Shown: piece after piece, positions 1 through 64,000 of the stretch | How the letters are laid out: every line of letters starts with the position of its first letter | How positions within the stretch are numbered: the first letter of the stretch is position 1 | Assembly (NCBI RefSeq): GCF_001753165.1 | Contig: NZ_CP017448.1 | Span: forward strand, 1,568,462-1,632,461 | Direction of reading: 5' to 3' | DNA length: 64,000 bases | Source: Acidihalobacter aeolianus | GTDB taxonomy: Bacteria > Pseudomonadota > Gammaproteobacteria > DSM-5130 > Acidihalobacteraceae | Notes under the pieces: generated by a model | Told to the model about the DNA's origin: nothing | Databases searched by the model: none | The model's input: only the letters and a program-made list of their open reading frames with translations | Program-made: the position numbers and the translations under genes

Positions 1-150
1 GGCTCCGTTAGCCTGGGTGAACTGATGCGTCGCTAGGGTGTGCGCGAAGTGGCCGAACGCCAGATCGCACTGCATCAGCGTCAGCGCAACGAAGACGGAC
101 TGAACATACAGGCCGTCGCATCGGCATCGCCGGTGCGCAACGGCATCTGA
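1..150 (+). pseudogene. iscR: IscR C-terminal tail with an in-frame amber codon (5' end outside window)
   Basis: Frame 1 reads [11 protein letters not shown], then TAG at 34-36, then GVREVAERQ and onward to a normal TGA at 148-150. The stretch matches the tail of the Rrf2-type Fe-S regulator IscR (E. coli TLGELVNNQEVLDVSGRQ). The amber sits where E. coli has a glutamine, so CAG to TAG would explain it. In this family the winged-helix DNA-binding part and the cluster cysteines lie upstream and would be unaffected, so a protein shortened by about 38 residues could still work. It may equally be a base-call error. It stands 20 bp before iscS, as expected for the autoregulated isc operon. Confidence 0.75.
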
Positions 151-170
151 GTATGCGGAGAGGTATGGCG

Positions 171-1394
171 ATGGACGCGAAGGAGAGGCCGATTTATTTG
201 GACTATGCGGCGACGACGCCGGTGGACGGGCGAGTTGCGCAGCTGATGTGCACGTATCTGACGCGTGAGGGCGTGTACGGCAATGCCGCATCGCGCAGCC
301 ACGCCTTCGGCTGGGAGGCCGAGGCGGCGGTGGAGAACGCCCGTGCCGAGGTGGCCCGCCTGATCAACGCCGATCCCAAGGAGATCGTGTGGACCAGCGG
401 CGCGACCGAGTCGGACAACCTCGCGATCAAGGGCGTGATGCACTTCTACGCCCGCAAGGGCCGGCACATGGTCACCAGCAAGACCGAGCACAAGGCGGTG
501 CTGGACACCTGCCGGCAGCTTGAGCGCGAGGGCTGCGAGGTGACCTATCTCGATCCCGAGCCGAACGGCCTGATTGATCTGGGCAAGCTCGAGGCGGCGC
601 TGCGCGAGGACACCGTGCTGGTCTCGCTGATGCACGTCAACAACGAGATCGGCGTGATCCAGGACCTCAAGGCGGTAAGCGCGCTGACCCGTGCGCGGGG
701 CATCCTGCTGCATGTGGATGCCGCGCAGTCCGCCGGCAAGGTGCCGCTGGACGTGCAGGCTCTGGACATCGACCTGGCCAGCCTCTCGGGGCACAAGATG
801 TACGGCCCCAAGGGCATCGGTGCGCTGTACGTGCGGCGCAAGCCGCGGGTGCGCCTGGAGGCGCAGATGCACGGCGGCGGGCACGAGCGCGGCATGCGCT
901 CCGGCACCCTGGCGACGCACCAGATCGTCGGCATGGGCGAGGCCGCCCGGCTGGCGCGCGAGGAAATGGGGGCCGACCTCGAACGCATCCGCGGCCTGCG
1001 CGACCGGCTGTGGGCCGGGGTCAACGACCTCGAGGCCGTCTATCTCAACGGCGACCTGGCGCACGGCTACCCCGGGGTCCTCAACGTCAGCTTTGCCTAC
1101 GTGGAGGGCGAGAGCCTGCTGATGGCGCTCAAGGAACTGGCGGTCTCCTCTGGTTCGGCGTGCACCTCGGCGAGTCTCGAGCCGAGCTACGTGCTGCGCG
1201 CGCTGGGGCGCGACGACGAACTGGCGCATAGCTCCATCCGCTTCTCGATCGGCCGCTACACCACGGCCGAGGAGATCGACTATGCGGTCTCGCTCATCCG
1301 CACGGCGGTGAACAAGTTGCGTGAGCTCTCGCCGCTGTGGGAGATGTACCAGGCGGGCGTGGACCTCAAGAGCATTCAATGGGCCGCCCACTGA
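171..1394 (+). CDS. iscS: Cysteine desulfurase IscS
   Basis: PLP-dependent enzyme that takes sulfur from L-cysteine as a persulfide and passes it to IscU for Fe-S clusters and to tRNA thiolation enzymes. From the start used here it has 407 residues, close to E. coli IscS (404). Lys209 in SGHK is the PLP lysine and Cys331 in [10 protein letters not shown] is the persulfide cysteine. Near-identical family blocks such as [13 protein letters not shown] and [12 protein letters not shown] run the whole length. The ATG at 171 is chosen because GGAGAGG at 157-163 gives normal spacing and the protein then begins like IscS; in-frame ATGs at 153 and 165 fit the ribosome site less well. Second gene of the isc operon, 31 bp before iscU. 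Confidence 0.97.
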
Positions 1395-1425
1395 GGCGGT
1401 AGAACCCGATACGGAGGACCAGAAG

Positions 1426-1830
1426 ATGGCCTACAGCGACAAGGTGATCGACCACTACGAAAACCCCCGCAACGTGGGGAGCCTGGACCAGGTGGACACG
1501 AGCGTGGGCACCGGCATGGTGGGCGCCCCGGCCTGCGGCGACGTGATGAAGCTGCAGATCAAGGTCAACGCCGCGGGCGTGATCGAGGACGCCAAGTTCA
1601 AGACCTACGGCTGCGGCTCGGCGATCGCCAGCTCAAGCCTTCTGACCGAATGGGTCAAGGGCAAGACGCTGGCCGAGGCCGGCGAGATCAAGAACACCCA
1701 GATCGCCGAGGAACTGGCGCTGCCGCCGGTGAAGATCCACTGCTCGGTCCTCGCCGAGGACGCGATCAAGGCCGCCATCGCCGACTACCAGGGTAAACAA
1801 ATTACCCAAGATCACGCTCAGTCCGCCTGA
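1426..1830 (+). CDS. iscU: Fe-S cluster assembly scaffold IscU
   Basis: Scaffold on which [2Fe-2S] and [4Fe-4S] clusters are built from IscS-derived sulfur before HscA/HscB-assisted transfer. The 134-aa product has the three cluster cysteines Cys37, Cys63 and Cys106 plus Asp39. LPPVK at about residues 99-103 is the known recognition motif for the HscA chaperone. The start [18 protein letters not shown] is canonical and preceded by GGAGG at 1413; a longer reading frame exists upstream but overlaps the end of iscS and does not look like IscU. Third gene of the operon. Confidence 0.97.
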
Positions 1831-1858
1831 GCTGTGTGACGGAGTGGAGGACCATGCC

Positions 1859-2182
1859 GTGTCGATAACCCTCACCGAATCCGCAGCCAACCGCATGCGA
1901 ACCTTCCTAGATAAACGCGGCAAGGGCGTAGGTGTGCGCCTCGGCGTGAAGACCACCGGATGCTCGGGTATGGCTTACGTGATGGAATTTGTTGACGCGA
2001 TCGACGAAGGCGACCAGGTCTTCGATGACCATGGCGTGAAAATCATCGTCAACGCGAAAAGCCTGGTTTACCTGGATGGGACCGAGCTGGACTACGTGCG
2101 TGAAGGGCTGAACGAAGGATTCAAGTTCGCCAACCCGAATGAGAAGAATCGCTGCGGCTGCGGCGAAAGCTTCAACGTCTAG
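1859..2182 (+). CDS. iscA: Iron-sulfur carrier protein IscA
   Basis: A-type carrier that delivers Fe-S clusters to target proteins, especially under aerobic conditions. With the GTG start at 1859 the protein is 107 aa, the same as E. coli IscA, and starts (fM)SITLTESAA. The three conserved cysteines are Cys35 (TTGCSGMAY) and Cys99/Cys101 (CGCGESF) near the end. GGAGG at 1846-1850 lies 8 bp before this GTG; an upstream in-frame GTG at 1844 would put the ribosome site inside the gene. Fourth isc gene, 28 bp after iscU. Confidence 0.96.
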
Positions 2183-2196
2183 ATCGGATCCATCCC

Positions 2197-2748
2197 ATGG
2201 CATTGAACGGACTCGATCTGAGTCGCGATTATTTCATGCTGTTCGAACAGCCCCGCGGTTTTGAATTGGATACCGCAGCGCTGGATCGCCGTTATCGCGA
2301 ACTGCAGAGCCTGTACCATCCGGATCGCCATGCTGCTGCAGAAGCACGTGATCGTCGCCTTGCCGTACAGGCTTCGACCTGGGTCAACGAGGCCTACGAG
2401 ACGCTGCGCAGGCCCGAGCGACGCGCCCGCTACCTGCTGGAACTCGGCGGTATCGCATTCGACGACGAACGCGATACGACTGCGGAATCTGCCTTTCTGA
2501 TGCATCAAATGGAGCTGCGCGAGTCCCTTGACGAGGCCGCACACGCCGACGACCCGCTGACCGCCTTGGACGACTTCATGGGGCGGGTACGCGGGGAACG
2601 CGAAAAGGTATTCGGGGACTTTCGAGATAGGTATGCAGATGGCGATCTAATGGGGGCCAAGCGCACGGTGCTGCAGTTGCGATTCTATGAGCGTCTGCTG
2701 GACGAAGCCCGCAGCAAGGCCGAACGTCTGGAAGACCTGGACGGCTGA
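2197..2748 (+). CDS. hscB: Fe-S co-chaperone HscB (J-domain protein)
   Basis: J-domain co-chaperone that brings IscU to HscA and stimulates its ATPase. The 183-aa protein has an N-terminal J domain (about residues 8-75) with the HPD motif in LYHPDRH. A C-terminal helical bundle that binds IscU follows (about 95-170). Length and order match E. coli HscB (171 aa). It lies between iscA and hscA in the isc operon, with only 14 bp after iscA. Confidence 0.95.
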   Translation: MALNGLDLSRDYFMLFEQPRGFELDTAALDRRYRELQSLYHPDRHAAAEARDRRLAVQASTWVNEAYETLRRPERRARYLLELGGIAFDDERDTTAESAFLMHQMELRESLDEAAHADDPLTALDDFMGRVRGEREKVFGDFRDRYADGDLMGAKRTVLQLRFYERLLDEARSKAERLEDLDG

Positions 2749-2778
2749 CCTTAGCGGCCAACTTACGAAGCCAAGATT

Positions 2779-4650
2779 ATGTCATTACTGCAAATTGCCG
2801 AACCCGGTATGTCGACCACGCCGCATGCACACCGGCTCGCGGCGGGCATCGATCTGGGCACCACGAATTCGCTGGTGGCGACGGTGCGCAGCGGCGTGCC
2901 TGAGACGCTTGCCGATGCAGCGGGACGACATATCCTGCCATCGGTAGTGCGCTATCGCACCGACGCACCTCCACAAGTCGGCATCGAAGCCAAGGCTGCG
3001 GCAGCGGAAGACCCACTCAACACCCTGGCGTCGATCAAACGTTTGATGGGACGTGGCGCCGCTGATCTGAAGACTGTGGCGGGCCACGTGCCGTATGCCT
3101 TTGCAGCCGGCGATGCAGCGGTGCCGCGTATTTGCACGGTGGCAGGGGAGGTCACCGCGATCGAAGTATCGGCAGAGATCCTGCGCACATTGCGCGAACG
3201 TGCCGAGATATCGCTTGGCGGCGAGCTGAGCGGTGTGGTGATCACCGTACCAGCTTATTTCGATGACGCTCAGCGTCAGGCGACCAAGGATGCTGCACGC
3301 CTGGCAGGCCTTAACGTATTCCGTCTGCTGAACGAGCCGACTGCAGCGGCAGTGGCTTATGGGCTCGACCAGGGTGGGGAAGGGCTGATCGCAGTCTACG
3401 ATCTTGGCGGCGGAACCTTCGACATCTCCATCCTGCGCCTGAATCGCGGCGTCTTCGAGGTTCTAGCCACCGGAGGCGACAGCGCTCTCGGCGGCGATGA
3501 TTTCGACCGCGAGATCGCAGCGTGGATGATGTCAGAGGCCGGGCTCGATCCCGATGCGGATCATCAGACGATGCGCCGCCTTATGCGCGAGGCCTGTGAC
3601 GCCAAGGAAGGCCTGAGCGACTCGGAGTCCGTGGATGTCGAACTCGATCTCGGCGGCGGGCGCCACTGGCGGGGTCAACTGACCCGGGAGCGCATGAACG
3701 AGCTGGTCGATCCGCTGATCCAGAAGACGCTGAATGCCTGCCGTCGCGCCCTGCGCGATGCCGGTGTCGAACGCGAGGAAGTCTCCGACGTGGTCATGGT
3801 CGGCGGCTCTACGCGCATGCTTCGGGTCCGCGAACGGGTCCAAGCCTTCTTCGGACGTGAGCCCAGAGTGGACATCGATCCGGATAAGGTGGTTGCCGTC
3901 GGTGCGGCCATCCAGGCGGATGTTCTGGCCGGCAACAAGCCCGATGACGAACTGCTGCTGCTGGACGTGATCCCACTGTCGCTCGGTATCGAGACGATGG
4001 GCGGGTTGGTTGAGAAGATCATCCCCAGAAACACCACCATACCGACCGCAAGGGCGCAGGAATTTACCACCTTCAAGGATGGCCAGACCGCGATGGCGAT
4101 CCATGTGCTCCAGGGTGAACGCGAACTCGTGGACGACTGCCGCTCCCTGGCGCGCTTCGTGCTGTCGGGCCTGCCGCCGCTGGTAGCGGGGGCACCTCGC
4201 ATTCGGGTCACCTTCCAGGTCGATGCGGACGGTCTTGTCAGCATAACAGCCGAGGAACTGACCAGCGGCGTGCGTGCCGGTGTCGAGGTCAAGCCTTCCT
4301 ACGGACTCGCGGAAGAGGAAATCGAACGCATGCTGCGCGCATCCATCGAGCATGCACAGGACGACATGGTGGCACGTAGCCTGCGAGAGGAACAGGTCGA
4401 GGGTGCACGTGTCATCGAAGCACTAGAGGCCGCACTACAGGCCGACGGCGAGCGACTGCTAAGCGCCGACGAGCGATCAGGGATAGAATCGGCTCGCGCA
4501 ACACTGGCCGGCTGCCTGGAAGGTGATGACCCCGAAGTCATTCGGGCAGCCATCGAGGCGGTGGAACAGGCGAGCAGCGATTTCGTCGCCAGGCGCATGG
4601 ACACGGCGATACGCACGGCCATGTCGGGCCATCGCGTAGACGAATTTTAA
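2779..4650 (+). CDS. hscA: Fe-S assembly chaperone HscA (Hsp70 family)
   Basis: Specialised Hsp70 whose ATP cycle drives cluster release from IscU through the LPPVK motif. At 623 aa it matches E. coli HscA (616). The N-terminal nucleotide-binding domain shows [25 protein letters not shown] and VMVGGSTR. The substrate-binding domain follows from about residue 390 and a helical lid ends in [19 protein letters not shown]. The start [10 protein letters not shown] resembles E. coli MALLQISEPG, so the first ATG is taken. Part of the isc operon between hscB and fdx. Confidence 0.97.
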
Positions 4651-4692
4651 GAACGGGGACTGCCGACTACTCCCCAAGGGCAAGGAGCGCGC

Positions 4693-5031
4693 ATGCCGCG
4701 GATCACTTTTCTACCACACAGTACGCTTTGCCCCGAGGGCAAGGTGGTCGAAGTTGCTACCGGCACGTCCATTTGCGATGCGGCGCTATCCAACGGGATC
4801 GAAATTGAGCACGCCTGCGAGAAATCCTGCGCCTGTACCACATGCCATGTGTATGTGCGCAAGGGCATGGACTCTCTCAACGAACCTACGGAAGACGAAG
4901 AGGACATGCTGGACAAGGCCTGGGGCCTGGAACCCGATTCCAGACTGAGTTGTCAGACACAGGTTGCTAACGAGGACCTAGAAGTCGAGATTCCCCGTTA
5001 CACGATCAATCTCGTTTCCGAGAATCACTGA
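4693..5031 (+). CDS. fdx: [2Fe-2S] ferredoxin Fdx (isc type)
   Basis: Adrenodoxin-like ferredoxin that supplies electrons for cluster assembly on IscU/IscS. The 112-aa protein has cluster cysteines Cys42, Cys48, Cys51 and Cys87 in ACEKSCACTTCHVYV and LSCQ, plus the extra Cys46 typical of Isc ferredoxins. Length and position between hscA and iscX match E. coli Fdx (111 aa). A GGAGCGC ribosome site lies just before the ATG. Confidence 0.96.
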   Translation: MPRITFLPHSTLCPEGKVVEVATGTSICDAALSNGIEIEHACEKSCACTTCHVYVRKGMDSLNEPTEDEEDMLDKAWGLEPDSRLSCQTQVANEDLEVEIPRYTINLVSENH

Positions 5032-5045
5032 GGCTTGGTATACCG

Positions 5046-5246
5046 ATGACCCTGACCTGGAAGGACACCCTGGACATAGCGATCGCTCTTGACGAAGCGC
5101 ATCCGGATGCCGATCCGCGCTATGTGCGTTTCACCGATCTGCATGCCTGGGTTTGCGAACTCGACGGCTTCACTGACGATCCGGAACATTCCAACGAGCG
5201 GATTCTGGAAGCTATCCAGATGGCCTGGCTGGAGGAAAGGGATTAG
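5046..5246 (+). CDS. iscX: Fe-S assembly protein IscX (YfhJ family)
   Basis: Small acidic protein of 66 aa that binds IscS and is thought to tune cluster assembly as an iron donor or brake. The sequence LTWKDTLDIAIALDEAHPD...VRFTDLHAWVCELDGF is diagnostic for the family, and the length equals E. coli IscX. It is the last gene of the isc operon, 14 bp after fdx. Confidence 0.95.
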   Translation: MTLTWKDTLDIAIALDEAHPDADPRYVRFTDLHAWVCELDGFTDDPEHSNERILEAIQMAWLEERD

Positions 5247-5251
5247 TTTCA

Positions 5252-5281
5252 TTGTCAGCATGGCTTGACAACGAGTAAAAT
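5252..5281 (+). promoter_or_regulatory. Predicted sigma70 promoter for ndk
   Basis: TTGTCA at 5252-5257 and TAAAAT at 5276-5281, 18 bp apart, each match five of six consensus bases. Transcription would start near 5288 and place the 5299-5329 stem-loop in the ndk leader. A TTGACA at 5265 is also present but has no good -10 partner. Confidence 0.5.
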
Positions 5282-5298
5282 TATCCGCCCTATGGGCT

Positions 5299-5329
5299 CG
5301 AAGAACCCGCGTCACACGCGGGTTCTTCG
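5299..5329 (+). other. Perfect 14-bp stem-loop between iscX and ndk
   Basis: CGAAGAACCCGCGT (5299-5312) and its exact complement (5316-5329) enclose a CAC loop. There is no T-run after it, so it is not a classical intrinsic terminator for isc. It lies downstream of the predicted ndk promoter and could stabilise or regulate the ndk leader. Confidence 0.6.
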
Positions 5330-5401
5330 CGTGGAGTCGACTAAAGATGGTTCACTTGAAAGAACCAAGATCAAATTATTGACGAAGGGAGTATCGAATC
5401 A

Positions 5402-5833
5402 ATGGCTGTTGAACGCACGCTATCCATCATCAAACCCGATGCGGTAGCCAAGAACATCATCGGCGAAATCTACAGCCGCTTCGAACGCGCGGGCCTGAAA
5501 ATCGTCGCAGCGCGTATGATGCACCTGTCCCGCGAGCAGGCAGAAGCCTTCTATGCGGTGCATAAGGCGCGCCCATTTTTCAAGGATCTGGTGGATTTCA
5601 TGATTTCCGGGCCGGTCATGGTTCAGGTGCTCGAGGGTGAGAATGCGGTTGCCAAGCATCGCGACATCATGGGCGCCACCGATCCGAAGCAAGCCGAAGC
5701 CGGTACCATCCGCGCCGATTTCGCCGACTCGATCGATGAAAATGCGGTGCATGGTTCCGATGCCGTGGAAACGGCACAACAGGAAGTCAATTTCTTCTTC
5801 GGACCCGACGAAATCTGCCCACGCACTCGTTGA
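5402..5833 (+). CDS. ndk: Nucleoside diphosphate kinase
   Basis: Transfers the gamma phosphate of ATP to nucleoside diphosphates through a phospho-histidine and so balances NTP and dNTP pools. The 143-aa length is standard. [15 protein letters not shown] is the N-terminal signature. The active-site histidine is in [18 protein letters not shown] (NxxHGSD motif). GAAGGGAG precedes the ATG. The TGA overlaps a possible TTG of rlmN, and the two genes are probably co-transcribed. Confidence 0.97.
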
Positions 5834-5844
5834 CCATTCTGCCT

Positions 5845-6954
5845 ATGTCGTCCGCACCTAAGATCAACCTGCTGGGTTTGCCACGCAGCGCGCTGGAAGC
5901 CTATTTCAACACGCGTGGCGAGGCCCCTTTCCGCGCTCGCCAGGTGATGAAGTGGGTACATCATCACGGTCTTGACGATTTTTCCGCCATGACCGATCTG
6001 GCGAAACCACTGCGTGAACGTCTTGCCGTAGAGGCCGAGGTGCGGGCGCCTGATGTGGTAACGGAACAATGTTCCACCGATGGCACTCGCAAATGGTTGC
6101 TGCGCCTGGACGATGGAAATTGCATCGAAACGGTATACATCCCTGACGACGAACGCGGTACCTTGTGCGTCTCGTCCCAGGTCGGTTGTGCACTGGACTG
6201 CACCTTCTGCTCGACCGCGCGTCAGGGATTCAACCGCAATCTCAGCGCCGCGGAAATCGTTTCTCAGCTGTGGGTGGCCAAGCGCCGCCTGCAGCCTGAG
6301 CCTGGTCGTTCGCGCGTGATCACGAACGTGGTTTTGATGGGCATGGGTGAGCCCTTGCTGAATTATGATGCCGTGGTCGATGCCATGGACCTGATGATGG
6401 ACGACCTGGCCTATGGCCTGGGCAAACGTCGCGTCACTCTGAGCACCTCAGGGGTCATCCCGGCCATGGATAGGCTCAAGGATCGCTTGGATGTGAGCCT
6501 CGCCGTATCCCTGCATGCTCCGGACGATGCCTTGCGCGACCAACTCGTACCCCTTAACCGCAAATATCCGATCGCAGAACTACTGGCTGCCTGCAAGCGT
6601 TTTGTCGACGGCAAGAAACACAAGCAGCGGGTCACCTTCGAGTACGTCATGCTCAAGGATGTGAATGACTCTCCGGATCACGCGCGTGCACTGGCCAAAT
6701 TACTGCGCGACGTTCCTTCGAAGGTGAACCTCATCCCGTTCAACCCCTTCCCAGAAACACGTTTTCAGCGCTCGGACAGGGCAACCATTGACCGTTTCAG
6801 GGATATTCTGATTGCTGCAGGTCTGACGACGATCACTCGCAAGACGCGTGGCGACGATATCGATGCGGCCTGCGGCCAATTGGCCGGCAAGGTGCAGGAT
6901 CGCAGTCGGCGAGCGATTCGTTTTGCACGCCTTGAAGAGGGAGCGCGGCTTTAA
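5845..6954 (+). CDS. rlmN: Dual-specificity 23S rRNA/tRNA adenine-C2 methyltransferase RlmN
   Basis: Radical SAM enzyme that methylates C2 of A2503 in 23S rRNA and A37 in some tRNAs. The 369-aa protein has the cluster motif CxxxCxxC at Cys115, Cys119 and Cys122 ([16 protein letters not shown]). The methyl-carrying cysteine lies in the C-terminal [18 protein letters not shown] block. I chose the ATG at 5845 because [12 protein letters not shown] aligns with the family start; a TTG at 5830 overlapping the ndk stop is an alternative. The TAA overlaps the next ATG by one base. Confidence 0.96.
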
Positions 6955-7718
6955 TGCGTATCACGTTTTCACTGCGTAGCATTTTCATTGTGTTGGCCTT
7001 GATCACGCTTGCCGGATGCGCAACTTCGCCGCAGGAACGCAAAGCCGAGGCCCAGATGCACCGCGCTGCCGTGCTCAATGCGCAGCTCGGCATCGATTAC
7101 ATGAATACGGGCAACCTCAAGCTGGCCGACGAAAAGCTCAAGCGCGCACTCGATCAGGACCCGGATTCAGTCCTGGTACGTAACGCCTATGCACTATTGA
7201 TGCAGCGTCTGGGCAAGAACGATGCTGCGGAAGAAAATTTCCGCAAGGCGCTCGATCTCAAGCCGGATGATGGCGACGTCCGCAACAACTTCGGTGTATT
7301 CCTGTGTGAACAGGGCAAATATGGGCAAGCACAAAAACAGTTCAAATCGGCCTGGAGTAATCCGCTCTACAATACACCCGAATTCGCTTATGCCAATGCA
7401 GGCATCTGCGCGTTGAATGAGCACAATGACACACTTGCCAAACAGCGTTTTCATCAGGCCCTGGAAAAACGCCCCGGCTTCGCCCCGGCGCTGTATCAAT
7501 TGGCCAAGCTGGCAGCATCGAAAGGCCAGTACCAAAAAGCCGATGCTTATCTTGGACGGATTACCGGGGCCGCACGCTATACCCCCGATATCCTGGCGCT
7601 TTGCCTGAAGGTGAAACGAACTGTAGGGGACATGAACGGGGCAGCCGACTGCGCGCGAGACCTGTACCGCATGTTCCCGAATTCACCGCAGGCACGCGCT
7701 TTGCTGCAAACTCAGTGA
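6954..7718 (+). CDS. pilW: Type IV pilus biogenesis/stability lipoprotein PilW (PilF)
   Basis: Outer-membrane TPR pilotin that helps assemble the PilQ secretin. The 254-aa protein begins with a signal peptide and a lipobox (LITLAGC, Cys near residue 22). Several tetratricopeptide repeats follow, for example ALDLKPDDGDVRNNFGVFLCEQGKY. It overlaps rlmN by one base (TAATG) and precedes rodZ by 4 bp. The rlmN-pilW-rodZ order is common in Gammaproteobacteria and supports the name. Confidence 0.92.
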   Translation: MRITFSLRSIFIVLALITLAGCATSPQERKAEAQMHRAAVLNAQLGIDYMNTGNLKLADEKLKRALDQDPDSVLVRNAYALLMQRLGKNDAAEENFRKALDLKPDDGDVRNNFGVFLCEQGKYGQAQKQFKSAWSNPLYNTPEFAYANAGICALNEHNDTLAKQRFHQALEKRPGFAPALYQLAKLAASKGQYQKADAYLGRITGAARYTPDILALCLKVKRTVGDMNGAADCARDLYRMFPNSPQARALLQTQ

Positions 7719-7722
7719 CACC

Positions 7723-8700
7723 ATGGATGAGGATCGCAACCAGCTTCCATCCGAGGATCAGACTGCTGCAGAGCGGATTGGTCTGAGACTACGCTCACGC
7801 CGTGAATCCATGAATTTGAGGCTGGAGGACGCTGCAAAGCAGCTCCACCTCGACGTTTCGGTGCTACGTGCCTTAGAGGAAGACGATTTTCCGGCCTTGC
7901 CCGGGCCCGCCTATATCAAGGGTTACTTGCGCTCCTACGCTCAGATGCTTGGCATGGACTCGCAGGAGTTGATACACAGCTATCAGTCCACCTTTCTTCC
8001 TTCTGAGCCGGAACTCAAGCCTGCGGTCTCCTATTCGCCAGAATACATGGGACAACGCGGCCGATCCTATGCGATCGGCAGCGCCGTGGCCCTTGTATTG
8101 ATCCTGTTGGCCGCCTGGTGGTATGCCCACAGTCATGCGACACATACACCACCTATGGCCAAGGGCGCGGATCAGGTGAAAGGCCCGCAGACCGCGATGA
8201 AGCCGATCAGCGTGGCACCGGCCATGCCGATCGCGAGCACTTTACTTCCACCGTCAACTACCGTGAGCCCACAATCTCGGGCAATGTTGCCTTCTACCAC
8301 CACCAAGGCAAACACATCTCTGCCCATCCCCGCCAGCCCACCGGCGGCCTCGCCGACGGCAACGCCAAGTCGCAGCACGACGAGTGCAGTAAACATGGCG
8401 CCGGCTGGAGAAAATCCAGTGGATGAACTCCGACTCGTCCTCACGCTGACGCATCGCAGCTGGGTTCAGATCGACGATGCGAAACATCATCAACTTGCCT
8501 ACGGGCTGCTCCCGGCAGGCACACATCAAGTTCTGCAGGGAACGCCGCCTTTCTCTGTATTCCTGGGGTATGCTCAGGGCGTACAGCTCAAGCTGGACGG
8601 CCATGCCGTCGACATGACGCCCTATATCCGCTCCAATCACACCGCTAGATTCCACCTGAACGCCTCTCCGGGAGGGGCGAACATAAAATCCAGCCCTTAA
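7723..8700 (+). CDS. rodZ: Cytoskeletal membrane protein RodZ
   Basis: Links MreB filaments to the elongation machinery and keeps rod shape. The 325-aa protein has an N-terminal Xre-type helix-turn-helix (about residues 20-85, [23 protein letters not shown]-like region). A single transmembrane helix lies at about 110-130 ([14 protein letters not shown]). A long Pro/Ser/Thr/Ala-rich periplasmic linker follows, then a C-terminal DUF4115 beta domain ([17 protein letters not shown]). Domain order and its place between pilW and hisS fit the family. Confidence 0.93.
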
Positions 8701-8717
8701 AGATCAAAAGGAACCGC

Positions 8718-10007
8718 ATGGGCGACCGAATCCAGTCCATTCGCGGGATGCATGACATCCTGCCTGAGCAAGCCGCTGCCTGGCACCACCTTGAGGAGGC
8801 TGCGCGCAAGGTGGTCACGGCTTACGGATACCGAAACATCAGGCTGCCGATTCTTGAAAAAACCGAATTGTTCTCGCGCTCCATCGGCGAAGTCACCGAT
8901 ATCGTCGAAAAGGAGATGTATACCTTTGATGATCGCAATGGCGAATCGCTGACCTTGCGGCCCGAAGGCACCGCCGGCTGTGTGCGGGCAGGCATCGAAC
9001 ACGGATTCCTGCACAATCAACTTACCCGTATTTGGTACATGGGCCCGATGTTTCGCCATGAACGTCCCCAGAAAGGGCGTTATCGGCAATTCTATCAACT
9101 CGGCGTTGAGGCCTATGGCATGGCCGGCCCGGATATCGATGCGGAGATCATCCTGCTCAGCGCCCGATTGTGGCGTCTGCTGGGATTGCGCGATGTCCGT
9201 CTCGAAATCAATTCGCTGGGCAGCCCCGAGGCGCGTGCACAGTATCGGGAAACCTTGACCGCCTATCTGCGGCGCCACGTCGATGCTCTGGACGAGGACA
9301 GCCGGCGTCGCCTTGAGAGCAACCCCTTGCGCGTGCTCGACAGCAAGGACCCCGGTACACGTGCAATCCTTGCCGACGCCCCAAGCCTAACCGACGCCTT
9401 GGACAAGGATTCGCGAACGCACTTCGAAACCCTGTGCGGAATACTCGAAGCGAACGGTTTGCCCTATACGATAAACCCTAGACTTGTCCGTGGACTCGAT
9501 TACTATTCACGCACTGTTTTCGAGTGGATCACCGACGAGCTGGGCGCTCAAGGCACCATCTGTGCCGGCGGAAGATACGATGGACTGATTCCCCAACTCG
9601 GCGGCAGGCCGACACCTGGGTGTGGCTTCGCCATGGGTCTTGAGCGCTTGTTGGCCCTGCTCGAAACACAGGCCCTGCTGCCGCCAACCGCAGCCGTGGA
9701 TGTCTACTGCGTCAGTCTTGGCGATGCCGCGCGCATGTCCGCGATGAAGCTGGCTGAGAACCTTAGAGATGCATTACCGCATATCTCTGTTCTCGCGCAT
9801 TGCGGCGACGGGAATCTCAAATCGCAGCTCAAGCGTGCAGACAAGGTAGGCGCTGGGATCGCCGTGATTCTCGGGGAAGATGAGCTGCGCGATGGAACGG
9901 TCGTGATCAAACCACTGCGCGACGGCTCCGAGCAGCGTACGGTTGCGCAATCGGAATTGGTAACAAGCATGAAAGCGCTGTGCGCGAAGGAGAATGAGGT
10001 TCAATGA
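8718..10007 (+). CDS. hisS: Histidyl-tRNA synthetase
   Basis: Class II aminoacyl-tRNA synthetase that charges tRNA-His. The 429-aa protein has the class II motifs, including [17 protein letters not shown] (motif 2), the histidine-A loop [15 protein letters not shown] and a C-terminal motif 3 [15 protein letters not shown]. An anticodon-binding domain follows from about residue 330. Its ATGA overlap with yfgM shows translational coupling. Confidence 0.97.
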
Positions 10008-10672
10008 CGGCTTACCACGTGGAAGACGAGGAACTCGAGGCCGCCAAACATTGGTGGCGCCGCTACGGGCGCTGGCTGGTGCTGCTCGCGGTGCTGGGGC
10101 TGATCGGCTTCTTTGCCTGGAAGGGGTGGTCTTACTACCGCGCGCAACAGGACCTCAAGGCCTCGGAACTGTACAGTTCGCTGGAGTCCGTGGATTACGC
10201 GAAGGACAAGCAGCATTGGTCATCCATGGCCAAGACCCTGGTCGCCCAGTACTCGGGCACGCCCTATGCTGCACTCGTATCGCTCAGAATGGCCAAGCAC
10301 GCCGTTGACGAAAACCACCTACCCGAGGCCGCAAAGGACTTGCGCTGGGTAGTGGATCACGGATCACAGAAAGTGTTGCGGGAAATCGCGGCCCTGCGTC
10401 TGGCCCAAGTATTGATTGCAGAGCACAAACCCGATGAGGCGCTCAAACTCCTGAGTAGCGGTTTCAGCGAGGCTTACCTACCCCTGACGCAAGAACTCAC
10501 CGGCGACGCTTACATGGCCAAGAACGAGAAACAAAAGGCCAGGGATGCCTATGAAGAGGCGCTTGCGGGCGCACAGGCGATGGGCCTGCCGACCGACATT
10601 ATCGAAATGAAACTTAGTGCGCTTCCCGCACCGACTCCGGCGCAGACCCAGAGCAAGCAAGGAGATAAATGA
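10004..10672 (+). CDS. yfgM: Inner-membrane TPR protein YfgM (AncA)
   Basis: Ancillary protein of the SecYEG translocon that works with the chaperone PpiD. The 222-aa product has a short cytosolic N-terminus, one membrane helix at about residues 25-45 ([16 protein letters not shown]) and a periplasmic TPR-like domain. It overlaps hisS by 4 bp and bamB by 4 bp. The hisS-yfgM-bamB-der order is strongly conserved. Confidence 0.93.
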
Positions 10673-11910
10673 TTATGAAAGGCAACATCCGGCGGACGCT
10701 CGCCGCAGCACTCGCCGTCGCCGCAGTTACCCTGCTGGGTGGCTGCAGCCTGTTCGAAAAGCCGGTGAATACCCGCCCTCCGACTCCGTTGAAGCCGATC
10801 AAGGCGAGCGTGCCGGTCAAGGAAATGTGGAGTACCACACTAGGCAACGGTAACGGCGGATATCTACTCAAACTGAAGCCCTGGGTTAGTGATCAGGTCG
10901 TCTATGCCGCCGATCAGGCAGGCAAGGTATATGCCCTGAATGCCAAAAACGGCAACCGCCTATGGAGCACCAATGTTGGACAAAGGCTTAGCACCGGCGT
11001 AGCCGGTGGTGAGGGACGCCTATTCGTGGGTACGCAGAACGGCTCGGTGATCGCGTTGTCGCTGAAGACCCATCAGGTGATCTGGAAGATGCAGGCGGGC
11101 AGCGAGGTTATGGCGATCTCCCCCCCCGCACAGGGCGAGGTCCTGGTGCATACGAACGCTGGAAAGCTATTGGCCCTGGACATCAGCACCGGCAACGTCA
11201 TCTGGAATCAGGGAATTGAATCGCCGCATCTGATCCTGCGCAGCAAAACGACGCCTGTAATCAGCGGCAACACCGTGGTTACCGGTTTTTCCGATGGCCA
11301 GATTGCCGCCTTCAGTCTGAGCGACGGCACGCCGAAATGGCAGCTGACCGTGGCTGAACCGCATGGCGCTTCAGAGCTTGAACGGATGGTCGATGTCAGC
11401 GGACGAATCGACGTGATCGACGGCGTTGTTTTCGCGGCCAGTTACCACGGAAGAGTGGTCGCGGCGACGCTCAGCAAGGGACAGCTTCTGTGGTCACACC
11501 CCATGTCGTCGTTCGTCGGCCTTGCGGTGGGTTCGCAGGCCGTTTACATCTCGGACTCGCACAGCGAAATCTGGGCTCTGGACCTGGCAACCGGCGCCTC
11601 CTTGTGGAAGCAATCCGCGCTGCGCTTCCGCGAAGTGACCGTGCCCGTACTCGACCACGAATACGTGATCGTCGGCGATTACCAAGGCTATCTGCACTGG
11701 TTGTCGCGTCGCAACGGGGCTTTCGTCGCGCGGACCCAGGTGAGTAGCAGCGCCATCGATGCCCCGCCAGTAGTGGTGGGTAACGATGTATACGTGCAAG
11801 CGGCCGACGGAACCGTGGCAATGTATCGGGTAGGCAAGCCCACGGCCGTCGGCAACACTGCACCAGACAACGCAGGCGCATCTAAAGCGTCATCGTCGTC
11901 GCTCTTCTAG
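10669..11910 (+). CDS. bamB: Outer membrane assembly lipoprotein BamB
   Basis: Beta-propeller lipoprotein of the BAM complex that folds outer-membrane beta-barrels. The 413-aa protein has a signal peptide and lipobox LLGGC (Cys near 25). PQQ-like propeller repeats follow (VYALNAKNGNRLWSTNVG, LLALDISTGNVIWNQ, IWALDLATGASLWKQ). The start could be the first ATG at 10669 or the in-frame ATG at 10675. Co-directional with yfgM and der. Confidence 0.95.
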   Translation: MIMKGNIRRTLAAALAVAAVTLLGGCSLFEKPVNTRPPTPLKPIKASVPVKEMWSTTLGNGNGGYLLKLKPWVSDQVVYAADQAGKVYALNAKNGNRLWSTNVGQRLSTGVAGGEGRLFVGTQNGSVIALSLKTHQVIWKMQAGSEVMAISPPAQGEVLVHTNAGKLLALDISTGNVIWNQGIESPHLILRSKTTPVISGNTVVTGFSDGQIAAFSLSDGTPKWQLTVAEPHGASELERMVDVSGRIDVIDGVVFAASYHGRVVAATLSKGQLLWSHPMSSFVGLAVGSQAVYISDSHSEIWALDLATGASLWKQSALRFREVTVPVLDHEYVIVGDYQGYLHWLSRRNGAFVARTQVSSSAIDAPPVVVGNDVYVQAADGTVAMYRVGKPTAVGNTAPDNAGASKASSSSLF

Positions 11911-11932
11911 CCGGGAGGCTTAGGCAACAGCC

Positions 11933-13372
11933 ATGCAAGCGATACTCGCCCTGGTCGGGCGGCCCAATGTCGGCAAATCGACCCTGTTCAATCGTCTGAC
12001 CCGCAGTCGCGACGCACTGGTGGCCGATCTGCCCGGCCTGACCCGGGATCGCAAATACGGCCTGGGGCGCCTTGGCGAACGCGACTACCTCGTCGTCGAC
12101 ACCGGCGGCTTGGGTGAGGAAAGCGACGAGATCGACACGCTGATGGGCGAGCAGACACGCGCCGCCATGCGCGAGGCAACGCATCTGCTGTTGCTCATCG
12201 ACGGCCGGGCAGGGGTGACCGCCGGTGACGAAATGCTCGCCACCGAACTGCGTGCGATGGGCAAGCCGGTATATCTGGTCGTGAACAAGATCGACGCGAC
12301 CACACCCGCAACAGCCATGGCGGAAGCCTACCGACTGGGACTCGGCGAACCGCTCCCGATATCGGCGGTACGCGGCAGCGGGTTGGACCGACTCATCGAC
12401 ACCGTGCTTCCTGACGGCAAGGACGGCGGCGACGAGACCGAAGCTGTGGAATCGGACGATACGGTCGTAGAGGAATCTGCCGTTCTGCCTGCCCATGCAG
12501 GGCTGCGGATCGCCTTCGTCGGACGGCCCAATGTCGGCAAATCGACCTTGATCAATCGTCTGCTGGGCGAAAACCGTGTGGTGGTGTTCGACCGCCCCGG
12601 CACCACGCGGGACAGCATCGACGTCCCTTTCGAGCGCGACGGGCGGCGTTATGTGCTGGTTGATACGGCAGGTATCCGTCGTCGCGCGCGCGTCAACGAG
12701 ATGATCGAGAAATTCAGCATCGTCAAGGCGTTGGATGCCATCAACGCCGCCGACGTGGTGATTCTCGTGCTCGACGCGCGAGCCGGCGTGACCGAACAGG
12801 ATGCCCATCTCATCGGCCTGGCCCTGGATGCCGGCGCGCCGCTCGTGGTGGCGATCAACAAATGGGATGGACTGGCCGAAGATGAGCGCAACGCGGTGCG
12901 CAGGACACTGGATCTGCGCCTGACCTTCCTGGATTTCGCCGAGCGTCATTTCATTTCAGCTCTGCATGGCACCGGCGTGGGCCATCTGCTCGCAGCCGCA
13001 CGCCGCGCACACGAGAGCTCCCATCGGCAGGTTTCCACTGCAGAACTGAATCGCTTGCTTGAAGGTTTCGTCAACGCGCACCAACCGCCCTTGTCGCGCG
13101 GCCGGCGGATCAAGCTGCGCTATGCGCACCTGGGTGGACATCGCCCCTTCACCATTGTCATCCATGGCAATCAAACCGACCGCCTACCAGGGGAATACAA
13201 GCGTTATCTCGCCAACGGTTACCGCCGTGCGCTCAAGCTCGTGGGTACCCCGGTGGCCCTTGAATTCAAGACCGGCGACAACCCATTTGCCGGACGCCGC
13301 AACACCCTGACTCCCACCCAGGAACGCAAGCGGAATCGCATGATCCGCCACGCCAAGCGTAAGGATCGATGA
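11933..13372 (+). CDS. der: Ribosome biogenesis GTPase Der (EngA)
   Basis: GTPase needed for maturation of the 50S subunit. The 479-aa protein has two tandem G domains, each with the P-loop GRPNVGKST (residues 8-16 and about 197-205). The DTGG and DTAG G3 motifs and two NKxD motifs (NKID, NKWD) are present, and a C-terminal KH-like domain carries a basic tail. The length is typical. The stop overlaps the next gene by ATGA. Confidence 0.97.
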
Positions 13373-14547
13373 ACGCTCGCGGGTCGCGCATGTCCCGTCG
13401 GATCGAGGACATCAAATCCTTCCGCGTGATGGACCTGCTCGCACGCGCGCGTGAACTGGAGGCACAGGGCAAGGAAATCTATCATCTCGAGATCGGCGAA
13501 CCTGATTTCGAGACCTCGGAACCCATCATCGAAGCGGGCCGGGCCGCATTGCTGGCAGGCGCCACCCACTACACCCCGGCCCTGGGGTTGCCGGCCCTGC
13601 GCGAGGCGATTGCCGGCTTCTATGCAAGCCGCCACGGCCTGGATATCTCTCCCTCGCGCATCATCGTCACGCCAGGCGCCTCGGGTGCCTTGCAGCTGGT
13701 TCTCGGTGTATTGGTGGATCCGGATACCGAGGTGCTGATGACGGACCCCGGTTATCCGTGCAATCGTCATTTCGTGCGTCTCTACGAAGGGCGGGCACGC
13801 CAGGTTGCCGTGCACCGTGACACGCGCTACCAACTGACGCCGGAACTGGTCCGCGCACACTGGAACAAGCGTACCGTCGCGGCGCTGGTGGCTTCGCCCG
13901 CCAACCCCACCGGCACATTGATCGAACCGGATGATCTGGCCGGAATGGCAGCCTATGCCGCAGACAGGGATGGATGCCTGATCGTGGACGAGATCTACCA
14001 GGGACTCGTCTACGACCGTCCAGACGCGACGGCCCTGTCCATCAGCGATCGCGTGTTCGTGATCAACAGTTTCTCCAAATACTTTGGCATGACCGGCTGG
14101 AGGCTGGGCTGGATCGTGGCCCCTGAGGATTATGTTCGCCCTCTGGAGAAGCTGGCGCAGAACCTATTTCTGTGTGCGCCCACGCCTTCGCAGCATGCCG
14201 CACTCGCCGCCTTCGAGCCGACCACGTTGTCCATCCTCGAGGCGCGTCGGTCCGCATTCCGTGAGCGGCGCGATTACCTCCTGCCGGCCTTGCGCGAACT
14301 GGGCTTCGACATCCCGACCACGCCCGATGGCGCCTTCTATCTATACGCCAACTGCGAGCGCTTCGGCCTGACTGCACAGGTTCTGAGTTCACGTCTGTTG
14401 GAGGAGGCGGGTGTGGCTGTGACCCCCGGCGACGATTTCGGCGATTTCGGCGCCGCGCAGCATGTTCGCTTCGCCTATACCACCGGGCTGCAGCAGTTGC
14501 ATGGCGCAGTCGAACGGCTGCAGGATTTCGTCGTGCACAACCTTTAA
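13369..14547 (+). CDS. PLP-dependent class I/II aminotransferase
   Basis: 392-aa fold-type I aminotransferase. [15 protein letters not shown] contains the PLP lysine, SPANPTG is the cofactor loop and [11 protein letters not shown] holds the PLP-binding Asp and Tyr. The C-terminal HVRFAYTTG carries the substrate carboxylate Arg. The family includes aspartate, aromatic and alanine-type enzymes, and I cannot assign the substrate. The ATG at 13369 overlaps the der stop and has AAGGAT in front; an in-frame ATG at 13390 is possible. It sits at the end of the der operon and converges on the MFS gene 6 bp away. Confidence 0.9.
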
Positions 14548-14553
14548 CCGGCA

Positions 14554-16122
14554 TTATCCTGTCGCCTGTCCGTTCTCGACAGATCCCACATCGGCAGCCA
14601 TTTCCTCTTCCTCGACATAACTGCGAGGCCCACGAGCTACTGCCGTGGCTGTCGCTGGTCTGAGCGCCAAATACGCGACTGCGGCGGCGGCGACGGACAA
14701 CCAAGCGGACAAGCGAAACAGATTGTCCAGACTCAAGGTTTGCGCCTGGATCAGCATCTGTCGATACAGCGCGGCGAGGGCTTGCATCGACAATGCGCCT
14801 CCGGAATGCGTCGTGGCACGCAATGCGGATACTGCAACATCGCTCTGCCTGATCCAGTACACACTCAGGAGCGTCACCCCCACGTTGGCGCTGAATACGC
14901 GTATGAAGTTGCTGGTCGTGGCAGCACTCGGTATATCGCGAGCGTCGACACCGGAAAGGACGATCAGGGTCAGGGGCACGAATAACATGCCCACGGCAAT
15001 GCCTTGAATCAGCATGGGCAGAAACAATCCGGCCAAGCCCATGGAAGGGCTGGCGTAGGCAATGTCATAGGCGACAGCGAACAGCAGAAAACACAGCGCA
15101 GCCAGACGCCGGAGACCGATTAGCCCACGCAGGCGATCCATGGCAGACCCCACGGGCACGGCACCCAGTGCGATCGGCAGCAGCAGGGCACTCCCCCAAT
15201 ATCCGTTGTAGCCGAGATCGCTTTCCGCCCACAGCGGGAGCAGTGCCGCCCAGGCCATGAACAACGACCACCCAAGACAAAGCAGCAGTAATCCGAGCGC
15301 GTAATTGCGCTGCCTGAAAAAGCGGAACTCGAGTAACGGGTGCTTACAGCGCGACTCCCACCAGGCAAACGCCGCGAGCAGCAGTGCGGCGGCGAGGCTG
15401 AGCCAGTCGATTTGGCTGGCATGCCACCAACCGTCGTCCTGGCCTTGATCCATCACCATCTGCAGGCACAAGAGTCCGCCGTAGAGCAGTCCGAATCCGC
15501 GATAATCGAAGGACTCAGTCTGCATATCCCGCAGTGCCTCGGTGGCTACGATGCCCTTTCGACCCAACCAGCCGGCGATGACGAGCAAAGGGAGGCTCAG
15601 CCAGAAGATGTCGCGCCAGTCGTGGGATACGGCCAGATATCCCCCCAGCGCCGGCCCTGCAAAGAAGGGGATCAGCATGGCGTTGCTCCAGACGATGGTC
15701 ACTACGCCATGGCGCGCTTTCGGTGTCCGCTCCAGAAAAAGGTGTTGGCTGAGCGGTACCAGGAGCCCGGCGCCGAAGCCCTGCATCGCCCTGGCTGCAA
15801 GCATCAGCCACAGATTACCGGTGAGCGCTCCAAGCAACGTGCCAGCGAGGGTGATCACAGTGGATATTTCATACAGACGACGAGGGCCCCAGCGGCGCAT
15901 CCCCCATGGCATCACCGTGATCCCCAGCGACCAGTGCACGATGAAATACGTCAGAGTCCAGAGGGCGTGATCGCTGCTGGTGGCAAGTCCGCCGCCGATG
16001 TACGGCAATATACCGAGCACGGATGCCCCCTCGAACGAGCCGACCGACAGAGCCAGACCGACCCCGACGAACAAGGGCAGCAAGGGCTGGGTGGGCGCGT
16101 CGGAAATTCTGTTGCTGGTCAT
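14554..16122 (-). CDS. MFS transporter, DHA2 (EmrB-like) family
   Basis: 522-aa multi-spanning inner-membrane protein. GFGAGLLVPLSQ resembles motif C of drug/H+ antiporters, and LGGYLAVSHDWRDIFWLSLP is the usual DHA2 block after helix 6. The hydrophobic pattern fits about 14 helices, and a cytosolic tail with EEEE ends the protein. It probably exports drugs or other small molecules; the substrate is not visible. It is divergent from a LysR regulator with 129 bp between them, the classical regulator/efflux layout. Confidence 0.88.
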   Translation of the reverse strand: MTSNRISDAPTQPLLPLFVGVGLALSVGSFEGASVLGILPYIGGGLATSSDHALWTLTYFIVHWSLGITVMPWGMRRWGPRRLYEISTVITLAGTLLGALTGNLWLMLAARAMQGFGAGLLVPLSQHLFLERTPKARHGVVTIVWSNAMLIPFFAGPALGGYLAVSHDWRDIFWLSLPLLVIAGWLGRKGIVATEALRDMQTESFDYRGFGLLYGGLLCLQMVMDQGQDDGWWHASQIDWLSLAAALLLAAFAWWESRCKHPLLEFRFFRQRNYALGLLLLCLGWSLFMAWAALLPLWAESDLGYNGYWGSALLLPIALGAVPVGSAMDRLRGLIGLRRLAALCFLLFAVAYDIAYASPSMGLAGLFLPMLIQGIAVGMLFVPLTLIVLSGVDARDIPSAATTSNFIRVFSANVGVTLLSVYWIRQSDVAVSALRATTHSGGALSMQALAALYRQMLIQAQTLSLDNLFRLSAWLSVAAAAVAYLALRPATATAVARGPRSYVEEEEMAADVGSVENGQATG

Positions 16123-16251
16123 GCGAATGATGAGCTCCGTCTGTAAATGATCCCGCCGATCGGTGACATGTGCGGCGGTGGAAATCTAGACTAAGAACCC
16201 AAGACACATCGATCAAATCGGTATTTTTGACCAAACACATCGGAAATTTGG
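16123..16251. promoter_or_regulatory. Divergent control region between MFS and LysR genes
   Basis: This 129-bp gap must hold both promoters and probably the LysR-type operator. An interrupted A/T-rich stretch with ATCGATCAAATCGG and TTTGACC at about 16207-16231 contains T-N11-A type spacing. No single operator stands out clearly. Confidence 0.35.
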
Positions 16252-17151
16252 ATGAAGATTCAAGCCGAACAGCTTTTGACATTTCTTCAGGTCGCTGAAC
16301 AGGGCGGTGTGGCGGCAGGTGCGCGTGCATTGCACCGCAGCCAACCCGCCGTTTCCGAGCGCCTGCGTCAACTCACCGCGGCTGTCGGCGAACCGCTCTA
16401 CCACCGAAACGGGCGCGGCATCATGCTCACACCCGCAGGTCATGCATTGCTCGAAGAGGTACAGGCATTGCGGGAAGCGCTCGACAATATCGACGAATGG
16501 GTCAGGCGTCGACGCACATTGCAGGACGGCTGCCTGCGCATCGCAGCGAGCAATACCGTAGCAAGTTATTTCCTTCCCGAACGCTTGGCTGAATTTCGCA
16601 GGTCATGTCCGGACATCCGCCTCGTACTCAAGACCGGCGCCCTGGATTGGACCATCAAAGCCGTCGGCACTTGGGATCTGCTGTTTCTGGACGGCGTGTT
16701 CGACGATCCCGGCACATGGCTTCCCGGGTATTGCACGCTAGAGCCATGGATGGAGGACGAAATCGTGGCTCTGGTGCGCAGCGACCACCCTCTGGCTCAG
16801 CAAGTCGGGCAGGGCGTCGATTGGTCATCGCTGCTCGAATACCCGATCGTGTGGCGCGAACCGGGTTCCGGCGTGCGGCGCGCCGTCGAATCGGCGCTGC
16901 GCACGGCAGGTCTGAACGTCCAGTACAGTGTGGAGGTCACCGGGGTCGAGGCCGTACGCGAGGCTGTTGCGGCAGGGCTCGGTATCGGTTTCGCTTCGGT
17001 CAGGGCGCTTGAACGCGCCCGCTGGGCGCTGGTGCCCCTGCGACTCGACCCGCCAAGAGGGCTCTACTGGACCCTGCACCTGGCCGCACCGAAACCGGCC
17101 TACCGGTCAGCGGCGCTGAACGCGTTTCTGGATATCCTGCAGGCTGGGTAA
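16252..17151 (+). CDS. LysR-family transcriptional regulator
   Basis: 299-aa regulator. The N-terminal winged helix-turn-helix (residues 1-60, LLTFLQVAEQGGVAAGARALHRSQPAVSERLRQL) is followed by a periplasmic-binding-like effector domain (about 90-295). The length is typical. It is divergent from the DHA2 transporter and is probably its regulator, by analogy with other LysR/efflux pairs. The ligand is unknown. Confidence 0.9.
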   Translation: MKIQAEQLLTFLQVAEQGGVAAGARALHRSQPAVSERLRQLTAAVGEPLYHRNGRGIMLTPAGHALLEEVQALREALDNIDEWVRRRRTLQDGCLRIAASNTVASYFLPERLAEFRRSCPDIRLVLKTGALDWTIKAVGTWDLLFLDGVFDDPGTWLPGYCTLEPWMEDEIVALVRSDHPLAQQVGQGVDWSSLLEYPIVWREPGSGVRRAVESALRTAGLNVQYSVEVTGVEAVREAVAAGLGIGFASVRALERARWALVPLRLDPPRGLYWTLHLAAPKPAYRSAALNAFLDILQAG

Positions 17152-17229
17152 CGGCGTATCAGTTGTGCCTTCCCTCCCGTGGTCGATGTGAACAGGCCCA
17201 AGTGCCTATGGCACGCGTTATCCGGCGAC

Positions 17230-18465
17230 TCAGCCATGAGACGAATCCTCAAGCTGCTTCAGGGATTCGTCCACCCCGGCGGCTCGGGTGAGTTCCGCAA
17301 CGTTGTGTTTGGCGAAGAAGCCATCGAAATCCCCAAACCGCTGTACATACTCGACGATCAACGAAGAGTGCTCCGAGGCGCTGGAGAATATTTGCTTGAG
17401 CCCCTCCTCCTTGGAGCCGATCACGTCGAGCAGGAAATCCTTGCCTTGTTCGGCAATGCTGCGCACCACGTACTCGATGTTCTCGACACCACCGGTTTCG
17501 CCGTCGCGTACGGCAACTGCGATGTGATGCAAACGCGGCCCGTAGTTGCGCACGAAGGTCTCCGTCGGCGAAGGCAGTTTTTCCAGATGGTTGACGAAAT
17601 AAGGCGTGTTGTTCGCCGTGAACACCTTGGCAGGGCTGCGGAACTCCGAGGCGGAGTGGACACTCTTGGTGACGTTGGTCGAGGAGTTCTGATCCTTGAT
17701 GTCGTACGAGCCCCAGTAGTAGTAGCTCGACCATGACAGATATTCGAGGATTGCAACCTCGCGGTTCTGGCTATAGACGCGCGTAGCCAGATGGTCGATG
17801 GGCAGCAGCAGGTTCTGAATACCTAACCTTTGCTGCAGTTGCTTGGCAGCCTCATAGGCTTCCTGGGTCAGCGTGTCGATGCGGCTTACACCCAGTGCGT
17901 ACACGCGCGGCTCACCTGGCTCGCGTTCGAGGTAGGCGACGATGTTGTGCGTGTAGGGCGAGGGTTTGCTCACGGCCAGGTTACCGGGCAATTCCAGCTT
18001 GCGCACGTCGTCGGCATTGAAGAAACGAAACTCACGTTCGCGCTGCAGGCGCACGACCTCGTGCAGGTTGTCGACGCGTAGAATTTCGCCGATGTAGCGA
18101 CTGTAGGGCTTGCCCGAACCCACGGGGTAGACCTCGTTCAGGCTGCGGAAGATGCCGCGGGTGTTCGGGTCCTTGACCTCGCGGATCAGCAGATCCGGGC
18201 TGTCGTAGTCGATGCGCAGGATATGCGTCAGATGCTGTTCGCTCTCCAGCGTGACCAGATAGTGGTAGGGCGTCATCAACGCCAGTTCGGCCACGTAGTC
18301 GATCGAATGACCCGGTTCGACGGTGATCATCAGCGCATCGATTTCATGGATCAGGTCGGTAAGACCTACCCGATCGCGCTCTTCCAGCAGGCGCACCAGG
18401 TAGGTTTCGAAGAATTCGGAATTGCGCTTGTCGCCTTGACGAGCGAAATCCAGTGAAACGGTCAT
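17230..18465 (-). CDS. Vicinal-oxygen-chelate family protein, HPPD-like C-terminus
   Basis: 411-aa protein of uncertain role. The C-terminal third resembles the metal site of 4-hydroxyphenylpyruvate dioxygenase-like enzymes: HHIAVAVRDG (His313 or His314) and LIVEYVQRFGDFDGFFAKHN (Glu372), with QIFSS between. The N-terminal part (EFFETYLVRLLEERDRVGLTDLIHEID) has no motif I can name. I chose the start MTVSLDFARQ because AAAGGA stands 8 bp upstream; a longer frame begins at 18609. It may be a non-heme iron dioxygenase or a catalytically different VOC protein. It stands alone, convergent with the lysR gene. Confidence 0.7.
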   Translation of the reverse strand: MTVSLDFARQGDKRNSEFFETYLVRLLEERDRVGLTDLIHEIDALMITVEPGHSIDYVAELALMTPYHYLVTLESEQHLTHILRIDYDSPDLLIREVKDPNTRGIFRSLNEVYPVGSGKPYSRYIGEILRVDNLHEVVRLQREREFRFFNADDVRKLELPGNLAVSKPSPYTHNIVAYLEREPGEPRVYALGVSRIDTLTQEAYEAAKQLQQRLGIQNLLLPIDHLATRVYSQNREVAILEYLSWSSYYYWGSYDIKDQNSSTNVTKSVHSASEFRSPAKVFTANNTPYFVNHLEKLPSPTETFVRNYGPRLHHIAVAVRDGETGGVENIEYVVRSIAEQGKDFLLDVIGSKEEGLKQIFSSASEHSSLIVEYVQRFGDFDGFFAKHNVAELTRAAGVDESLKQLEDSSHG

Positions 18466-18568
18466 CGGAATATCCTTTCGGCTCAGAGTCGGGGTGGCGG
18501 GTATCCGCACGTTTCCAGTATCGCGCGTCCCGTCCCAGCTGGCCACCGCATGCGGACGGCACGGGCGG

Positions 18569-19321
18569 CTACGGGCGGCTGTGTCCCGACGGATGGCGCA
18601 AATGTGCAAGTTTTTCGTGCCACAGCGCGGTTGCCGCGGCGGTCCCGGCAGGCAGCACGAGCAGGTTGAGGAGGGGGATCCAGGTCAGTAGCACGAGGCC
18701 GGTTCCCAGACCCAACACCAGTCCCTTACGCTGTGCGCAGATGGCACGCACCTCTCGAAAGCTCATATCGTGGTTGCCCATCGGCGTGGAAAGGTAACCT
18801 ATGGCAAGCATCCAGGCCGAAAACAGGATCAGGATACTGGTCGCGGCGATATTGACGATGGGCACGAGAAACAGCACCAACAGGGGAACCAGTCGGATCA
18901 GCTGATATGCAAGCGCGGCCAGTTGCGTTGCGATCCCGATCAGCGCGCTGCGCAGCGTCGCCTTGAATCCGGCACCGGCACTCGGTGGGCGCCCGCCCAT
19001 CTGCAGCTCCAGATTCTCCGCGAGCAAGGCGTTGAACGGCGAGGCGATCAAGTTGGCGACCAGCCCGAAGGTGTAAAACACGCCCAGCGAGAGGGCCAGG
19101 AACAGCAGCGGCAGAATGAGCCAGGACAGCCAGCTCAGGCTATGTGGAAGCAAACCGTCCAGCCAGCTGCCGAGGCGTTCGAGCAAGAGCACGAAGGCCG
19201 AGAGAAAGAGCACGACGTTGATCAGTATGGGCAGGGCCACGTAACGGCGCAGTCCGGGTAACATGATGTATGCGAAGCCGCGGGGGATGTACGTGAAGCC
19301 GATGATGAAATCGCCGATCAA
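18569..19321 (-). CDS. cysZ: CysZ-like sulfate transporter (EI24 family)
   Basis: 250-aa membrane protein with several hydrophobic helices (YVALPILINVVLFLSAFVLL, LILPLLFLALSLGVFYTFGLVANLIASPFNALLAENLE). The motif ASPFNALLAE and the C-terminal FREVRAICAQRKGLVLGLGTGLVLL are characteristic of the EI24/CysZ family, which imports sulfate for cysteine synthesis in E. coli. Length matches (253 aa). No cys genes lie nearby, so the substrate rests on family membership alone. Confidence 0.85.
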   Translation of the reverse strand: MIGDFIIGFTYIPRGFAYIMLPGLRRYVALPILINVVLFLSAFVLLLERLGSWLDGLLPHSLSWLSWLILPLLFLALSLGVFYTFGLVANLIASPFNALLAENLELQMGGRPPSAGAGFKATLRSALIGIATQLAALAYQLIRLVPLLVLFLVPIVNIAATSILILFSAWMLAIGYLSTPMGNHDMSFREVRAICAQRKGLVLGLGTGLVLLTWIPLLNLLVLPAGTAAATALWHEKLAHLRHPSGHSRP

Positions 19322-19414
19322 AGCCGTATCTCAGCTGACTGAAGCGTGCATTGTGCCGTTTGCCGAGGAGTCAGGCCAGTACCCTCTGGGATACGTGCCA
19401 CATGGTGAACCGAC

Positions 19415-20412
19415 ATGGCCTGGTTGCTAGGCGGCGCGGCGCTAGTCGGGATTCTGGCAGGCGCCGAACTCTTCACCAATGCCCTGGAGCATCTTGGGGA
19501 AAGACATGCTCTGTCCGAAGGTGCAGTCGGTTCGGTGTTCGCTGCCGTGGGCACCGCGCTGCCCGAGGCGATGGTACCCATAGTCGCCCTGTTTGCCGGC
19601 GACTCGCATGCAGTCGGTCAAGCAGTGAGCGTAGGCGCGATTCTCGGTGCACCGTTGATGATTTCGACCCTGTCGTTCGGCCTCCTCGGCGGCTTTCTGC
19701 TGGTGCAGTCTGGCAGCGGGCGGCAACTGGTACCGGAGAAACGCGGATTCGGGCGCGATCTGGCCTGGTTTCAGGGCTTGTTCGGGGTGGGTGCGGCGGC
19801 TTTGTTCCTCCCGGCCGACGCCCATGTCTGGCGCGTGCTGGTCAGCATGCTCCTGATAGCAGGTTATGTACTGTATCTGCGCGCGACCCTCGTTGCATCC
19901 AGCAGTCTCGTCGCCGAGGGGCACGGGGCGGTCGCCGATACCGATCTATACACGGCCCGCCTCTGGGGCAAGGGCGAGTCCAGATATGGCTGCAACTGCT
20001 GATCGGTGTCGGCACGATCGTGCTCGCGGCACACGGTTTTGTCGAGGCCGTCGAACAGCTTGCGAGTGGGCTTGGCGTTTCGGTGCTGGTGTTGTCCCTG
20101 CTCTTGATACCCGTCGCCACCGAACTGCCGGAGAAGGTCAACAGCCTGTTGTGGGCAAGACGCGGGAAGGATACTCTCGCCGTGGGCAACCTGAGCGGGG
20201 CACTCGTATTCCAGGGATCGCTGTTACCGGCCCTGGGTTTGTGGTTGACGCCCTGGCGCCCGTCGCGTGACGTGGTCTATGCCGTGATCCTTACCCTGAT
20301 CGCGACTACTTGGCTTCGCCTGGCCAACCGGAGCGGCGGCGTTCGACCCGTCTGGCTACTCGTGAACGCCGCTTGTTATGCGGCCTATTTTTACCTGCTG
20401 ACCCTCCGCTAG
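19415..20412 (+). pseudogene. Sodium/calcium exchanger-type membrane protein, frameshifted
   Basis: Two half-frames together make one cation/Ca2+ antiporter of about 332 aa. The first half (from ATG 19415) carries repeat one with SVFAAVGTALPEAMVP. The second half, in the -1 frame to 20412, carries repeat two with LIPVATELPEKVNSLLWARRGKDTLAVGNLSGALVFQGS. The frames meet near a GGGG run at 19965-19968; one extra G there would restore LWGQGRVQIWLQLLIGVG. As read, the product stops at 20002 and lacks the second exchanger repeat. It is either a sequencing indel or a recent null mutation. It is divergent from cysZ and lies 23 bp before dnaE. Confidence 0.8.
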
Positions 20413-20435
20413 GAGGGGCAGCGACGGCGGAAACG

Positions 20436-23400
20436 ATGGAACCCACATTCGTACATCTGTCACTGCACACCGAGTATTCCCTGACCGACAGCGTATTGCG
20501 CATCGGGCCGTTGATGAAGACACTGGCCGGGCAGGGCGTACCTGCCGTGGCACTGACCGACCAGTGCAATCTGTTCGCGATGGTCAAGTTCTACCGTACC
20601 GCGCTGCGTACCGGGATCAAGCCGATCATCGGTGTGGATGCCTGGATGCGCGTCTCGGCGGATTATCCAGGGGCAGAGGCCGAGCCGCCGACACGGATAC
20701 TGTTCCTGTGCCAGAACGAAACTGGCTACCGTAATCTCACCCGTCTGGTATCCCGCAGCTACTTAGAGGGTCAGCATGGCGGTTTGCCCATGCTCGAATA
20801 CGCATGGCTCGACGGCATGACGGACGGGCTGATCGCGCTTTCCGGTGGGCGTACGGGCGATGTGGGGCGCGCATTGCTCGCCGGGCGTGAGCAGCAGGCT
20901 AGAACCCATCTCGATTTCTGGCGCTCGCGCTTCCCCGACCGTTACTACCTGGAACTGCAACGTACCGGACGCGAAGGCGAGGAAAGGTACATCCATGATG
21001 CGGTCTCGCTCGCAATAGCGACCGACACGCCCGTCGTGGCCACCAATGACGTGCGCTTTCTGTCTCCCGATGATTTCGAGGCCCACGAGGCGCGCGTGTG
21101 CATTCACGATGGCGATGTTCTGGGCGACCCGAGACGGGTTCGACGCTACAGCGCGCAACAGTATCTGCGTACGCCCGACGAGATGTGCGAACTGTTCGCC
21201 GACCTGCCTGAGGCCCTGGAAAATACGGTCGAGATTGCACGCCGATGCTCGCTGAAGCTGGAGTTCGGCAAGTCCGTGCTGCCCCAGTTCCCCGTGCCAG
21301 AGGGTATGGATACCGACAGCTTCCTGCGCCATCAGGCGGAGCAGGGGCTGGAGCGGCGCTTGCTCCAACTGATCGATGCGGAGGCTCCCGACGCCGAAGC
21401 ACGCCGCACTGCCTACGCCGAACGCTTGGCACTCGAACTCGATGTCATCGTGCAGATGGGGTTCCCCGGATACTTCCTGATCGTCGCGGACTTCATCCAG
21501 TGGGCGAAGCGCAACCAGATCCCCGTCGGACCTGGACGCGGTTCCGGCGCAGGTTCGCTGGTCGCCTATTCTCTTGGAATTACTGATCTAGATCCAATAC
21601 GTTACGACCTACTCTTTGAGCGGTTTCTCAATCCTGAACGCGTTTCCATGCCTGACTTCGACGTCGACTTCTGCATGGAAAAACGCGACCGCGTTATCGA
21701 TTACGTGGCCGAACGCTACGGACGCGATCGCGTGTCCCAGATCATCACCTACGGCAGCATGGCCGCCAAGGCGGTGGTGCGCGACGTGGGCCGCGTGCTC
21801 AGCCACCCCTACGGCTTCGTCGACCGAATCGCCAAGCTGATCCCGTTCGAGATTGGCATGACACTGGAGAAGGCGCTCGCCCAGGAAGAAGACCTGCAGC
21901 GCGCTTATCAGGAGGAAGAAGAGGTCACTGCGCTGATCGATCTCGCGCTCAAGCTCGAAGGTCTGGCGCGCAACGCGGGCAAACATGCCGGAGGCGTGGT
22001 GATCGCGCCCAGCCCGCTTACGGATTTTTCACCGCTTTACTGCGAAGAGAGCGGCCAGGGGCTGGTGACCCAGTTCGACAAGGACGACGTCGAGGCCATC
22101 GGGCTCGTGAAGTTCGACTTCCTGGGCCTGCGCACGCTCACCATCATTGACTGGGCGATGGAAACCATCAACAAGCAGCGAGCAGAAGACGCCGAACCTC
22201 TTGACGTGAACCGCCTGCCGCTGGACGACGCAGCCACTTACGGCCTGCTCAAGCGACACCAGACCACCGCGGTTTTCCAGCTCGAATCAAGCGGGATGCA
22301 GGAGCTAATCAAGCGCCTGCAGCCGGACAACTTCGAGGACATCGTCGCGCTGGTCGCCCTGTATCGCCCCGGACCGCTGCAGTCGGGCATGGTGGACGAC
22401 TTCATCAACCGCAAGCATGGCCGGGCAAAGGTCGAATACCCGCATCCCGACCTGGAACCGATCCTCAAGCCGACCTATGGCGTGATCCTGTACCAGGAAC
22501 AGGTCATGCAGATCGCGCAGGTGCTCGCCGACTACACACTGGGCGGCGCCGACCTCCTGCGGCGTGCGATGGGCAAGAAAAAGCCCGAGGAGATGGCCAA
22601 GCAACGCGAGATTTTCATGCGCGGGGCGGTGGAGCGAGGTGTGGACGCCAACGTCGCCACCTACATCTTCGACTTGATGGAAAAATTCGCCGGTTACGGC
22701 TTCAACAAGTCGCACTCGGCGGCCTACGCGCTGCTGTCTTACCAGACCGCCTGGCTCAAGCAGCACCACCCGGCGGCCTTCATGGCCGCGGTGCTGTCGG
22801 CAGATATGGACAACACCGACAAGGTCGTGAACCTGATCGAGGAATGCCGCCAGCTCGGCCTCGAGGTGGTACCGCCCGACGTCAATCGATCCTTCCATCG
22901 GTTCACTGCCCTGGACGAGCGCACGATTCTCTACGGCATGGGGGCGATCAAGGGCATCGGCGCATCGGCCATTGAAGGACTGCTCGAGGAGCGCGAAAAC
23001 CACGGCCACTACCTCAGTCTGGAAGACCTTTGCCGACGCGTGATCGGTCGCAAGGTCAATCGCCGCGTGCTCGAGGCATTGATCCGTGCCGGAACGCTGG
23101 ACGCGTTGGGACTGAACCGTGCAACACACATGGCTCGCCTGCCGGAAGCCATCCGTGCTGCCGAGCAGGCACAGCGCGATGCCGAGCAGGGGCAGAACGA
23201 TCTGTTCGGAGATGCCCCGGTGGCCGCGGTCACCGCGGAATTGCCGACGTTGCCCGAATGGGAGGAGGACGAGCGCCTACATGCGGAGAAGGAGACGCTG
23301 GGTCTGTATCTGACCGGCCATCCCATCGCACGCTTCGCCGATGAGCTGTCACGCTTCGTGACTCGACCGATTTCCGCCTGGCTGCAGGAGGACGAACCGG

Positions 23401-23954
23401 CAGAACGCGGTCGCGGCGCGCGCAACGACCGCGACATCATCGTCGCCGGCCTGGTCGTCGGCCTGTCCGTGCGCACGGGGCCATCCGGCCGCTTCGCCTT
23501 CGTCACGCTCGACGACCGAAGCGGGCGCCTCGACGTCGGGCTGTTCGGCGATGAGTACCAGAACTACGCCGATCTCCTTGCCAAGGACAGTCTGCTAGTG
23601 ATCGAGGGCAGCATCGGTTTCGATGCCTTCAGCGGACGCCGTCGCGTTCGCGCCCAGCATGTCTATACCATCGACCAGGCCCGTGCGCGTTTTGCCCAGG
23701 CACTCGACATCCGCATCGTCAACAAGGGCAATCTCAACGGTCTTGCCGGTGAACTGATGCAGGTACTCAAGCCCTATTGCTACCGCGAACATGGCTGCCC
23801 CATCTGGCTGAGCTACCGCAATCGGGCAGCGGATGCACGGCTCGTCCTCGGAGACGATTGGCGCGTCCGTCCGAGCGACGAGTTGCTCCGACGTCTGTCG
23901 AGGCTGCACGGCGTCACTGACCTCGCACTTCGCTATGGCCCTGACAAGCGCTGA
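20436..23954 (+). CDS. dnaE: DNA polymerase III alpha subunit
   Basis: Replicative polymerase catalytic subunit. The 1172-aa protein begins with a PHP domain (FVHLSLHTEYSLTDSVLRI). The palm carries GPGRGSGAGSLVAYSLGITDLDP and the catalytic aspartates in MPDFDVDFC. Fingers and beta-binding regions follow, and an OB domain (about 990-1070) ends near the tail. The ATG at 20436 gives MEPTFVHLSLH, the usual family start; an upstream in-frame ATG at 20310 would add 42 unrelated residues over the exchanger gene. GGAGGGG lies at 20412-20418. Confidence 0.97.
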   Translation: MEPTFVHLSLHTEYSLTDSVLRIGPLMKTLAGQGVPAVALTDQCNLFAMVKFYRTALRTGIKPIIGVDAWMRVSADYPGAEAEPPTRILFLCQNETGYRNLTRLVSRSYLEGQHGGLPMLEYAWLDGMTDGLIALSGGRTGDVGRALLAGREQQARTHLDFWRSRFPDRYYLELQRTGREGEERYIHDAVSLAIATDTPVVATNDVRFLSPDDFEAHEARVCIHDGDVLGDPRRVRRYSAQQYLRTPDEMCELFADLPEALENTVEIARRCSLKLEFGKSVLPQFPVPEGMDTDSFLRHQAEQGLERRLLQLIDAEAPDAEARRTAYAERLALELDVIVQMGFPGYFLIVADFIQWAKRNQIPVGPGRGSGAGSLVAYSLGITDLDPIRYDLLFERFLNPERVSMPDFDVDFCMEKRDRVIDYVAERYGRDRVSQIITYGSMAAKAVVRDVGRVLSHPYGFVDRIAKLIPFEIGMTLEKALAQEEDLQRAYQEEEEVTALIDLALKLEGLARNAGKHAGGVVIAPSPLTDFSPLYCEESGQGLVTQFDKDDVEAIGLVKFDFLGLRTLTIIDWAMETINKQRAEDAEPLDVNRLPLDDAATYGLLKRHQTTAVFQLESSGMQELIKRLQPDNFEDIVALVALYRPGPLQSGMVDDFINRKHGRAKVEYPHPDLEPILKPTYGVILYQEQVMQIAQVLADYTLGGADLLRRAMGKKKPEEMAKQREIFMRGAVERGVDANVATYIFDLMEKFAGYGFNKSHSAAYALLSYQTAWLKQHHPAAFMAAVLSADMDNTDKVVNLIEECRQLGLEVVPPDVNRSFHRFTALDERTILYGMGAIKGIGASAIEGLLEERENHGHYLSLEDLCRRVIGRKVNRRVLEALIRAGTLDALGLNRATHMARLPEAIRAAEQAQRDAEQGQNDLFGDAPVAAVTAELPTLPEWEEDERLHAEKETLGLYLTGHPIARFADELSRFVTRPISAWLQEDEPAERGRGARNDRDIIVAGLVVGLSVRTGPSGRFAFVTLDDRSGRLDVGLFGDEYQNYADLLAKDSLLVIEGSIGFDAFSGRRRVRAQHVYTIDQARARFAQALDIRIVNKGNLNGLAGELMQVLKPYCYREHGCPIWLSYRNRAADARLVLGDDWRVRPSDELLRRLSRLHGVTDLALRYGPDKR

Positions 23955-23969
23955 ACCCCCGGTTACAAT
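23941..23969 (+). promoter_or_regulatory. Predicted sigma70 promoter for accA
   Basis: CTGACA at 23941-23946 and TACAAT at 23964-23969 are separated by 17 bp, overlapping the last codons of dnaE. Start of transcription would be near 23976, about 33 bp before the accA ATG. Confidence 0.55.
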
Positions 23970-24008
23970 CCTCGCCCTCGGTCAGTGGGCGCAGCACGAG
24001 CATCTTTC

Positions 24009-24965
24009 ATGAATCCAGAGTTTCTTGATTTCGAACAACCGATTGCCGAACTCGAGGCGAAAATCGAGGAATTGCGCTATGTTGGAAACGACGCCGAGGT
24101 CAATCTCAGCGAGGAGATCGGGCGTCTGGAGCGCAAGGCGCGCAATCTGACCCAATCCATTTTCGCCTCGCTGACGCCATGGCAGGTGTCCCAAGTGGCC
24201 CGCCACCCGCGGAGGCCCTATACGCTCGATTACATCGAACGCCTGTTCACTGATTTCGAGGAACTGCATGGGGATCGTGCCTTTGCAGACGACGCTGCCA
24301 TCGTCGGTGGCGTAGCGCGACTGCGCGATCAACCCGTGATGGTGATCGGTCACCAAAAAGGTCGCGATACGCGTGAGAAGGTCAAGCGCAATTTCGGCAT
24401 GCCTCGACCGGAAGGCTACCGCAAGGCCCTCAGGCTGATGCGCATGGCCGAGCGCTTCCATCTTCCCGTACTGACCTTCATCGACACCCCGGGTGCCTAT
24501 CCCGGGGTCGGCGCCGAGGAACGCGGACAGAGCGAGGCCATCGCGCGCAATCTGTTCGAGATGTCTCGCCTGCGCACACCGATCATTTGTACAGTGGTGG
24601 GAGAGGGCGGCTCCGGCGGCGCGCTCGCCATCGGCGTCGGCGATCATGTGATGATGCTGCAATACAGCACCTACTCAGTCATTTCGCCAGAAGGCTGCGC
24701 CTCCATCCTCTGGAAAAGCGCGGACAAGGCGCCTGACGCGGCCGAGGCCCTGGGAATCACCGCGCAACGTCTGAAGTCACTGAACCTGATCGACGAGGTC
24801 ATCGGCGAGCCTCCCGGCGGTGCGCACCGCGATATCGAAACGATCAGCATGCAATTGGGCGACGCGCTCTGGCGGGCGGTGGAACGCCTACGCACCGTCA
24901 ACACGGAAACCATGCTGCAGCGACGCTACGAACGGCTGATGCGCTACAGCACGCTCGCCAATTAG
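24009..24965 (+). CDS. accA: Acetyl-CoA carboxylase carboxyltransferase subunit alpha
   Basis: Alpha half of the carboxyltransferase that moves CO2 from biotin to acetyl-CoA in the first step of fatty-acid synthesis. At 318 aa it is like E. coli AccA (319). [22 protein letters not shown] is the canonical start, and the core has [22 protein letters not shown] and [15 protein letters not shown]. The dnaE-accA-tilS order is conserved in Gammaproteobacteria. Confidence 0.97.
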
Positions 24966-24969
24966 CCAG

Positions 24970-26250
24970 ATGAAAGCGGCCAGGGTGTTCGGCCCGCAAT
25001 GGCTGGCGCAACAGCTCTCAACGCTACCCCAACCGACCCGCTGGATCGTCGCCTTCAGCGGTGGCGGCGACTCCCTCGCACTGCTGCACGCACTGGCCAA
25101 CGGCGGCAGTGCCGGGCATGAACTGCTTGCGGTACATGTGCATCACGGACTGCAACAGGAGGCTGACGGCTGGGCCGAAACCTGCGCAGCGCAATGCGCG
25201 CGCTTGGGTGTTCGACTCATCGTCCAAAAGGTACAGGTGAATCCAGACACAGGGGGACCGGAAGCTGCTGCCCGGATGAGTCGGTACACCGCGCTACGTT
25301 CGGTGCTCGGTCCTGGAGACATGCTGCTAACGGCACATCATGCGGACGACCAGGCCGAAACCTTGCTGCTGCAGCTGCTGCGTGGCTCCGGGCCGGCTGG
25401 TTTGGCCGCCATGCCCGCGATTTCATCGTTCGGGGAGGGGTGGCACGCTCGCCCGCTGCTCGCAACCAGGCGCGCCGCTCTGCAGGCCTATCTTGAACAG
25501 GAAGGGCTTGAGTGGATCGACGACCCTTCGAACGCTGACGTGGCGCTGTCTCGAAACTATTTGCGCCACAAGGTGATGCCACTGATCGAAGCCCGCTGGC
25601 CGGCACTCGTCGACACCCTGGGGCGTGCCGCCGGACTGCAGGCGGAATCCCGCGAATTGCTGGCAACACTGGGACGCCAGGATCTGGCGTCAGCGGCATG
25701 CTCGGACCCCGCTGCCCTTTGCGTTACGGTATTGCGTACGATGCCCGAACACCGCATGCGCAATGTGATTCGCACCTGGCTGTACGACCGCGGCCTCCCG
25801 CTGCCTAGCGCTAAACGATTGTCCTCCCTGCCGCGTCTGCTCTCTGCCCGATGGGATGCACAGGCCGTATTGCGCTGGCCTGGGGCTGAACTGCGACGCT
25901 ATCGCGACAGCCTGTACGCTACGCCCTCTTTGCCGCAACACGATCCCACCCAAATCCTGAGCTGGGACTTACAGCAACCTCTGGCGTTGCCGGGTCAAGT
26001 TGAACCGTTGACCCCAGCCGCACTGCGCAGCGACGTCAGCGGCTTGAAATCGTCGGGTGCCCACTTCACGATTCGCTATCGAAGGGGAGGCGAGCGCTGC
26101 AGATTGACCCCACGCGGCCGCAATCGCGCGCTCAAGTCCCTGCTGCAGGAAGCCGGTGTACCGCCATGGCTACGCGATCGCATCCCTTTGCTCTATGCGG
26201 ATGATCGCTTGGTCGAGGTGGTTGGTTACTGGGCCTGCTGCGCCGACTGA
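24970..26250 (+). CDS. tilS: tRNA(Ile)-lysidine synthetase TilS
   Basis: ATP-dependent enzyme that converts C34 of the CAU-anticodon tRNA-Ile to lysidine so it reads AUA. The 426-aa protein has the PP-loop SGGGDS near residue 30, HHGLQQEADGWAETCAAQCARLG, HHADDQAETLLLQLLRGSG, and the C-terminal RRGGERCRLTPRGRNRALKSLLQEAGVPPWLRDRIPLL tRNA-binding domain. It starts 4 bp after accA. Confidence 0.95.
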   Translation: MKAARVFGPQWLAQQLSTLPQPTRWIVAFSGGGDSLALLHALANGGSAGHELLAVHVHHGLQQEADGWAETCAAQCARLGVRLIVQKVQVNPDTGGPEAAARMSRYTALRSVLGPGDMLLTAHHADDQAETLLLQLLRGSGPAGLAAMPAISSFGEGWHARPLLATRRAALQAYLEQEGLEWIDDPSNADVALSRNYLRHKVMPLIEARWPALVDTLGRAAGLQAESRELLATLGRQDLASAACSDPAALCVTVLRTMPEHRMRNVIRTWLYDRGLPLPSAKRLSSLPRLLSARWDAQAVLRWPGAELRRYRDSLYATPSLPQHDPTQILSWDLQQPLALPGQVEPLTPAALRSDVSGLKSSGAHFTIRYRRGGERCRLTPRGRNRALKSLLQEAGVPPWLRDRIPLLYADDRLVEVVGYWACCAD

Positions 26251-26313
26251 CGAGCGGAGACCTACGGTTTCAATCGACCCACAGCACCCGTTGACATCTA
26301 TACTGGAACGGTA

Positions 26314-26877
26314 ATGAATCGACTTGAATGGATCTTCGAAGCTTTCCTGTGGCGCAGCCGACTGGTCGTGCTGGCGGCCGTCATCGCCAGTCTGGCATCC
26401 GCGCTGGCCATGTTCTACACCGCTACCGTCGACGCCTGGTACATGATCATTCACCTGGGGGCTTATGCGGACCCGTCGCTGGCGGAAGCAGCACGCACGC
26501 AGATGCGCGGCAGCACTATCGCGCATGTCGTAGGTATACTCGATGGATATTTACTGGCCACAGTCCTGCTGATCTTCTCGCTCGGCCTGTACGAACTCTT
26601 CATCAGCAAGATCGATGAGGCGGAACAGTCGGAGATGGCCTCCAAGGTTTTGGTCATCCACAATCTCGACGACCTCAAGGCACGTCTCGGAAAGGTCGTG
26701 CTGATGATCCTGATCGTCAAGTTCTTCGAGCATGCCCTGGGGATGAAGTTCACCAGTCCTCTGGACATGCTGTACTTCGCCGGCGGTATCGCCCTGATCG
26801 GGCTCGCGCTGTATCTCTCGCATTCCGCGGAACACAAACCGGCCAAAACCCTGCCTTCTCCGAATCACGGCAATTAG
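26314..26877 (+). CDS. YqhA/UPF0114 family membrane protein
   Basis: 187-aa inner-membrane protein with about four hydrophobic segments (LVVLAAVIASLASALAMFY, GILDGYLLATVLLIFSLGLYELFIS, VVLMILIVKFFEHAL, LYFAGGIALIGLALYLSH). The block GLYELFISKIDEA and the following LKARLGKVVLMILIV are typical of the UPF0114 family, whose function is not established. It lies between tilS and pyrG in the same direction, 63 bp after tilS. Confidence 0.85.
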   Translation: MNRLEWIFEAFLWRSRLVVLAAVIASLASALAMFYTATVDAWYMIIHLGAYADPSLAEAARTQMRGSTIAHVVGILDGYLLATVLLIFSLGLYELFISKIDEAEQSEMASKVLVIHNLDDLKARLGKVVLMILIVKFFEHALGMKFTSPLDMLYFAGGIALIGLALYLSHSAEHKPAKTLPSPNHGN

Positions 26878-26897
26878 CGACATGTACGCGGGGTCGA

Positions 26898-26927
26898 TTG
26901 AGGCACCTGACCGATGTTTGCTAAACT
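26898..26927 (+). promoter_or_regulatory. Possible promoter upstream of pyrG
   Basis: TTGAGG (26898-26903) and TAAACT (26922-26927) are spaced by 18 bp and would start transcription about 40 bp before the pyrG ATG. The match is moderate. Confidence 0.35.
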
Positions 26928-26939
26928 CGCGCCCCGTGA

Positions 26940-29458
<2,519 letters not shown>

Positions 29459-29476
29459 CTAGGCCTCTTACGCTAA

Positions 29477-30775
<1,299 letters not shown>

Positions 30776-30793
30776 TCTCTGGCGGGAGTTTCG

Positions 30794-31123
30794 ATGACCA
30801 AAGGGAGCCGTCTACTCATTGCAGGCCTATTGGTCCTTTTGGGCGTGCTTCAATTCAAATTGTGGCTGGGCGAGGGGAGCATCAGCGACGTACATCGCCT
30901 GCATCGTCAGCTGGCCGAGCAAGCATCCGAGAATGCCAAGCTCAAGGACGCGAATTCCGCCTTGGAAGCCGAGGTCGTCGCGCTCAAACGCGGCACCTCG
31001 GCAGTTGAGGAACTCGCGCGAAGTCGTTTGGGGATGATTCAGTTGGGCGACACTTTCTACCAGTACGTTTCACCGAGCGATCCGGCTCAAGCTCCCGCTT
31101 CTGGCGATCGCAAACCGAAATGA
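30794..31123 (+). CDS. ftsB: Cell division protein FtsB
   Basis: 109-aa bitopic division protein that joins FtsL and FtsQ at the septum. A short cytosolic start is followed by one membrane helix (LLIAGLLVLLGVLQFKLWLG, about residues 7-26), a coiled coil (VHRLHRQLAEQASENAKLKDANSALEAEV) and the conserved ARSRLGMIQLGDTFYQ end. Its position between eno and ispD is the standard one. Overlaps ispD by 4 bp. Confidence 0.93.
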   Translation: MTKGSRLLIAGLLVLLGVLQFKLWLGEGSISDVHRLHRQLAEQASENAKLKDANSALEAEVVALKRGTSAVEELARSRLGMIQLGDTFYQYVSPSDPAQAPASGDRKPK

Positions 31124-31821
31124 AGCCACGTTGTTGGGTCGTGCTACCTGCCGCTGGTGCAGGCAGGCGGATGGGAACGTCGATTCCCAAACAGTACCTG
31201 ACTGTACTGGGGCGGACAGTGCTCGAACACACCCTGTCCATCTTCACAGACAGGGTGGATATCGCAGGCATCGCTGTAGCTCTGGCATCCGACGACCCCT
31301 ATTGGCCCGAACTGCAAATCCCCGGCAAGGAACGGTTTCTTACGCTAACGGGTGGCGACGACCGCATGATTTCGGTGCGCAATGCATTGCACGCACTTTC
31401 AGCAATGGCGTTACCTGATGACTGGGTGCTGGTCCACGATGCGGCGAGACCCTGTTTGCGCGAAGAGGACTTATCCAGGCTTATCGAGACCTTGTATGAC
31501 GATCCGGTCGGTGGAATATTGGCTACGCCGCTTCGAGATACTTTGAAGCGGCAGGCGTCGGATGCTCGTCACATCATCGAGGCGACCATCGACAGGGACG
31601 GACTCTGGCTGGCCCAAACACCACAAATGTTTCGCCTGGGCGCCCTCAGCATGGCACTGAACAAGGCCTTGGAGCTGGGCTGGAAGATAACCGACGAGGC
31701 GTCGGCTATGGAGCGTTGGGGGGCTAGTCCTCATATTGTCCGTGGACATGCAGACAACCTGAAGATCACTCACGCCGAAGATCTGCCGCTCGCGGAATTC
31801 CTGCTTTCAACGCGTACCTGA
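31120..31821 (+). CDS. ispD: 2-C-methyl-D-erythritol 4-phosphate cytidylyltransferase
   Basis: Third enzyme of the MEP isoprenoid pathway; it couples CTP to MEP. The 233-aa protein has the nucleotide-binding start VVLPAAGAGRRMGTSIPKQYL, VLVHDAARPCL and ATPLRDTLK. In most relatives ispF, truD and surE follow directly, but here the next gene is convergent and overlaps the last 15 bp. surE lies 20 kb further on, so this conserved block is broken. Confidence 0.96.
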   Translation: MKPRCWVVLPAAGAGRRMGTSIPKQYLTVLGRTVLEHTLSIFTDRVDIAGIAVALASDDPYWPELQIPGKERFLTLTGGDDRMISVRNALHALSAMALPDDWVLVHDAARPCLREEDLSRLIETLYDDPVGGILATPLRDTLKRQASDARHIIEATIDRDGLWLAQTPQMFRLGALSMALNKALELGWKITDEASAMERWGASPHIVRGHADNLKITHAEDLPLAEFLLSTRT

Positions 31822-32514
31822 CGTTTGCTGATCAGCCTCCTCGCCTACAGGCGCTGCGCTGCTGAACCGGATGCTCCCAGGAGCAACAGCGCCGCCTGAA
31901 ATAATGAAGCTCATGGCTTCGTCCATGGTCCAGTCTGTCGGAACGAGATCCTCGACCGGAACGATCTCCAGATAGCCCGACGTCGGATTTGGCGTAGTGG
32001 GAACATAAACCGCCGCCAGTTTCTTGCCGGTGGCCGAATCTACTAGGGTACGCGTTACCAGACCAACAGAACGCATTTCCGGGGAAGGGAAATTGATCAA
32101 CACCACGCGCTGCACATTATCTGGTTTCTGCTGCAGGGCGGTCAGGAGCTTTTTGGTCGAGCCGTAGACTGCATGAGCCATTGGTATATGATCCATCAGG
32201 CGATCGATCAGCCCGAGCAGCTTACGCCCGACAATCAAGGTGCTTACCCAGCCAAGCAAATACAGGGCAGCCAAGGTCAATGCGATTGCCAACAACGATT
32301 GAACCCACGGGTAGACCCAAGGTTGAGAACCGGGGCTAGACTGACCTAGGGTGTCGACCAATGCCCGCACCCAAGGCATGCCGAAATTAGACAGTTGAAA
32401 AAAGATAAAATCGAAAACCAGCCATGTGATCCACAGAGGGACCATGGTGATCACACCGGCAAGAAGATAGCGCTGAATGCGTTGCGGCAACTCTTTAGTG
32501 GTGGTCTCGGGCAT
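31807..32514 (-). CDS. DUF502 family membrane protein
   Basis: 235-aa protein with two membrane helices near the start (YLLAGVITMVPLWITWLVFDFIF; SLLAIALTLAALYLLGWVSTLIVG). A conserved soluble part follows (HAVYGSTKKLLTALQQKP, VVLINFPSPEMRSVGLVTRT, VYVPTTPNPTSGYLEIVPVEDL), which is diagnostic of DUF502. The function is unknown; such proteins are envelope-associated. It converges on ispD and overlaps it by 15 bp. Confidence 0.9.
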   Translation of the reverse strand: MPETTTKELPQRIQRYLLAGVITMVPLWITWLVFDFIFFQLSNFGMPWVRALVDTLGQSSPGSQPWVYPWVQSLLAIALTLAALYLLGWVSTLIVGRKLLGLIDRLMDHIPMAHAVYGSTKKLLTALQQKPDNVQRVVLINFPSPEMRSVGLVTRTLVDSATGKKLAAVYVPTTPNPTSGYLEIVPVEDLVPTDWTMDEAMSFIISGGAVAPGSIRFSSAAPVGEEADQQTSGTR

Positions 32515-32582
32515 GCATTCCCCGGCCGACCTTGGCCGTAACTCGATGTTTAATGTCCCGCGTTACTAGACTATCGCGCTAC

Positions 32583-32969
32583 TCAGGCTTGCTCTTCGAC
32601 AACAAACCTTGAGATAAAGCGATGATAATGACCATCCTCGCTGCGATAACCACGTCGGGTATGGCTCACGCTACCCCGAGGACTCGTTGCGGCACTACCA
32701 TCGCGCCGGGTCCATCGAATATAACCGAATGTCTCTGCCGGAATCTCGTGTGAGCTCACGATAGTGTAACTATCGTCGCCGAGGCTTACATTGATGTATA
32801 TGGGCTGGTCCGGACGTGTGATATCGGGCCAAAACTCAGCTGCCAGAAGCTGTGTCTGGCCTCGCTGATCTATTGACAGTTCAAGCCCGTTCAACAATTC
32901 ATCTATCTTCTGCTCTCGCTCGGAAGTAAGCTCGACTCCGTTATTCCCCTTTATGTATTCTCTTGGCAT
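32583..32969 (-). CDS. Hypothetical protein (128 aa)
   Basis: I do not recognise this protein. It is soluble and polar with no signal peptide. An N-terminal charged helix (LTSEREQKIDELLNGLELS) is followed by a beta-rich middle (PIYINVSLGDDSYTIVSSHEIP) and a basic C-terminal segment (RRGYRSEDGHYHRFISRFVVEEQ). GGGGGAA stands just before the ATG, which supports it as a real gene. It is the last chromosomal gene before the tRNA-Ala integration junction. Confidence 0.55.
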   Translation of the reverse strand: MPREYIKGNNGVELTSEREQKIDELLNGLELSIDQRGQTQLLAAEFWPDITRPDQPIYINVSLGDDSYTIVSSHEIPAETFGYIRWTRRDGSAATSPRGSVSHTRRGYRSEDGHYHRFISRFVVEEQA

Positions 32970-33161
32970 GCTTCCCCCTGCGCAACGGATTGCAGACCAT
33001 TCATGTCTCGATAAGCCAAGATTAGCATAATGCCGAAGACTCTATAATCTCCCGCGTACCGCATGCAGCCACCCAGCCCAGCAGAAAAATCAAGTTGCTG
33101 AATTATAATTATATTTATGGGCAGAATACGCTAGCAATCAGCAAGAAAGGAGGGTTGGTGG
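32970..33161. other. Intergenic stretch up to the attL junction
   Basis: This A/T-rich region holds no ORF I can support. It contains a TATAAT (about 33041) without a clear -35 partner. It is the chromosomal sequence that lay downstream of tRNA-Ala before the element inserted. Confidence 0.5.
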
Positions 33162-33199
33162 GCGGAGGAGGATCGAACTCCCGACCTTCGCATTGCGAA
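33162..33199. repeat. attL: 38-bp copy of the tRNA-Ala 3' half
   Basis: Identical over 38 bp to 41908-41945. The sequence beyond it towards the CCA end reads TTGGTGG then GCGG, one base shorter than the intact gene (TTGGTGGAGCGG). This fragment is therefore the displaced original 3' end and could not pair fully with the acceptor stem. Confidence 0.9.
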
Positions 33200-33261
33200 G
33201 GTCAAATAAAAACCTCTGAAAGCCAGTATTGGTGCGGGTTATAGCGATTTGGTAAACTGTC

Positions 33262-33293
33262 GTGGACACGCTATGGACACGGGAGCGTCCACG
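33262..33293. repeat. Left arm-type repeats (TGGACAC)
   Basis: GTGGACAC at 33262-33269, ATGGACAC at 33273-33280 and an inverted CGTCCACG at 33286-33293 sit between attL and the integrase ATG. The same ATGGACA motif recurs near attR (41744-41819), as expected for integrase arm-binding sites. The copies also overlap the likely integrase promoter and could autoregulate it. Confidence 0.55.
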
Positions 33294-33295
33294 AT

Positions 33296-34372
33296 ATGGC
33301 TACCATCAACCAGCTACCCAGCGGCAAATGGCAGGCGAAAATCCGCCGCGATGGCGTAGCCTCATCCAAAACGTTTATGGGGCGGGCAGACGCCGAAGCG
33401 TGGGCCAGACGGCAAGAATCCGAGATTGAGCGCGGAATCTGGCGGGACAACACCGAAGCCGAGCGCACGACCTTGGCCGAGGCCCTAGAACGCTACGAGC
33501 ACGAAGTATCCGCCTCCAAGAGGGGGAAGGTGCAGGAGTCGTCCGTTATCGGCCTGCTGCTCGATTCAAGGCTCGCAAAGCTGACCCTCGCCCGCATCCG
33601 CTCGGCGGACGTGTCCGCACTGGTCGATGATTGGCGGGCCGTCGGATACGCGCCTGCCACGATCACCCGCCGCATCGCGATCTTGTCGCATGTGTTCCAA
33701 ACGGCAGCGCGGTCGTGGGGTATGGAATCACTCAGCAACCCGGTCAAGCTGGTCAAGCTTCCACCATTGCGGAACGCCCGTGAGCGACGCGTGACAGACG
33801 CCGAGATTGAGGCGATCTGCGAGGCCACGCGTTCGCCTGTGCTGCCGTACATGATCAGGCTTGCCGTCGAGACGGCCATGCGCCGGGGCGAGATTGTGGC
33901 GATACGATGGAGCGATGTACACCTTGCACGTCGCGTGCTGCATATCCCGCAAACGAAGAACGGCTATCCGCGCGACGTGCCGTTATCGAGCCGCGCCTTG
34001 GCCGTGCTTGAAGAATTGAAGGCCGAGCGCGACGAGAAGCGCCGCCATCGCGTCGTGCCGATCGGGAAAGGTAAGGCCGAAGACGACCGGCTGTTCTCGG
34101 TCCGCAATGATGTGGTCACGCAGGCGTTCGAGAGGGCCGTAGTACGCGCCAGATCAATCTATGAGGCCAAGTGCGAGGAAGAGGGGCTTAGGATCGACGC
34201 AGGGCACCTTGTCGGCCTGCGCTTCCACGATCTGAGGCACGAGGCAACCAGTCGGCTTGCTGGGCCGTTGAGCGTGCATGAGCTGGCGAAGGTGACGGGG
34301 CACCGTGACCTGCGCATGTTGATGCGCTACTACCATCCGTCAGCGGAGGATTTGGCGGCTAAGCTGGGGTAG
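33296..34372 (+). CDS. int: Tyrosine-recombinase integrase
   Basis: 358-aa site-specific recombinase expected to integrate and excise the element at tRNA-Ala. An N-terminal arm-binding region (MATINQLPSGKWQAKIRRDG) and a SAM-like core-binding domain (about 60-145) precede the catalytic domain. That domain carries Arg196 (TAMRRGE), Lys221, His311-x-x-Arg314 (HDLRH), His336 (TGHRD) and nucleophile Tyr345 (RYYH). All catalytic residues are present. It starts 97 bp from attL and reads into the element. Confidence 0.95.
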   Translation: MATINQLPSGKWQAKIRRDGVASSKTFMGRADAEAWARRQESEIERGIWRDNTEAERTTLAEALERYEHEVSASKRGKVQESSVIGLLLDSRLAKLTLARIRSADVSALVDDWRAVGYAPATITRRIAILSHVFQTAARSWGMESLSNPVKLVKLPPLRNARERRVTDAEIEAICEATRSPVLPYMIRLAVETAMRRGEIVAIRWSDVHLARRVLHIPQTKNGYPRDVPLSSRALAVLEELKAERDEKRRHRVVPIGKGKAEDDRLFSVRNDVVTQAFERAVVRARSIYEAKCEEEGLRIDAGHLVGLRFHDLRHEATSRLAGPLSVHELAKVTGHRDLRMLMRYYHPSAEDLAAKLG

Positions 34373-34634
34373 ATTTGTGACGGGGTAGAGTTATGACGCA
34401 TCTCTATGTTAGGCAGGAGACGGCCAATCCCGGTCGCTCGTAGACTTCAGCAAGCAGTCGTTTGAATGACTAGTTCCTGCGGGAAAGCAGAAACCAGCCC
34501 TACATGTTTATTATGTGTTGTACTTAGAAAGGTATAAAAGCAAGCGCTATCATGCGCAAATAGTCCCTGCGGGTTACCTGCACGCGAGATTTTTGAAGAA
34601 ACCCTTCTTTTCGTTAATTTCAGTGGAGGCGTCG
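34373..34634. other. Intergenic leader before the nuclease-ATPase gene
   Basis: This 262-bp A/T-rich stretch contains TATAAA at about 34536 but no strong promoter pair. An in-frame upstream extension of the next gene begins at 34515 but has no protein-like features and no ribosome site. Confidence 0.4.
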
Positions 34635-37049
34635 ATGGATGTGGACAAGGCGAAGGAGGTTTTTGATTCACTTATAGGGGAGTGGAGTGCAAACGAAGGA
34701 GCCATCTCAACCGAGCAGGACACTAGGTTTCAGATTATCGACCGAATGTTGACAGATGTTCTAGGGTGGAGTCGCGAGAAAATCAATACCGAACCGCATG
34801 TTGAATCCGGGTATGTTGATTACCTCGTCAATGCCAGTGGAAAACCAAAGCTGGTCGTAGAAGCTAAGCGCGCAGAAACTCCACTCTTAAACACCAAACA
34901 AGAGAATTATCGAAGCTACAAGCTTGGAGGTCCGGCGCTTCAATCAGCTGTTGATGGCGTTAAGCAGGCACAGCGGTACTGTCTCGATGTCGCGGTCCCA
35001 TTTGCAGTCCTCACAACTGGCTTTCAGTGGATCGGCTTCTGGGCTTTGCGAACTGATGGCGTGAGGCCAAAAGACGGCCAAGCTTTTGCTTTCCCAACAT
35101 TGCAGAGCATAAGTAAAAATTTCTCTGAGTTCTATGACCTTTTTTCGCGCGAAGGAGTTTTAAATGGGTTGTTTCGCGCATATATACAGCAAGCGGAAGG
35201 CCTCTCGATAACTCAATCTGATCCCCTGTATCGGGTGCTTGAGAATAAAGATATCCGGCTCCTAAGTAAATCGCGCATGGCTGCTGACTTAGATACTGTG
35301 TTTCGAAGTTTCTTCGGAACTATGTCGGGTGACAATGACCCCGAGATGTTGGCGAAGTGTTTTGTGGAGTCGAAGGAGAGCCGTGAGGCAGACATTAGTC
35401 TTCAGAAAATTGCAAGAAATCTTATTAGCAGAATTGATGTGGTCGAAAGTGCTGAAGCCAAAGAGTTGCAGGAGCATGTGCGTACGGCGGTCGATAGCCA
35501 AAAAGGGGAGTTCGTTTTGGTGATCGGCAATAAGGGGGCAGGAAAATCAACTTTCATAGACCGATTCTTCCGAATGGTTCTTGATAAGCGTCTTCGAGAC
35601 CAATGTATTGTTATCCGAATCGATGTCGCGGATTCAGATGGAGTCCTTGATGGGATTGCTGACTGGCTTGTCAGTCGTATGATCCATGAAGTTGAACAGT
35701 CCCTTTTTCAAGGCAGATCGCCTCGCTATGAAGAGCTACAAGGCATATTCTTCAGCGATTACGATCGATGGCGAAACGGTGAGCACAAACCCCTGTATGA
35801 GCGAGATAAAGCAAAGTTCAAAGAGAAGTTTGGTGACCACATAGCGAGCTTAGTCGCTAGCAAACCCCGCGTATATTTAGCTCGAATTCTTCAAGATGCG
35901 GTACGTTCAAGGAAGTTGATGCCATGTCTTATTTTCGATAATACGGATCATTTTCCTCAGCCATTTCAAGAGGCAGTGTTCCAGTTCGCGCAGTCTATTC
36001 ATAGAGAGGTTCTTTCATTCGTTGTTTGCCCAATCACAGATCGGACGATCTGGCAACTTTCGAAGCATGGGCCAATGCAATCTTATGAGACAACATCCTT
36101 TTACCTTCCGGTCCCATCGACAAAGGAGGTTCTTAAGAAAAGAGTCGACTTTCTTAAGGATAAATTGGAAGCAGAAGAGAAGGAGCGGAAGGACTACTTC
36201 TTAACAAAGGGAATTCGGCTGCGCCTAGAAGACCTACATGCATTCGCTGTGTGTATTGACGAATTATTTGTCCAATCGGAATACGTATCTCGTACAATTG
36301 GATGGCTGTCGAATCACGACATACGCCGTGGTCTAAATATGGCGCAAAGGGTAATTACTAGTCCGATTGTTAGTATGGAAGAGTTGGTAAAGACCTATCT
36401 GTCGAATGGGAGATTAACGATACCTCGCCTTAAGATAAGGCAAGCCTTGATATTCGGCGAACATAGCCAATACCAAGAGGATGCTAACGATTACATCGTT
36501 AATGTATTTTCTATTTACCCTGAGAGTGTCACAACGCCGCTGCTGCGACTGTCTGTGTTGCGAATGTTGTTTGACATACATAATCAGGCGTCGGATGCTG
36601 AGAACACATATATCTCGGTCGAGAGCATTCAGGACTATTTCGAAACGTGCGGAATCCCGCGAATCGCAACGGCCAAGCATCTGTCAAAGCTTCTCAGTTA
36701 TAGGTTGGTGGAGTCATATGATCCAACAGACCAGGAGATATATGAGAGTCAGCGACTGCGTATAACGCACTCTGGACAGATTCATCAGGAATTTTCTCTA
36801 CGAGATCATGTGTATATGTCAAGCATGGCCATGACCACAGGTGTTCGAAGTGTTCAGTGCATCGAGGAAATACGAGAAATCAATTCACGGAAAATGACAA
36901 AGGAAGACTGGAAGAGCGTCGAAAAAAAGTTCGCGAGTTATCTGCTTAGGGAAGACATGGCATTGGCAACAATACCCAATTTGGAGAACTACGCAGGCCA
37001 GCATGCTTTGAGAAGCGAGCTTGGTGGGGCCTGGGGTGCGTCGAGCTAG
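34635..37049 (+). CDS. HsdR-N-like PD-(D/E)XK nuclease fused to P-loop ATPase (putative defence protein)
   Basis: 804-aa cytosolic protein. The first 180 residues resemble the type I restriction HsdR N-terminal nuclease: LTDVLGW, then YVDYLVNASGKPKLVVEAKR, in which Asp62, Glu76 and Lys78 make a PD-(D/E)XK site. A P-loop domain follows, with Walker A GNKGAGKS at 298-305 and Walker B LIFDNTD at about 432-438. The C-terminal 350 residues are mostly helical without a named domain. No SF2 helicase motor and no HsdM or HsdS gene is present. Start ATG at 34635 has GTGGAGG 5 bp upstream. The gene is A/T-richer than its neighbours and monocistronic, typical of anti-phage cargo. Substrate and trigger are unknown. 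Confidence 0.8.
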   Translation: MDVDKAKEVFDSLIGEWSANEGAISTEQDTRFQIIDRMLTDVLGWSREKINTEPHVESGYVDYLVNASGKPKLVVEAKRAETPLLNTKQENYRSYKLGGPALQSAVDGVKQAQRYCLDVAVPFAVLTTGFQWIGFWALRTDGVRPKDGQAFAFPTLQSISKNFSEFYDLFSREGVLNGLFRAYIQQAEGLSITQSDPLYRVLENKDIRLLSKSRMAADLDTVFRSFFGTMSGDNDPEMLAKCFVESKESREADISLQKIARNLISRIDVVESAEAKELQEHVRTAVDSQKGEFVLVIGNKGAGKSTFIDRFFRMVLDKRLRDQCIVIRIDVADSDGVLDGIADWLVSRMIHEVEQSLFQGRSPRYEELQGIFFSDYDRWRNGEHKPLYERDKAKFKEKFGDHIASLVASKPRVYLARILQDAVRSRKLMPCLIFDNTDHFPQPFQEAVFQFAQSIHREVLSFVVCPITDRTIWQLSKHGPMQSYETTSFYLPVPSTKEVLKKRVDFLKDKLEAEEKERKDYFLTKGIRLRLEDLHAFAVCIDELFVQSEYVSRTIGWLSNHDIRRGLNMAQRVITSPIVSMEELVKTYLSNGRLTIPRLKIRQALIFGEHSQYQEDANDYIVNVFSIYPESVTTPLLRLSVLRMLFDIHNQASDAENTYISVESIQDYFETCGIPRIATAKHLSKLLSYRLVESYDPTDQEIYESQRLRITHSGQIHQEFSLRDHVYMSSMAMTTGVRSVQCIEEIREINSRKMTKEDWKSVEKKFASYLLREDMALATIPNLENYAGQHALRSELGGAWGASS

Positions 37050-37197
37050 AGGTAGGCGGTAGTGAATCACCACTTGTTCGTTAGACGCTATTCAGCCACT
37101 GTTGACTGCTTCACTCAGGTAGCTGCCGGAGAACCCACGCCGCCTTGAAGGGCCGCTGTGGGTCGATTTGAGACGAAGCAAAAGGTGGGCGATTGGC

Positions 37198-37479
37198 TCA
37201 AGCCGCATCCTTCACCCTTAGCTCGACATGCATCCCGGCAGCCGCCGCCATGTTTACCAGCGCATCAAGGCCAAACAGATTGATCTTGCCGCGCATCAGA
37301 TCGGACACACGGGGCTGTGTCACGCCAAATAGCTTGGCAGCCTGCGCCTGACTGAGCCCGACGGCCTCAATATGCTTTTTCAGCGCCATCATGAGCGCCG
37401 AGCGCAGCTTCATGTTCTCGGCGGCCTCGGGCGTGTCCTCGATGGCGTCCCACACGTTCGCATATCGTTTGTTGCTCAT
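37198..37479 (-). CDS. higA: Xre-family antitoxin, HigA-like
   Basis: 93-aa DNA-binding protein with a central helix-turn-helix (LSQAQAAKLFGVTQPRVSDLMRGKINLFGLDALVNMAAAAG). This is typical of antitoxins of the HigB/RelE-type modules in which the toxin gene comes first. It overlaps the toxin gene by 4 bp and is predicted to neutralise it and repress the shared promoter. Symbol by analogy only. Confidence 0.85.
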   Translation of the reverse strand: MSNKRYANVWDAIEDTPEAAENMKLRSALMMALKKHIEAVGLSQAQAAKLFGVTQPRVSDLMRGKINLFGLDALVNMAAAAGMHVELRVKDAA

Positions 37480-37814
37480 CGTCCTAGCTCCTTCAACAAA
37501 TCCCGGTAGCGCTGCCCAGCTAACTCCAAGTCACTCTTGGCCGTCTTCTGCGTCTTCTTCTGGAAGCAGTGCAGGACGTAGACGGCATCGGCCAACTTGG
37601 CGACGTAGATCACTCGGAACGCGCCTGTGGCATCGCGGACACGGATTTCCCGAACACCCTTCCCAACTGCCGGCATAGGTTTCCAGTCGTCGGGGTCACG
37701 CCCGTTCTGCACTTGGTCGATTTGATGGCCGGCCTCTCGGCGGGCGTCTGACGGGAAAGCACGCAGATCGTCCAACGCGCTACCCCTGAACTCGATTGTC
37801 TTCGGTGCCTTCAC
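37476..37814 (-). CDS. higB: RelE/HigB-type toxin (Gp49-like)
   Basis: 112-aa predicted ribosome-dependent mRNA interferase of the phage-derived Gp49-like/HigB family. Marker blocks are IEFRGSALDDLRAFPSDARREAGHQIDQVQNG, VGKGVREIRVRDATGAFRVIYVA and VYVLHCFQKKTQKT. I place the start at GTG 37814 because an excellent -10 box (TATAAT) lies at 37821-37826. The longer frame from TTG 37829 would start upstream of the transcription start. The mRNA may therefore be leaderless. It precedes its antitoxin gene with a 4-bp overlap. Confidence 0.82.
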   Translation of the reverse strand: MKAPKTIEFRGSALDDLRAFPSDARREAGHQIDQVQNGRDPDDWKPMPAVGKGVREIRVRDATGAFRVIYVAKLADAVYVLHCFQKKTQKTAKSDLELAGQRYRDLLKELGR

Positions 37815-37820
37815 AAACCG

Positions 37821-37848
37821 ATTATACAAAATCTTGTATGGCCCGCAA
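37821..37848 (-). promoter_or_regulatory. Toxin-antitoxin promoter and palindromic operator
   Basis: On the minus strand TTGCGG (37843-37848) and TATAAT (37821-37826) are 16 bp apart. The inverted repeat ATACAA-N4-TTGTAT at 37824-37839 overlaps the -10 box, so antitoxin binding would block RNA polymerase. The +1 falls at about the toxin GTG. Confidence 0.65.
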
Positions 37849-38091
37849 GCTGAGTGAAGCAGGCGGCCCGGAGGGCGGCTTCGGAGACGCGCAGCGGCGA
37901 CGGGCGAGACCCGAAGGGGCGAGTTGGCCGAGCGGAGCGAGGTTTTGGCGGCGGAGCCGACACCAAGGCATCCGGAGGATGCGTTGGTGTGTCTCTTAGA
38001 ATCGACGTAGGAGATTCGGAAATTTCTATACGTTCACTGAAAGTGAACGGAGTTCTTGTTGAGTGTTGCCTGAATACTTGTTAAATAATTG

Positions 38092-38164
38092 TTGACATCG
38101 GAAAAAGTGTTTGTTGTGATGATGTTGAAATAGTACCGATTGAATACCGAATGAGTACCTAATC
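38092..38164 (+). promoter_or_regulatory. Promoter with three tandem 11-bp repeats
   Basis: TTGACA at 38092-38097 and TGTGAT at 38115-38120 are 17 bp apart. Immediately downstream are three consecutive 11-bp units: AGTACCGATTG (38132), AATACCGAATG (38143) and AGTACCTAATC (38154). One-helical-turn spacing suggests cooperative binding of a repressor on one face of the DNA. Confidence 0.5.
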
Positions 38165-38205
38165 AAGGCTGTTTCGTTGTTGATCTGAGCCACCGGAGGT
38201 GTTTT

Positions 38206-38466
38206 ATGGAACCGAAGAACAAAACTGTCCGCGTTGCCGCTCGATTGGACGCAATTAACGATGCCCGCCGCCAAGGGCTGACGTGGGGCGAGATCGCTGA
38301 GCAGGGTTCTTGGGCGTGGGGAAATATGAGCCCCGCGTCTCTGCAAACGACAATAGGTCGGGCTCGGCGAGCGGTCGCAAAAGGGCTGTACGCCCCGCCA
38401 CCACGACCACTAATCGACCCACGACTTGGCGACGCGACGCCGCCACCTGACGGTCGTCTTAACTGA
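38206..38466 (+). CDS. Small HTH-like element protein A (86 aa)
   Basis: Basic protein of unknown function. The N-terminal 40 residues (MEPKNKTVRVAARLDAINDA then GLTWGEIAEQ) look like a helix-turn-helix and are clearly related to the next protein. A second helix GRARRAVAKGL is followed by a short Pro-rich tail. GGAGGT lies 6 bp before the ATG. It may bind DNA, for instance the 11-bp repeats upstream. The layout recalls TraK/MobC-type accessory mobilisation proteins, but I cannot confirm that. Confidence 0.6.
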   Translation: MEPKNKTVRVAARLDAINDARRQGLTWGEIAEQGSWAWGNMSPASLQTTIGRARRAVAKGLYAPPPRPLIDPRLGDATPPPDGRLN

Positions 38467-38477
38467 GGGGTACGACC

Positions 38478-38972
38478 ATGGAGCCCAAGGCCAAGACTGC
38501 AAAACTAGCGGCTTATCTTGACGCCATCGACGGCGCTCGACGTATCGGCTGCACGTGGGGCCAGATTGCCGATGCGCTTGCCCCGGTGGTCGAGTGTGGC
38601 GATGGTGATCCTGAGCGCCTGCGCCGTCTGGTGGTCAACGCCCGCAAGGCGGTTGAGAAGGGGCGCTTGGCACCCGTGCAGCGCCCGCTCCCCGGCGAGC
38701 AGCAGACAGCGGCTACGTCTGGCCGGGTCGTTCCTGCGGCTCCTGCGGCCACGCAGGGCCGCCCAGCACCCGCCGCCCCGCAGGCCCGGCCTGCGGCGAC
38801 ACCGGCCCCGGTCAAACAGACGAAGTTCGAGGGCAGCGTGCCGCCGAGCTGGCGGGAGGACTACAAACCGCCGACGATCAGGTCGAACACCCCACGGGTG
38901 GTCAAGACGCTTACCAGCGGCCAGCGGATGACTGAGCCCCCGCCTCCGCCTGACCTCGATGACGACGACTAA
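38478..38972 (+). CDS. Small HTH-like element protein B (164 aa), paralogue of A
   Basis: Shares the N-terminal pattern MEPKxKTxxxAAxLDAIxxARRxGxTWGxIA with its upstream neighbour, so the two arose by duplication. After the helix VVNARKAVEKG comes a long Ala/Pro-rich linker (about residues 75-115). A conserved-looking C-terminal end with PSWREDYKPPTIRSNTPRVV and an acidic DLDDDD tail follows. Such a folded head, linker and tail design suits a protein that tethers partners. GAGGGG precedes the ATG. An intrinsic terminator begins at its stop codon. Confidence 0.6.
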   Translation: MEPKAKTAKLAAYLDAIDGARRIGCTWGQIADALAPVVECGDGDPERLRRLVVNARKAVEKGRLAPVQRPLPGEQQTAATSGRVVPAAPAATQGRPAPAAPQARPAATPAPVKQTKFEGSVPPSWREDYKPPTIRSNTPRVVKTLTSGQRMTEPPPPPDLDDDD

Positions 38973-39000
38973 AAAAAGGCCCGGATAGACCGGGCCTTTT
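38971..39000. terminator. Bidirectional intrinsic terminator
   Basis: A7 followed by GGCCCGG, loop ATAGA, CCGGGCC and TTTT. The stem (with flanking A-T pairs) works on both strands, ending the small-protein operon on the plus strand and any leftward transcription on the minus strand. Confidence 0.85.
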
Positions 39001-39023
39001 CAATGCCGTTTCGGTCAACCGCG

Positions 39024-39143
39024 CTACTCGCGCATAGTGAGCGGGATGTAGTGATGCCCGGTTGGGTCTAGCGTGCAATACGGCGCATAGTTTCCGCGCG
39101 GAGCGTAGCACTGCTGGATTGGGTACGGTGCGATCCGGTGCAT
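39024..39143 (-). CDS. Possible 39-aa small protein
   Basis: The frame MHRIAPYPIQQCYAPRGNYAPYCTLDPTGHHYIPLTMRE-stop is rich in Tyr, Pro and Cys and looks protein-like, unlike the chance frames around it. In-frame codons upstream (VVEVGLGVAWG) could extend it from GTG at 39155. The ribosome site is weak. It lies between the terminator and the replication origin. It could be a genuine small secreted or membrane-associated peptide, or chance. Confidence 0.3.
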   Translation of the reverse strand: MHRIAPYPIQQCYAPRGNYAPYCTLDPTGHHYIPLTMRE

Positions 39144-39182
39144 GCCCCACGCCACACCTAAGCCGACCTCGACAACAGATAT

Positions 39183-39289
39183 AGGGGCGGGGAAAAAAGC
39201 GCGGGGTTATGGCTAGCCCCGCCTGCGGCGGATAGAGAAAACGTATTGTCTGGATCGAGTACAAACCATCCGCTTTTTTCCCCGCCCCT
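39183..39289. repeat. 19-bp inverted repeat of the predicted replication origin
   Basis: AGGGGCGGGGAAAAAAGCG at 39183-39201 is exactly complementary to 39271-39289, with 69 bp between. Inside is a further GCGGGG/CCCCGC hairpin. It lies about 100 bp from the iterons. IncQ origins carry a pair of single-strand initiation hairpins in the same relative place, so this may be the priming site; that is inference. Confidence 0.65.
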
Positions 39290-39318
39290 GTCTTTGCTTT
39301 GGTTTTGGGTTTGTTCGA

Positions 39319-39371
39319 GGAACGCCCCTCAAAAGGGCGTTCCCTAGGAACTTCCTATATGAAGTTCCTAG
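39319..39371. repeat. Two consecutive perfect hairpins near the iterons
   Basis: GGAACGCCC (39319-39327) pairs with 39335-39343. CTAGGAACTTC (39344-39354) pairs with 39361-39371 around a CTATAT loop. They abut each other and stand 15 bp before the first iteron. Neither is followed by a T-run. Confidence 0.7.
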
Positions 39372-39385
39372 AAGAACCTATAGGA

Positions 39386-39466
39386 CTGCGGAAGTGCTAC
39401 ACGCCACTGCGGAACTGCTACACGCTCTGCGGATTTGCTACACGCCACTGCGGAACTGCTACACGC
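39386..39466. repeat. Four iterons of a plasmid-type origin (oriV)
   Basis: Four copies of CTGCGGANNTGCTACACGC start at 39386, 39407, 39427 and 39448, i.e. every 20-21 bp (two helical turns). They directly adjoin and partly overlap the 3' end of the RepC-like gene. Iteron length and number are as in IncQ-family origins. They are the likely binding sites of the RepC-like protein. Confidence 0.85.
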
Positions 39467-40271
39467 TCGCCTCGTGATTCATGCTCAGGCTGCCTGTTTG
39501 GATGCGCTTCCTTTCTTCTCGCCTGTAGCAAATGATCCGGTCGCCGCAGATTACTATCCCGATTGCTGCGAGGTTGTCGGCATCGGCGCGTAGCTCTCGG
39601 CGGCGATTCCTAGCCTCCTGCTGCGCGAGAGGCCCACAGACCTGTTCAAGCACTTTATCCAGCCGGAATCCGCCTGTGGGCTGCTTGGTGGGGCTGTGAG
39701 TCAGCATGAGTCGCGCTACGCTCTGTGAGATGCCGCGCCTCATTTTTGCGATGGGACTTGGATCACGCCACAGTCCCATGTCATGGCGCAGTAGGTGGAC
39801 AGCAGCCTTACCGATCTCGATGCGCAATAGGTGCCGTTCGCCGCCCATCGGGTTGGGCTTTGTGACGTAGCTACCATCTTGTCGCGCTGCTAGGCCGATG
39901 TGGTCGATCAAGTGACCGATGCAGCGTAGGTGCTCCGGTTCTTTTATCTCAATCAGGGCCGTTGTCAGTTCGTCCAGCATCGTTTTAAGCCCCGTCCCAT
40001 CCTGCCTCGTCAGCCTACGCACTTTTGCAGGGTCAACAAGGAGCTTGATCCGCTCGCCACCGTCCTCGTCGAGCAGCGGGCCGTAATCCTCGGCACTGTA
40101 GAACAGCGCTTCAAAGACGTCTGCGTGTGCCTGCCCTAATCTTCCGACGATTCGCACTAGACCCCATGGGGTCGTGATTTCCCGCTGGATGTATATTGGC
40201 CTGCGAGTAGGCTGAAACATCCCGAGTCGGGCTTGGTGTGCCGTTGCGGTGGGCAAACGATCACCAGTCAT
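39459..40271 (-). CDS. RepC-like replication initiator (iteron-binding)
   Basis: 270-aa protein expected to bind the adjacent iterons and open the origin. It is soluble with winged-helix-like segments. The C-terminal region LLRIEIGKAAVHLLRHDMGLWRD...SQSVARLMLTHSP...RNRRRELRADADNLAAIGIVI follows the layout of IncQ RepC (a family of about 280 aa). I recognise the position and pattern more than exact identity. I take ATG 40271, which overlaps the end of repA by 11 bp; a longer frame to 40430 would lie entirely inside repA. Last gene of the HTH-repA-repC operon. Confidence 0.7.
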   Translation of the reverse strand: MTGDRLPTATAHQARLGMFQPTRRPIYIQREITTPWGLVRIVGRLGQAHADVFEALFYSAEDYGPLLDEDGGERIKLLVDPAKVRRLTRQDGTGLKTMLDELTTALIEIKEPEHLRCIGHLIDHIGLAARQDGSYVTKPNPMGGERHLLRIEIGKAAVHLLRHDMGLWRDPSPIAKMRRGISQSVARLMLTHSPTKQPTGGFRLDKVLEQVCGPLAQQEARNRRRELRADADNLAAIGIVICGDRIICYRREERKRIQTGSLSMNHEASV

Positions 40272-41235
40272 GGCGACGCCCTCCGCTTGCTGCGGCGTAC
40301 TGCTGCGCCGTGTCTGCCTTCTGGTCGCCTTCGGTAGGGAATAACTCGACAGGCACCAGCACCCCGCCCTCGGCCCTTCTGTACCAACGGGGCTCGGTCG
40401 GCTCCCCGTAATTTTGCTTCGAGGTTCCAAAGCGGACGTACCTATGCCGATCTTCCTCCGGGATCGGCTTGGGGTTCTGGGCAGGCCAAGTTGTGAGTTT
40501 CTGCGCTTCCTCCGCCGTCATGCGCGCCACGTAAGACACCATGCGCGGGTTGTCGCTTAACACGGTCGCGCCGCGTCCTGCGTGTTGATGATCCACCATG
40601 CCGTTCATCGAAACTTGCTTGGGCGTGTGATGTAGGAACAGACATGCAGGTCCACCGTCAGCGGCGATCCACTCAAGCCCTGACACGACCGCGCTCATGT
40701 CGCCGTTGGAGTTCTCATCGCCTGTGTGAACGCGATTGAGCGTGTCGAAGACAATCAGTCGGCTGTCTTCGTATTCCTCCTTGATGAACCGTAGGCAGTC
40801 ATCGTCGAGCAGGTTCCAGCGCTTGCCGACGATGGGTACAAGGGTCAGGTTTTCGGAGATGACTTCCCTTGCCGCTGGCTCAAGCCATTCGCGCATAGCA
40901 TGCAGTCGATGCCGGAGTATCGCCCTGTCGTCCTCAGCAGCGATGTACGTGACCTTGCCGGTGTGTTTGGGCTTGAGTTCCAGCACGTCGCCGCCGGCCA
41001 CCGAAGCGGCCACTGAGAACGCGGCCTCCATTGTCCAAATGCTCTTGCCCGTGGAGCCGGGTGCTACCAGTGACCCCACAGAGGATGCAAGGAATCCCGG
41101 CCATATCCAGTCGAGCGGATCGGGTTCATTCTCGAACGCATCAAGTATGTCCAGCGGTTCGACGCTGTACTTGATCCTGCGCTTCTCGCGGTCCGTTGGC
41201 TTGTTGCTGGCCTTGAGGTTTGTGAAGCCGTCCAT
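40261..41235 (-). CDS. repA: IncQ-type RepA replicative helicase
   Basis: 324-aa RecA-fold ATPase closely patterned on the hexameric 5'-3' helicase RepA of RSF1010. The Walker A is PGSTGKS (Gly60-Ser65). ATYIAAEDD-type motif 1a is TYIAAEDDRAILRHRLHAM, Walker B is SRLIVFDTLNR, and LFLHHTPK plus the C-terminal VRFGTSKQNYGEP...RWYRRAEGGVLVP block are also present. RSF1010 RepA has matching VSPGGAGKS, HRLHAL, FLHHASK and VRFGVSKANYGAP. An N-terminal extension of about 25 residues is extra. The ATG at 41235 overlaps the TGA of the HTH gene by one base. Confidence 0.9.
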   Translation of the reverse strand: MDGFTNLKASNKPTDREKRRIKYSVEPLDILDAFENEPDPLDWIWPGFLASSVGSLVAPGSTGKSIWTMEAAFSVAASVAGGDVLELKPKHTGKVTYIAAEDDRAILRHRLHAMREWLEPAAREVISENLTLVPIVGKRWNLLDDDCLRFIKEEYEDSRLIVFDTLNRVHTGDENSNGDMSAVVSGLEWIAADGGPACLFLHHTPKQVSMNGMVDHQHAGRGATVLSDNPRMVSYVARMTAEEAQKLTTWPAQNPKPIPEEDRHRYVRFGTSKQNYGEPTEPRWYRRAEGGVLVPVELFPTEGDQKADTAQQYAAASGGRRHDW

Positions 41236-41441
41236 CACGCACCGCCTACGCGGAAGGCGTCGTTATCGAGTGCCTGCACGAATGCGGCCCAGTCCGCAGA
41301 TCGGACCATCATCCGTCCGTTTATTTGGTGAACCGGCACAGGGAATTTCCCCGCGTGAGCACGCTTATATGCAGTCGGTCGCGGCATCGAGAGCGCTTTG
41401 TACGCTTGTGCAAAAGGCATAAGCAGCTTGTCAGTGTTCAT
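41235..41441 (-). CDS. Small HTH regulator or excisionase-like protein heading the rep operon
   Basis: 68-aa winged-helix/AlpA-like protein: LLMPFAQAYKALSMPRPTAYKRAHAGKFPVPVHQINGRMMVRSADWAAFVQAL. The Pro-rich turn and the R-S-A-D-W end are typical of AlpA/MerR-type DNA binders. In IncQ plasmids a small repressor (repF) occupies this place upstream of repA and represses the operon; in integrative elements AlpA-like proteins act as excisionases. Either role, or both, is possible. GGGA stands about 9 bp before the ATG. Confidence 0.75.
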   Translation of the reverse strand: MNTDKLLMPFAQAYKALSMPRPTAYKRAHAGKFPVPVHQINGRMMVRSADWAAFVQALDNDAFRVGGA

Positions 41442-41511
41442 GTTCTTAGTCCCGCTAGGTTGATCTCTCCCTTGGCGTATTTGTCTCACGGTAAATCGGT
41501 ATCGTCAAACC

Positions 41512-41541
41512 TCTATAGTTAGTAAAAACATGTGCTTGCAA
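41512..41541 (-). promoter_or_regulatory. Predicted rep-operon promoter
   Basis: On the minus strand TTGCAA (41536-41541) and TATAGA (41512-41517) are 18 bp apart. The -35 lies inside the imperfect palindrome TGTG-CTTGCAA-CACA (41531-41545), a possible operator for the HTH protein. Confidence 0.45.
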
Positions 41542-41743
41542 CACATTCAGTCAATAGTTTCTAGGTGTTAGTTTCCTTGTCTGGCAAGGAAGTTTGTGTG
41601 CGGACGGGTGACAGAAACATGGCTGACGTGAGGCAGCGATTAGCCGACAAGTGGTTGCGAGCACACCTGTGCGGTGGCGGTTCGGCGCGGGTAGCGTTAG
41701 GGGGTAAACGCTAAGGTCAGGTCGCCCACACCGGATCGGCCTC

Positions 41744-41819
41744 ATGGACGACAGATGGACAGAGACAGACGGGTACTAGCGGGAATTCATGGACACCATA
41801 TGGACAAATGTCTGTCCAC
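41744..41819. repeat. Right arm-type repeats (ATGGACA)
   Basis: ATGGAC occurs at 41744, 41755, 41789 and 41800, and inverted TGTCCAC at 41813-41819. The same motif lies beside attL. Such arm-type sites in the attP region are normal for lambda-like integrases. Confidence 0.6.
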
Positions 41820-41830
41820 AGAGGGGCATT

Positions 41831-41849
41831 TTGGTCAAAAAATGACCAA
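41831..41849. repeat. TTGGTCA palindrome near attR
   Basis: TTGGTCA-A5-TGACCAA is perfect over 7 bp per arm. A further TGGTCAT follows at 41860. It lies 59 bp from the attR repeat and could bind the excisionase or a host factor. Confidence 0.5.
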
Positions 41850-41900
41850 CTCTGAAGGGTGGTCATTTCATTGCAACTTATTGTTTTTACTAGGAGAATT

Positions 41901-41976
<76 letters not shown>

Positions 41977-41989
41977 ATCAAGGCGGTGT

Positions 41990-42018
41990 ATTCTAATGCG
42001 AATCGCAGACGATGACCA
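41990..42018 (-). promoter_or_regulatory. Predicted tRNA-Ala promoter
   Basis: On the minus strand TGGTCA (42013-42018) and TAGAAT (41990-41995) are 17 bp apart, placing +1 about 7 nt before the mature tRNA 5' end. It is chromosomal, so the element does not disturb tRNA expression. Confidence 0.6.
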
Positions 42019-42179
42019 GCCCCCTATCCACGCTGTAGGGTAGTAGCGAGAATATGGTGAGGATTCAAGAAAACGGGTGCTTGAGCCGATAAACATGGCA
42101 TCCGTCTGAACTCCGAGACCAGATCCAATATTAATAAGAATGATCCCGTTACAGAGCAGGCAAGGAGATCGGCAGAATC

Positions 42180-43454
42180 ATGAAATTCATACGAGAAAGC
42201 ATCCGCAACAAACTCATACTAATAACGGGTATTGCTACGATACTGTTACTGTTGGCTGCGACATATGGACTCTGGGTCGCTTGGAGCGGATATGGTGCGC
42301 TTCAGGCTCAGCTACAAGGTGCCAGTACCCTAAACCTTGAAGCAATTCGTCAGATCTTATCCCTCAGCTCGCATGTGCGGGGGCACATTCTGCTGAGTGC
42401 GGGCTTGATGGGCATAGCTATTCTGGTGTCATTCGCATGGTTCGTGGCAGTACTGGAAACCGCCATTGTGCGGCCAGCCAAGAGCCTCGTATACGATCTC
42501 GAGCATTTGGCGTCGGGTGATTTTTCTCGTGTGATCAATCAACGGACTCACGATGAATTGGGGCGAATAGCTGTTGCAGCATCCAAGGTACGACGCGAGT
42601 TGAGCGCGATCATCAAACAAATGCAGTCAACCGGAGACGAAGTGTGCAAATCGGTGATCGAAATCAAAGGTATTACCGAACACACCAATAGCGAACTTTC
42701 CCAACAAGACTCTGAAACCGATCAAGTGGCAACAGCGATGAATCAGATGGCCGCGACCAGTCACGAGGTCTCACGCAACGCTGGCGAAACCGCACGCGCG
42801 ACACATGAAGCGCAGGAACTGTCGCATCAGGGAGCCTTGGCGTCCACCACGGCGATTACCGGCATAGACATGCTCAGCCAGCACGTAGCAAAAGCCACCG
42901 AAGTGATTGAGCGTGTCGAATCTCAAACGGAAGATATCAGTAAGATATTGGAAGTTATTTCGTTGATCACTGAGCAAACGAATCTTTTGGCGCTCAATGC
43001 GGCCATTGAAGCAGCGCGTGCAGGAGAGCAGGGGCGTGGTTTCGCGGTTGTCGCTGATGAAGTGCGTTCCCTGGCAAATCGGACACAAAGTTCCACCGCG
43101 GAAATACAGGGCATGATCGAACGTCTTCAGGGAGGCGCCAGGGAAGCCGTCACTGTGATGGTGGGCGTACGTGAGGAAGCGACTAAGAGCGAGGATCAAG
43201 TAGAGGCTGCCGCAGTAGCTTTGGCTGAGATTGCTGAGGCGATCAAGACGATTGACAGCATGTCGACACAAATCGCGACCGCAGCAGAAGAGCAGAGTGC
43301 CGTTGCTGAAGAGGTCAATCGAAACCTGTCGGCCATCAGTGGCGGAACGCGGCGTGCTCGTGATAGTGCGGGGCAGGCTGCCGAGCAGAGTTATCGCCTA
43401 GAGACGCTTGCAGGTGAAGTTAGGGCAATGATTGAGCGTTTCAAACTGAATTGA
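42180..43454 (+). CDS. Methyl-accepting chemotaxis protein
   Basis: 424-aa transmembrane chemoreceptor. Helix TM1 (about residues 11-33) and TM2 (about 72-95) enclose a periplasmic loop of only about 40 residues, too short for a normal ligand-binding domain. A HAMP segment follows ([23 protein letters not shown]), then the long signalling coiled coil. The hairpin tip is [43 protein letters not shown]. No CheR pentapeptide tail is present. It may sense membrane energy state or a partner protein. AAGGAG stands before the ATG. Confidence 0.93.
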
Positions 43455-44195
43455 TTACAGCTTCATGCGTTTGAAAAATGCTTCAGGAATTGCCTTGATC
43501 AGAGACATGATGATCCACCAGAACCATGGGGTATAAAGCGTATTCCTGCGTTTTTTAATGCCGCGCATGATGTCAGCTGCCACAGCTCGTGGCGTGGCGA
43601 CAAGGAACAGTCCCGGCAAACCATAGGTCATTGCCGTGTCTACAAATCCCGGTTTGACCGTCATTACATGAATACCGCTAGAGGTAAGCCGGTTGCGTAA
43701 ACCTTGCAGGTACAGCGCCAGACCGCCTTTCGCCGCACCATAGGTGTAATTGCTTTGACGCCCGCGGTCACCGGCAACTGAACCAAGTCCAACGATGAAG
43801 CCCTGTCGGCGGGCTTCTAGCGCACGCGCACAACGCGATAACAGCAGAGCTGGTGCTGTGAAGTTAACAGCTAAGATTTTGGCTGCCGTTGCTTCGTCAT
43901 CTTGCATCTGCTGAGAATCAGCCAACATCCCAGCGGCCAGTACAACCCCGTCGATATCTCCCAACTCCACAGCCGCTCTATGAAGTAACTGTTCATGAGC
44001 ACCGATATCCTCGATGTCGAAGTCACCGTAACCGACAGGGACGCGATAGCGCACTCGTAAATCAGTACTGAGTCTTTTCAATTCATCGCTATCACGAGCG
44101 GCCAAATACAAACCGTATCCTGCTGCCGCGAGTTCACGTGAGAGCGCGCTGGCGATTGCCGAGGTTGCGCCAACCACAAGTACACCTTTAGTCAT
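43455..44195 (-). CDS. DprE2-like short-chain dehydrogenase
   Basis: 246-aa SDR oxidoreductase. The N-terminal VLVVGATSAIASALSRELAAAG binds NAD(P)H, VVLAAGML is the NNAG-like motif, and YTYGAAKGGL holds the catalytic Tyr and Lys. A C-terminal hydrophobic patch (TPWFWWIIMSLIKAIP) suggests membrane contact. The sequence pattern is like decaprenylphosphoryl-2-keto-ribose reductase DprE2. It overlaps the DprE1-like gene by 8 bp, so the two probably form an epimerase that converts a polyprenyl-linked ribose to arabinose. The product is inferred. Confidence 0.8.
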   Translation of the reverse strand: MTKGVLVVGATSAIASALSRELAAAGYGLYLAARDSDELKRLSTDLRVRYRVPVGYGDFDIEDIGAHEQLLHRAAVELGDIDGVVLAAGMLADSQQMQDDEATAAKILAVNFTAPALLLSRCARALEARRQGFIVGLGSVAGDRGRQSNYTYGAAKGGLALYLQGLRNRLTSSGIHVMTVKPGFVDTAMTYGLPGLFLVATPRAVAADIMRGIKKRRNTLYTPWFWWIIMSLIKAIPEAFFKRMKL

Positions 44196-45543
44196 TGGGG
44201 ATGCCCAGTCGTTGCGAGAGTGCAGATGCATAGTGGTTTTTCGGGTCAGCGCGGCGTTTGATATCCAGCCATGCGGGGTAACGTGGATACATCTGTCGGA
44301 ATCGCCCAGCATCCAAGCAGGCGTCCTTCGCCAGATAGACACGCCCACCATGATCGGCAGTGATGGCATCGAGTTCCGCACACAATTCAACCGCCCGCGC
44401 GCCATTGATTGGTAAATCCATAGCCAGGGTGTATCCAGCTAGTGGAAAGCCCAGCAAACTGTCGGCTTCAGCTCCCATGCGCTTGAGCACAGCAAGAAAA
44501 GATGCAAGTTTGGCTCGATTAATCCTCGCCAACAGCTTTGGTAGTCCTTCTACAGCTGCATCTTGAGGCATCACGCATTGGTATTGAATGAAACCACCAC
44601 GCCCGTAAAGTCTATTCCAGTCAGACAAACCGTCGAGCGGGTAGAAGAATCGGCGGTAATCCTGCAAGGTCGTATTTCTGGTGGAGCCTTGGTGGGACCG
44701 ATAATATGCCTCATTGAACATCCCCACGCTGTAACGGTTGAGTAATCCACGGGGTGGTGTGAAAGGCACACGACGCGGTTTAGCCAGCTGCGGCTCAAAT
44801 GCATACGCGTGTAGCTTTGTCGGAAGTTCATCCATCAGGGCATGGCGACCCCGCATCAAAATGCCACGACCTCCTCGCAGACAATCGATCCACGCGACCG
44901 TGTAATCGTCGTCAAAATTCGGATCCGCCAACATTTCCATCAGTGTAGCGAGATTAGGGGCCGGGTCCTCGCGTGTTTGGATATAAGCTGATTCGACGCG
45001 CCGAAGGCGCAAGCGTACCTCTCCAATTACCCCGGTCAATCCCATGCCGCCACACGTGGCATTAAACAAGTCAGGATCCGTCGCGCGATCAACCCAAGTT
45101 TCACGACCGGTAGCATCGATCAGCGATATACCATCGACATGACTGGAAAAACTGCCTGAGTGATGGTGATTCTTGCCATGCACGTCACTGGCAACACACC
45201 CGCCGAGCGTCACGTGTTGGGTACCTGGCGTGATTGCCGGGAACCATCCAAGTGGCAACAAATGCTTTATCGTGTCAGCCAGGGTCAAACCGGCTTCTGC
45301 GTGAAGTATCCCGGTCTCCATATCGAAATCCAGCATGCGATCTAGGCGCCGCATGTCGATCACGTTGCCCTTTGAGGCCAGTGCCGCATCGCCATAGCTT
45401 CTTCCGCAGCCTCGCGCAATTCGAGCTTGATTAATCTGTAGTTCTGAGATTTGACGATAGCGCTCCGGACGTACAACAGGGTTTTCATAACTGGGAAAAC
45501 GTCCCCAGCCAGACAATTGGCGAGACGGCGCTGAGAGAGTCAT
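44188..45543 (-). CDS. DprE1-like FAD-dependent oxidase
   Basis: 451-aa flavoprotein. The FAD domain shows CGRSYGDAALASKGNVIDM, PGTQHVTLGGCVASDVHGKN and CGGMGLTGVIGEV, which align closely with mycobacterial decaprenylphosphoryl-ribose oxidase DprE1. The active-site lysine is kept (Lys406 in YLAKDA). The cysteine that benzothiazinones attack in DprE1 (GWNxCVDFPI) is Ala374 here (GYTLAMDLPI). It overlaps the glycosyltransferase gene by 4 bp and the DprE2-like gene by 8 bp. Start at ATG 45543; a longer frame runs into the upstream gene. Confidence 0.85.
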   Translation of the reverse strand: MTLSAPSRQLSGWGRFPSYENPVVRPERYRQISELQINQARIARGCGRSYGDAALASKGNVIDMRRLDRMLDFDMETGILHAEAGLTLADTIKHLLPLGWFPAITPGTQHVTLGGCVASDVHGKNHHHSGSFSSHVDGISLIDATGRETWVDRATDPDLFNATCGGMGLTGVIGEVRLRLRRVESAYIQTREDPAPNLATLMEMLADPNFDDDYTVAWIDCLRGGRGILMRGRHALMDELPTKLHAYAFEPQLAKPRRVPFTPPRGLLNRYSVGMFNEAYYRSHQGSTRNTTLQDYRRFFYPLDGLSDWNRLYGRGGFIQYQCVMPQDAAVEGLPKLLARINRAKLASFLAVLKRMGAEADSLLGFPLAGYTLAMDLPINGARAVELCAELDAITADHGGRVYLAKDACLDAGRFRQMYPRYPAWLDIKRRADPKNHYASALSQRLGIPND

Positions 45544-47090
45544 CGGATACCGCCGAAGTAACGCTGAGTGAAAGGGCAGGCGCCTACTGGAAGCCAACTC
45601 GGGAAATGATAATACTTTGCTCTTATCTGTGTGAGGATAGTGCGTCGATAAACAGGATATCGGAAACCATTACCTAAAATAAGGCTAATACTTGCACCAT
45701 CCACATCAATGACGCGTTTTTGAACATGATCGAAATAGGGGGCATAGACTGAGACTGGAAGGTTGTTAGTGCTGATCAGAAGAACGTTCTGACCGTTCCA
45801 ATGAATGAAATTGGTCAGCGAGTCATCTTCACGCCCGTGGTCAGAGCCACTGCCGAAGACGGCGAAATGCCTTCCCGTGTGGTACTCAAGAATCGCCGCG
45901 CTGGCATATCCACGTGTCGCCAGATGTCTACCCACTGCATAGGCCTCAGCATCTTTCCATATACGATCCGTTTGTGTTCCAAGCACCACCATAGAATAGT
46001 TTTTCCCGATAAATTTTAGATCAGGTACAGGGACTGATAATAGCGTTCCCAACAGTAAGATATGTAATGCGGAAAAAATAGCCATGAAAACCAAGCTGCT
46101 GCGATGCGACAGCCAATTCGTAACTGCGCCGAAGAGAATGAATACGAAAGGATAAAACCCCAATAGCCAATGCAACCCGATCACATTCTTAAAGGACAGG
46201 AGCCCGAAGAGGAGTAAAGGTATCCCGGAAAAAACCACAAAACCGCCGACCAAGGGCTCACGAGCACGCTGCCAGATAGCCCCACGTACACTGTAAAGAC
46301 CATACAACAGTGGAGGCGTGAAGAGATAAAGGAGGGTGAGCAGATAAAGCGGCGGACCGCTGAAGGTGAATCCTTTGTGGGTTCGGTTTGCCAGATTGAA
46401 TAGGTAATTATCCCAACAGTGCTCGTAGTTCCAATATAAATTGATGGCAAACAATAGCGAACTGATTCCCGCAACCAGCATCAAGCCCAGAAAAGCCTTT
46501 ACCCGCCGGTCGATGAGCGCCCAATAGCTTGCTATGGCAACCGCCATCAAGCCTTCAAAGTACTTTGAGAGCATCCCTAGCCCGACCGCGAGGCCAGCCA
46601 GCATGTAATCCCTGAGCCGCTCAGAGCGACTGGCCTCGTAAAACGCCCATCCACTCAGAAAGATAAAGAAAATTACCGGCGTGTCAGTGGTGATGAATAC
46701 GTTGTAAAGGCTTACCGGCGAAATCAGGAACAGTGTGGCCGTCAGGTAAGCCAAGGTACCCGTATGCGGTCGCAATATCCGCATAATGCCCCATGCCATG
46801 AACGGACTTAGCAATAGGGCGGGCATACGCAGCCACCATGCCGATTTTCCCAGTGCAAGCAGCGCTGTAAGCCACCAGCCAACCATTGGCGGGTGGTCAT
46901 AATATCCCAGCGCAGGATGCATGCCCCAAACGACGAAATAGGCCTCATCGCCGGTCATAGGCAGAACTGCTGCGAACAAAAGACGTAGAAGGAATGTTCC
47001 TACTAAGGCTCCATAAAACAGACGACGAGCATTGCGCGCCATCACACTATTCTGATTAAGGGCTTGTTCGCCTGATATATGTGAGCTCAT
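45540..47090 (-). CDS. GT-C membrane glycosyltransferase (ArnT/PMT family)
   Basis: About 516-aa polytopic protein. The N-terminal periplasmic loop has the catalytic-type motif MTGDEAYFVVWGMHPALGYYDHPPMVGW, and about ten membrane helices follow. A C-terminal periplasmic domain of about 130 residues ends it. Such enzymes move a sugar from a polyprenyl phosphate to lipid, protein or glycan on the periplasmic side. With the DprE1/DprE2-like genes downstream, an arabinose-type donor is plausible. ATG 47090 is chosen; GTG 47105 and ATG 47042 are alternatives, as the ribosome site is unclear. Confidence 0.85.
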   Translation of the reverse strand: MSSHISGEQALNQNSVMARNARRLFYGALVGTFLLRLLFAAVLPMTGDEAYFVVWGMHPALGYYDHPPMVGWWLTALLALGKSAWWLRMPALLLSPFMAWGIMRILRPHTGTLAYLTATLFLISPVSLYNVFITTDTPVIFFIFLSGWAFYEASRSERLRDYMLAGLAVGLGMLSKYFEGLMAVAIASYWALIDRRVKAFLGLMLVAGISSLLFAINLYWNYEHCWDNYLFNLANRTHKGFTFSGPPLYLLTLLYLFTPPLLYGLYSVRGAIWQRAREPLVGGFVVFSGIPLLLFGLLSFKNVIGLHWLLGFYPFVFILFGAVTNWLSHRSSLVFMAIFSALHILLLGTLLSVPVPDLKFIGKNYSMVVLGTQTDRIWKDAEAYAVGRHLATRGYASAAILEYHTGRHFAVFGSGSDHGREDDSLTNFIHWNGQNVLLISTNNLPVSVYAPYFDHVQKRVIDVDGASISLILGNGFRYPVYRRTILTQIRAKYYHFPSWLPVGACPFTQRYFGGIR

Positions 47091-47566
47091 CAAAACCGCA
47101 AGCACCTCATGAGTTGGACCCGGAACATATTTGGTTTATGCCGGCGGCGCCTTCGCCACCCAGCGTGAAGTGGGGGTATGGTATCAGGTCATTTCTCTGG
47201 CGGTCGCATCTCCCAGACTCAGAGGGTGCGCGCACTATGTGGAAGCGATCCGGATAGCACTTGTACCTGGCCTGACCTTGCCGCTAATCGCTCGACTTGA
47301 GAGCAGGATCAATCTGCAAGCAGATTGTTACGGATTTCCTAAATGATGCTGGGTTTGCCGGCACTAGCTCATGTGGGAGGGGAAACCGCATGCTTAGTGC
47401 TTGCCTTCGGGGTGGTTGCGCTATGGATAGAAAACATGTCCGGACAATGGAGGGCGCTGCGAGATTTGTCACAACATGCGGGCATACCGCACAACCTATC
47501 TGGAAGTGGAGGTTTGCGTTATCGCCTGCTGACTAGTGTGGGAAGTGTGACCGATCGAAGATCGGG
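47091..47566. other. Intergenic region upstream of the glycosyltransferase operon
   Basis: About 475 bp with no supported protein gene. The plus-strand frames starting at 47131 and 47343 lack ribosome sites and recognisable motifs, and the second runs through a terminator. The glycosyltransferase promoter must lie here on the minus strand but is not obvious. Confidence 0.5.
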
Positions 47567-47764
47567 CACCAAAGTAACGCGCCCAAAGACTGATGCGCGT
47601 CACTTTGGTGCAATTAAGCTGCAATCGGCCTTTGCAATGGCTCTGGAAGCTGCTATTTATTGCTTGGCACGCAACCTGCTTCAATACATACAGGATCAAA
47701 GTTATGCCTTGATCCTGGTCGACTCCTCCTGCTTCTGGGGCGCCATTGGCGCCCCTCTTTTTTT
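47567..47764 (+). ncRNA. Candidate intergenic small RNA with anti-Shine-Dalgarno motif
   Basis: Three stem-loops lie in series. The first, 47567-47610, is CACCAAAGT/ACTTTGGTG with inner CGCGC/GCGCG. The second, 47691-47717, is CAGGATCAA/TTGATCCTG. The third is a perfect GGGGCGCC/GGCGCCCC terminator with a T-run. Between the last two the strand reads ACTCCTCCTGCTTCT, an unpaired UCCUCCU that could cover ribosome sites. No protein gene uses the terminator. A weak promoter, TTTGCA (47631) and TATTTA (47654), could start a shorter transcript of about 100 nt. The 5' end is uncertain. Confidence 0.5.
47737..47764 (+). terminator. Intrinsic terminator of the candidate sRNA
   Basis: GGGGCGCC (47737-47744), loop ATT, GGCGCCCC (47748-47755), then TCTTTTTTT. 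It is a textbook Rho-independent terminator on the plus strand. Confidence 0.88.
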
Positions 47765-47813
47765 GTACAACCTTCTAAGCATATCGCGTTACTCCTGCCA
47801 ATGCACGTTTGAA

Positions 47814-48125
47814 CTATCCGTGTGCAGAAAGAGCATCCGGACCGATATGTAGTGCATAGCCGATCCATGCAAGACTGATAAGAATCATCGGTATCACAAC
47901 CCACGGGGATACGAGGCGCTTGAACAAGAGGCTGCTAGGTCGATATCCCAGGCCCAGAATGAACCCGCCCGCGGCCGCAAAGGTTGCCACTGCGAACAAC
48001 GACTCCCTGAACCCGGGACCGGAAAATGCGATCGTCCATGGATAGATCATTACGAGTAATGCGACCGTCGCGCCGCCAATCAGCGTGCTGGCACTGACAA
48101 GAGAGTTGCGAAGATGATGTCTCAT
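47814..48125 (-). CDS. ybgE: YbgE-like cyd operon membrane protein
   Basis: 103-aa protein with three predicted helices (LIGGATVALLVMIYPWTIAF, SLFAVATFAAAGGFILGLGY, VVIPMILISLAWIGYALHIG). Size, hydropathy and place at the end of cydA-cydB-cydX match the YbgE family, a common but poorly understood companion of cytochrome bd oxidase. Confidence 0.75.
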   Translation of the reverse strand: MRHHLRNSLVSASTLIGGATVALLVMIYPWTIAFSGPGFRESLFAVATFAAAGGFILGLGYRPSSLLFKRLVSPWVVIPMILISLAWIGYALHIGPDALSAHG

Positions 48126-48221
48126 CGACTGTTGCCTCGATTTCCTGGTAACGACCTCATATCGGCTGAGACCGAGCCATTAGGCCCGTATCAGCAGCCG
48201 ACATGGAATCGAGCAAGTGTG

Positions 48222-48422
48222 TCAGTGAGATTCGGCTCCTGTGGCTTTCTTGGCATTTGCAGCTTCAAGCTGGGTATCCAACAATGCGCCACCAGCCGCT
48301 GACACGAGCACGATCATGACCGTACCGATAATCCACGCAAAATACCATGGGCCATAGTCACCGATGATCACCGTAACGAAAATCAACACCAGCGCGAGAA
48401 TGCTATAAACGAGATAGCGCAT
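48222..48422 (-). CDS. cydX: Extended CydX-like subunit of cytochrome bd oxidase
   Basis: 66-aa protein with two hydrophobic helices. Residues from about 25 read PWYFAWIIGTVMIVLVSAAGGALLDTQLEAA, which matches the start of E. coli CydX (MWYFAWILGTLLA). CydX is normally about 37 aa with one helix. Here a first helix (YLVYSILALVLIFVTVIIG) is fused in front. GAGGAT stands 8 bp before the ATG. CydX stabilises the heme site of CydAB. Confidence 0.75.
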   Translation of the reverse strand: MRYLVYSILALVLIFVTVIIGDYGPWYFAWIIGTVMIVLVSAAGGALLDTQLEAANAKKATGAESH

Positions 48423-48485
48423 AGATCAGATCCTCAAATGAATGGGTTGCACGGCCGCAGCGCGGTAATCCGTGATATATCCGTT

Positions 48486-49637
48486 TCAATATGCGTGGTC
48501 GTCGGCATTTATTTGGCTCGAAGTCACCTTGCCGCGCATGACCCAGTAGCACCAGCTGGTATAGGCCAGGATGGCGGGTACGAAAACGATTGTCCAACCA
48601 AGCATCCACCCGAGAGTGTTAGCGCTGGAAGAAGAGTTCCAGACAATCAGGCTGTGCGCAGGATCGCTGAGCGACGGCATGAGAAATGGGAAGGTTGCAG
48701 CACCGACAGTCCCGAGGATGCCGATCCAGCCGAGCGCACCCAGCCACCACGCGACATGTGAACGGCCATTGCGCGCTAGCAGCACTGCGAGAGCCACACT
48801 CAGATAGGTCACAATCGGCAGCAACCAGAGAACCGGGTGCGCCCCATAATTGTGCAGCCATCCACCAGATTCGATAGCCACCGGCTGCGTCGCTAGCGGG
48901 GTAGCCTGCATACCAGGTATCACAGGACCAGTGATCACGAAACCGTGCATGTTTGCGACCCAGACTCCTGCAATCGTGAAGAGCACGAGCGCCAGCGGTC
49001 CGGTTGCCATGGCAACCCGCCTTGAGCGCTCAAACAGGGCGCCTTCGCCCCTGTTCATCAGCATCAAAGCGCCCATCATGGCCGACATGGAAACCGATAC
49101 AAGCCCAGCCAGTATGGCAAACGGGTTGAACAGACTGATAAAGCTGCCGGTATAGACGGAAACGGCCGTTCCTTCCTGGGCGAAATGAAATGGGAATCCC
49201 ATCAGTACATTGCCCATCGCTGCGCCGTAGACCAGCATCGGCACGAAGCCACTGACGAACAGGGTCCAGTCCCAGACGTTGCGCCATTGTGGTGATGATA
49301 GTTTGCTGCGGTATTCAAACCCTAAAGGCCGAACAATCATCGACCACAGTAATACCAACATCACGACGTAGAGTCCGGAAAAGGCAGTGCCATAGATGGT
49401 CGGCCAGGCCGCGAAAATCGCGCCGCCACCGAGAATGAACCAGACCTGATTGCCGTCCCAGTGCGGTCCGATGATATTGAGGGCGACGCGCCTGTCATCG
49501 TCCGTACGCCCCACATAGCGGAGAATGGTGCCGACACCCATATCCATACCCACCATGATGGCAAGCCCCATGAGCAACACCCCGAGCAGCAGCCACCAGA
49601 CGATCTTGAGAATTGCGTAGGTCGTAAAAATTTCCAT
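48486..49637 (-). CDS. cydB: Cytochrome bd ubiquinol oxidase subunit II
   Basis: 383-aa integral membrane subunit with about nine helices. Family blocks include IVGMDMGVGTILRYVGRTDDDRRVALNIIGPHWDGNQVWFILGGGAIFAAWP and the C-terminal LGWMLGWTIVFVPAILAYTSWCYWVMRGKV. It pairs with CydA to make the high-affinity, cyanide-tolerant oxidase. It follows cydA by 20 bp. Confidence 0.96.
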   Translation of the reverse strand: MEIFTTYAILKIVWWLLLGVLLMGLAIMVGMDMGVGTILRYVGRTDDDRRVALNIIGPHWDGNQVWFILGGGAIFAAWPTIYGTAFSGLYVVMLVLLWSMIVRPLGFEYRSKLSSPQWRNVWDWTLFVSGFVPMLVYGAAMGNVLMGFPFHFAQEGTAVSVYTGSFISLFNPFAILAGLVSVSMSAMMGALMLMNRGEGALFERSRRVAMATGPLALVLFTIAGVWVANMHGFVITGPVIPGMQATPLATQPVAIESGGWLHNYGAHPVLWLLPIVTYLSVALAVLLARNGRSHVAWWLGALGWIGILGTVGAATFPFLMPSLSDPAHSLIVWNSSSSANTLGWMLGWTIVFVPAILAYTSWCYWVMRGKVTSSQINADDHAY

Positions 49638-49657
49638 GATGTCCTCTCTCCGGTCGT

Positions 49658-51250
49658 TCAGTCGCGGTTAGGGCCAAGCAACGGATGGGCAAATACGGTC
49701 TGGCCTGCCAAACTTCCACCGCTGCGGCTTCCGGGTTCATCCGGTCCTTGTCGCACGAACTTGGTCATCAGATACATCTCGACCACGATAAAGCTTGAGT
49801 ACAGGAGCACGAAGCCCGTCAGCGAGAAGATCATGTAGCTCGCACTATGGGTAGAAGCTGAAATCCAGGTCGGAAGCTGCTCGTACACTGTCCATGGTTG
49901 GCGGCCGACTTCAGCCGTGACCCAACCCATTTCGCAGGCGAAGAAAGGTACTGGAATGAACCAGGGGGCGATTTTCAGGAAGCCGGTACGCCGACAATCG
50001 GTCTTGAGCGAATACAGTGTCGCAAAGACGAGGAAGATGAGCATTGCAAAGCCCGCAACGACCATCAGCCGAAACGACCAGAAGAGAATCCAGACTTCGG
50101 GTATGGTGTCCTTGGCCGCCTTCTGTATCTGTGATGGCGTTGCCTTGGCGACATCAGGAGCATACCGCTTGAGCAGGAAAGCGTAGCCCAGGTCTTTCTT
50201 ATGCGCATCAAAGGTAACCAGCGCCTGCTTATTGTCAGGATTCTTTTGGATCGCTTCCAGGGCAGTCAGTGCAGGTATGCCATTTTTGATGCGCTGCGCT
50301 GCTTCCTGCTCAAGCTGCTTGATGCCTATGATCGGCGTGCTCAGATCGTGCTTGACCAGTATCGAAAGCAGATAGGGGATCTTGATAGAGAACAGATTGC
50401 GTTGCTCATCCTGGCTAGGGAACGCTATGGCGTTGAAGCTGGCAGGTGCCTGCTCAGTTTCCCAAAGGCCTTCCATTGCGGCAAGCTTGGTCGGTTGACG
50501 ACCGCCATCTATGAATCCAAGCGCATCACCTAGTGTAATGACGCCAACCGACGAGAGCACGCCGAAAAGCGCCGCCATGCGCAATGAACGCCTTGCCAGT
50601 TCAACATGACGCCCTTTGCCCAGATACCAGGCGCTGATGCCAACGACAAAGATCGCCGCCGTTACATAGCCAGCGAGTGACGTATGTACAAACTTGGCTT
50701 GGGCATCCGGGTTGAACAGCAGGTGGATGAAGCTCGTCAACTCAAGACGCTGGGTAAACGGATTGAATGTAGCTCCCTGCGGATCCTGCATGAAGCCATT
50801 GGCAACCAGGATCCATAACGCAGACAGGTTTGAGCCCAGGGCGACAAGCCAAGTCACCGTAAGATGCTGCGCACGGGTTAAGCGATGCCAGCCAAGCAGC
50901 ATCATGCCCACGAAGGTCGACTCCATGAAGAATGCCATGAGCCCTTCAACGGCAAGCGGAGCTCCGAACACATCCCCCACGTAGTATGAATAGGTGGACC
51001 AGTTCGTACCGAATTCGAACTCCATGGTCAGGCCAGTGGCCACACCAAGAGCAAAATTGATCGCAAAGAGCTTGCCCCAAAACTGGGCCATTTCCTTATA
51101 TATGGTGCGGCCGGTAGTAACGTAAACCGTCTCCATGGCAGCCAATATGAAGCTTAGACCTAGCGTTAGCGGTACGAACAGGAAGTGATAAAGCGCTGTA
51201 GCGGCAAATTGCCAGCGCGACAGATCCACGACGAGATCGCTTGGAACCAT
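49658..51250 (-). CDS. cydA: Cytochrome bd ubiquinol oxidase subunit I
   Basis: 530-aa heme-bearing subunit that oxidises ubiquinol and reduces O2 to water. The N-terminal SRWQFAATALYHFLFVPLTLGLSF carries the heme b595 His, TMEFEFGTNWSTYSYYVGDVFGAPLAVEG is conserved, and GRQPWTVYEQLPT is the signature. The long insert between the Q-loop helices (about residues 290-390) marks the bd-I (long Q-loop) type. AAGGAGAGGAG precedes the ATG. The upstream promoter carries an FNR-type site. Confidence 0.97.
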   Translation of the reverse strand: MVPSDLVVDLSRWQFAATALYHFLFVPLTLGLSFILAAMETVYVTTGRTIYKEMAQFWGKLFAINFALGVATGLTMEFEFGTNWSTYSYYVGDVFGAPLAVEGLMAFFMESTFVGMMLLGWHRLTRAQHLTVTWLVALGSNLSALWILVANGFMQDPQGATFNPFTQRLELTSFIHLLFNPDAQAKFVHTSLAGYVTAAIFVVGISAWYLGKGRHVELARRSLRMAALFGVLSSVGVITLGDALGFIDGGRQPTKLAAMEGLWETEQAPASFNAIAFPSQDEQRNLFSIKIPYLLSILVKHDLSTPIIGIKQLEQEAAQRIKNGIPALTALEAIQKNPDNKQALVTFDAHKKDLGYAFLLKRYAPDVAKATPSQIQKAAKDTIPEVWILFWSFRLMVVAGFAMLIFLVFATLYSLKTDCRRTGFLKIAPWFIPVPFFACEMGWVTAEVGRQPWTVYEQLPTWISASTHSASYMIFSLTGFVLLYSSFIVVEMYLMTKFVRQGPDEPGSRSGGSLAGQTVFAHPLLGPNRD

Positions 51251-51360
51251 GCTCTCCTCTCCTTTTGAAGATGTCAGATCGCCCAGTATCGACTTGAAGG
51301 TGCCGGCCCCTGATGGCCCTCATATTATTAGCTCAGAAATCCCGGCGACACGAGTGGAGT

Positions 51361-51399
51361 ATGGTAAAACGCTAATATATGAAGGTTGATATCAGTCAA
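51361..51399 (-). promoter_or_regulatory. FNR/Anr-type promoter of cydABX
   Basis: TTGAT-ATCA-GTCAA at 51386-51399 matches nine of ten bases of the FNR half-sites. On the minus strand a -10 TACCAT lies at 51361-51366. The site centre is about 39-41 bp upstream of the expected +1 near 51354, the class II activator position, which implies oxygen-controlled expression of the bd oxidase. Confidence 0.6.
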
Positions 51400-51400
51400 G

Positions 51401-51940
51401 TTAAGTGGAATTAGAACGGACCAGTACATAGACTGCCCCGGTCCCACCATCGACCGGGCGAGCCGATACAAACGCCAATATTTCATCTAACTGACGCAGC
51501 CAATGGTTAACGCCAGGCTTAAGCACGGGGCCCGTGTTGCCCGACTTCCAGCCTTTACCATGAATAACCCGAACACAAGTCAGGTTGTTGCCACGGTTGT
51601 GTCGTATGAATTCGAGTAAGGCTTGTCTGGCATCCTTGAGCGACAGACCATGCAGGTCGAGTTCTGCATCGATACGATACTGCCCACGCCTGAGTCGACG
51701 CATCGTCTGCCTAGATACCCCAGGGCGCGCAAAGCTCAGCACATCACCAGGTTGCAGCTCAGGATCCTGAGTGGGGTCCGTAAGCGTTTGTTCGACCATG
51801 TGATGCAGCGACATTTCCGGTTGCCGTAAATGCGGAGCCGGTGCTGCCTGATGATGAGGCACCGTGTCCTTACCCAATCTGTGGACAGGGCCGACCGTTT
51901 GTCGGAACAAGTCCCGATCCTCGTCATCGATCTCAGACAT
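51401..51940 (-). CDS. Smr-domain endonuclease-like protein
   Basis: 179-aa protein with a C-terminal Smr domain (AELDLHGLSLKDARQALLEFIRHNRGNNLTCVRVIHGKGWKSGNTGPVLKPGVNHWL). The LDxHG motif and HGKG loop are intact. The N-terminal half (EDRDLFRQTVGPVHRLGKD) is the usual YfcN/SmrB-type extension; SmrB cleaves mRNA at collided ribosomes in E. coli, so that role is possible. ATG 51940 is taken; the longer frame overlaps the surE promoter. Divergent from surE. Confidence 0.88.
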   Translation of the reverse strand: MSEIDDEDRDLFRQTVGPVHRLGKDTVPHHQAAPAPHLRQPEMSLHHMVEQTLTDPTQDPELQPGDVLSFARPGVSRQTMRRLRRGQYRIDAELDLHGLSLKDARQALLEFIRHNRGNNLTCVRVIHGKGWKSGNTGPVLKPGVNHWLRQLDEILAFVSARPVDGGTGAVYVLVRSNST

Positions 51941-52013
51941 CGTCAATCCTGGGTAGAGCAGGGCGTAAACAATCGGATTGAAGTATATTAGCGCCCGTGT
52001 TGACGGGGGAAAC

Positions 52014-52766
52014 ATGCACTTCCTGCTGAGCAATGACGACGGCTATCTATCTGCCGGCTTAACAGCCGTGAGCGACGCGTTACGCGCCGTAGGCCGCATT
52101 ACGGTTGTAGCCCCTGACAGAGATCGTAGCGGTGCCAGCAACTCGTTGACTCTGAACCGGCCGTTGCGCGCCATAACCGCACCAAACGGCTACATCAGAG
52201 TAGACGGGACGCCGACTGACTGCGTGCACTTAGCCTTAACCGGTTTACTCGACGAAGAACCAGACATGGTGGTGTCAGGTATCAATCACGGTTCCAACCT
52301 TGGTGATGACATCCTTTATTCTGGAACAGTCGCAGCAGCCATGGAAGGTCGTTTTCTCGGGTTGCCCTCCATTGCGGTTTCAATCAACAGCTTCCAGCCA
52401 CAACACCTGGAAACCGCAGCTAAAGCACTAACCGCCATCATTAATAATCTACAAAAGGCACCTCTACCCAACGACAGCATTCTCAATGTCAACGTACCGG
52501 ATATACCTTGGGGCTCAGTGCGAGGTTTTAGGGCAACGCGCTTGGGGAATCGTCACCGTTCGGAAGGAGTAGTCCCAGCAACGGACCCACGTGGACGTAC
52601 AGTTTACTGGGTTGGTCAGGCGGGTCCGGAGGAAGATGGTGGCCCAGGCACGGATTTCCATGCTGTCAATGCGGGTTATGTCTCGGTAACACCAATCAAA
52701 GTCGATCTCACACGCCATGAGGCGGTGCATCCATTGAACCAGTGGCTATCTGCATGCACGACCTGA
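52014..52766 (+). CDS. surE: 5'/3'-nucleotidase SurE
   Basis: Metal-dependent nucleoside-monophosphate phosphatase of 250 aa. The N-terminal MHFLLSNDDGYLSAGL has the metal-binding NDDG, APDRDRSGASNSLTL the conserved Ser/Asn site, and SGINHGSNLGDDILYSGTVAAAMEG the core. The ATG at 52014 has GGGGGA in front; the longer frame lacks SurE similarity. Overlaps pcm, as in most Gammaproteobacteria. Confidence 0.96.
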   Translation: MHFLLSNDDGYLSAGLTAVSDALRAVGRITVVAPDRDRSGASNSLTLNRPLRAITAPNGYIRVDGTPTDCVHLALTGLLDEEPDMVVSGINHGSNLGDDILYSGTVAAAMEGRFLGLPSIAVSINSFQPQHLETAAKALTAIINNLQKAPLPNDSILNVNVPDIPWGSVRGFRATRLGNRHRSEGVVPATDPRGRTVYWVGQAGPEEDGGPGTDFHAVNAGYVSVTPIKVDLTRHEAVHPLNQWLSACTT

Positions 52767-53425
52767 CGCCAGGCACGCTGCATGGTATCGGCATGACCTC
52801 GCAACGGACCCGCGACCGCATGGTCGATCGTTTGCGAGGACAGGGCATACAAAACGAGGCGGTGCTGAGTATCATGGCAGCCACGCCTCGCCATTTATTC
52901 GTAGATGAAGCACTAGCCACTCGCGCTTATGAAGATACGGCCTTACCGATCGGATATGGCCAAACCTTGTCGCAACCCTACATTGTGGCTCGTATGACCG
53001 AGGTGCTTTTGGAAGCGGGGACACCGCCTAGTGTTCTCGAAATTGGTACAGGATCGGGTTATCAAGCGGCTGTTCTCGCCCAGTTGGTTCCAGTTGTATA
53101 CACCGTGGAACGGATTGGAGCGCTGGCACAACGATCAAACCGCTTGCTGGATTCCTTCGGTTTTCGGAATATCCATTTCAAGCTGGATGATGGCCATACC
53201 GGTTGGGAGGAGTGCGCCCCATTCGGGGCGGTCGTGTTGACTGCTGCACCAGCTGAAATACCTGACACACTCCTCAAACAATTGACCCACACAGGCCGTC
53301 TGCTTGCACCAGTCGGAACAGGCGAACGACAACAACTTATGTTGGTAACACGTGAAGAAGGGTTGTTTGTCCGACGAATGCTAGACCAGGTATCCTTTGT
53401 ACCGATGAGACCGGGACGGGAATAA
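52754..53425 (+). CDS. pcm: Protein-L-isoaspartate O-methyltransferase
   Basis: SAM-dependent repair enzyme that methylates isoaspartyl residues in aged proteins. The 223-aa protein has RHLFVDEALATRAYEDTALPIGYGQTLSQPYIVARM, the SAM loop VLEIGTGSGYQAAVLAQL and VVLTAAPAEIPDTLLKQL. The ATG at 52754 overlaps surE by 13 bp; ATG 52793 is an alternative start. Member of the surE-pcm-nlpD-rpoS stress cluster. Confidence 0.95.
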   Translation: MHDLTPGTLHGIGMTSQRTRDRMVDRLRGQGIQNEAVLSIMAATPRHLFVDEALATRAYEDTALPIGYGQTLSQPYIVARMTEVLLEAGTPPSVLEIGTGSGYQAAVLAQLVPVVYTVERIGALAQRSNRLLDSFGFRNIHFKLDDGHTGWEECAPFGAVVLTAAPAEIPDTLLKQLTHTGRLLAPVGTGERQQLMLVTREEGLFVRRMLDQVSFVPMRPGRE

Positions 53426-53645
53426 GGCGATAGGGGGCAGTTGTCCTCTTCCGTTTCGAGGACGTTTAATCCACTTGTTCATACGGATTGAGGTCAATTT
53501 CTAAATGTTCGATCAACCCCGCGAAACGTTTAATTTTCAATATGTGTTGTCATGCGTACCCCATATGTTTGACTGTATCTTTAGTTTAATTGTTGTGTAG
53601 ATAACCGATGTTTGTCATTTGGTAGTTTTACCGATCTGTCGATAA

Positions 53646-54461
53646 ATGGCGCTGTATATGAATTCGGTGACATGGCGAAAGCTGATGAGCCTCTCCATGC
53701 CACTGAGTGGCGTGCTGACGTACCTCCTGCTTGCCGGTTGCGCTGCTTTGCCTTATCAGGGAACAGGCTTTCGCTCAGGTTATGTACAAGTCAGACAAGG
53801 CGAGACACTTTATTCGATCGCATGGCGTTTCGATTTGGATTATCAGCGCCTGGCAAGGTGGAATGGCCTTCGTCCGCCTTACACACTAACCCCAGGACAA
53901 TGGCTGAGAATGAACCCACCAGGGCATCCCCAGACCATGCAGACAGGAACAGGCAGAACAGAAATTGCCAACGCACCTGCAGCTCAGCAGATGCCTGGAC
54001 ATGCGCGCCCCTACCGACCTGCCTCAGCCCCCCGTGGCATTGCTACACAATCTGAGGGTGCCCACAAAGGTACCGCGTCTGGCTCTGTAACATGGATGTG
54101 GCCGACCCAAGGGAAGATCGCAAGAACCTATACGGATAACCAACAAGGAATTGAAATAGCAGGAAAACTTGGACAGCCCGTTGTTGCTGCAGCCTCAGGT
54201 CAAGTGGTTTATAGCGGCGATGGGTTGCCCAGTTATGGAAACCTGATCATTATCAAGCATAATGGTACTTATTTAAGCGCTTATGGTCATAATAAGAAAT
54301 TATTAGTTAAGGAGGGGGATATCGTTAAACGGGGTGAAACGATCGCTCTTATGGGAGAAACGGGTACTGGCATAACTCAGCCAATGTTGTTTTTCGAAAT
54401 TCGGCTGGACGGCAACCCCGTAAACCCGATACTGTATCTGCCTATAAGGGCAAATCATTAA
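53646..54461 (+). CDS. nlpD: Murein hydrolase activator NlpD
   Basis: 271-aa lipoprotein with signal peptide and lipobox LLAGC (Cys near 32), LysM domain (VRQGETLYSIAWRFDLDYQRLARWNGL), a Pro/Ala linker and a LytM/M23 domain. The metalloprotease ligands are lost: the HxxxD place reads GIEIAG and the final HxH place reads LFFEIR. This is normal for NlpD, which activates the amidase AmiC rather than cutting murein. It lies just upstream of rpoS and usually carries its promoter. Confidence 0.93.
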   Translation: MALYMNSVTWRKLMSLSMPLSGVLTYLLLAGCAALPYQGTGFRSGYVQVRQGETLYSIAWRFDLDYQRLARWNGLRPPYTLTPGQWLRMNPPGHPQTMQTGTGRTEIANAPAAQQMPGHARPYRPASAPRGIATQSEGAHKGTASGSVTWMWPTQGKIARTYTDNQQGIEIAGKLGQPVVAAASGQVVYSGDGLPSYGNLIIIKHNGTYLSAYGHNKKLLVKEGDIVKRGETIALMGETGTGITQPMLFFEIRLDGNPVNPILYLPIRANH

Positions 54462-54527
54462 CAATGATAATTAAAATGAATCAAAAACAACCGGGGACCA
54501 CGAACGTGGAATGGAGGGTTGTGAAGT

Positions 54528-55592
54528 ATGAATATTCGGCGAGTAGTAAATCCACGATCACTTGTTGAGGCTAACAAGATCGATTTGGACTCTGAACACC
54601 AGAGCATTGCTATGAATGCCACTGGACCGGAAGATTCTGCAGGAATGGACTCTCTGGACAGTGACAACACAGAAGTTGTCTCATCTTCAGAGAACATCGA
54701 GGAGCTAAGCGCTGGTTCCGAAGAGGGGAAAAAGCGCCGCGTCTCAACACATGCCACCGAGATGGATGCGACACGCCTATATCTCAAAGAAATAGAATAT
54801 TCGAAACTACTCACCCCCCAGGAAGAGGTGTATTACGCCAGACTCGCTCAACAAGGCGATCCCGCTGGGCGGAACAAGATGATCGTCTGCAATCTTCGCC
54901 TGGTTGTAAAAATTGCGCGTCGCTACATGAATCGAGGTCTCGCATTCCTGGATTTGATCGAAGAGGGTAACCTCGGTCTTATTAGAGCCGTAGAAAAATT
55001 CGATCCGGAACGAGGTTTTCGCTTTTCGACATATGCGACATGGTGGATTCGCCAAACAATCGAACGGGCAATCATGAATCAGACCCGTACAATCCGATTG
55101 CCCATCCATGTTGTCAAAGAATTGAATGTTTATCTACGTACCGTTCGAGGCTTAACTCAACAACTCAATCGCGACTCATCTTTGCAGGAAATCTCTGACG
55201 CTATGGAAAAACCGATCCACGAGATCAAGCGCCTACTTCAATTCAGTGAGCGTGCAACCTCCATGGATGTCACCATCGGGCAAGACAATGGGCGGTCATT
55301 ATCAGACCTGATTCCTGACGAGCAATCCCAAGAGCCTGCAGAATTACTGCAGGATGAGAATATTTCAACATACGTCAGTCACTGGCTAGATCAACTAGAC
55401 GTAAAACAACGTGAAGTGATCGTGCGCCGGTTTGGCCTCATGGGGTATGAGAAAGCAACTCTGGAAGAAGTTGGTGGTGCGCTAGGCGTTACGCGTGAGC
55501 GGGCAAGGCAAATCCAGATGGAAGCACTCAAGCGTCTACGTCAAATCCTTGAAGGAACCGGGTTTTCTGAAGAGGCCTTATTTCAGGATTGA
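54528..55592 (+). CDS. rpoS: RNA polymerase sigma factor RpoS
   Basis: Stationary-phase and general stress sigma factor. The 354-aa protein shows region 1.2 ([32 protein letters not shown]), region 2 ([61 protein letters not shown]), region 3 and region 4 ([42 protein letters not shown]). It has a longer acidic N-terminus (about 60 residues before region 1.2) than E. coli RpoS. Confidence 0.96.
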
Positions 55593-55602
55593 ACGCTGAA
55601 AT

Positions 55603-55643
55603 GCGGCATTGCTCGTTGATCATTCATCGACAAGCATTGCCGC
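55603..55643. terminator. Possible stem-loop between convergent rpoS and Mth938-like gene
   Basis: GCGGCA (55603-55608) pairs with TGCCGC (55638-55643) around a partly paired arm. It lies at the convergence of the two genes but has no T-run, so it may act as a Rho-dependent or stabilising structure. Confidence 0.4.
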
Positions 55644-55991
55644 AAGGACCAGACGTTTCTCTGCCATGAGAATGGTATAGGTTCTGCATGCTGCCGCTGT
55701 ATCCATAAATTCATAACTGGCTTCGGCATTGCGAATCATTGAGAGCAACTCAGCATTAGGAAACCGCTGGCAACTACCCGTGCCAATTAGAATAACCTCA
55801 GGCGAGTAATCTTGTAATCCACGCAAGTCTTCACCGACAAGATCGCTAAAGCCGGCTGGACGCCAGGGCTCAATACGTTGCGGAGTAACAATCAAACTGT
55901 GGCGATAGATGACATGATTGACGCTCACCCAGCCGGAGCCATGCGCGTCAATGATGCAGTAGGCGTCAGTCGAATCTTCGGTAAATCGCAT
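55620..55991 (-). CDS. Mth938-like domain protein (DUF498)
   Basis: 123-aa protein. SLIVTPQRIEPWRPAGFSDL, LRGLQDYSPEVILIGTGSCQRFPNAELLSMI and EFMDTAAACRTYTILMAEKRLVLAAM are the usual blocks of the Mth938/Xcc1710 family, related to the mitochondrial complex I assembly factor NDUFAF3. Its bacterial role is not established. Convergent with rpoS. Confidence 0.85.
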   Translation of the reverse strand: MRFTEDSTDAYCIIDAHGSGWVSVNHVIYRHSLIVTPQRIEPWRPAGFSDLVGEDLRGLQDYSPEVILIGTGSCQRFPNAELLSMIRNAEASYEFMDTAAACRTYTILMAEKRLVLAAMLVDE

Positions 55992-56023
55992 GCCCCAAAG
56001 TGTATCATCAGTCCATCGAGTGA

Positions 56024-56052
56024 TTGACAGTCTGTCACGCTAAACGTACTCT
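56024..56052 (+). promoter_or_regulatory. Predicted promoter of alaC-hom
   Basis: TTGACA (56024-56029) and TACTCT (56047-56052) are 17 bp apart, about 45 bp before the alaC start. The -35 is perfect, the -10 weak. Confidence 0.4.
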
Positions 56053-56096
56053 GACCGACTTTTCGCGTCTACCCTACTACTTTCGCAGGCCGTTGT

Positions 56097-57278
56097 GTGA
56101 AAGACGAATTCCCCCGTATTCAAAGACTTCCTCCCTACGTCTTCAATATCGTAAACGAGCTCAAGGCCAAAGCCCGTAGCCGTGGCGAGGATATAGTCGA
56201 CTTCGGCATGGGTAACCCGGATAGACCCACACCCCCTCACATCGTCGACAAGATGATCGAGGCGGCACGACGCGGTGACACACACCGTTACTCCGTTTCT
56301 CGTGGGATACCCCGTCTGCGTCGCGCCATTACCCAATGGTACAAGACCCGTTTCGGAGTGGAACTCGACCCTGACTCTGAGGCAATCGTTACGATAGGCT
56401 CGAAGGAAGGCCTCGCACACCTCACACTGGCGACCGTTGGGCCGGGTGATGCCGTACTCGTTCCAAACCCGGCATATCCGATTCACCCTTATGGCTGCGT
56501 CATTGCAGGTGCGGATATTCGACATGTTCCCCTGACGCCTGACGTGGATTTTTTTCAGGAATTGGAAAAGGCAATCAAGGATAGCTGGCCCCGACCGAAG
56601 ATGCTGATCCTGAATTTTCCAGGAAACCCGACCGGCCAGTGTGTCGAACTTGAATTTTTCGAAAAAGTTGTCGCAATTGCACGCGAACACGATATTTGGA
56701 TCGTGCACGACATTGCATATTCTGAAATTACGTTTGATGGGTATAAGGCGCCCTCTATCCTCCAAGTAGCCGATGCCAAGGACGTAGCTGTTGAGTTCTA
56801 TTCATTGTCCAAGACCTACAACATGCCTGGTTGGCGCGTAGGTTTCATGTGCGGCAATGCAAAACTGGTAGCCGCATTGGCGCGCATGAAATCCTACCTA
56901 GATTACGGCATGTTCACGCCTATTCAGGTTGCCGCTATTAGTGCCTTGGAAGGCCCGCAGGATTGCGTCGAAGAGATTCGGGAAACCTATCGACGCAGAC
57001 GTGACGTACTCTGCGACGGACTCAATGCAATCGGCTGGAAAGTCGATCGCCCGAAAGCCACAATGTTCGTCTGGGCTAAAATTCCTGAGAAATATCTAGA
57101 ACTTGGCTCTCTCGAATTCTCCAAGCGGCTTTTGAAAGAAGCCAAGGTTGCAGTATCCCCAGGCATTGGCTTCGGTTCGTATGGTGATGACCATGTACGC
57201 TTCGGTTTGATCGAGAACGAGCACAGGACCAGGCAGGCCATCAGAGGGATAAAACAAATGCTTCGTGCTGGCAGTTGA
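56097..57278 (+). CDS. alaC: Alanine aminotransferase-type enzyme AlaC
   Basis: 393-aa class I PLP aminotransferase making alanine from pyruvate and glutamate in the AlaC/YfdZ family. Start GTG gives (fM)[45 protein letters not shown]. The PLP site is [18 protein letters not shown] and the cofactor loop is [12 protein letters not shown]. It is directly followed by, and coupled to, hom (which starts 20 bp downstream), as in many proteobacteria. Confidence 0.92.
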
Positions 57279-57297
57279 TACCTGCGCACGGTTTTGG

Positions 57298-58626
57298 ATG
57301 GAGCGGGAGAGGACATTGGAAGCGGTTAAGATCGGTCTTCTGGGCCTAGGTACGGTCGGCAGCGGTGTTGTTCGGGTTTTGTCGCGCAACAATGAAGAGA
57401 TTGCTCGACGCGCAGGACGTGCGATCAATATCGTGCGTGCGGCTACCCGGGATCTATCAGTGCGACGCGACTGCGACCTGGGCGGTATTGCGCTGACGGA
57501 TCGCGCTCAGGATGTCATCGACGATCCTGAAATCGACATCGTGGTTGAATTGATCGGCGGCACGGGGATTGCCCGCGAAATGGTGATACGGGCAATCGAC
57601 CAAAGTAAACATGTGGTAACCGCGAACAAAGCATTGATCGCGTTGCATGGCAATGAAATATTTGCGCGCGCCAGCGAACGGGGCGTGACCGTGGCTTTCG
57701 AAGCCGCTGTCGGCGGCGGGATACCAGTAATCAAAGCCATTAGAGAGGCTTTGGCGGGCAACAGGATTGAATGGCTTGCCGGGATAATCAATGGCACCGG
57801 CAATTTCATTTTGTCCGAAATGCGCGATAAGGGGCGTGATTTCGAGGACGTACTCTCAGAAGCGCAAAGTCTGGGTTATGCGGAAGCAGATCCCACATTC
57901 GACGTAGAAGGTATTGACGCCGCCCACAAACTGACCATATTGGCATCCATTGCCTTCGGCATCCCACTACAGTTCGACAAGGTCTACACAGAAGGCATCA
58001 CGCGAATTACGCGCGAAGACGTACAGTATGCCGCAGAACTCGGCTATCGCATTAAGCATCTTGGGATCGCGCGAAGGCGCGAACATGGGATAGAACTACG
58101 GGTACATCCTACGCTGATCCCGCATCGCCGCCTTATCGCCAACGTAGACGGCGTCATGAATGCTGTACTCGTACGTGCCGATGCTGTAGGGCCAACCTTG
58201 TATTACGGTCCAGGAGCAGGGGCCGAGCCGACTGCATCTGCTGTGGTCGCTGACCTGGTTGATGTCACTCGCGCACTGACAGTTGACCCAAACAACCGTG
58301 TTCCGCATCTCGCATTCCAACCTGATGCGCTGATTGATGTGCCTGTCCTCGACATCGGCGAAGCGGTAACCGCCTACTACCTACATCTGCGCGTGCAAGA
58401 CAAGCCCGGCGTGTTGGCGGAGATCACGCGCATTCTGGGTGATTCTTCCATTAGCATCGAGGCTGTACTACAACGCCCACCGGAGGAAGACGCAAGCGAC
58501 GCAGCAATCGTCATCGTGACTGCCCCCATCCGCGAGAGCAATATGGATGAGGCGATCCGGCGCATACAAGATTTGGAAACGACCTCCGAACACGTTACAA
58601 GAATACGTTTGGAGAATTTGAAGTAA
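57298..58626 (+). CDS. hom: Homoserine dehydrogenase
   Basis: Reduces aspartate semialdehyde to homoserine for methionine and threonine. The 442-aa protein has the NAD(P) start VKIGLLGLGTVGSGVVRVL, the catalytic block ADPTFDVEGIDAAHKLTILASIAFG and a C-terminal ACT domain (LRVQDKPGVLAEITRILGDSSISIEAVLQ) for feedback control. A TTG at 57316 behind GGGAGAGG is a credible alternative start, giving a usual Hom N-terminus. Confidence 0.95.
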   Translation: MERERTLEAVKIGLLGLGTVGSGVVRVLSRNNEEIARRAGRAINIVRAATRDLSVRRDCDLGGIALTDRAQDVIDDPEIDIVVELIGGTGIAREMVIRAIDQSKHVVTANKALIALHGNEIFARASERGVTVAFEAAVGGGIPVIKAIREALAGNRIEWLAGIINGTGNFILSEMRDKGRDFEDVLSEAQSLGYAEADPTFDVEGIDAAHKLTILASIAFGIPLQFDKVYTEGITRITREDVQYAAELGYRIKHLGIARRREHGIELRVHPTLIPHRRLIANVDGVMNAVLVRADAVGPTLYYGPGAGAEPTASAVVADLVDVTRALTVDPNNRVPHLAFQPDALIDVPVLDIGEAVTAYYLHLRVQDKPGVLAEITRILGDSSISIEAVLQRPPEEDASDAAIVIVTAPIRESNMDEAIRRIQDLETTSEHVTRIRLENLK

Positions 58627-58687
58627 GGCAGCGGGGACAGCACCCATCCGCCTTTACGCCAGCGCCAAACCGCACCCAGTTAATCCA

Positions 58688-58936
58688 TTATGATAGCTGG
58701 CGCGTATTTTCCTCGATTCTGCGGCGCGCGTCACGAGGCAACCTGATGTTTTCCGCTGATTCTGCTATAACGTCTAACGCGTCGTCCATCCAGCGGATTT
58801 GGTCTCGGTAACGTCGGCAATTACTACAGATCATAAAGTGAAACACGAGTTGCCCTTTTTGCGGCATGGTGAGTGGACTTTCGCGTTTTAGCGAAAGGTA
58901 ATACGCAGCTTCACGGCAATGGATCATACCTATCAT
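58688..58936 (-). CDS. Zinc-finger anti-sigma-like protein
   Basis: 82-aa protein with a zf-HC2-type pattern: Cys and His near the start (IHCREAAYYLSLKRESPLT), then HFMICSNCRRYRDQI (HxxxCxxC). This is the zinc-binding anti-sigma fold. No membrane helix follows, so it is a soluble anti-sigma. ATG 58936 overlaps the stop of the ECF gene by ATGA. Its sigma partner is broken, so its present role is doubtful. Confidence 0.75.
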   Translation of the reverse strand: MIGMIHCREAAYYLSLKRESPLTMPQKGQLVFHFMICSNCRRYRDQIRWMDDALDVIAESAENIRLPRDARRRIEENTRQLS

Positions 58937-59377
58937 GACTCTCGCTCTCCGAACCAGAGCGTCTCCAGGCAACGCCTGATTGACAATCTTGCTCTATGTA
59001 ATAGCACATAGAGGTGGCTTGTTTTGATACCCAGTATTTCGTGAATTTCTTCACCATTAGTGGGCTCTAGCTCGTTCAACGTGAAGGCGTCACGTTGCAA
59101 TCTCGGCAACTGATTAAGACATCGATTCAAGGTCTCCCAGAATGCGGTTGCCTCAGTTTCAGTTAGCGGATCGCGTCCCCCAACTCTTGATATCTTCTGC
59201 CCAATGCCCCGAGGCGTCAAAAAACAACCGATCACTGCTGTCCGAGTCAACGGGTCGATCTGTCGCTTCTTCTATAGACACGGCTGCAGTGCGCGAGAGT
59301 TTCCGGTACTGATTGGCAATCTTGTGTTTGAGAACACGGTACAAGAACTCAAAAACGTCGTGGGATAAGCACATCAC
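58933..59377 (-). pseudogene. ECF sigma factor, frameshifted and lacking region 2.1-2.3
   Basis: Two minus-strand frames join to one ECF sigma. The first (from ATG 59377) reads LYRVLKHKIANQYRKLSR and LFFDASGHWAEDIKSWG. The second continues GRDPLTETEATAFWETLNRCLNQLPRLQRDAFTL and the region 4 helix-turn-helix IHEILGIKTSHLYVLLHRARLSIRRCLE. They meet at a GGGGG run (59177-59181); one G fewer would restore the frame. The first 50 or so residues of region 2 are also absent, as no sigma-like frame lies upstream. The double damage favours a true pseudogene. Confidence 0.75.
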
Positions 59378-59430
59378 ATACCAATTAATGGCCGCTCCAT
59401 ATGGCCGGGCGAATAAGATTGTCTATCCAA

Positions 59431-60291
59431 CTATCGCCAGTTGACTGGGAGCTTTTTAGCACCGAGTTCTCGCACTGTTCCTGCGACACATTCGTCGATA
59501 AAAGAAATTCTGCTCGGGTTGGCCCGCGCGCGACGAGCCCATAGCTGAGGTGCATCCAGCCCTGCCTGACGGTATAGCTCGGGTGTTGGGAAGTAAAAGG
59601 CATGCACGAATTGCCTGAAGATTCGGTTCAGTAGAGGCAGATACAGCGGTGTCAATTGCCCGCCATGCGGGAAGCACTCATGTAACGTTTCACGTGCATG
59701 CACTATGTGCCTGGCTTCGTCGATAGCATGAACAGTGATGATGTCATAGACCGTGGGTGCAATTTCGCCACGATGCTTACGAATTGTTCGATTCATTCGA
59801 TCAGGAACTTGTTCGCCTATTAGCACAGCGATCCAGAAGGCTGCAGAGCTATAGGGAGCATGACGACCGACCCAAGTGGCCAACCTTGGGCGCTTAAATG
59901 CCGCGGAGGTGATGGGAAGACGGCTACGGCGGATCAGTTCCATGAACATCAGGCTATGCCCGGCTTCCTCGCGGAGTTCATGCAATCTGTATACGGTTTG
60001 CGAGGGTTGTCCCAACGAATCGGCCAATGCTCGGCTAATCCGTTCCATGAAGATACCCTCAAGCCAAAGCGCTTTTTCGATAAAGTTGATGAACTCGTAC
60101 TGAGAAAGGCGTTTGCGCTGCGGCTCGGGAAGCGATTCGTAGATGGGGAGACCGTATAGACTTACTGCCGATTCCGGCAGCCACCAAGCGTCCATATCCA
60201 ACTTGTCCCATTCAATTCGGGAAAGGGGGTCGCGGTATGGGCTACTGCAACGGTTGAGTTGTTCGGTAAGAACGCTGGCTTCCGCTACCAT
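59431..60291 (-). CDS. AurF-type diiron oxygenase
   Basis: 286-aa soluble protein with the full ligand set of p-aminobenzoate N-oxygenase AurF: a helix Glu at 72 or 78, Glu109-x2-His112 (EEAGH), Glu160 (LIGEQ) and His188-x3-Glu192-x2-His195 (HAIDEARH). Spacing mirrors AurF. The family oxidises aryl amines or other small substrates with O2, but the substrate here is unknown. It lies alone beside a broken sigma/anti-sigma pair and is not in a biosynthetic cluster. Confidence 0.85.
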   Translation of the reverse strand: MVAEASVLTEQLNRCSSPYRDPLSRIEWDKLDMDAWWLPESAVSLYGLPIYESLPEPQRKRLSQYEFINFIEKALWLEGIFMERISRALADSLGQPSQTVYRLHELREEAGHSLMFMELIRRSRLPITSAAFKRPRLATWVGRHAPYSSAAFWIAVLIGEQVPDRMNRTIRKHRGEIAPTVYDIITVHAIDEARHIVHARETLHECFPHGGQLTPLYLPLLNRIFRQFVHAFYFPTPELYRQAGLDAPQLWARRARANPSRISFIDECVAGTVRELGAKKLPVNWR

Positions 60292-60510
60292 GGGCTGATG
60301 GGCATGAGTCTGTATTAGTGTTTGATTCTAAGCGATCCGTCGCCCACGCGCGACAAAACCGGCCCCGTAGACAGCAAATCCATGGCGTCGCTGTATCGAA
60401 TTGCATTGCAATGCAACCAGGACAAGGCGCACAGCGTAAACCATGGCCAGACTTCAATATCGACATGGGTTTGCTATGGCACACGGCTTCCGGTAATCTT
60501 CCCGGCCTCA
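60292..60510. other. Intergenic region upstream of tRNA-Pro
   Basis: No gene is supported. It should contain the aurF-like promoter (minus strand). A tRNA promoter is visible at its right end: TTGCTA (60471-60476) and TAATCT (60494-60499), 17 bp apart. Confidence 0.45.
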
Positions 60511-60589
<79 letters not shown>

Positions 60590-60607
60590 ATTCCCTAAGC
60601 TTTACAG

Positions 60608-60638
60608 CGGGTTAGCGGCATTGCCTCTAACCCGTTTT
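60608..60638 (+). terminator. Terminator after tRNA-Pro, overlapping the integrase stop
   Basis: CGGGTTAG (60608-60615) pairs with CTAACCCG (60627-60634), with an inner GGC/GCC pair, followed by TTTT. The right arm contains the integrase stop codon (CTA on this strand). Confidence 0.65.
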
Positions 60639-61994
60639 GCGTTTCAGGACCACGAGTGCGGGACTTTTGCGGGACTTTGACCCACAAACCCGGTTCGCCG
60701 CCTCGATCAGATTGCCCAGCTCGGCCGCCGAATAGTGCGTCGTCATACGCCCCGAACGGTGCCCGAGCAGGTCCTGGCGGTCCTCGAAGCCCACGCCTGC
60801 CGCTCTCAGACGACGCCCGAAGGTGTGCTTGAGATCGTGCACGCGGACTCGCGAAAACGCCGCAAATGCGGGCCAGTGCGCGTCGATGAACCGCTGGCGT
60901 GCCTTGGCCAACATCTGCTGCGGCACGTCGTAGTCCTTGTACTGCAGGCGTTCGACGGGCTTTCCCTGGACGGCGCGCTCCTCGGCGTATTCGGTCCACG
61001 TATAAACCGACTCGACATCCTTGCCGCGTTTGAGACCCCACACCCTGGCGACGACATCCTTATGGACACGCTCCACCGACGCCTCGATGCCGCCACACTC
61101 GTCCGAGGCCCGAATGTGCGAAAGCGCCGCAACGATGCGTCCCCGTTTCCAGGACAGGTTGTTGATCTCATTCACCGGACGTCCGCGACTGACGAAGACC
61201 CGTTCGGGATGTTGTCCTCGCTGACCCTCGATGATCGATCGCGCGACATCGTTGAGCACCACCAGCCGTTCCTCGCCGTTCTTGACGAAAGTCTCCGGGA
61301 TGATAAAGACGCTGGTACCCATCTCAGGCACCTCGACTTCCCAGTCCCAGCGCAAGGCGCAGATCTCCGCTTCCCGGCAACCGCTGTTGGCGGCGAACAG
61401 CGCCATCTTCGCCAGATGCTCCGGCAGCTGTTGCAGCAGATGCCGTTGCTCGTCCCAGCTCAGCGGATACGGCGGACGACGATCCTTCACCGGCAGGAAT
61501 TTGATGCGGGGTGCATGTTCCAGCCAGGTCAACCCGTGTTCGTCGATCCATTCTCCGGCTGCCAGATTACAGATGCGGCGAACAGTTTGGATCGCGTGAT
61601 TGATGGTCGCGGTCTTGACCCTGCGTTGCCTGCGCGCGGCGATGAAGTCTTGAAGCGCCCCCATATGAATACGGTCCAGGCGCACATCGCCGATGAACGG
61701 ATCGAGCAGCTTCAGTTGTAGGGCGTCGTCGCTCAAGGTCTTCTTCACGGTCTCTTGCAGGTACTTCGTGGCCGCCTGCCGAAACGTGCGCGGCGGACGG
61801 GTTCCGAACAACCGCGCCTGACGGATCTCGTCTATGCGTCGGGCGAGGAGTTCTTGCGCTTCGTTGAAGTCACCCGTGCCAGTGCTTTCGCAAACGCGGC
61901 TACCTCGGATGACCTTGTCGATGTGCCAGATCCCCGCGCGGAGGTGGAGACCCGGCGTTCTGCGGCTTGCGCCGCCTTGCTGTTTACGTCCCAT
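60627..61994 (-). CDS. int: Tyrosine-recombinase integrase of the second element
   Basis: 455-aa phage-type integrase. Catalytic residues lie in NSGCREAEICALRW (Arg), VHDLKHTFGRRLRAAGVGFEDRQDLLGHRSG (His-x-x-Lys and second His) and MTTHYSAAEL (nucleophile Tyr). The box II Arg is replaced by Lys, a variant I recall for this integrase subgroup. An insert of about 90 residues (IRASDECGGIEASVERVHKDVV...) lies in the catalytic domain. AAAGGAG precedes ATG 61994. It overlaps the AlpA-like gene by 163 bp. Confidence 0.92.
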   Translation of the reverse strand: MGRKQQGGASRRTPGLHLRAGIWHIDKVIRGSRVCESTGTGDFNEAQELLARRIDEIRQARLFGTRPPRTFRQAATKYLQETVKKTLSDDALQLKLLDPFIGDVRLDRIHMGALQDFIAARRQRRVKTATINHAIQTVRRICNLAAGEWIDEHGLTWLEHAPRIKFLPVKDRRPPYPLSWDEQRHLLQQLPEHLAKMALFAANSGCREAEICALRWDWEVEVPEMGTSVFIIPETFVKNGEERLVVLNDVARSIIEGQRGQHPERVFVSRGRPVNEINNLSWKRGRIVAALSHIRASDECGGIEASVERVHKDVVARVWGLKRGKDVESVYTWTEYAEERAVQGKPVERLQYKDYDVPQQMLAKARQRFIDAHWPAFAAFSRVRVHDLKHTFGRRLRAAGVGFEDRQDLLGHRSGRMTTHYSAAELGNLIEAANRVCGSKSRKSPALVVLKRKTG

Positions 61995-62230
61995 GGGCTT
62001 GCTCCTTTCCAAGCGACTCCGGGGCGTCCGTTGCGTCGTTTATAGTCATCGGCCCAGGCATCGAGATCAAGCCTGTCGAACGCAACGCCTTGGGTGCCGA
62101 TGGGGATCTCGGTGAGGTAGGGGCGTACGAGGGTTCTGAATCGATTGCGATCCATGCCGAGATAAGCAGGTGCATCGCGCAGGCGCAGAAAGCGCGGTTG
62201 CGCAGCGAGTGTGGGTACTTCATGGGACAT
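61832..62230 (-). CDS. AlpA/excisionase-like protein overlapping the integrase
   Basis: 132-aa protein. FLRLRDAPAYLGMDRNRFRTLVRPYLTEIPIGTQGVAFDRLDLDAWADDYKRRNGRPG is a winged-helix of the MerR/AlpA type. The tail has GTSTRSSEVAAFAKALARVTSTKRK. The last 54 codons lie on the same DNA as the integrase start but in another frame. Both frames look protein-like, so the overlap appears genuine. It probably controls excision direction. Confidence 0.75.
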   Translation of the reverse strand: MSHEVPTLAAQPRFLRLRDAPAYLGMDRNRFRTLVRPYLTEIPIGTQGVAFDRLDLDAWADDYKRRNGRPGVAWKGASPWDVNSKAAQAAERRVSTSARGSGTSTRSSEVAAFAKALARVTSTKRKNSSPDA

Positions 62231-62259
62231 TCGGTCCTCCGTGTCGGAGGCCCGCTTAG

Positions 62260-63557
62260 CAGGCTGTTGAAAATTCCCCCGATTTAGCGGTTATCATGTT
62301 GATCAGGGTCCATTGGCGACGTGCCCCTTCGGATCTGGGGCCTGATTTTTCCCGAAAACAGCCCAAATCCCGATCTCTGGGCGCACCGATCCCTTGATGT
62401 GTGCCTTCAACATGCTGCCAGTCCCAGATTGCGCATCCGCACCAGGTTGTAGGCCGCCGCGCTGAGCACAAACTGGAAATCCAGTTTCTCGCGTCCGACA
62501 AACCGACTTTTGCGCAGACCCGCAATGGTCTTGAGCCAACCGAAGCATTCTTCGATCCGCTTGCGGATCGTCAGGCTGGTTCGGTAACCGGGATGGCCGA
62601 TGGTGCGCCCGTCGATGGCCGAGCGGCGCCCGGCCGTGTTCTGAGCCACATGCGGCGTGACGTTTCGTCCACGCATCGCCGCCACAAAGCCTTGCGTGTC
62701 ATAGTTCTTGTCCGCGCCCAGCGTGATCCGGTGGCTCCCGCCGAGCGCGTCGACAAGCTCGACACCGGCCTCGCGCTCGGCCGTGCCGGTGGCCTGGCTC
62801 GTCTGCGACTCGACGATCAGGCCGTGGCGGTTTTCCATCAGCAGGTGTCCGAGGTAGCTGAGCTTGGCGGTCGTGCCTTCGCTCTTGCGATACAGCAAGG
62901 CATCCGGGTCGGTCCTGGAGACGTGCGTTTCCCGACACCGCTTCTGCCCGCGAAAGTCCACCGTGGGATTGCGCCCGCCACCGCTCGGCGGCGCGTCCTC
63001 GTCCCGGGGCCGGTAGCTCTTGTGCGAGGCCAGCGCTTCGATCAACGTGCCATCGACGCTGAAGTGTTCGCTAGACAGCAGATCGGCCGCACGGGCCTGA
63101 TCCAGCACCCGGGCGAAGAAGGTGCGGGCCACATCGCCTGCAAGCAGGCGGTCACGGTTCTTGGTAAACGTGGAGTGGTGCCAGACCGGATCGTCCATGG
63201 AAAAGCCCACAAACCAGCGAAACAGCAGGTTGTAGTCGATCTGTTCGACCAACAGGCGTTCGCTGCGGATGGTGTAGAACGCCATCAACAGTTGCGCGCG
63301 CAGCAGCTTCTCCGGCGGGATCGAGTCACGGCCCATATGGGCATACAGCGCATCGAAGTCAGCGTCGAGTTCTTTGAGCGCTTGATCGACCATCCGCCGG
63401 ATCGGGCGCAGAGGATGGTCCTTCGGCACCCGTTGCTCCGGGCTGACCGTGCTGAACAGCCCATCCTGATGTATGTCGGCACCGCGCATCGGCCACAACC
63501 CTCACTCAACAATACAAAACCAATCTTCCGGGTTTACAGGACTTTTTCAACAGCCTG
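62260..63557. mobile_element. IS5-family insertion sequence (1298 bp)
   Basis: Terminal inverted repeats start CAGGCTGTTGAAAA on both ends (62260 and, reversed, 63557). The direct repeat TTAG at 62256-62259 and 63558-63561 is the YTAR target duplication typical of the IS5 group. One intact transposase gene lies inside. The clean target duplication indicates a recent or intact insertion. Confidence 0.92.
62407..63489 (-). CDS. IS5-family DDE transposase
   Basis: 360-aa transposase. An N-terminal DUF772-like helix region (DHPLRPIRRMVDQALKELDADFDALYAHMGRDSIPPEKLLRAQLL) precedes the DDE core: Asp in FSVDGTLIEA, Asp in TLGADKNYDTQGF and Glu in IRKRIEECFGWLKT. No frameshift or stop is seen. ATG 63489 is chosen; the frame can extend to TTG 63498. 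Confidence 0.92.
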   Translation of the reverse strand: MRGADIHQDGLFSTVSPEQRVPKDHPLRPIRRMVDQALKELDADFDALYAHMGRDSIPPEKLLRAQLLMAFYTIRSERLLVEQIDYNLLFRWFVGFSMDDPVWHHSTFTKNRDRLLAGDVARTFFARVLDQARAADLLSSEHFSVDGTLIEALASHKSYRPRDEDAPPSGGGRNPTVDFRGQKRCRETHVSRTDPDALLYRKSEGTTAKLSYLGHLLMENRHGLIVESQTSQATGTAEREAGVELVDALGGSHRITLGADKNYDTQGFVAAMRGRNVTPHVAQNTAGRRSAIDGRTIGHPGYRTSLTIRKRIEECFGWLKTIAGLRKSRFVGREKLDFQFVLSAAAYNLVRMRNLGLAAC

Positions 63558-63561
63558 TTAG

Positions 63562-63762
63562 CGGTTACTCAACTAATGTCCTAAAAAAATCGTGGGTCTC
63601 TGGCCTAATTCCGCCAAGCATTAGGCCTGGGGGTTAATAAATCACTTCATAATTGCCAAAAAGGCGCGAATATTAAATCATATTTAAATTAATTTCACAA
63701 TTATTTTTTCAATTAATTTATTGATTATTTATTCGTGCGCATTCGGCGATGCGGTCATCCGT
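63562..63762. other. A/T-rich stretch after the IS
   Basis: No gene is supported. GGCCTAA (63602-63608) pairs with TTAGGCC (63621-63627). Bases 63650-63730 are almost only A and T, unlike the rest of the window, and may bind nucleoid proteins or mark foreign DNA. Confidence 0.55.
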
Positions 63763-64000
63763 TCAACGTCGTTTGTGTTTTCGGCCTCCATCCTCAACCA
63801 GCTCCTGTTTAAGCACCGCCAGCCCCTCCTCGTGCCACACGTATTGCAGACGCCAGCCTTGTATGCCGTCGCGCAGTATCGGTCCGGGCCCGACATCCAG
63901 CAGCGCCAGGTACACGGACTCGAACAACGTCTCGGCGTACGCATCGACCGTCACCGCGTCGTAAGGCTCAAAGTGATGATCGAACGCGGCGCGGATGCCC
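63763..64000 (-). CDS. Hypothetical protein, C-terminal part (start beyond window)
   Basis: The frame is open to the window edge: GIRAAFDHHFEPYDAV then VDAYAETLFESVYLALLDVGPGPILRDGIQGWRLQYVWHEEGLAVLKQELVEDGG and a basic end RKHKRR. The last 79 residues are seen. It looks like a soluble alpha/beta protein; I do not recognise the family. An internal GTG at 63954 is probably not the start. Confidence 0.6.
   Translation of the reverse strand, partial: GIRAAFDHHFEPYDAVTVDAYAETLFESVYLALLDVGPGPILRDGIQGWRLQYVWHEEGLAVLKQELVEDGGRKHKRR

Follow-up and report, generated by a model that had tools for sequence, protein, structure and literature searches.

A solitary gene joining an HSDR_N-type nuclease to an ORC/STAND-like ATPase, a candidate single-protein anti-phage system, occupies an exchangeable cargo slot of an integrative element

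The 64,000-nucleotide stretch of Acidihalobacter aeolianus DNA analyzed here (the window) carries, at 34635-37049 on the forward strand, a gene whose translation is an 804-aa protein without internal stops. We infer a defence activity, with a trigger and a target, and consider it probable that the gene encodes a conditionally activated single-protein nuclease directed against phages or other mobile elements. Its architecture is that of a nuclease followed by an ATPase and a winged helix, with conserved active sites; the gene is solitary and mobile, it sits in an exchangeable cargo slot, and its relatives are found in prophage hotspots and beside defence genes. The gene and its domains are as follows.

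34635..37049, + strand: cargo gene for HSDR_N nuclease, ORC/STAND-like AAA+ ATPase and winged helix (translation; Shine-Dalgarno sequence; alignment of 54)
34635..35189, + strand: predicted PD-(D/E)XK nuclease domain, HSDR_N type, residues 1-185 (invariant residues; model; Pfam in relatives)
34818..34868, + strand: predicted catalytic D62 and E76-A-K78 (100% conserved in the 54-sequence alignment and in a distant subfamily)
35430..36404, + strand: AAA+ ATPase domain with lid, residues about 266-590 (Pfam AAA_22; Foldseek)
35526..35552, + strand: Walker A GNKGAGKST, residues 298-306 (invariant G298, G301, G303, K304, T306)
35928..35948, + strand: Walker B LIFDNTD, residues 432-438 (invariant D435, N436, D438)
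36537..36770, + strand: predicted winged helix-turn-helix, residues about 635-712 (helix-helix-helix-wing in the model; long ORC/Cdc6 Foldseek alignments consistent)

The ATG at 34635 is preceded at a distance of 5 nt by a Shine-Dalgarno-like GGAGG (34625-34629), and the starts of relatives align with it; on these two grounds, a longer GTG-initiated reading frame from 34515 was rejected. Scans for promoters and terminators gave no signal exceeding that of shuffled sequences. The GC content of the gene is 46.3% versus 58.5% in the remainder of the element, and its GC3 is 0.48 versus 0.76 in the adjoining integrase, in keeping with an initial annotation of this DNA, which had described a base composition unlike that of the neighbors. 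The coordinates that it gave, together with Asp62, Glu76-x-Lys78, Walker A and the Walker B motif LIFDNTD, are all borne out by the translation.

By predicted fold and by motifs, the N-terminal domain is a PD-(D/E)XK nuclease of the HSDR_N type, and HSDR_N domains cut DNA. Within this domain, E53, D62, E76, K78, Q111 and Y115 are invariant in the 54-sequence alignment, and the motifs E53, G59-x-x-D62-Y63, E76-A-K78 and Q111-x-x-x-Y115 form the known RecB/HsdR-type set. The predicted model of residues 1-185 (pLDDT 96) finds an HsdR fragment (3h1t, E 3.7e-4) as its top PDB match, followed by BpuSI, a type IIG enzyme, then Cas4 and the restriction enzyme DrdV, while the same HsdR is the sole PDB sequence-profile match of the domain (E 0.084). 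The Pfam HSDR_N model is sub-threshold on the window protein itself (16.6 versus a cut-off of 25.1 bits) and is exceeded by relatives (28.8 and 40.3 bits).

In the full-length predicted model (pLDDT 85), the nuclease is followed by an ATPase that, on model and sequence evidence, belongs to the ORC/Cdc6-STAND clade. ORC/Cdc6 proteins are the top Foldseek matches (E 1e-6, probability 1.00), with CED-4/APAF-1 also matching; the target-normalized TM-scores of 0.36-0.44 place the ORC/Cdc6 likeness at the level of domains and not of the whole protein. A profile of the family matches ORC4 (E 4e-4), Pfam AAA_22 is just exceeded by the window protein (27.6 bits versus a cut-off of 27), and the AAA+ fold, Walker A and B motifs, lid and winged helix-turn-helix of the ORC/Cdc6 clade are present. 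The initial annotation had left about 350 C-terminal residues without a known domain, a description that gives way, by model and Foldseek, to the lid of the AAA+ domain, then a winged helix, then a helical tail. ORC-like AAA+ proteins are related both to replication initiators and to NLR-type STAND proteins, and STAND/ORC-type ATPases switch through ATP-dependent assembly.

The gene lies within an 8.7-kb element whose ends are marked by direct repeats identical over 38 bp (33162-33199 and 41908-41945); the right-hand copy is inside tRNA-Ala(CGC) (41901-41976, - strand). From left to right, the element contains the following.

33156..33199: attL, a partial tRNA-Ala copy (direct repeat; 98% match to the tRNA-Ala of two sister genomes)
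33296..34372, + strand: tyrosine integrase (Pfam Phage_integrase, E 2.7e-23)
34388..37170: cargo slot, occupied by other DNA in a sister element (DNA identity to L101 breaks after 34387 and resumes at 37171)
37198..37479, - strand: HigA-like antitoxin, element backbone (Pfam HTH_37, E 7e-24; 97% identical in the sister element)
37476..37829, - strand: HigB-like (Gp49) toxin, element backbone (Pfam Gp49, E 1.6e-29; 96% identical in the sister element)
38206..38972, + strand: a pair of small paralogous proteins, element backbone (identity to the sister element 100% and 83%)
39385..39466: four tandem iterons of about 20 bp, beside the putative replication initiator
39459..40334, - strand: putative replication initiator, RepC-like by position (no Pfam match; iterons adjacent)
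40261..41238, - strand: RepA-like AAA_25 helicase (Pfam AAA_25, E 4e-32)
41235..41489, - strand: AlpA-like excisionase/regulator (weak HTH_17; 98.8% identical in the sister element)
41900..41945: attR, inside tRNA-Ala(CGC) (direct repeat)

With its iterons next to the putative initiator and the AAA_25 helicase, the element carries a plasmid-like module for replication. A methylase, a specificity subunit and an SF2 motor are all missing from the element proteins scanned, in agreement with what had been noted from the sequence. In two other genomes of the genus, the tRNA-Ala and its right flank are kept and the left flank is not syntenic. At the same tRNA-Ala(CGC), one genome of the genus (G002) carries a different island, which encodes a type IIG restriction-modification enzyme (L080, G002:C1:418000-430500), and the site is thus an integration hotspot. 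Separately, we observe imperfect 18-bp inverted repeats (89%) at window positions 37106-37123 and 37845-37862 flanking the HigBA-type pair, which may be a mobile cassette of its own.

The clearest view of the gene as cargo comes from a sister element with 47-bp att repeats at tRNA-Val(CAC) of G002 (L101 2282-9711, on contig C1). The two elements share 93% DNA identity over 37171-38999 and 90% over 41232-41673 of the window, and the AlpA-like (98.8%), small (100% and 83%) and HigBA-type (96-97%) proteins are well conserved, with the helicase having diverged to 29% identity. Between the integrase and the equivalent of position 37171, the sister element encodes, instead of the nuclease-ATPase protein, a trypsin-like protein of 291 aa (Trypsin_2) with a match to PADLOC PDC-S45, a candidate defence family (E 2e-16). 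With the same backbone and a different gene in the slot, the nuclease-ATPase gene occupies an exchangeable cargo slot, and this exact swap substantiates the earlier proposal that it is element cargo. The HigBA-type pair was considered as a partner and rejected, as it is backbone that the sister element retains when the cargo changes. The statement that the gene sits alone behind the integrase therefore needs qualifying: it is a stand-alone gene, although the HigBA-type pair follows it (37198-37829) as part of the backbone. In elements with related integrases, a trypsin-like gene (L106 9938-10750) and a gene for a 296-aa protein (L102 9678-10568) lie near or adjoin the integrase, hinting at a general integrase-proximal cargo slot.

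Relatives of the window protein were found at 58 loci in GTDB species genomes, at six in IMG/VR, several of which are prophages, and in 29 plasmid records, while a tblastn search of the INPHARED phage collection with the window protein gave no match. A 396-aa uncultured Caudovirales protein named as an HSDR_N protein (BFVD A0A6J5NY69) matches the model across 360 columns and is possibly a phage-borne short relative. Across 54 sequences, only 45/804 positions are invariant, and these include every one of the ten core residues predicted to act in catalysis or nucleotide binding, namely D62, E76, K78, Q111, Y115, G298, G303, K304, D435 and D438 (hypergeometric P about 1e-13). Nearly all of the same residues are kept in a second subfamily from Enterobacteriaceae, Shewanella and others (20-24% identity), in which 25 positions are invariant among 11 sequences and Q111 is conserved in at least 90%. 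The family is under purifying selection (dN/dS of 0.05-0.12 in five pairs).

The C-terminus is the part of the protein in which the family varies in architecture. A cold-shock domain is recognizable there in 19/54 sequences (about 35%), with two copies in some members; the window protein is of the short form, and four changes are required on the tree to account for the long form. In a member on a Desulfocapsa plasmid (L084 8034-10718), an S1 domain stands where other members have cold-shock domains, and this is an independent recruitment of an OB fold. The family is thus broad and transferable, with at least three C-terminal versions. In the protein tree, the window protein clusters with sequences from Cyanobacteria, Acidobacteria, Chlorobi, Burkholderia and Pseudomonas, a mixed-phyla grouping that indicates wide horizontal transfer, and the distribution is patchy, with the family present in 1/369 genomes of the class to which the window organism belongs. 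Some copies are disrupted, by ISAba1 in Acinetobacter (L085 8001-11592), by IS1 in E. coli H7 (hit H60) and by a broken ORF in Stutzerimonas (L064 10001-12427), which suggests a cost of carriage.

Across 71 loci, no neighboring gene recurs beside family members, which upholds the description of a stand-alone gene, and the commonest neighbor is a tyrosine integrase (12/71 loci). One relative lies between the portal gene gpQ and the replication gene gpA of a P2-like prophage (L068), the locus described by Rousset et al. as a P2 anti-phage hotspot (PMC9122126), and at L070, also a P2-like prophage, the relative is flanked by gpS and gpV. A second-subfamily member in a Klebsiella prophage remnant directly follows terminase and capsid-packaging genes, a placement that resembles the gpQ-gpA slot, although no gpA was found in this remnant. 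All of the E. coli loci inspected (5/5) are inside lambdoid prophages of the Rac-like or Qin-like type; WP_040091717.1 and WP_001349602.1 are two relatives from E. coli prophages. Neighbors of relatives include a complete Olokun pair (OloAB), type I and type II restriction-modification systems, cytosine methylases, TIR plus LmuB-like proteins, PDC-S06 and IetA-like ATPases, all of which are individual examples rather than a controlled measure of enrichment; some of the PADLOC matches (IetA, PDC-S01) fall on generic ATPases. A PADLOC scan of 138 neighbors returned mostly redundant methylase models and had no control, and it was kept out as an enrichment test. The neighborhood survey, which the initial annotation had suggested, thus places relatives in prophage defence hotspots and, by way of such uncontrolled examples, beside defence genes.

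An uninfected cell must hold in check any nuclease that lacks a cognate methylase, and with no methylase present, modification cannot protect the host. In the mechanism we propose, the ATPase would hold the N-terminal HSDR_N nuclease inactive in the resting state, and a sign of infection would be detected by the C-terminal module, whether a winged helix or, in other members, tandem cold-shock or S1 domains. The ORC/Cdc6-STAND-type AAA+ domain, judging from its fold, would then bind ATP and multimerize, probably around or on nucleic acid. Such a multimer could bring the nuclease domains together to cut the DNA of the invader or of the cell, and the cutting would either destroy the invader or abort the infection. 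The predicted architecture fits an ATPase that acts as the switch, with the C-terminal winged-helix and OB-fold modules as the sensor, better than one in which the ATPase itself senses infection. We think it possible, if on balance doubtful, that this is an undescribed family of one-protein immune switches in which the ORC-like AAA+ assembles on invader nucleic acid read by the exchangeable C-terminal modules and thereby licenses the HsdR-type nuclease, so that restriction would need neither modification nor a phage protein as the trigger.

Other readings of the same architecture have to be weighed. The protein might be a stand-alone type IV-like restriction enzyme, in which modified or foreign DNA would be recognized directly by the C-terminal winged-helix or OB modules, with cleavage powered by ATP hydrolysis in the manner of McrBC and no infection-triggered switch involved. 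We judge this unlikely, although it would accommodate an HSDR_N nuclease without a methylase and a winged helix that, by model and Foldseek, is of a DNA-binding type, and one relative is annotated as "Predicted type IV restriction endonuclease". The modified-base readers YTH, ASCH and SRA, however, are absent from all Pfam scans, single-stranded nucleic acid is the usual ligand of cold-shock and S1 modules, and the ATPase is ORC/STAND-like in Foldseek rather than McrB-like.

Cargo of a mobile element need not serve defence, and the resemblance of the ORC/Cdc6 fold to replication initiators, along with homes on plasmids and integrative elements, raises the alternative of a maintenance or competition factor that acts in replication initiation, incompatibility or the exclusion of rival elements. 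Yet the element already has iterons and Rep genes, the sister element has the same backbone without this gene, and the carriers of relatives are unrelated (lambdoid and P2-like prophages, plasmids and chromosomes), which makes such a role improbable. We regard it as very improbable indeed that the gene is a chance acquisition of a host ATPase-nuclease for DNA repair or another housekeeping task: nuclease-AAA+ fusions are generally known to occur in repair too, but the patchy distribution within the class, the mobile contexts, the atypical GC content and the three disrupted copies argue against a housekeeping function. If the preferred reading of a conditionally activated defence nuclease is confirmed, an unnamed and widespread single-gene defence family would be gained across several phyla, in which a type I restriction nuclease is coupled to an ORC/NLR-like switch, showing that restriction is possible without self-methylation. 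The exchangeable OB-fold C-termini would offer a testable case for direct nucleic-acid sensing by such switches, and the members in E. coli prophages open the family to tests in standard laboratory strains.

When compared to known families, no full-length match to the window protein was observed in Pfam, NCBIfam or PADLOC, and PADLOC-DB (2023) likewise contains no matching family, in line with the initial annotation, which could not match the protein to a named system. We found no paper that names the family or cites the accessions of its E. coli, Klebsiella or Acinetobacter relatives; a recent name may exist, given that newer DefenseFinder models and DefensePredictor sequences lie outside this comparison. 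The P-loop ATPase Sll1717 family (NF047389) was rejected, as the window protein scores 16.1 bits in the P-loop region only, versus a required 75, and PADLOC PDC-M54B was rejected for matching residues 22-94 only (E 1e-4) and not the full length. The window protein shares with type I HsdR (Pfam PF04313/PF13588; PDB 3h1t) the nuclease fold and the E..GxxDY..ExK..QxxxY motifs. Unlike HsdR, it has no SF2 helicase domain in Pfam and no HsdM or HsdS partner among the element proteins scanned, and it pairs its nuclease with an ORC/STAND-like ATPase instead.

Avs proteins are a further case of a nuclease joined to a STAND ATPase in immunity. The likeness of the AVAST (Avs) or STAND-nuclease systems to the window family is that of one protein with an N-terminal nuclease, a central P-loop ATPase of the STAND/ORC superclade and a putative C-terminal sensor. 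However, the Avs nuclease is of the Mrr or DUF4297 type, whereas the window family has HSDR_N in proteins of about 800-990 aa, and the TPR sensor of Avs contrasts with a winged helix plus optional OB folds; in the model, a winged helix-turn-helix and helical tail take the place of TPR-like repeats. No nSTAND Pfam model exceeds its cut-off on the window protein, and no Avs match was obtained in PADLOC.

That immune proteins couple nucleases to STAND or ORC/Cdc6 ATPases is a familiar theme (PMC10853773, PMC12839542). The BrxC, BrxD, SspC and Orc/CDC6-REase neighborhoods described in the same two studies share an ORC/Cdc6-clade AAA+ followed by a winged helix-turn-helix and linked to nucleases, but they are multigene systems that include HerA, PglZ or modification genes, or have other REases, whereas the window family combines all parts, the HSDR_N nuclease included, in a single polypeptide. 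Type IV CoCoNuT systems (PMC11090510) similarly combine a nuclease and an NTPase with cold-shock OB folds; unlike the window family, they are multigene and use a McrB-type GTPase, a McrC nuclease and coiled coils, and neither McrB nor McrC models match the window protein in Pfam and PADLOC scans. GiPD474, like the gene described here, is a single gene for a P-loop ATPase, in its case prophage-encoded and conferring phage resistance, but it was rejected as a family member because its ATPase is of the ParA/AAA_31 type and no HSDR_N domain is reported for it (PMC12724215). What sets the family apart from these systems is its HSDR_N nuclease, together with a single-gene form and exchangeable OB-fold C-termini.
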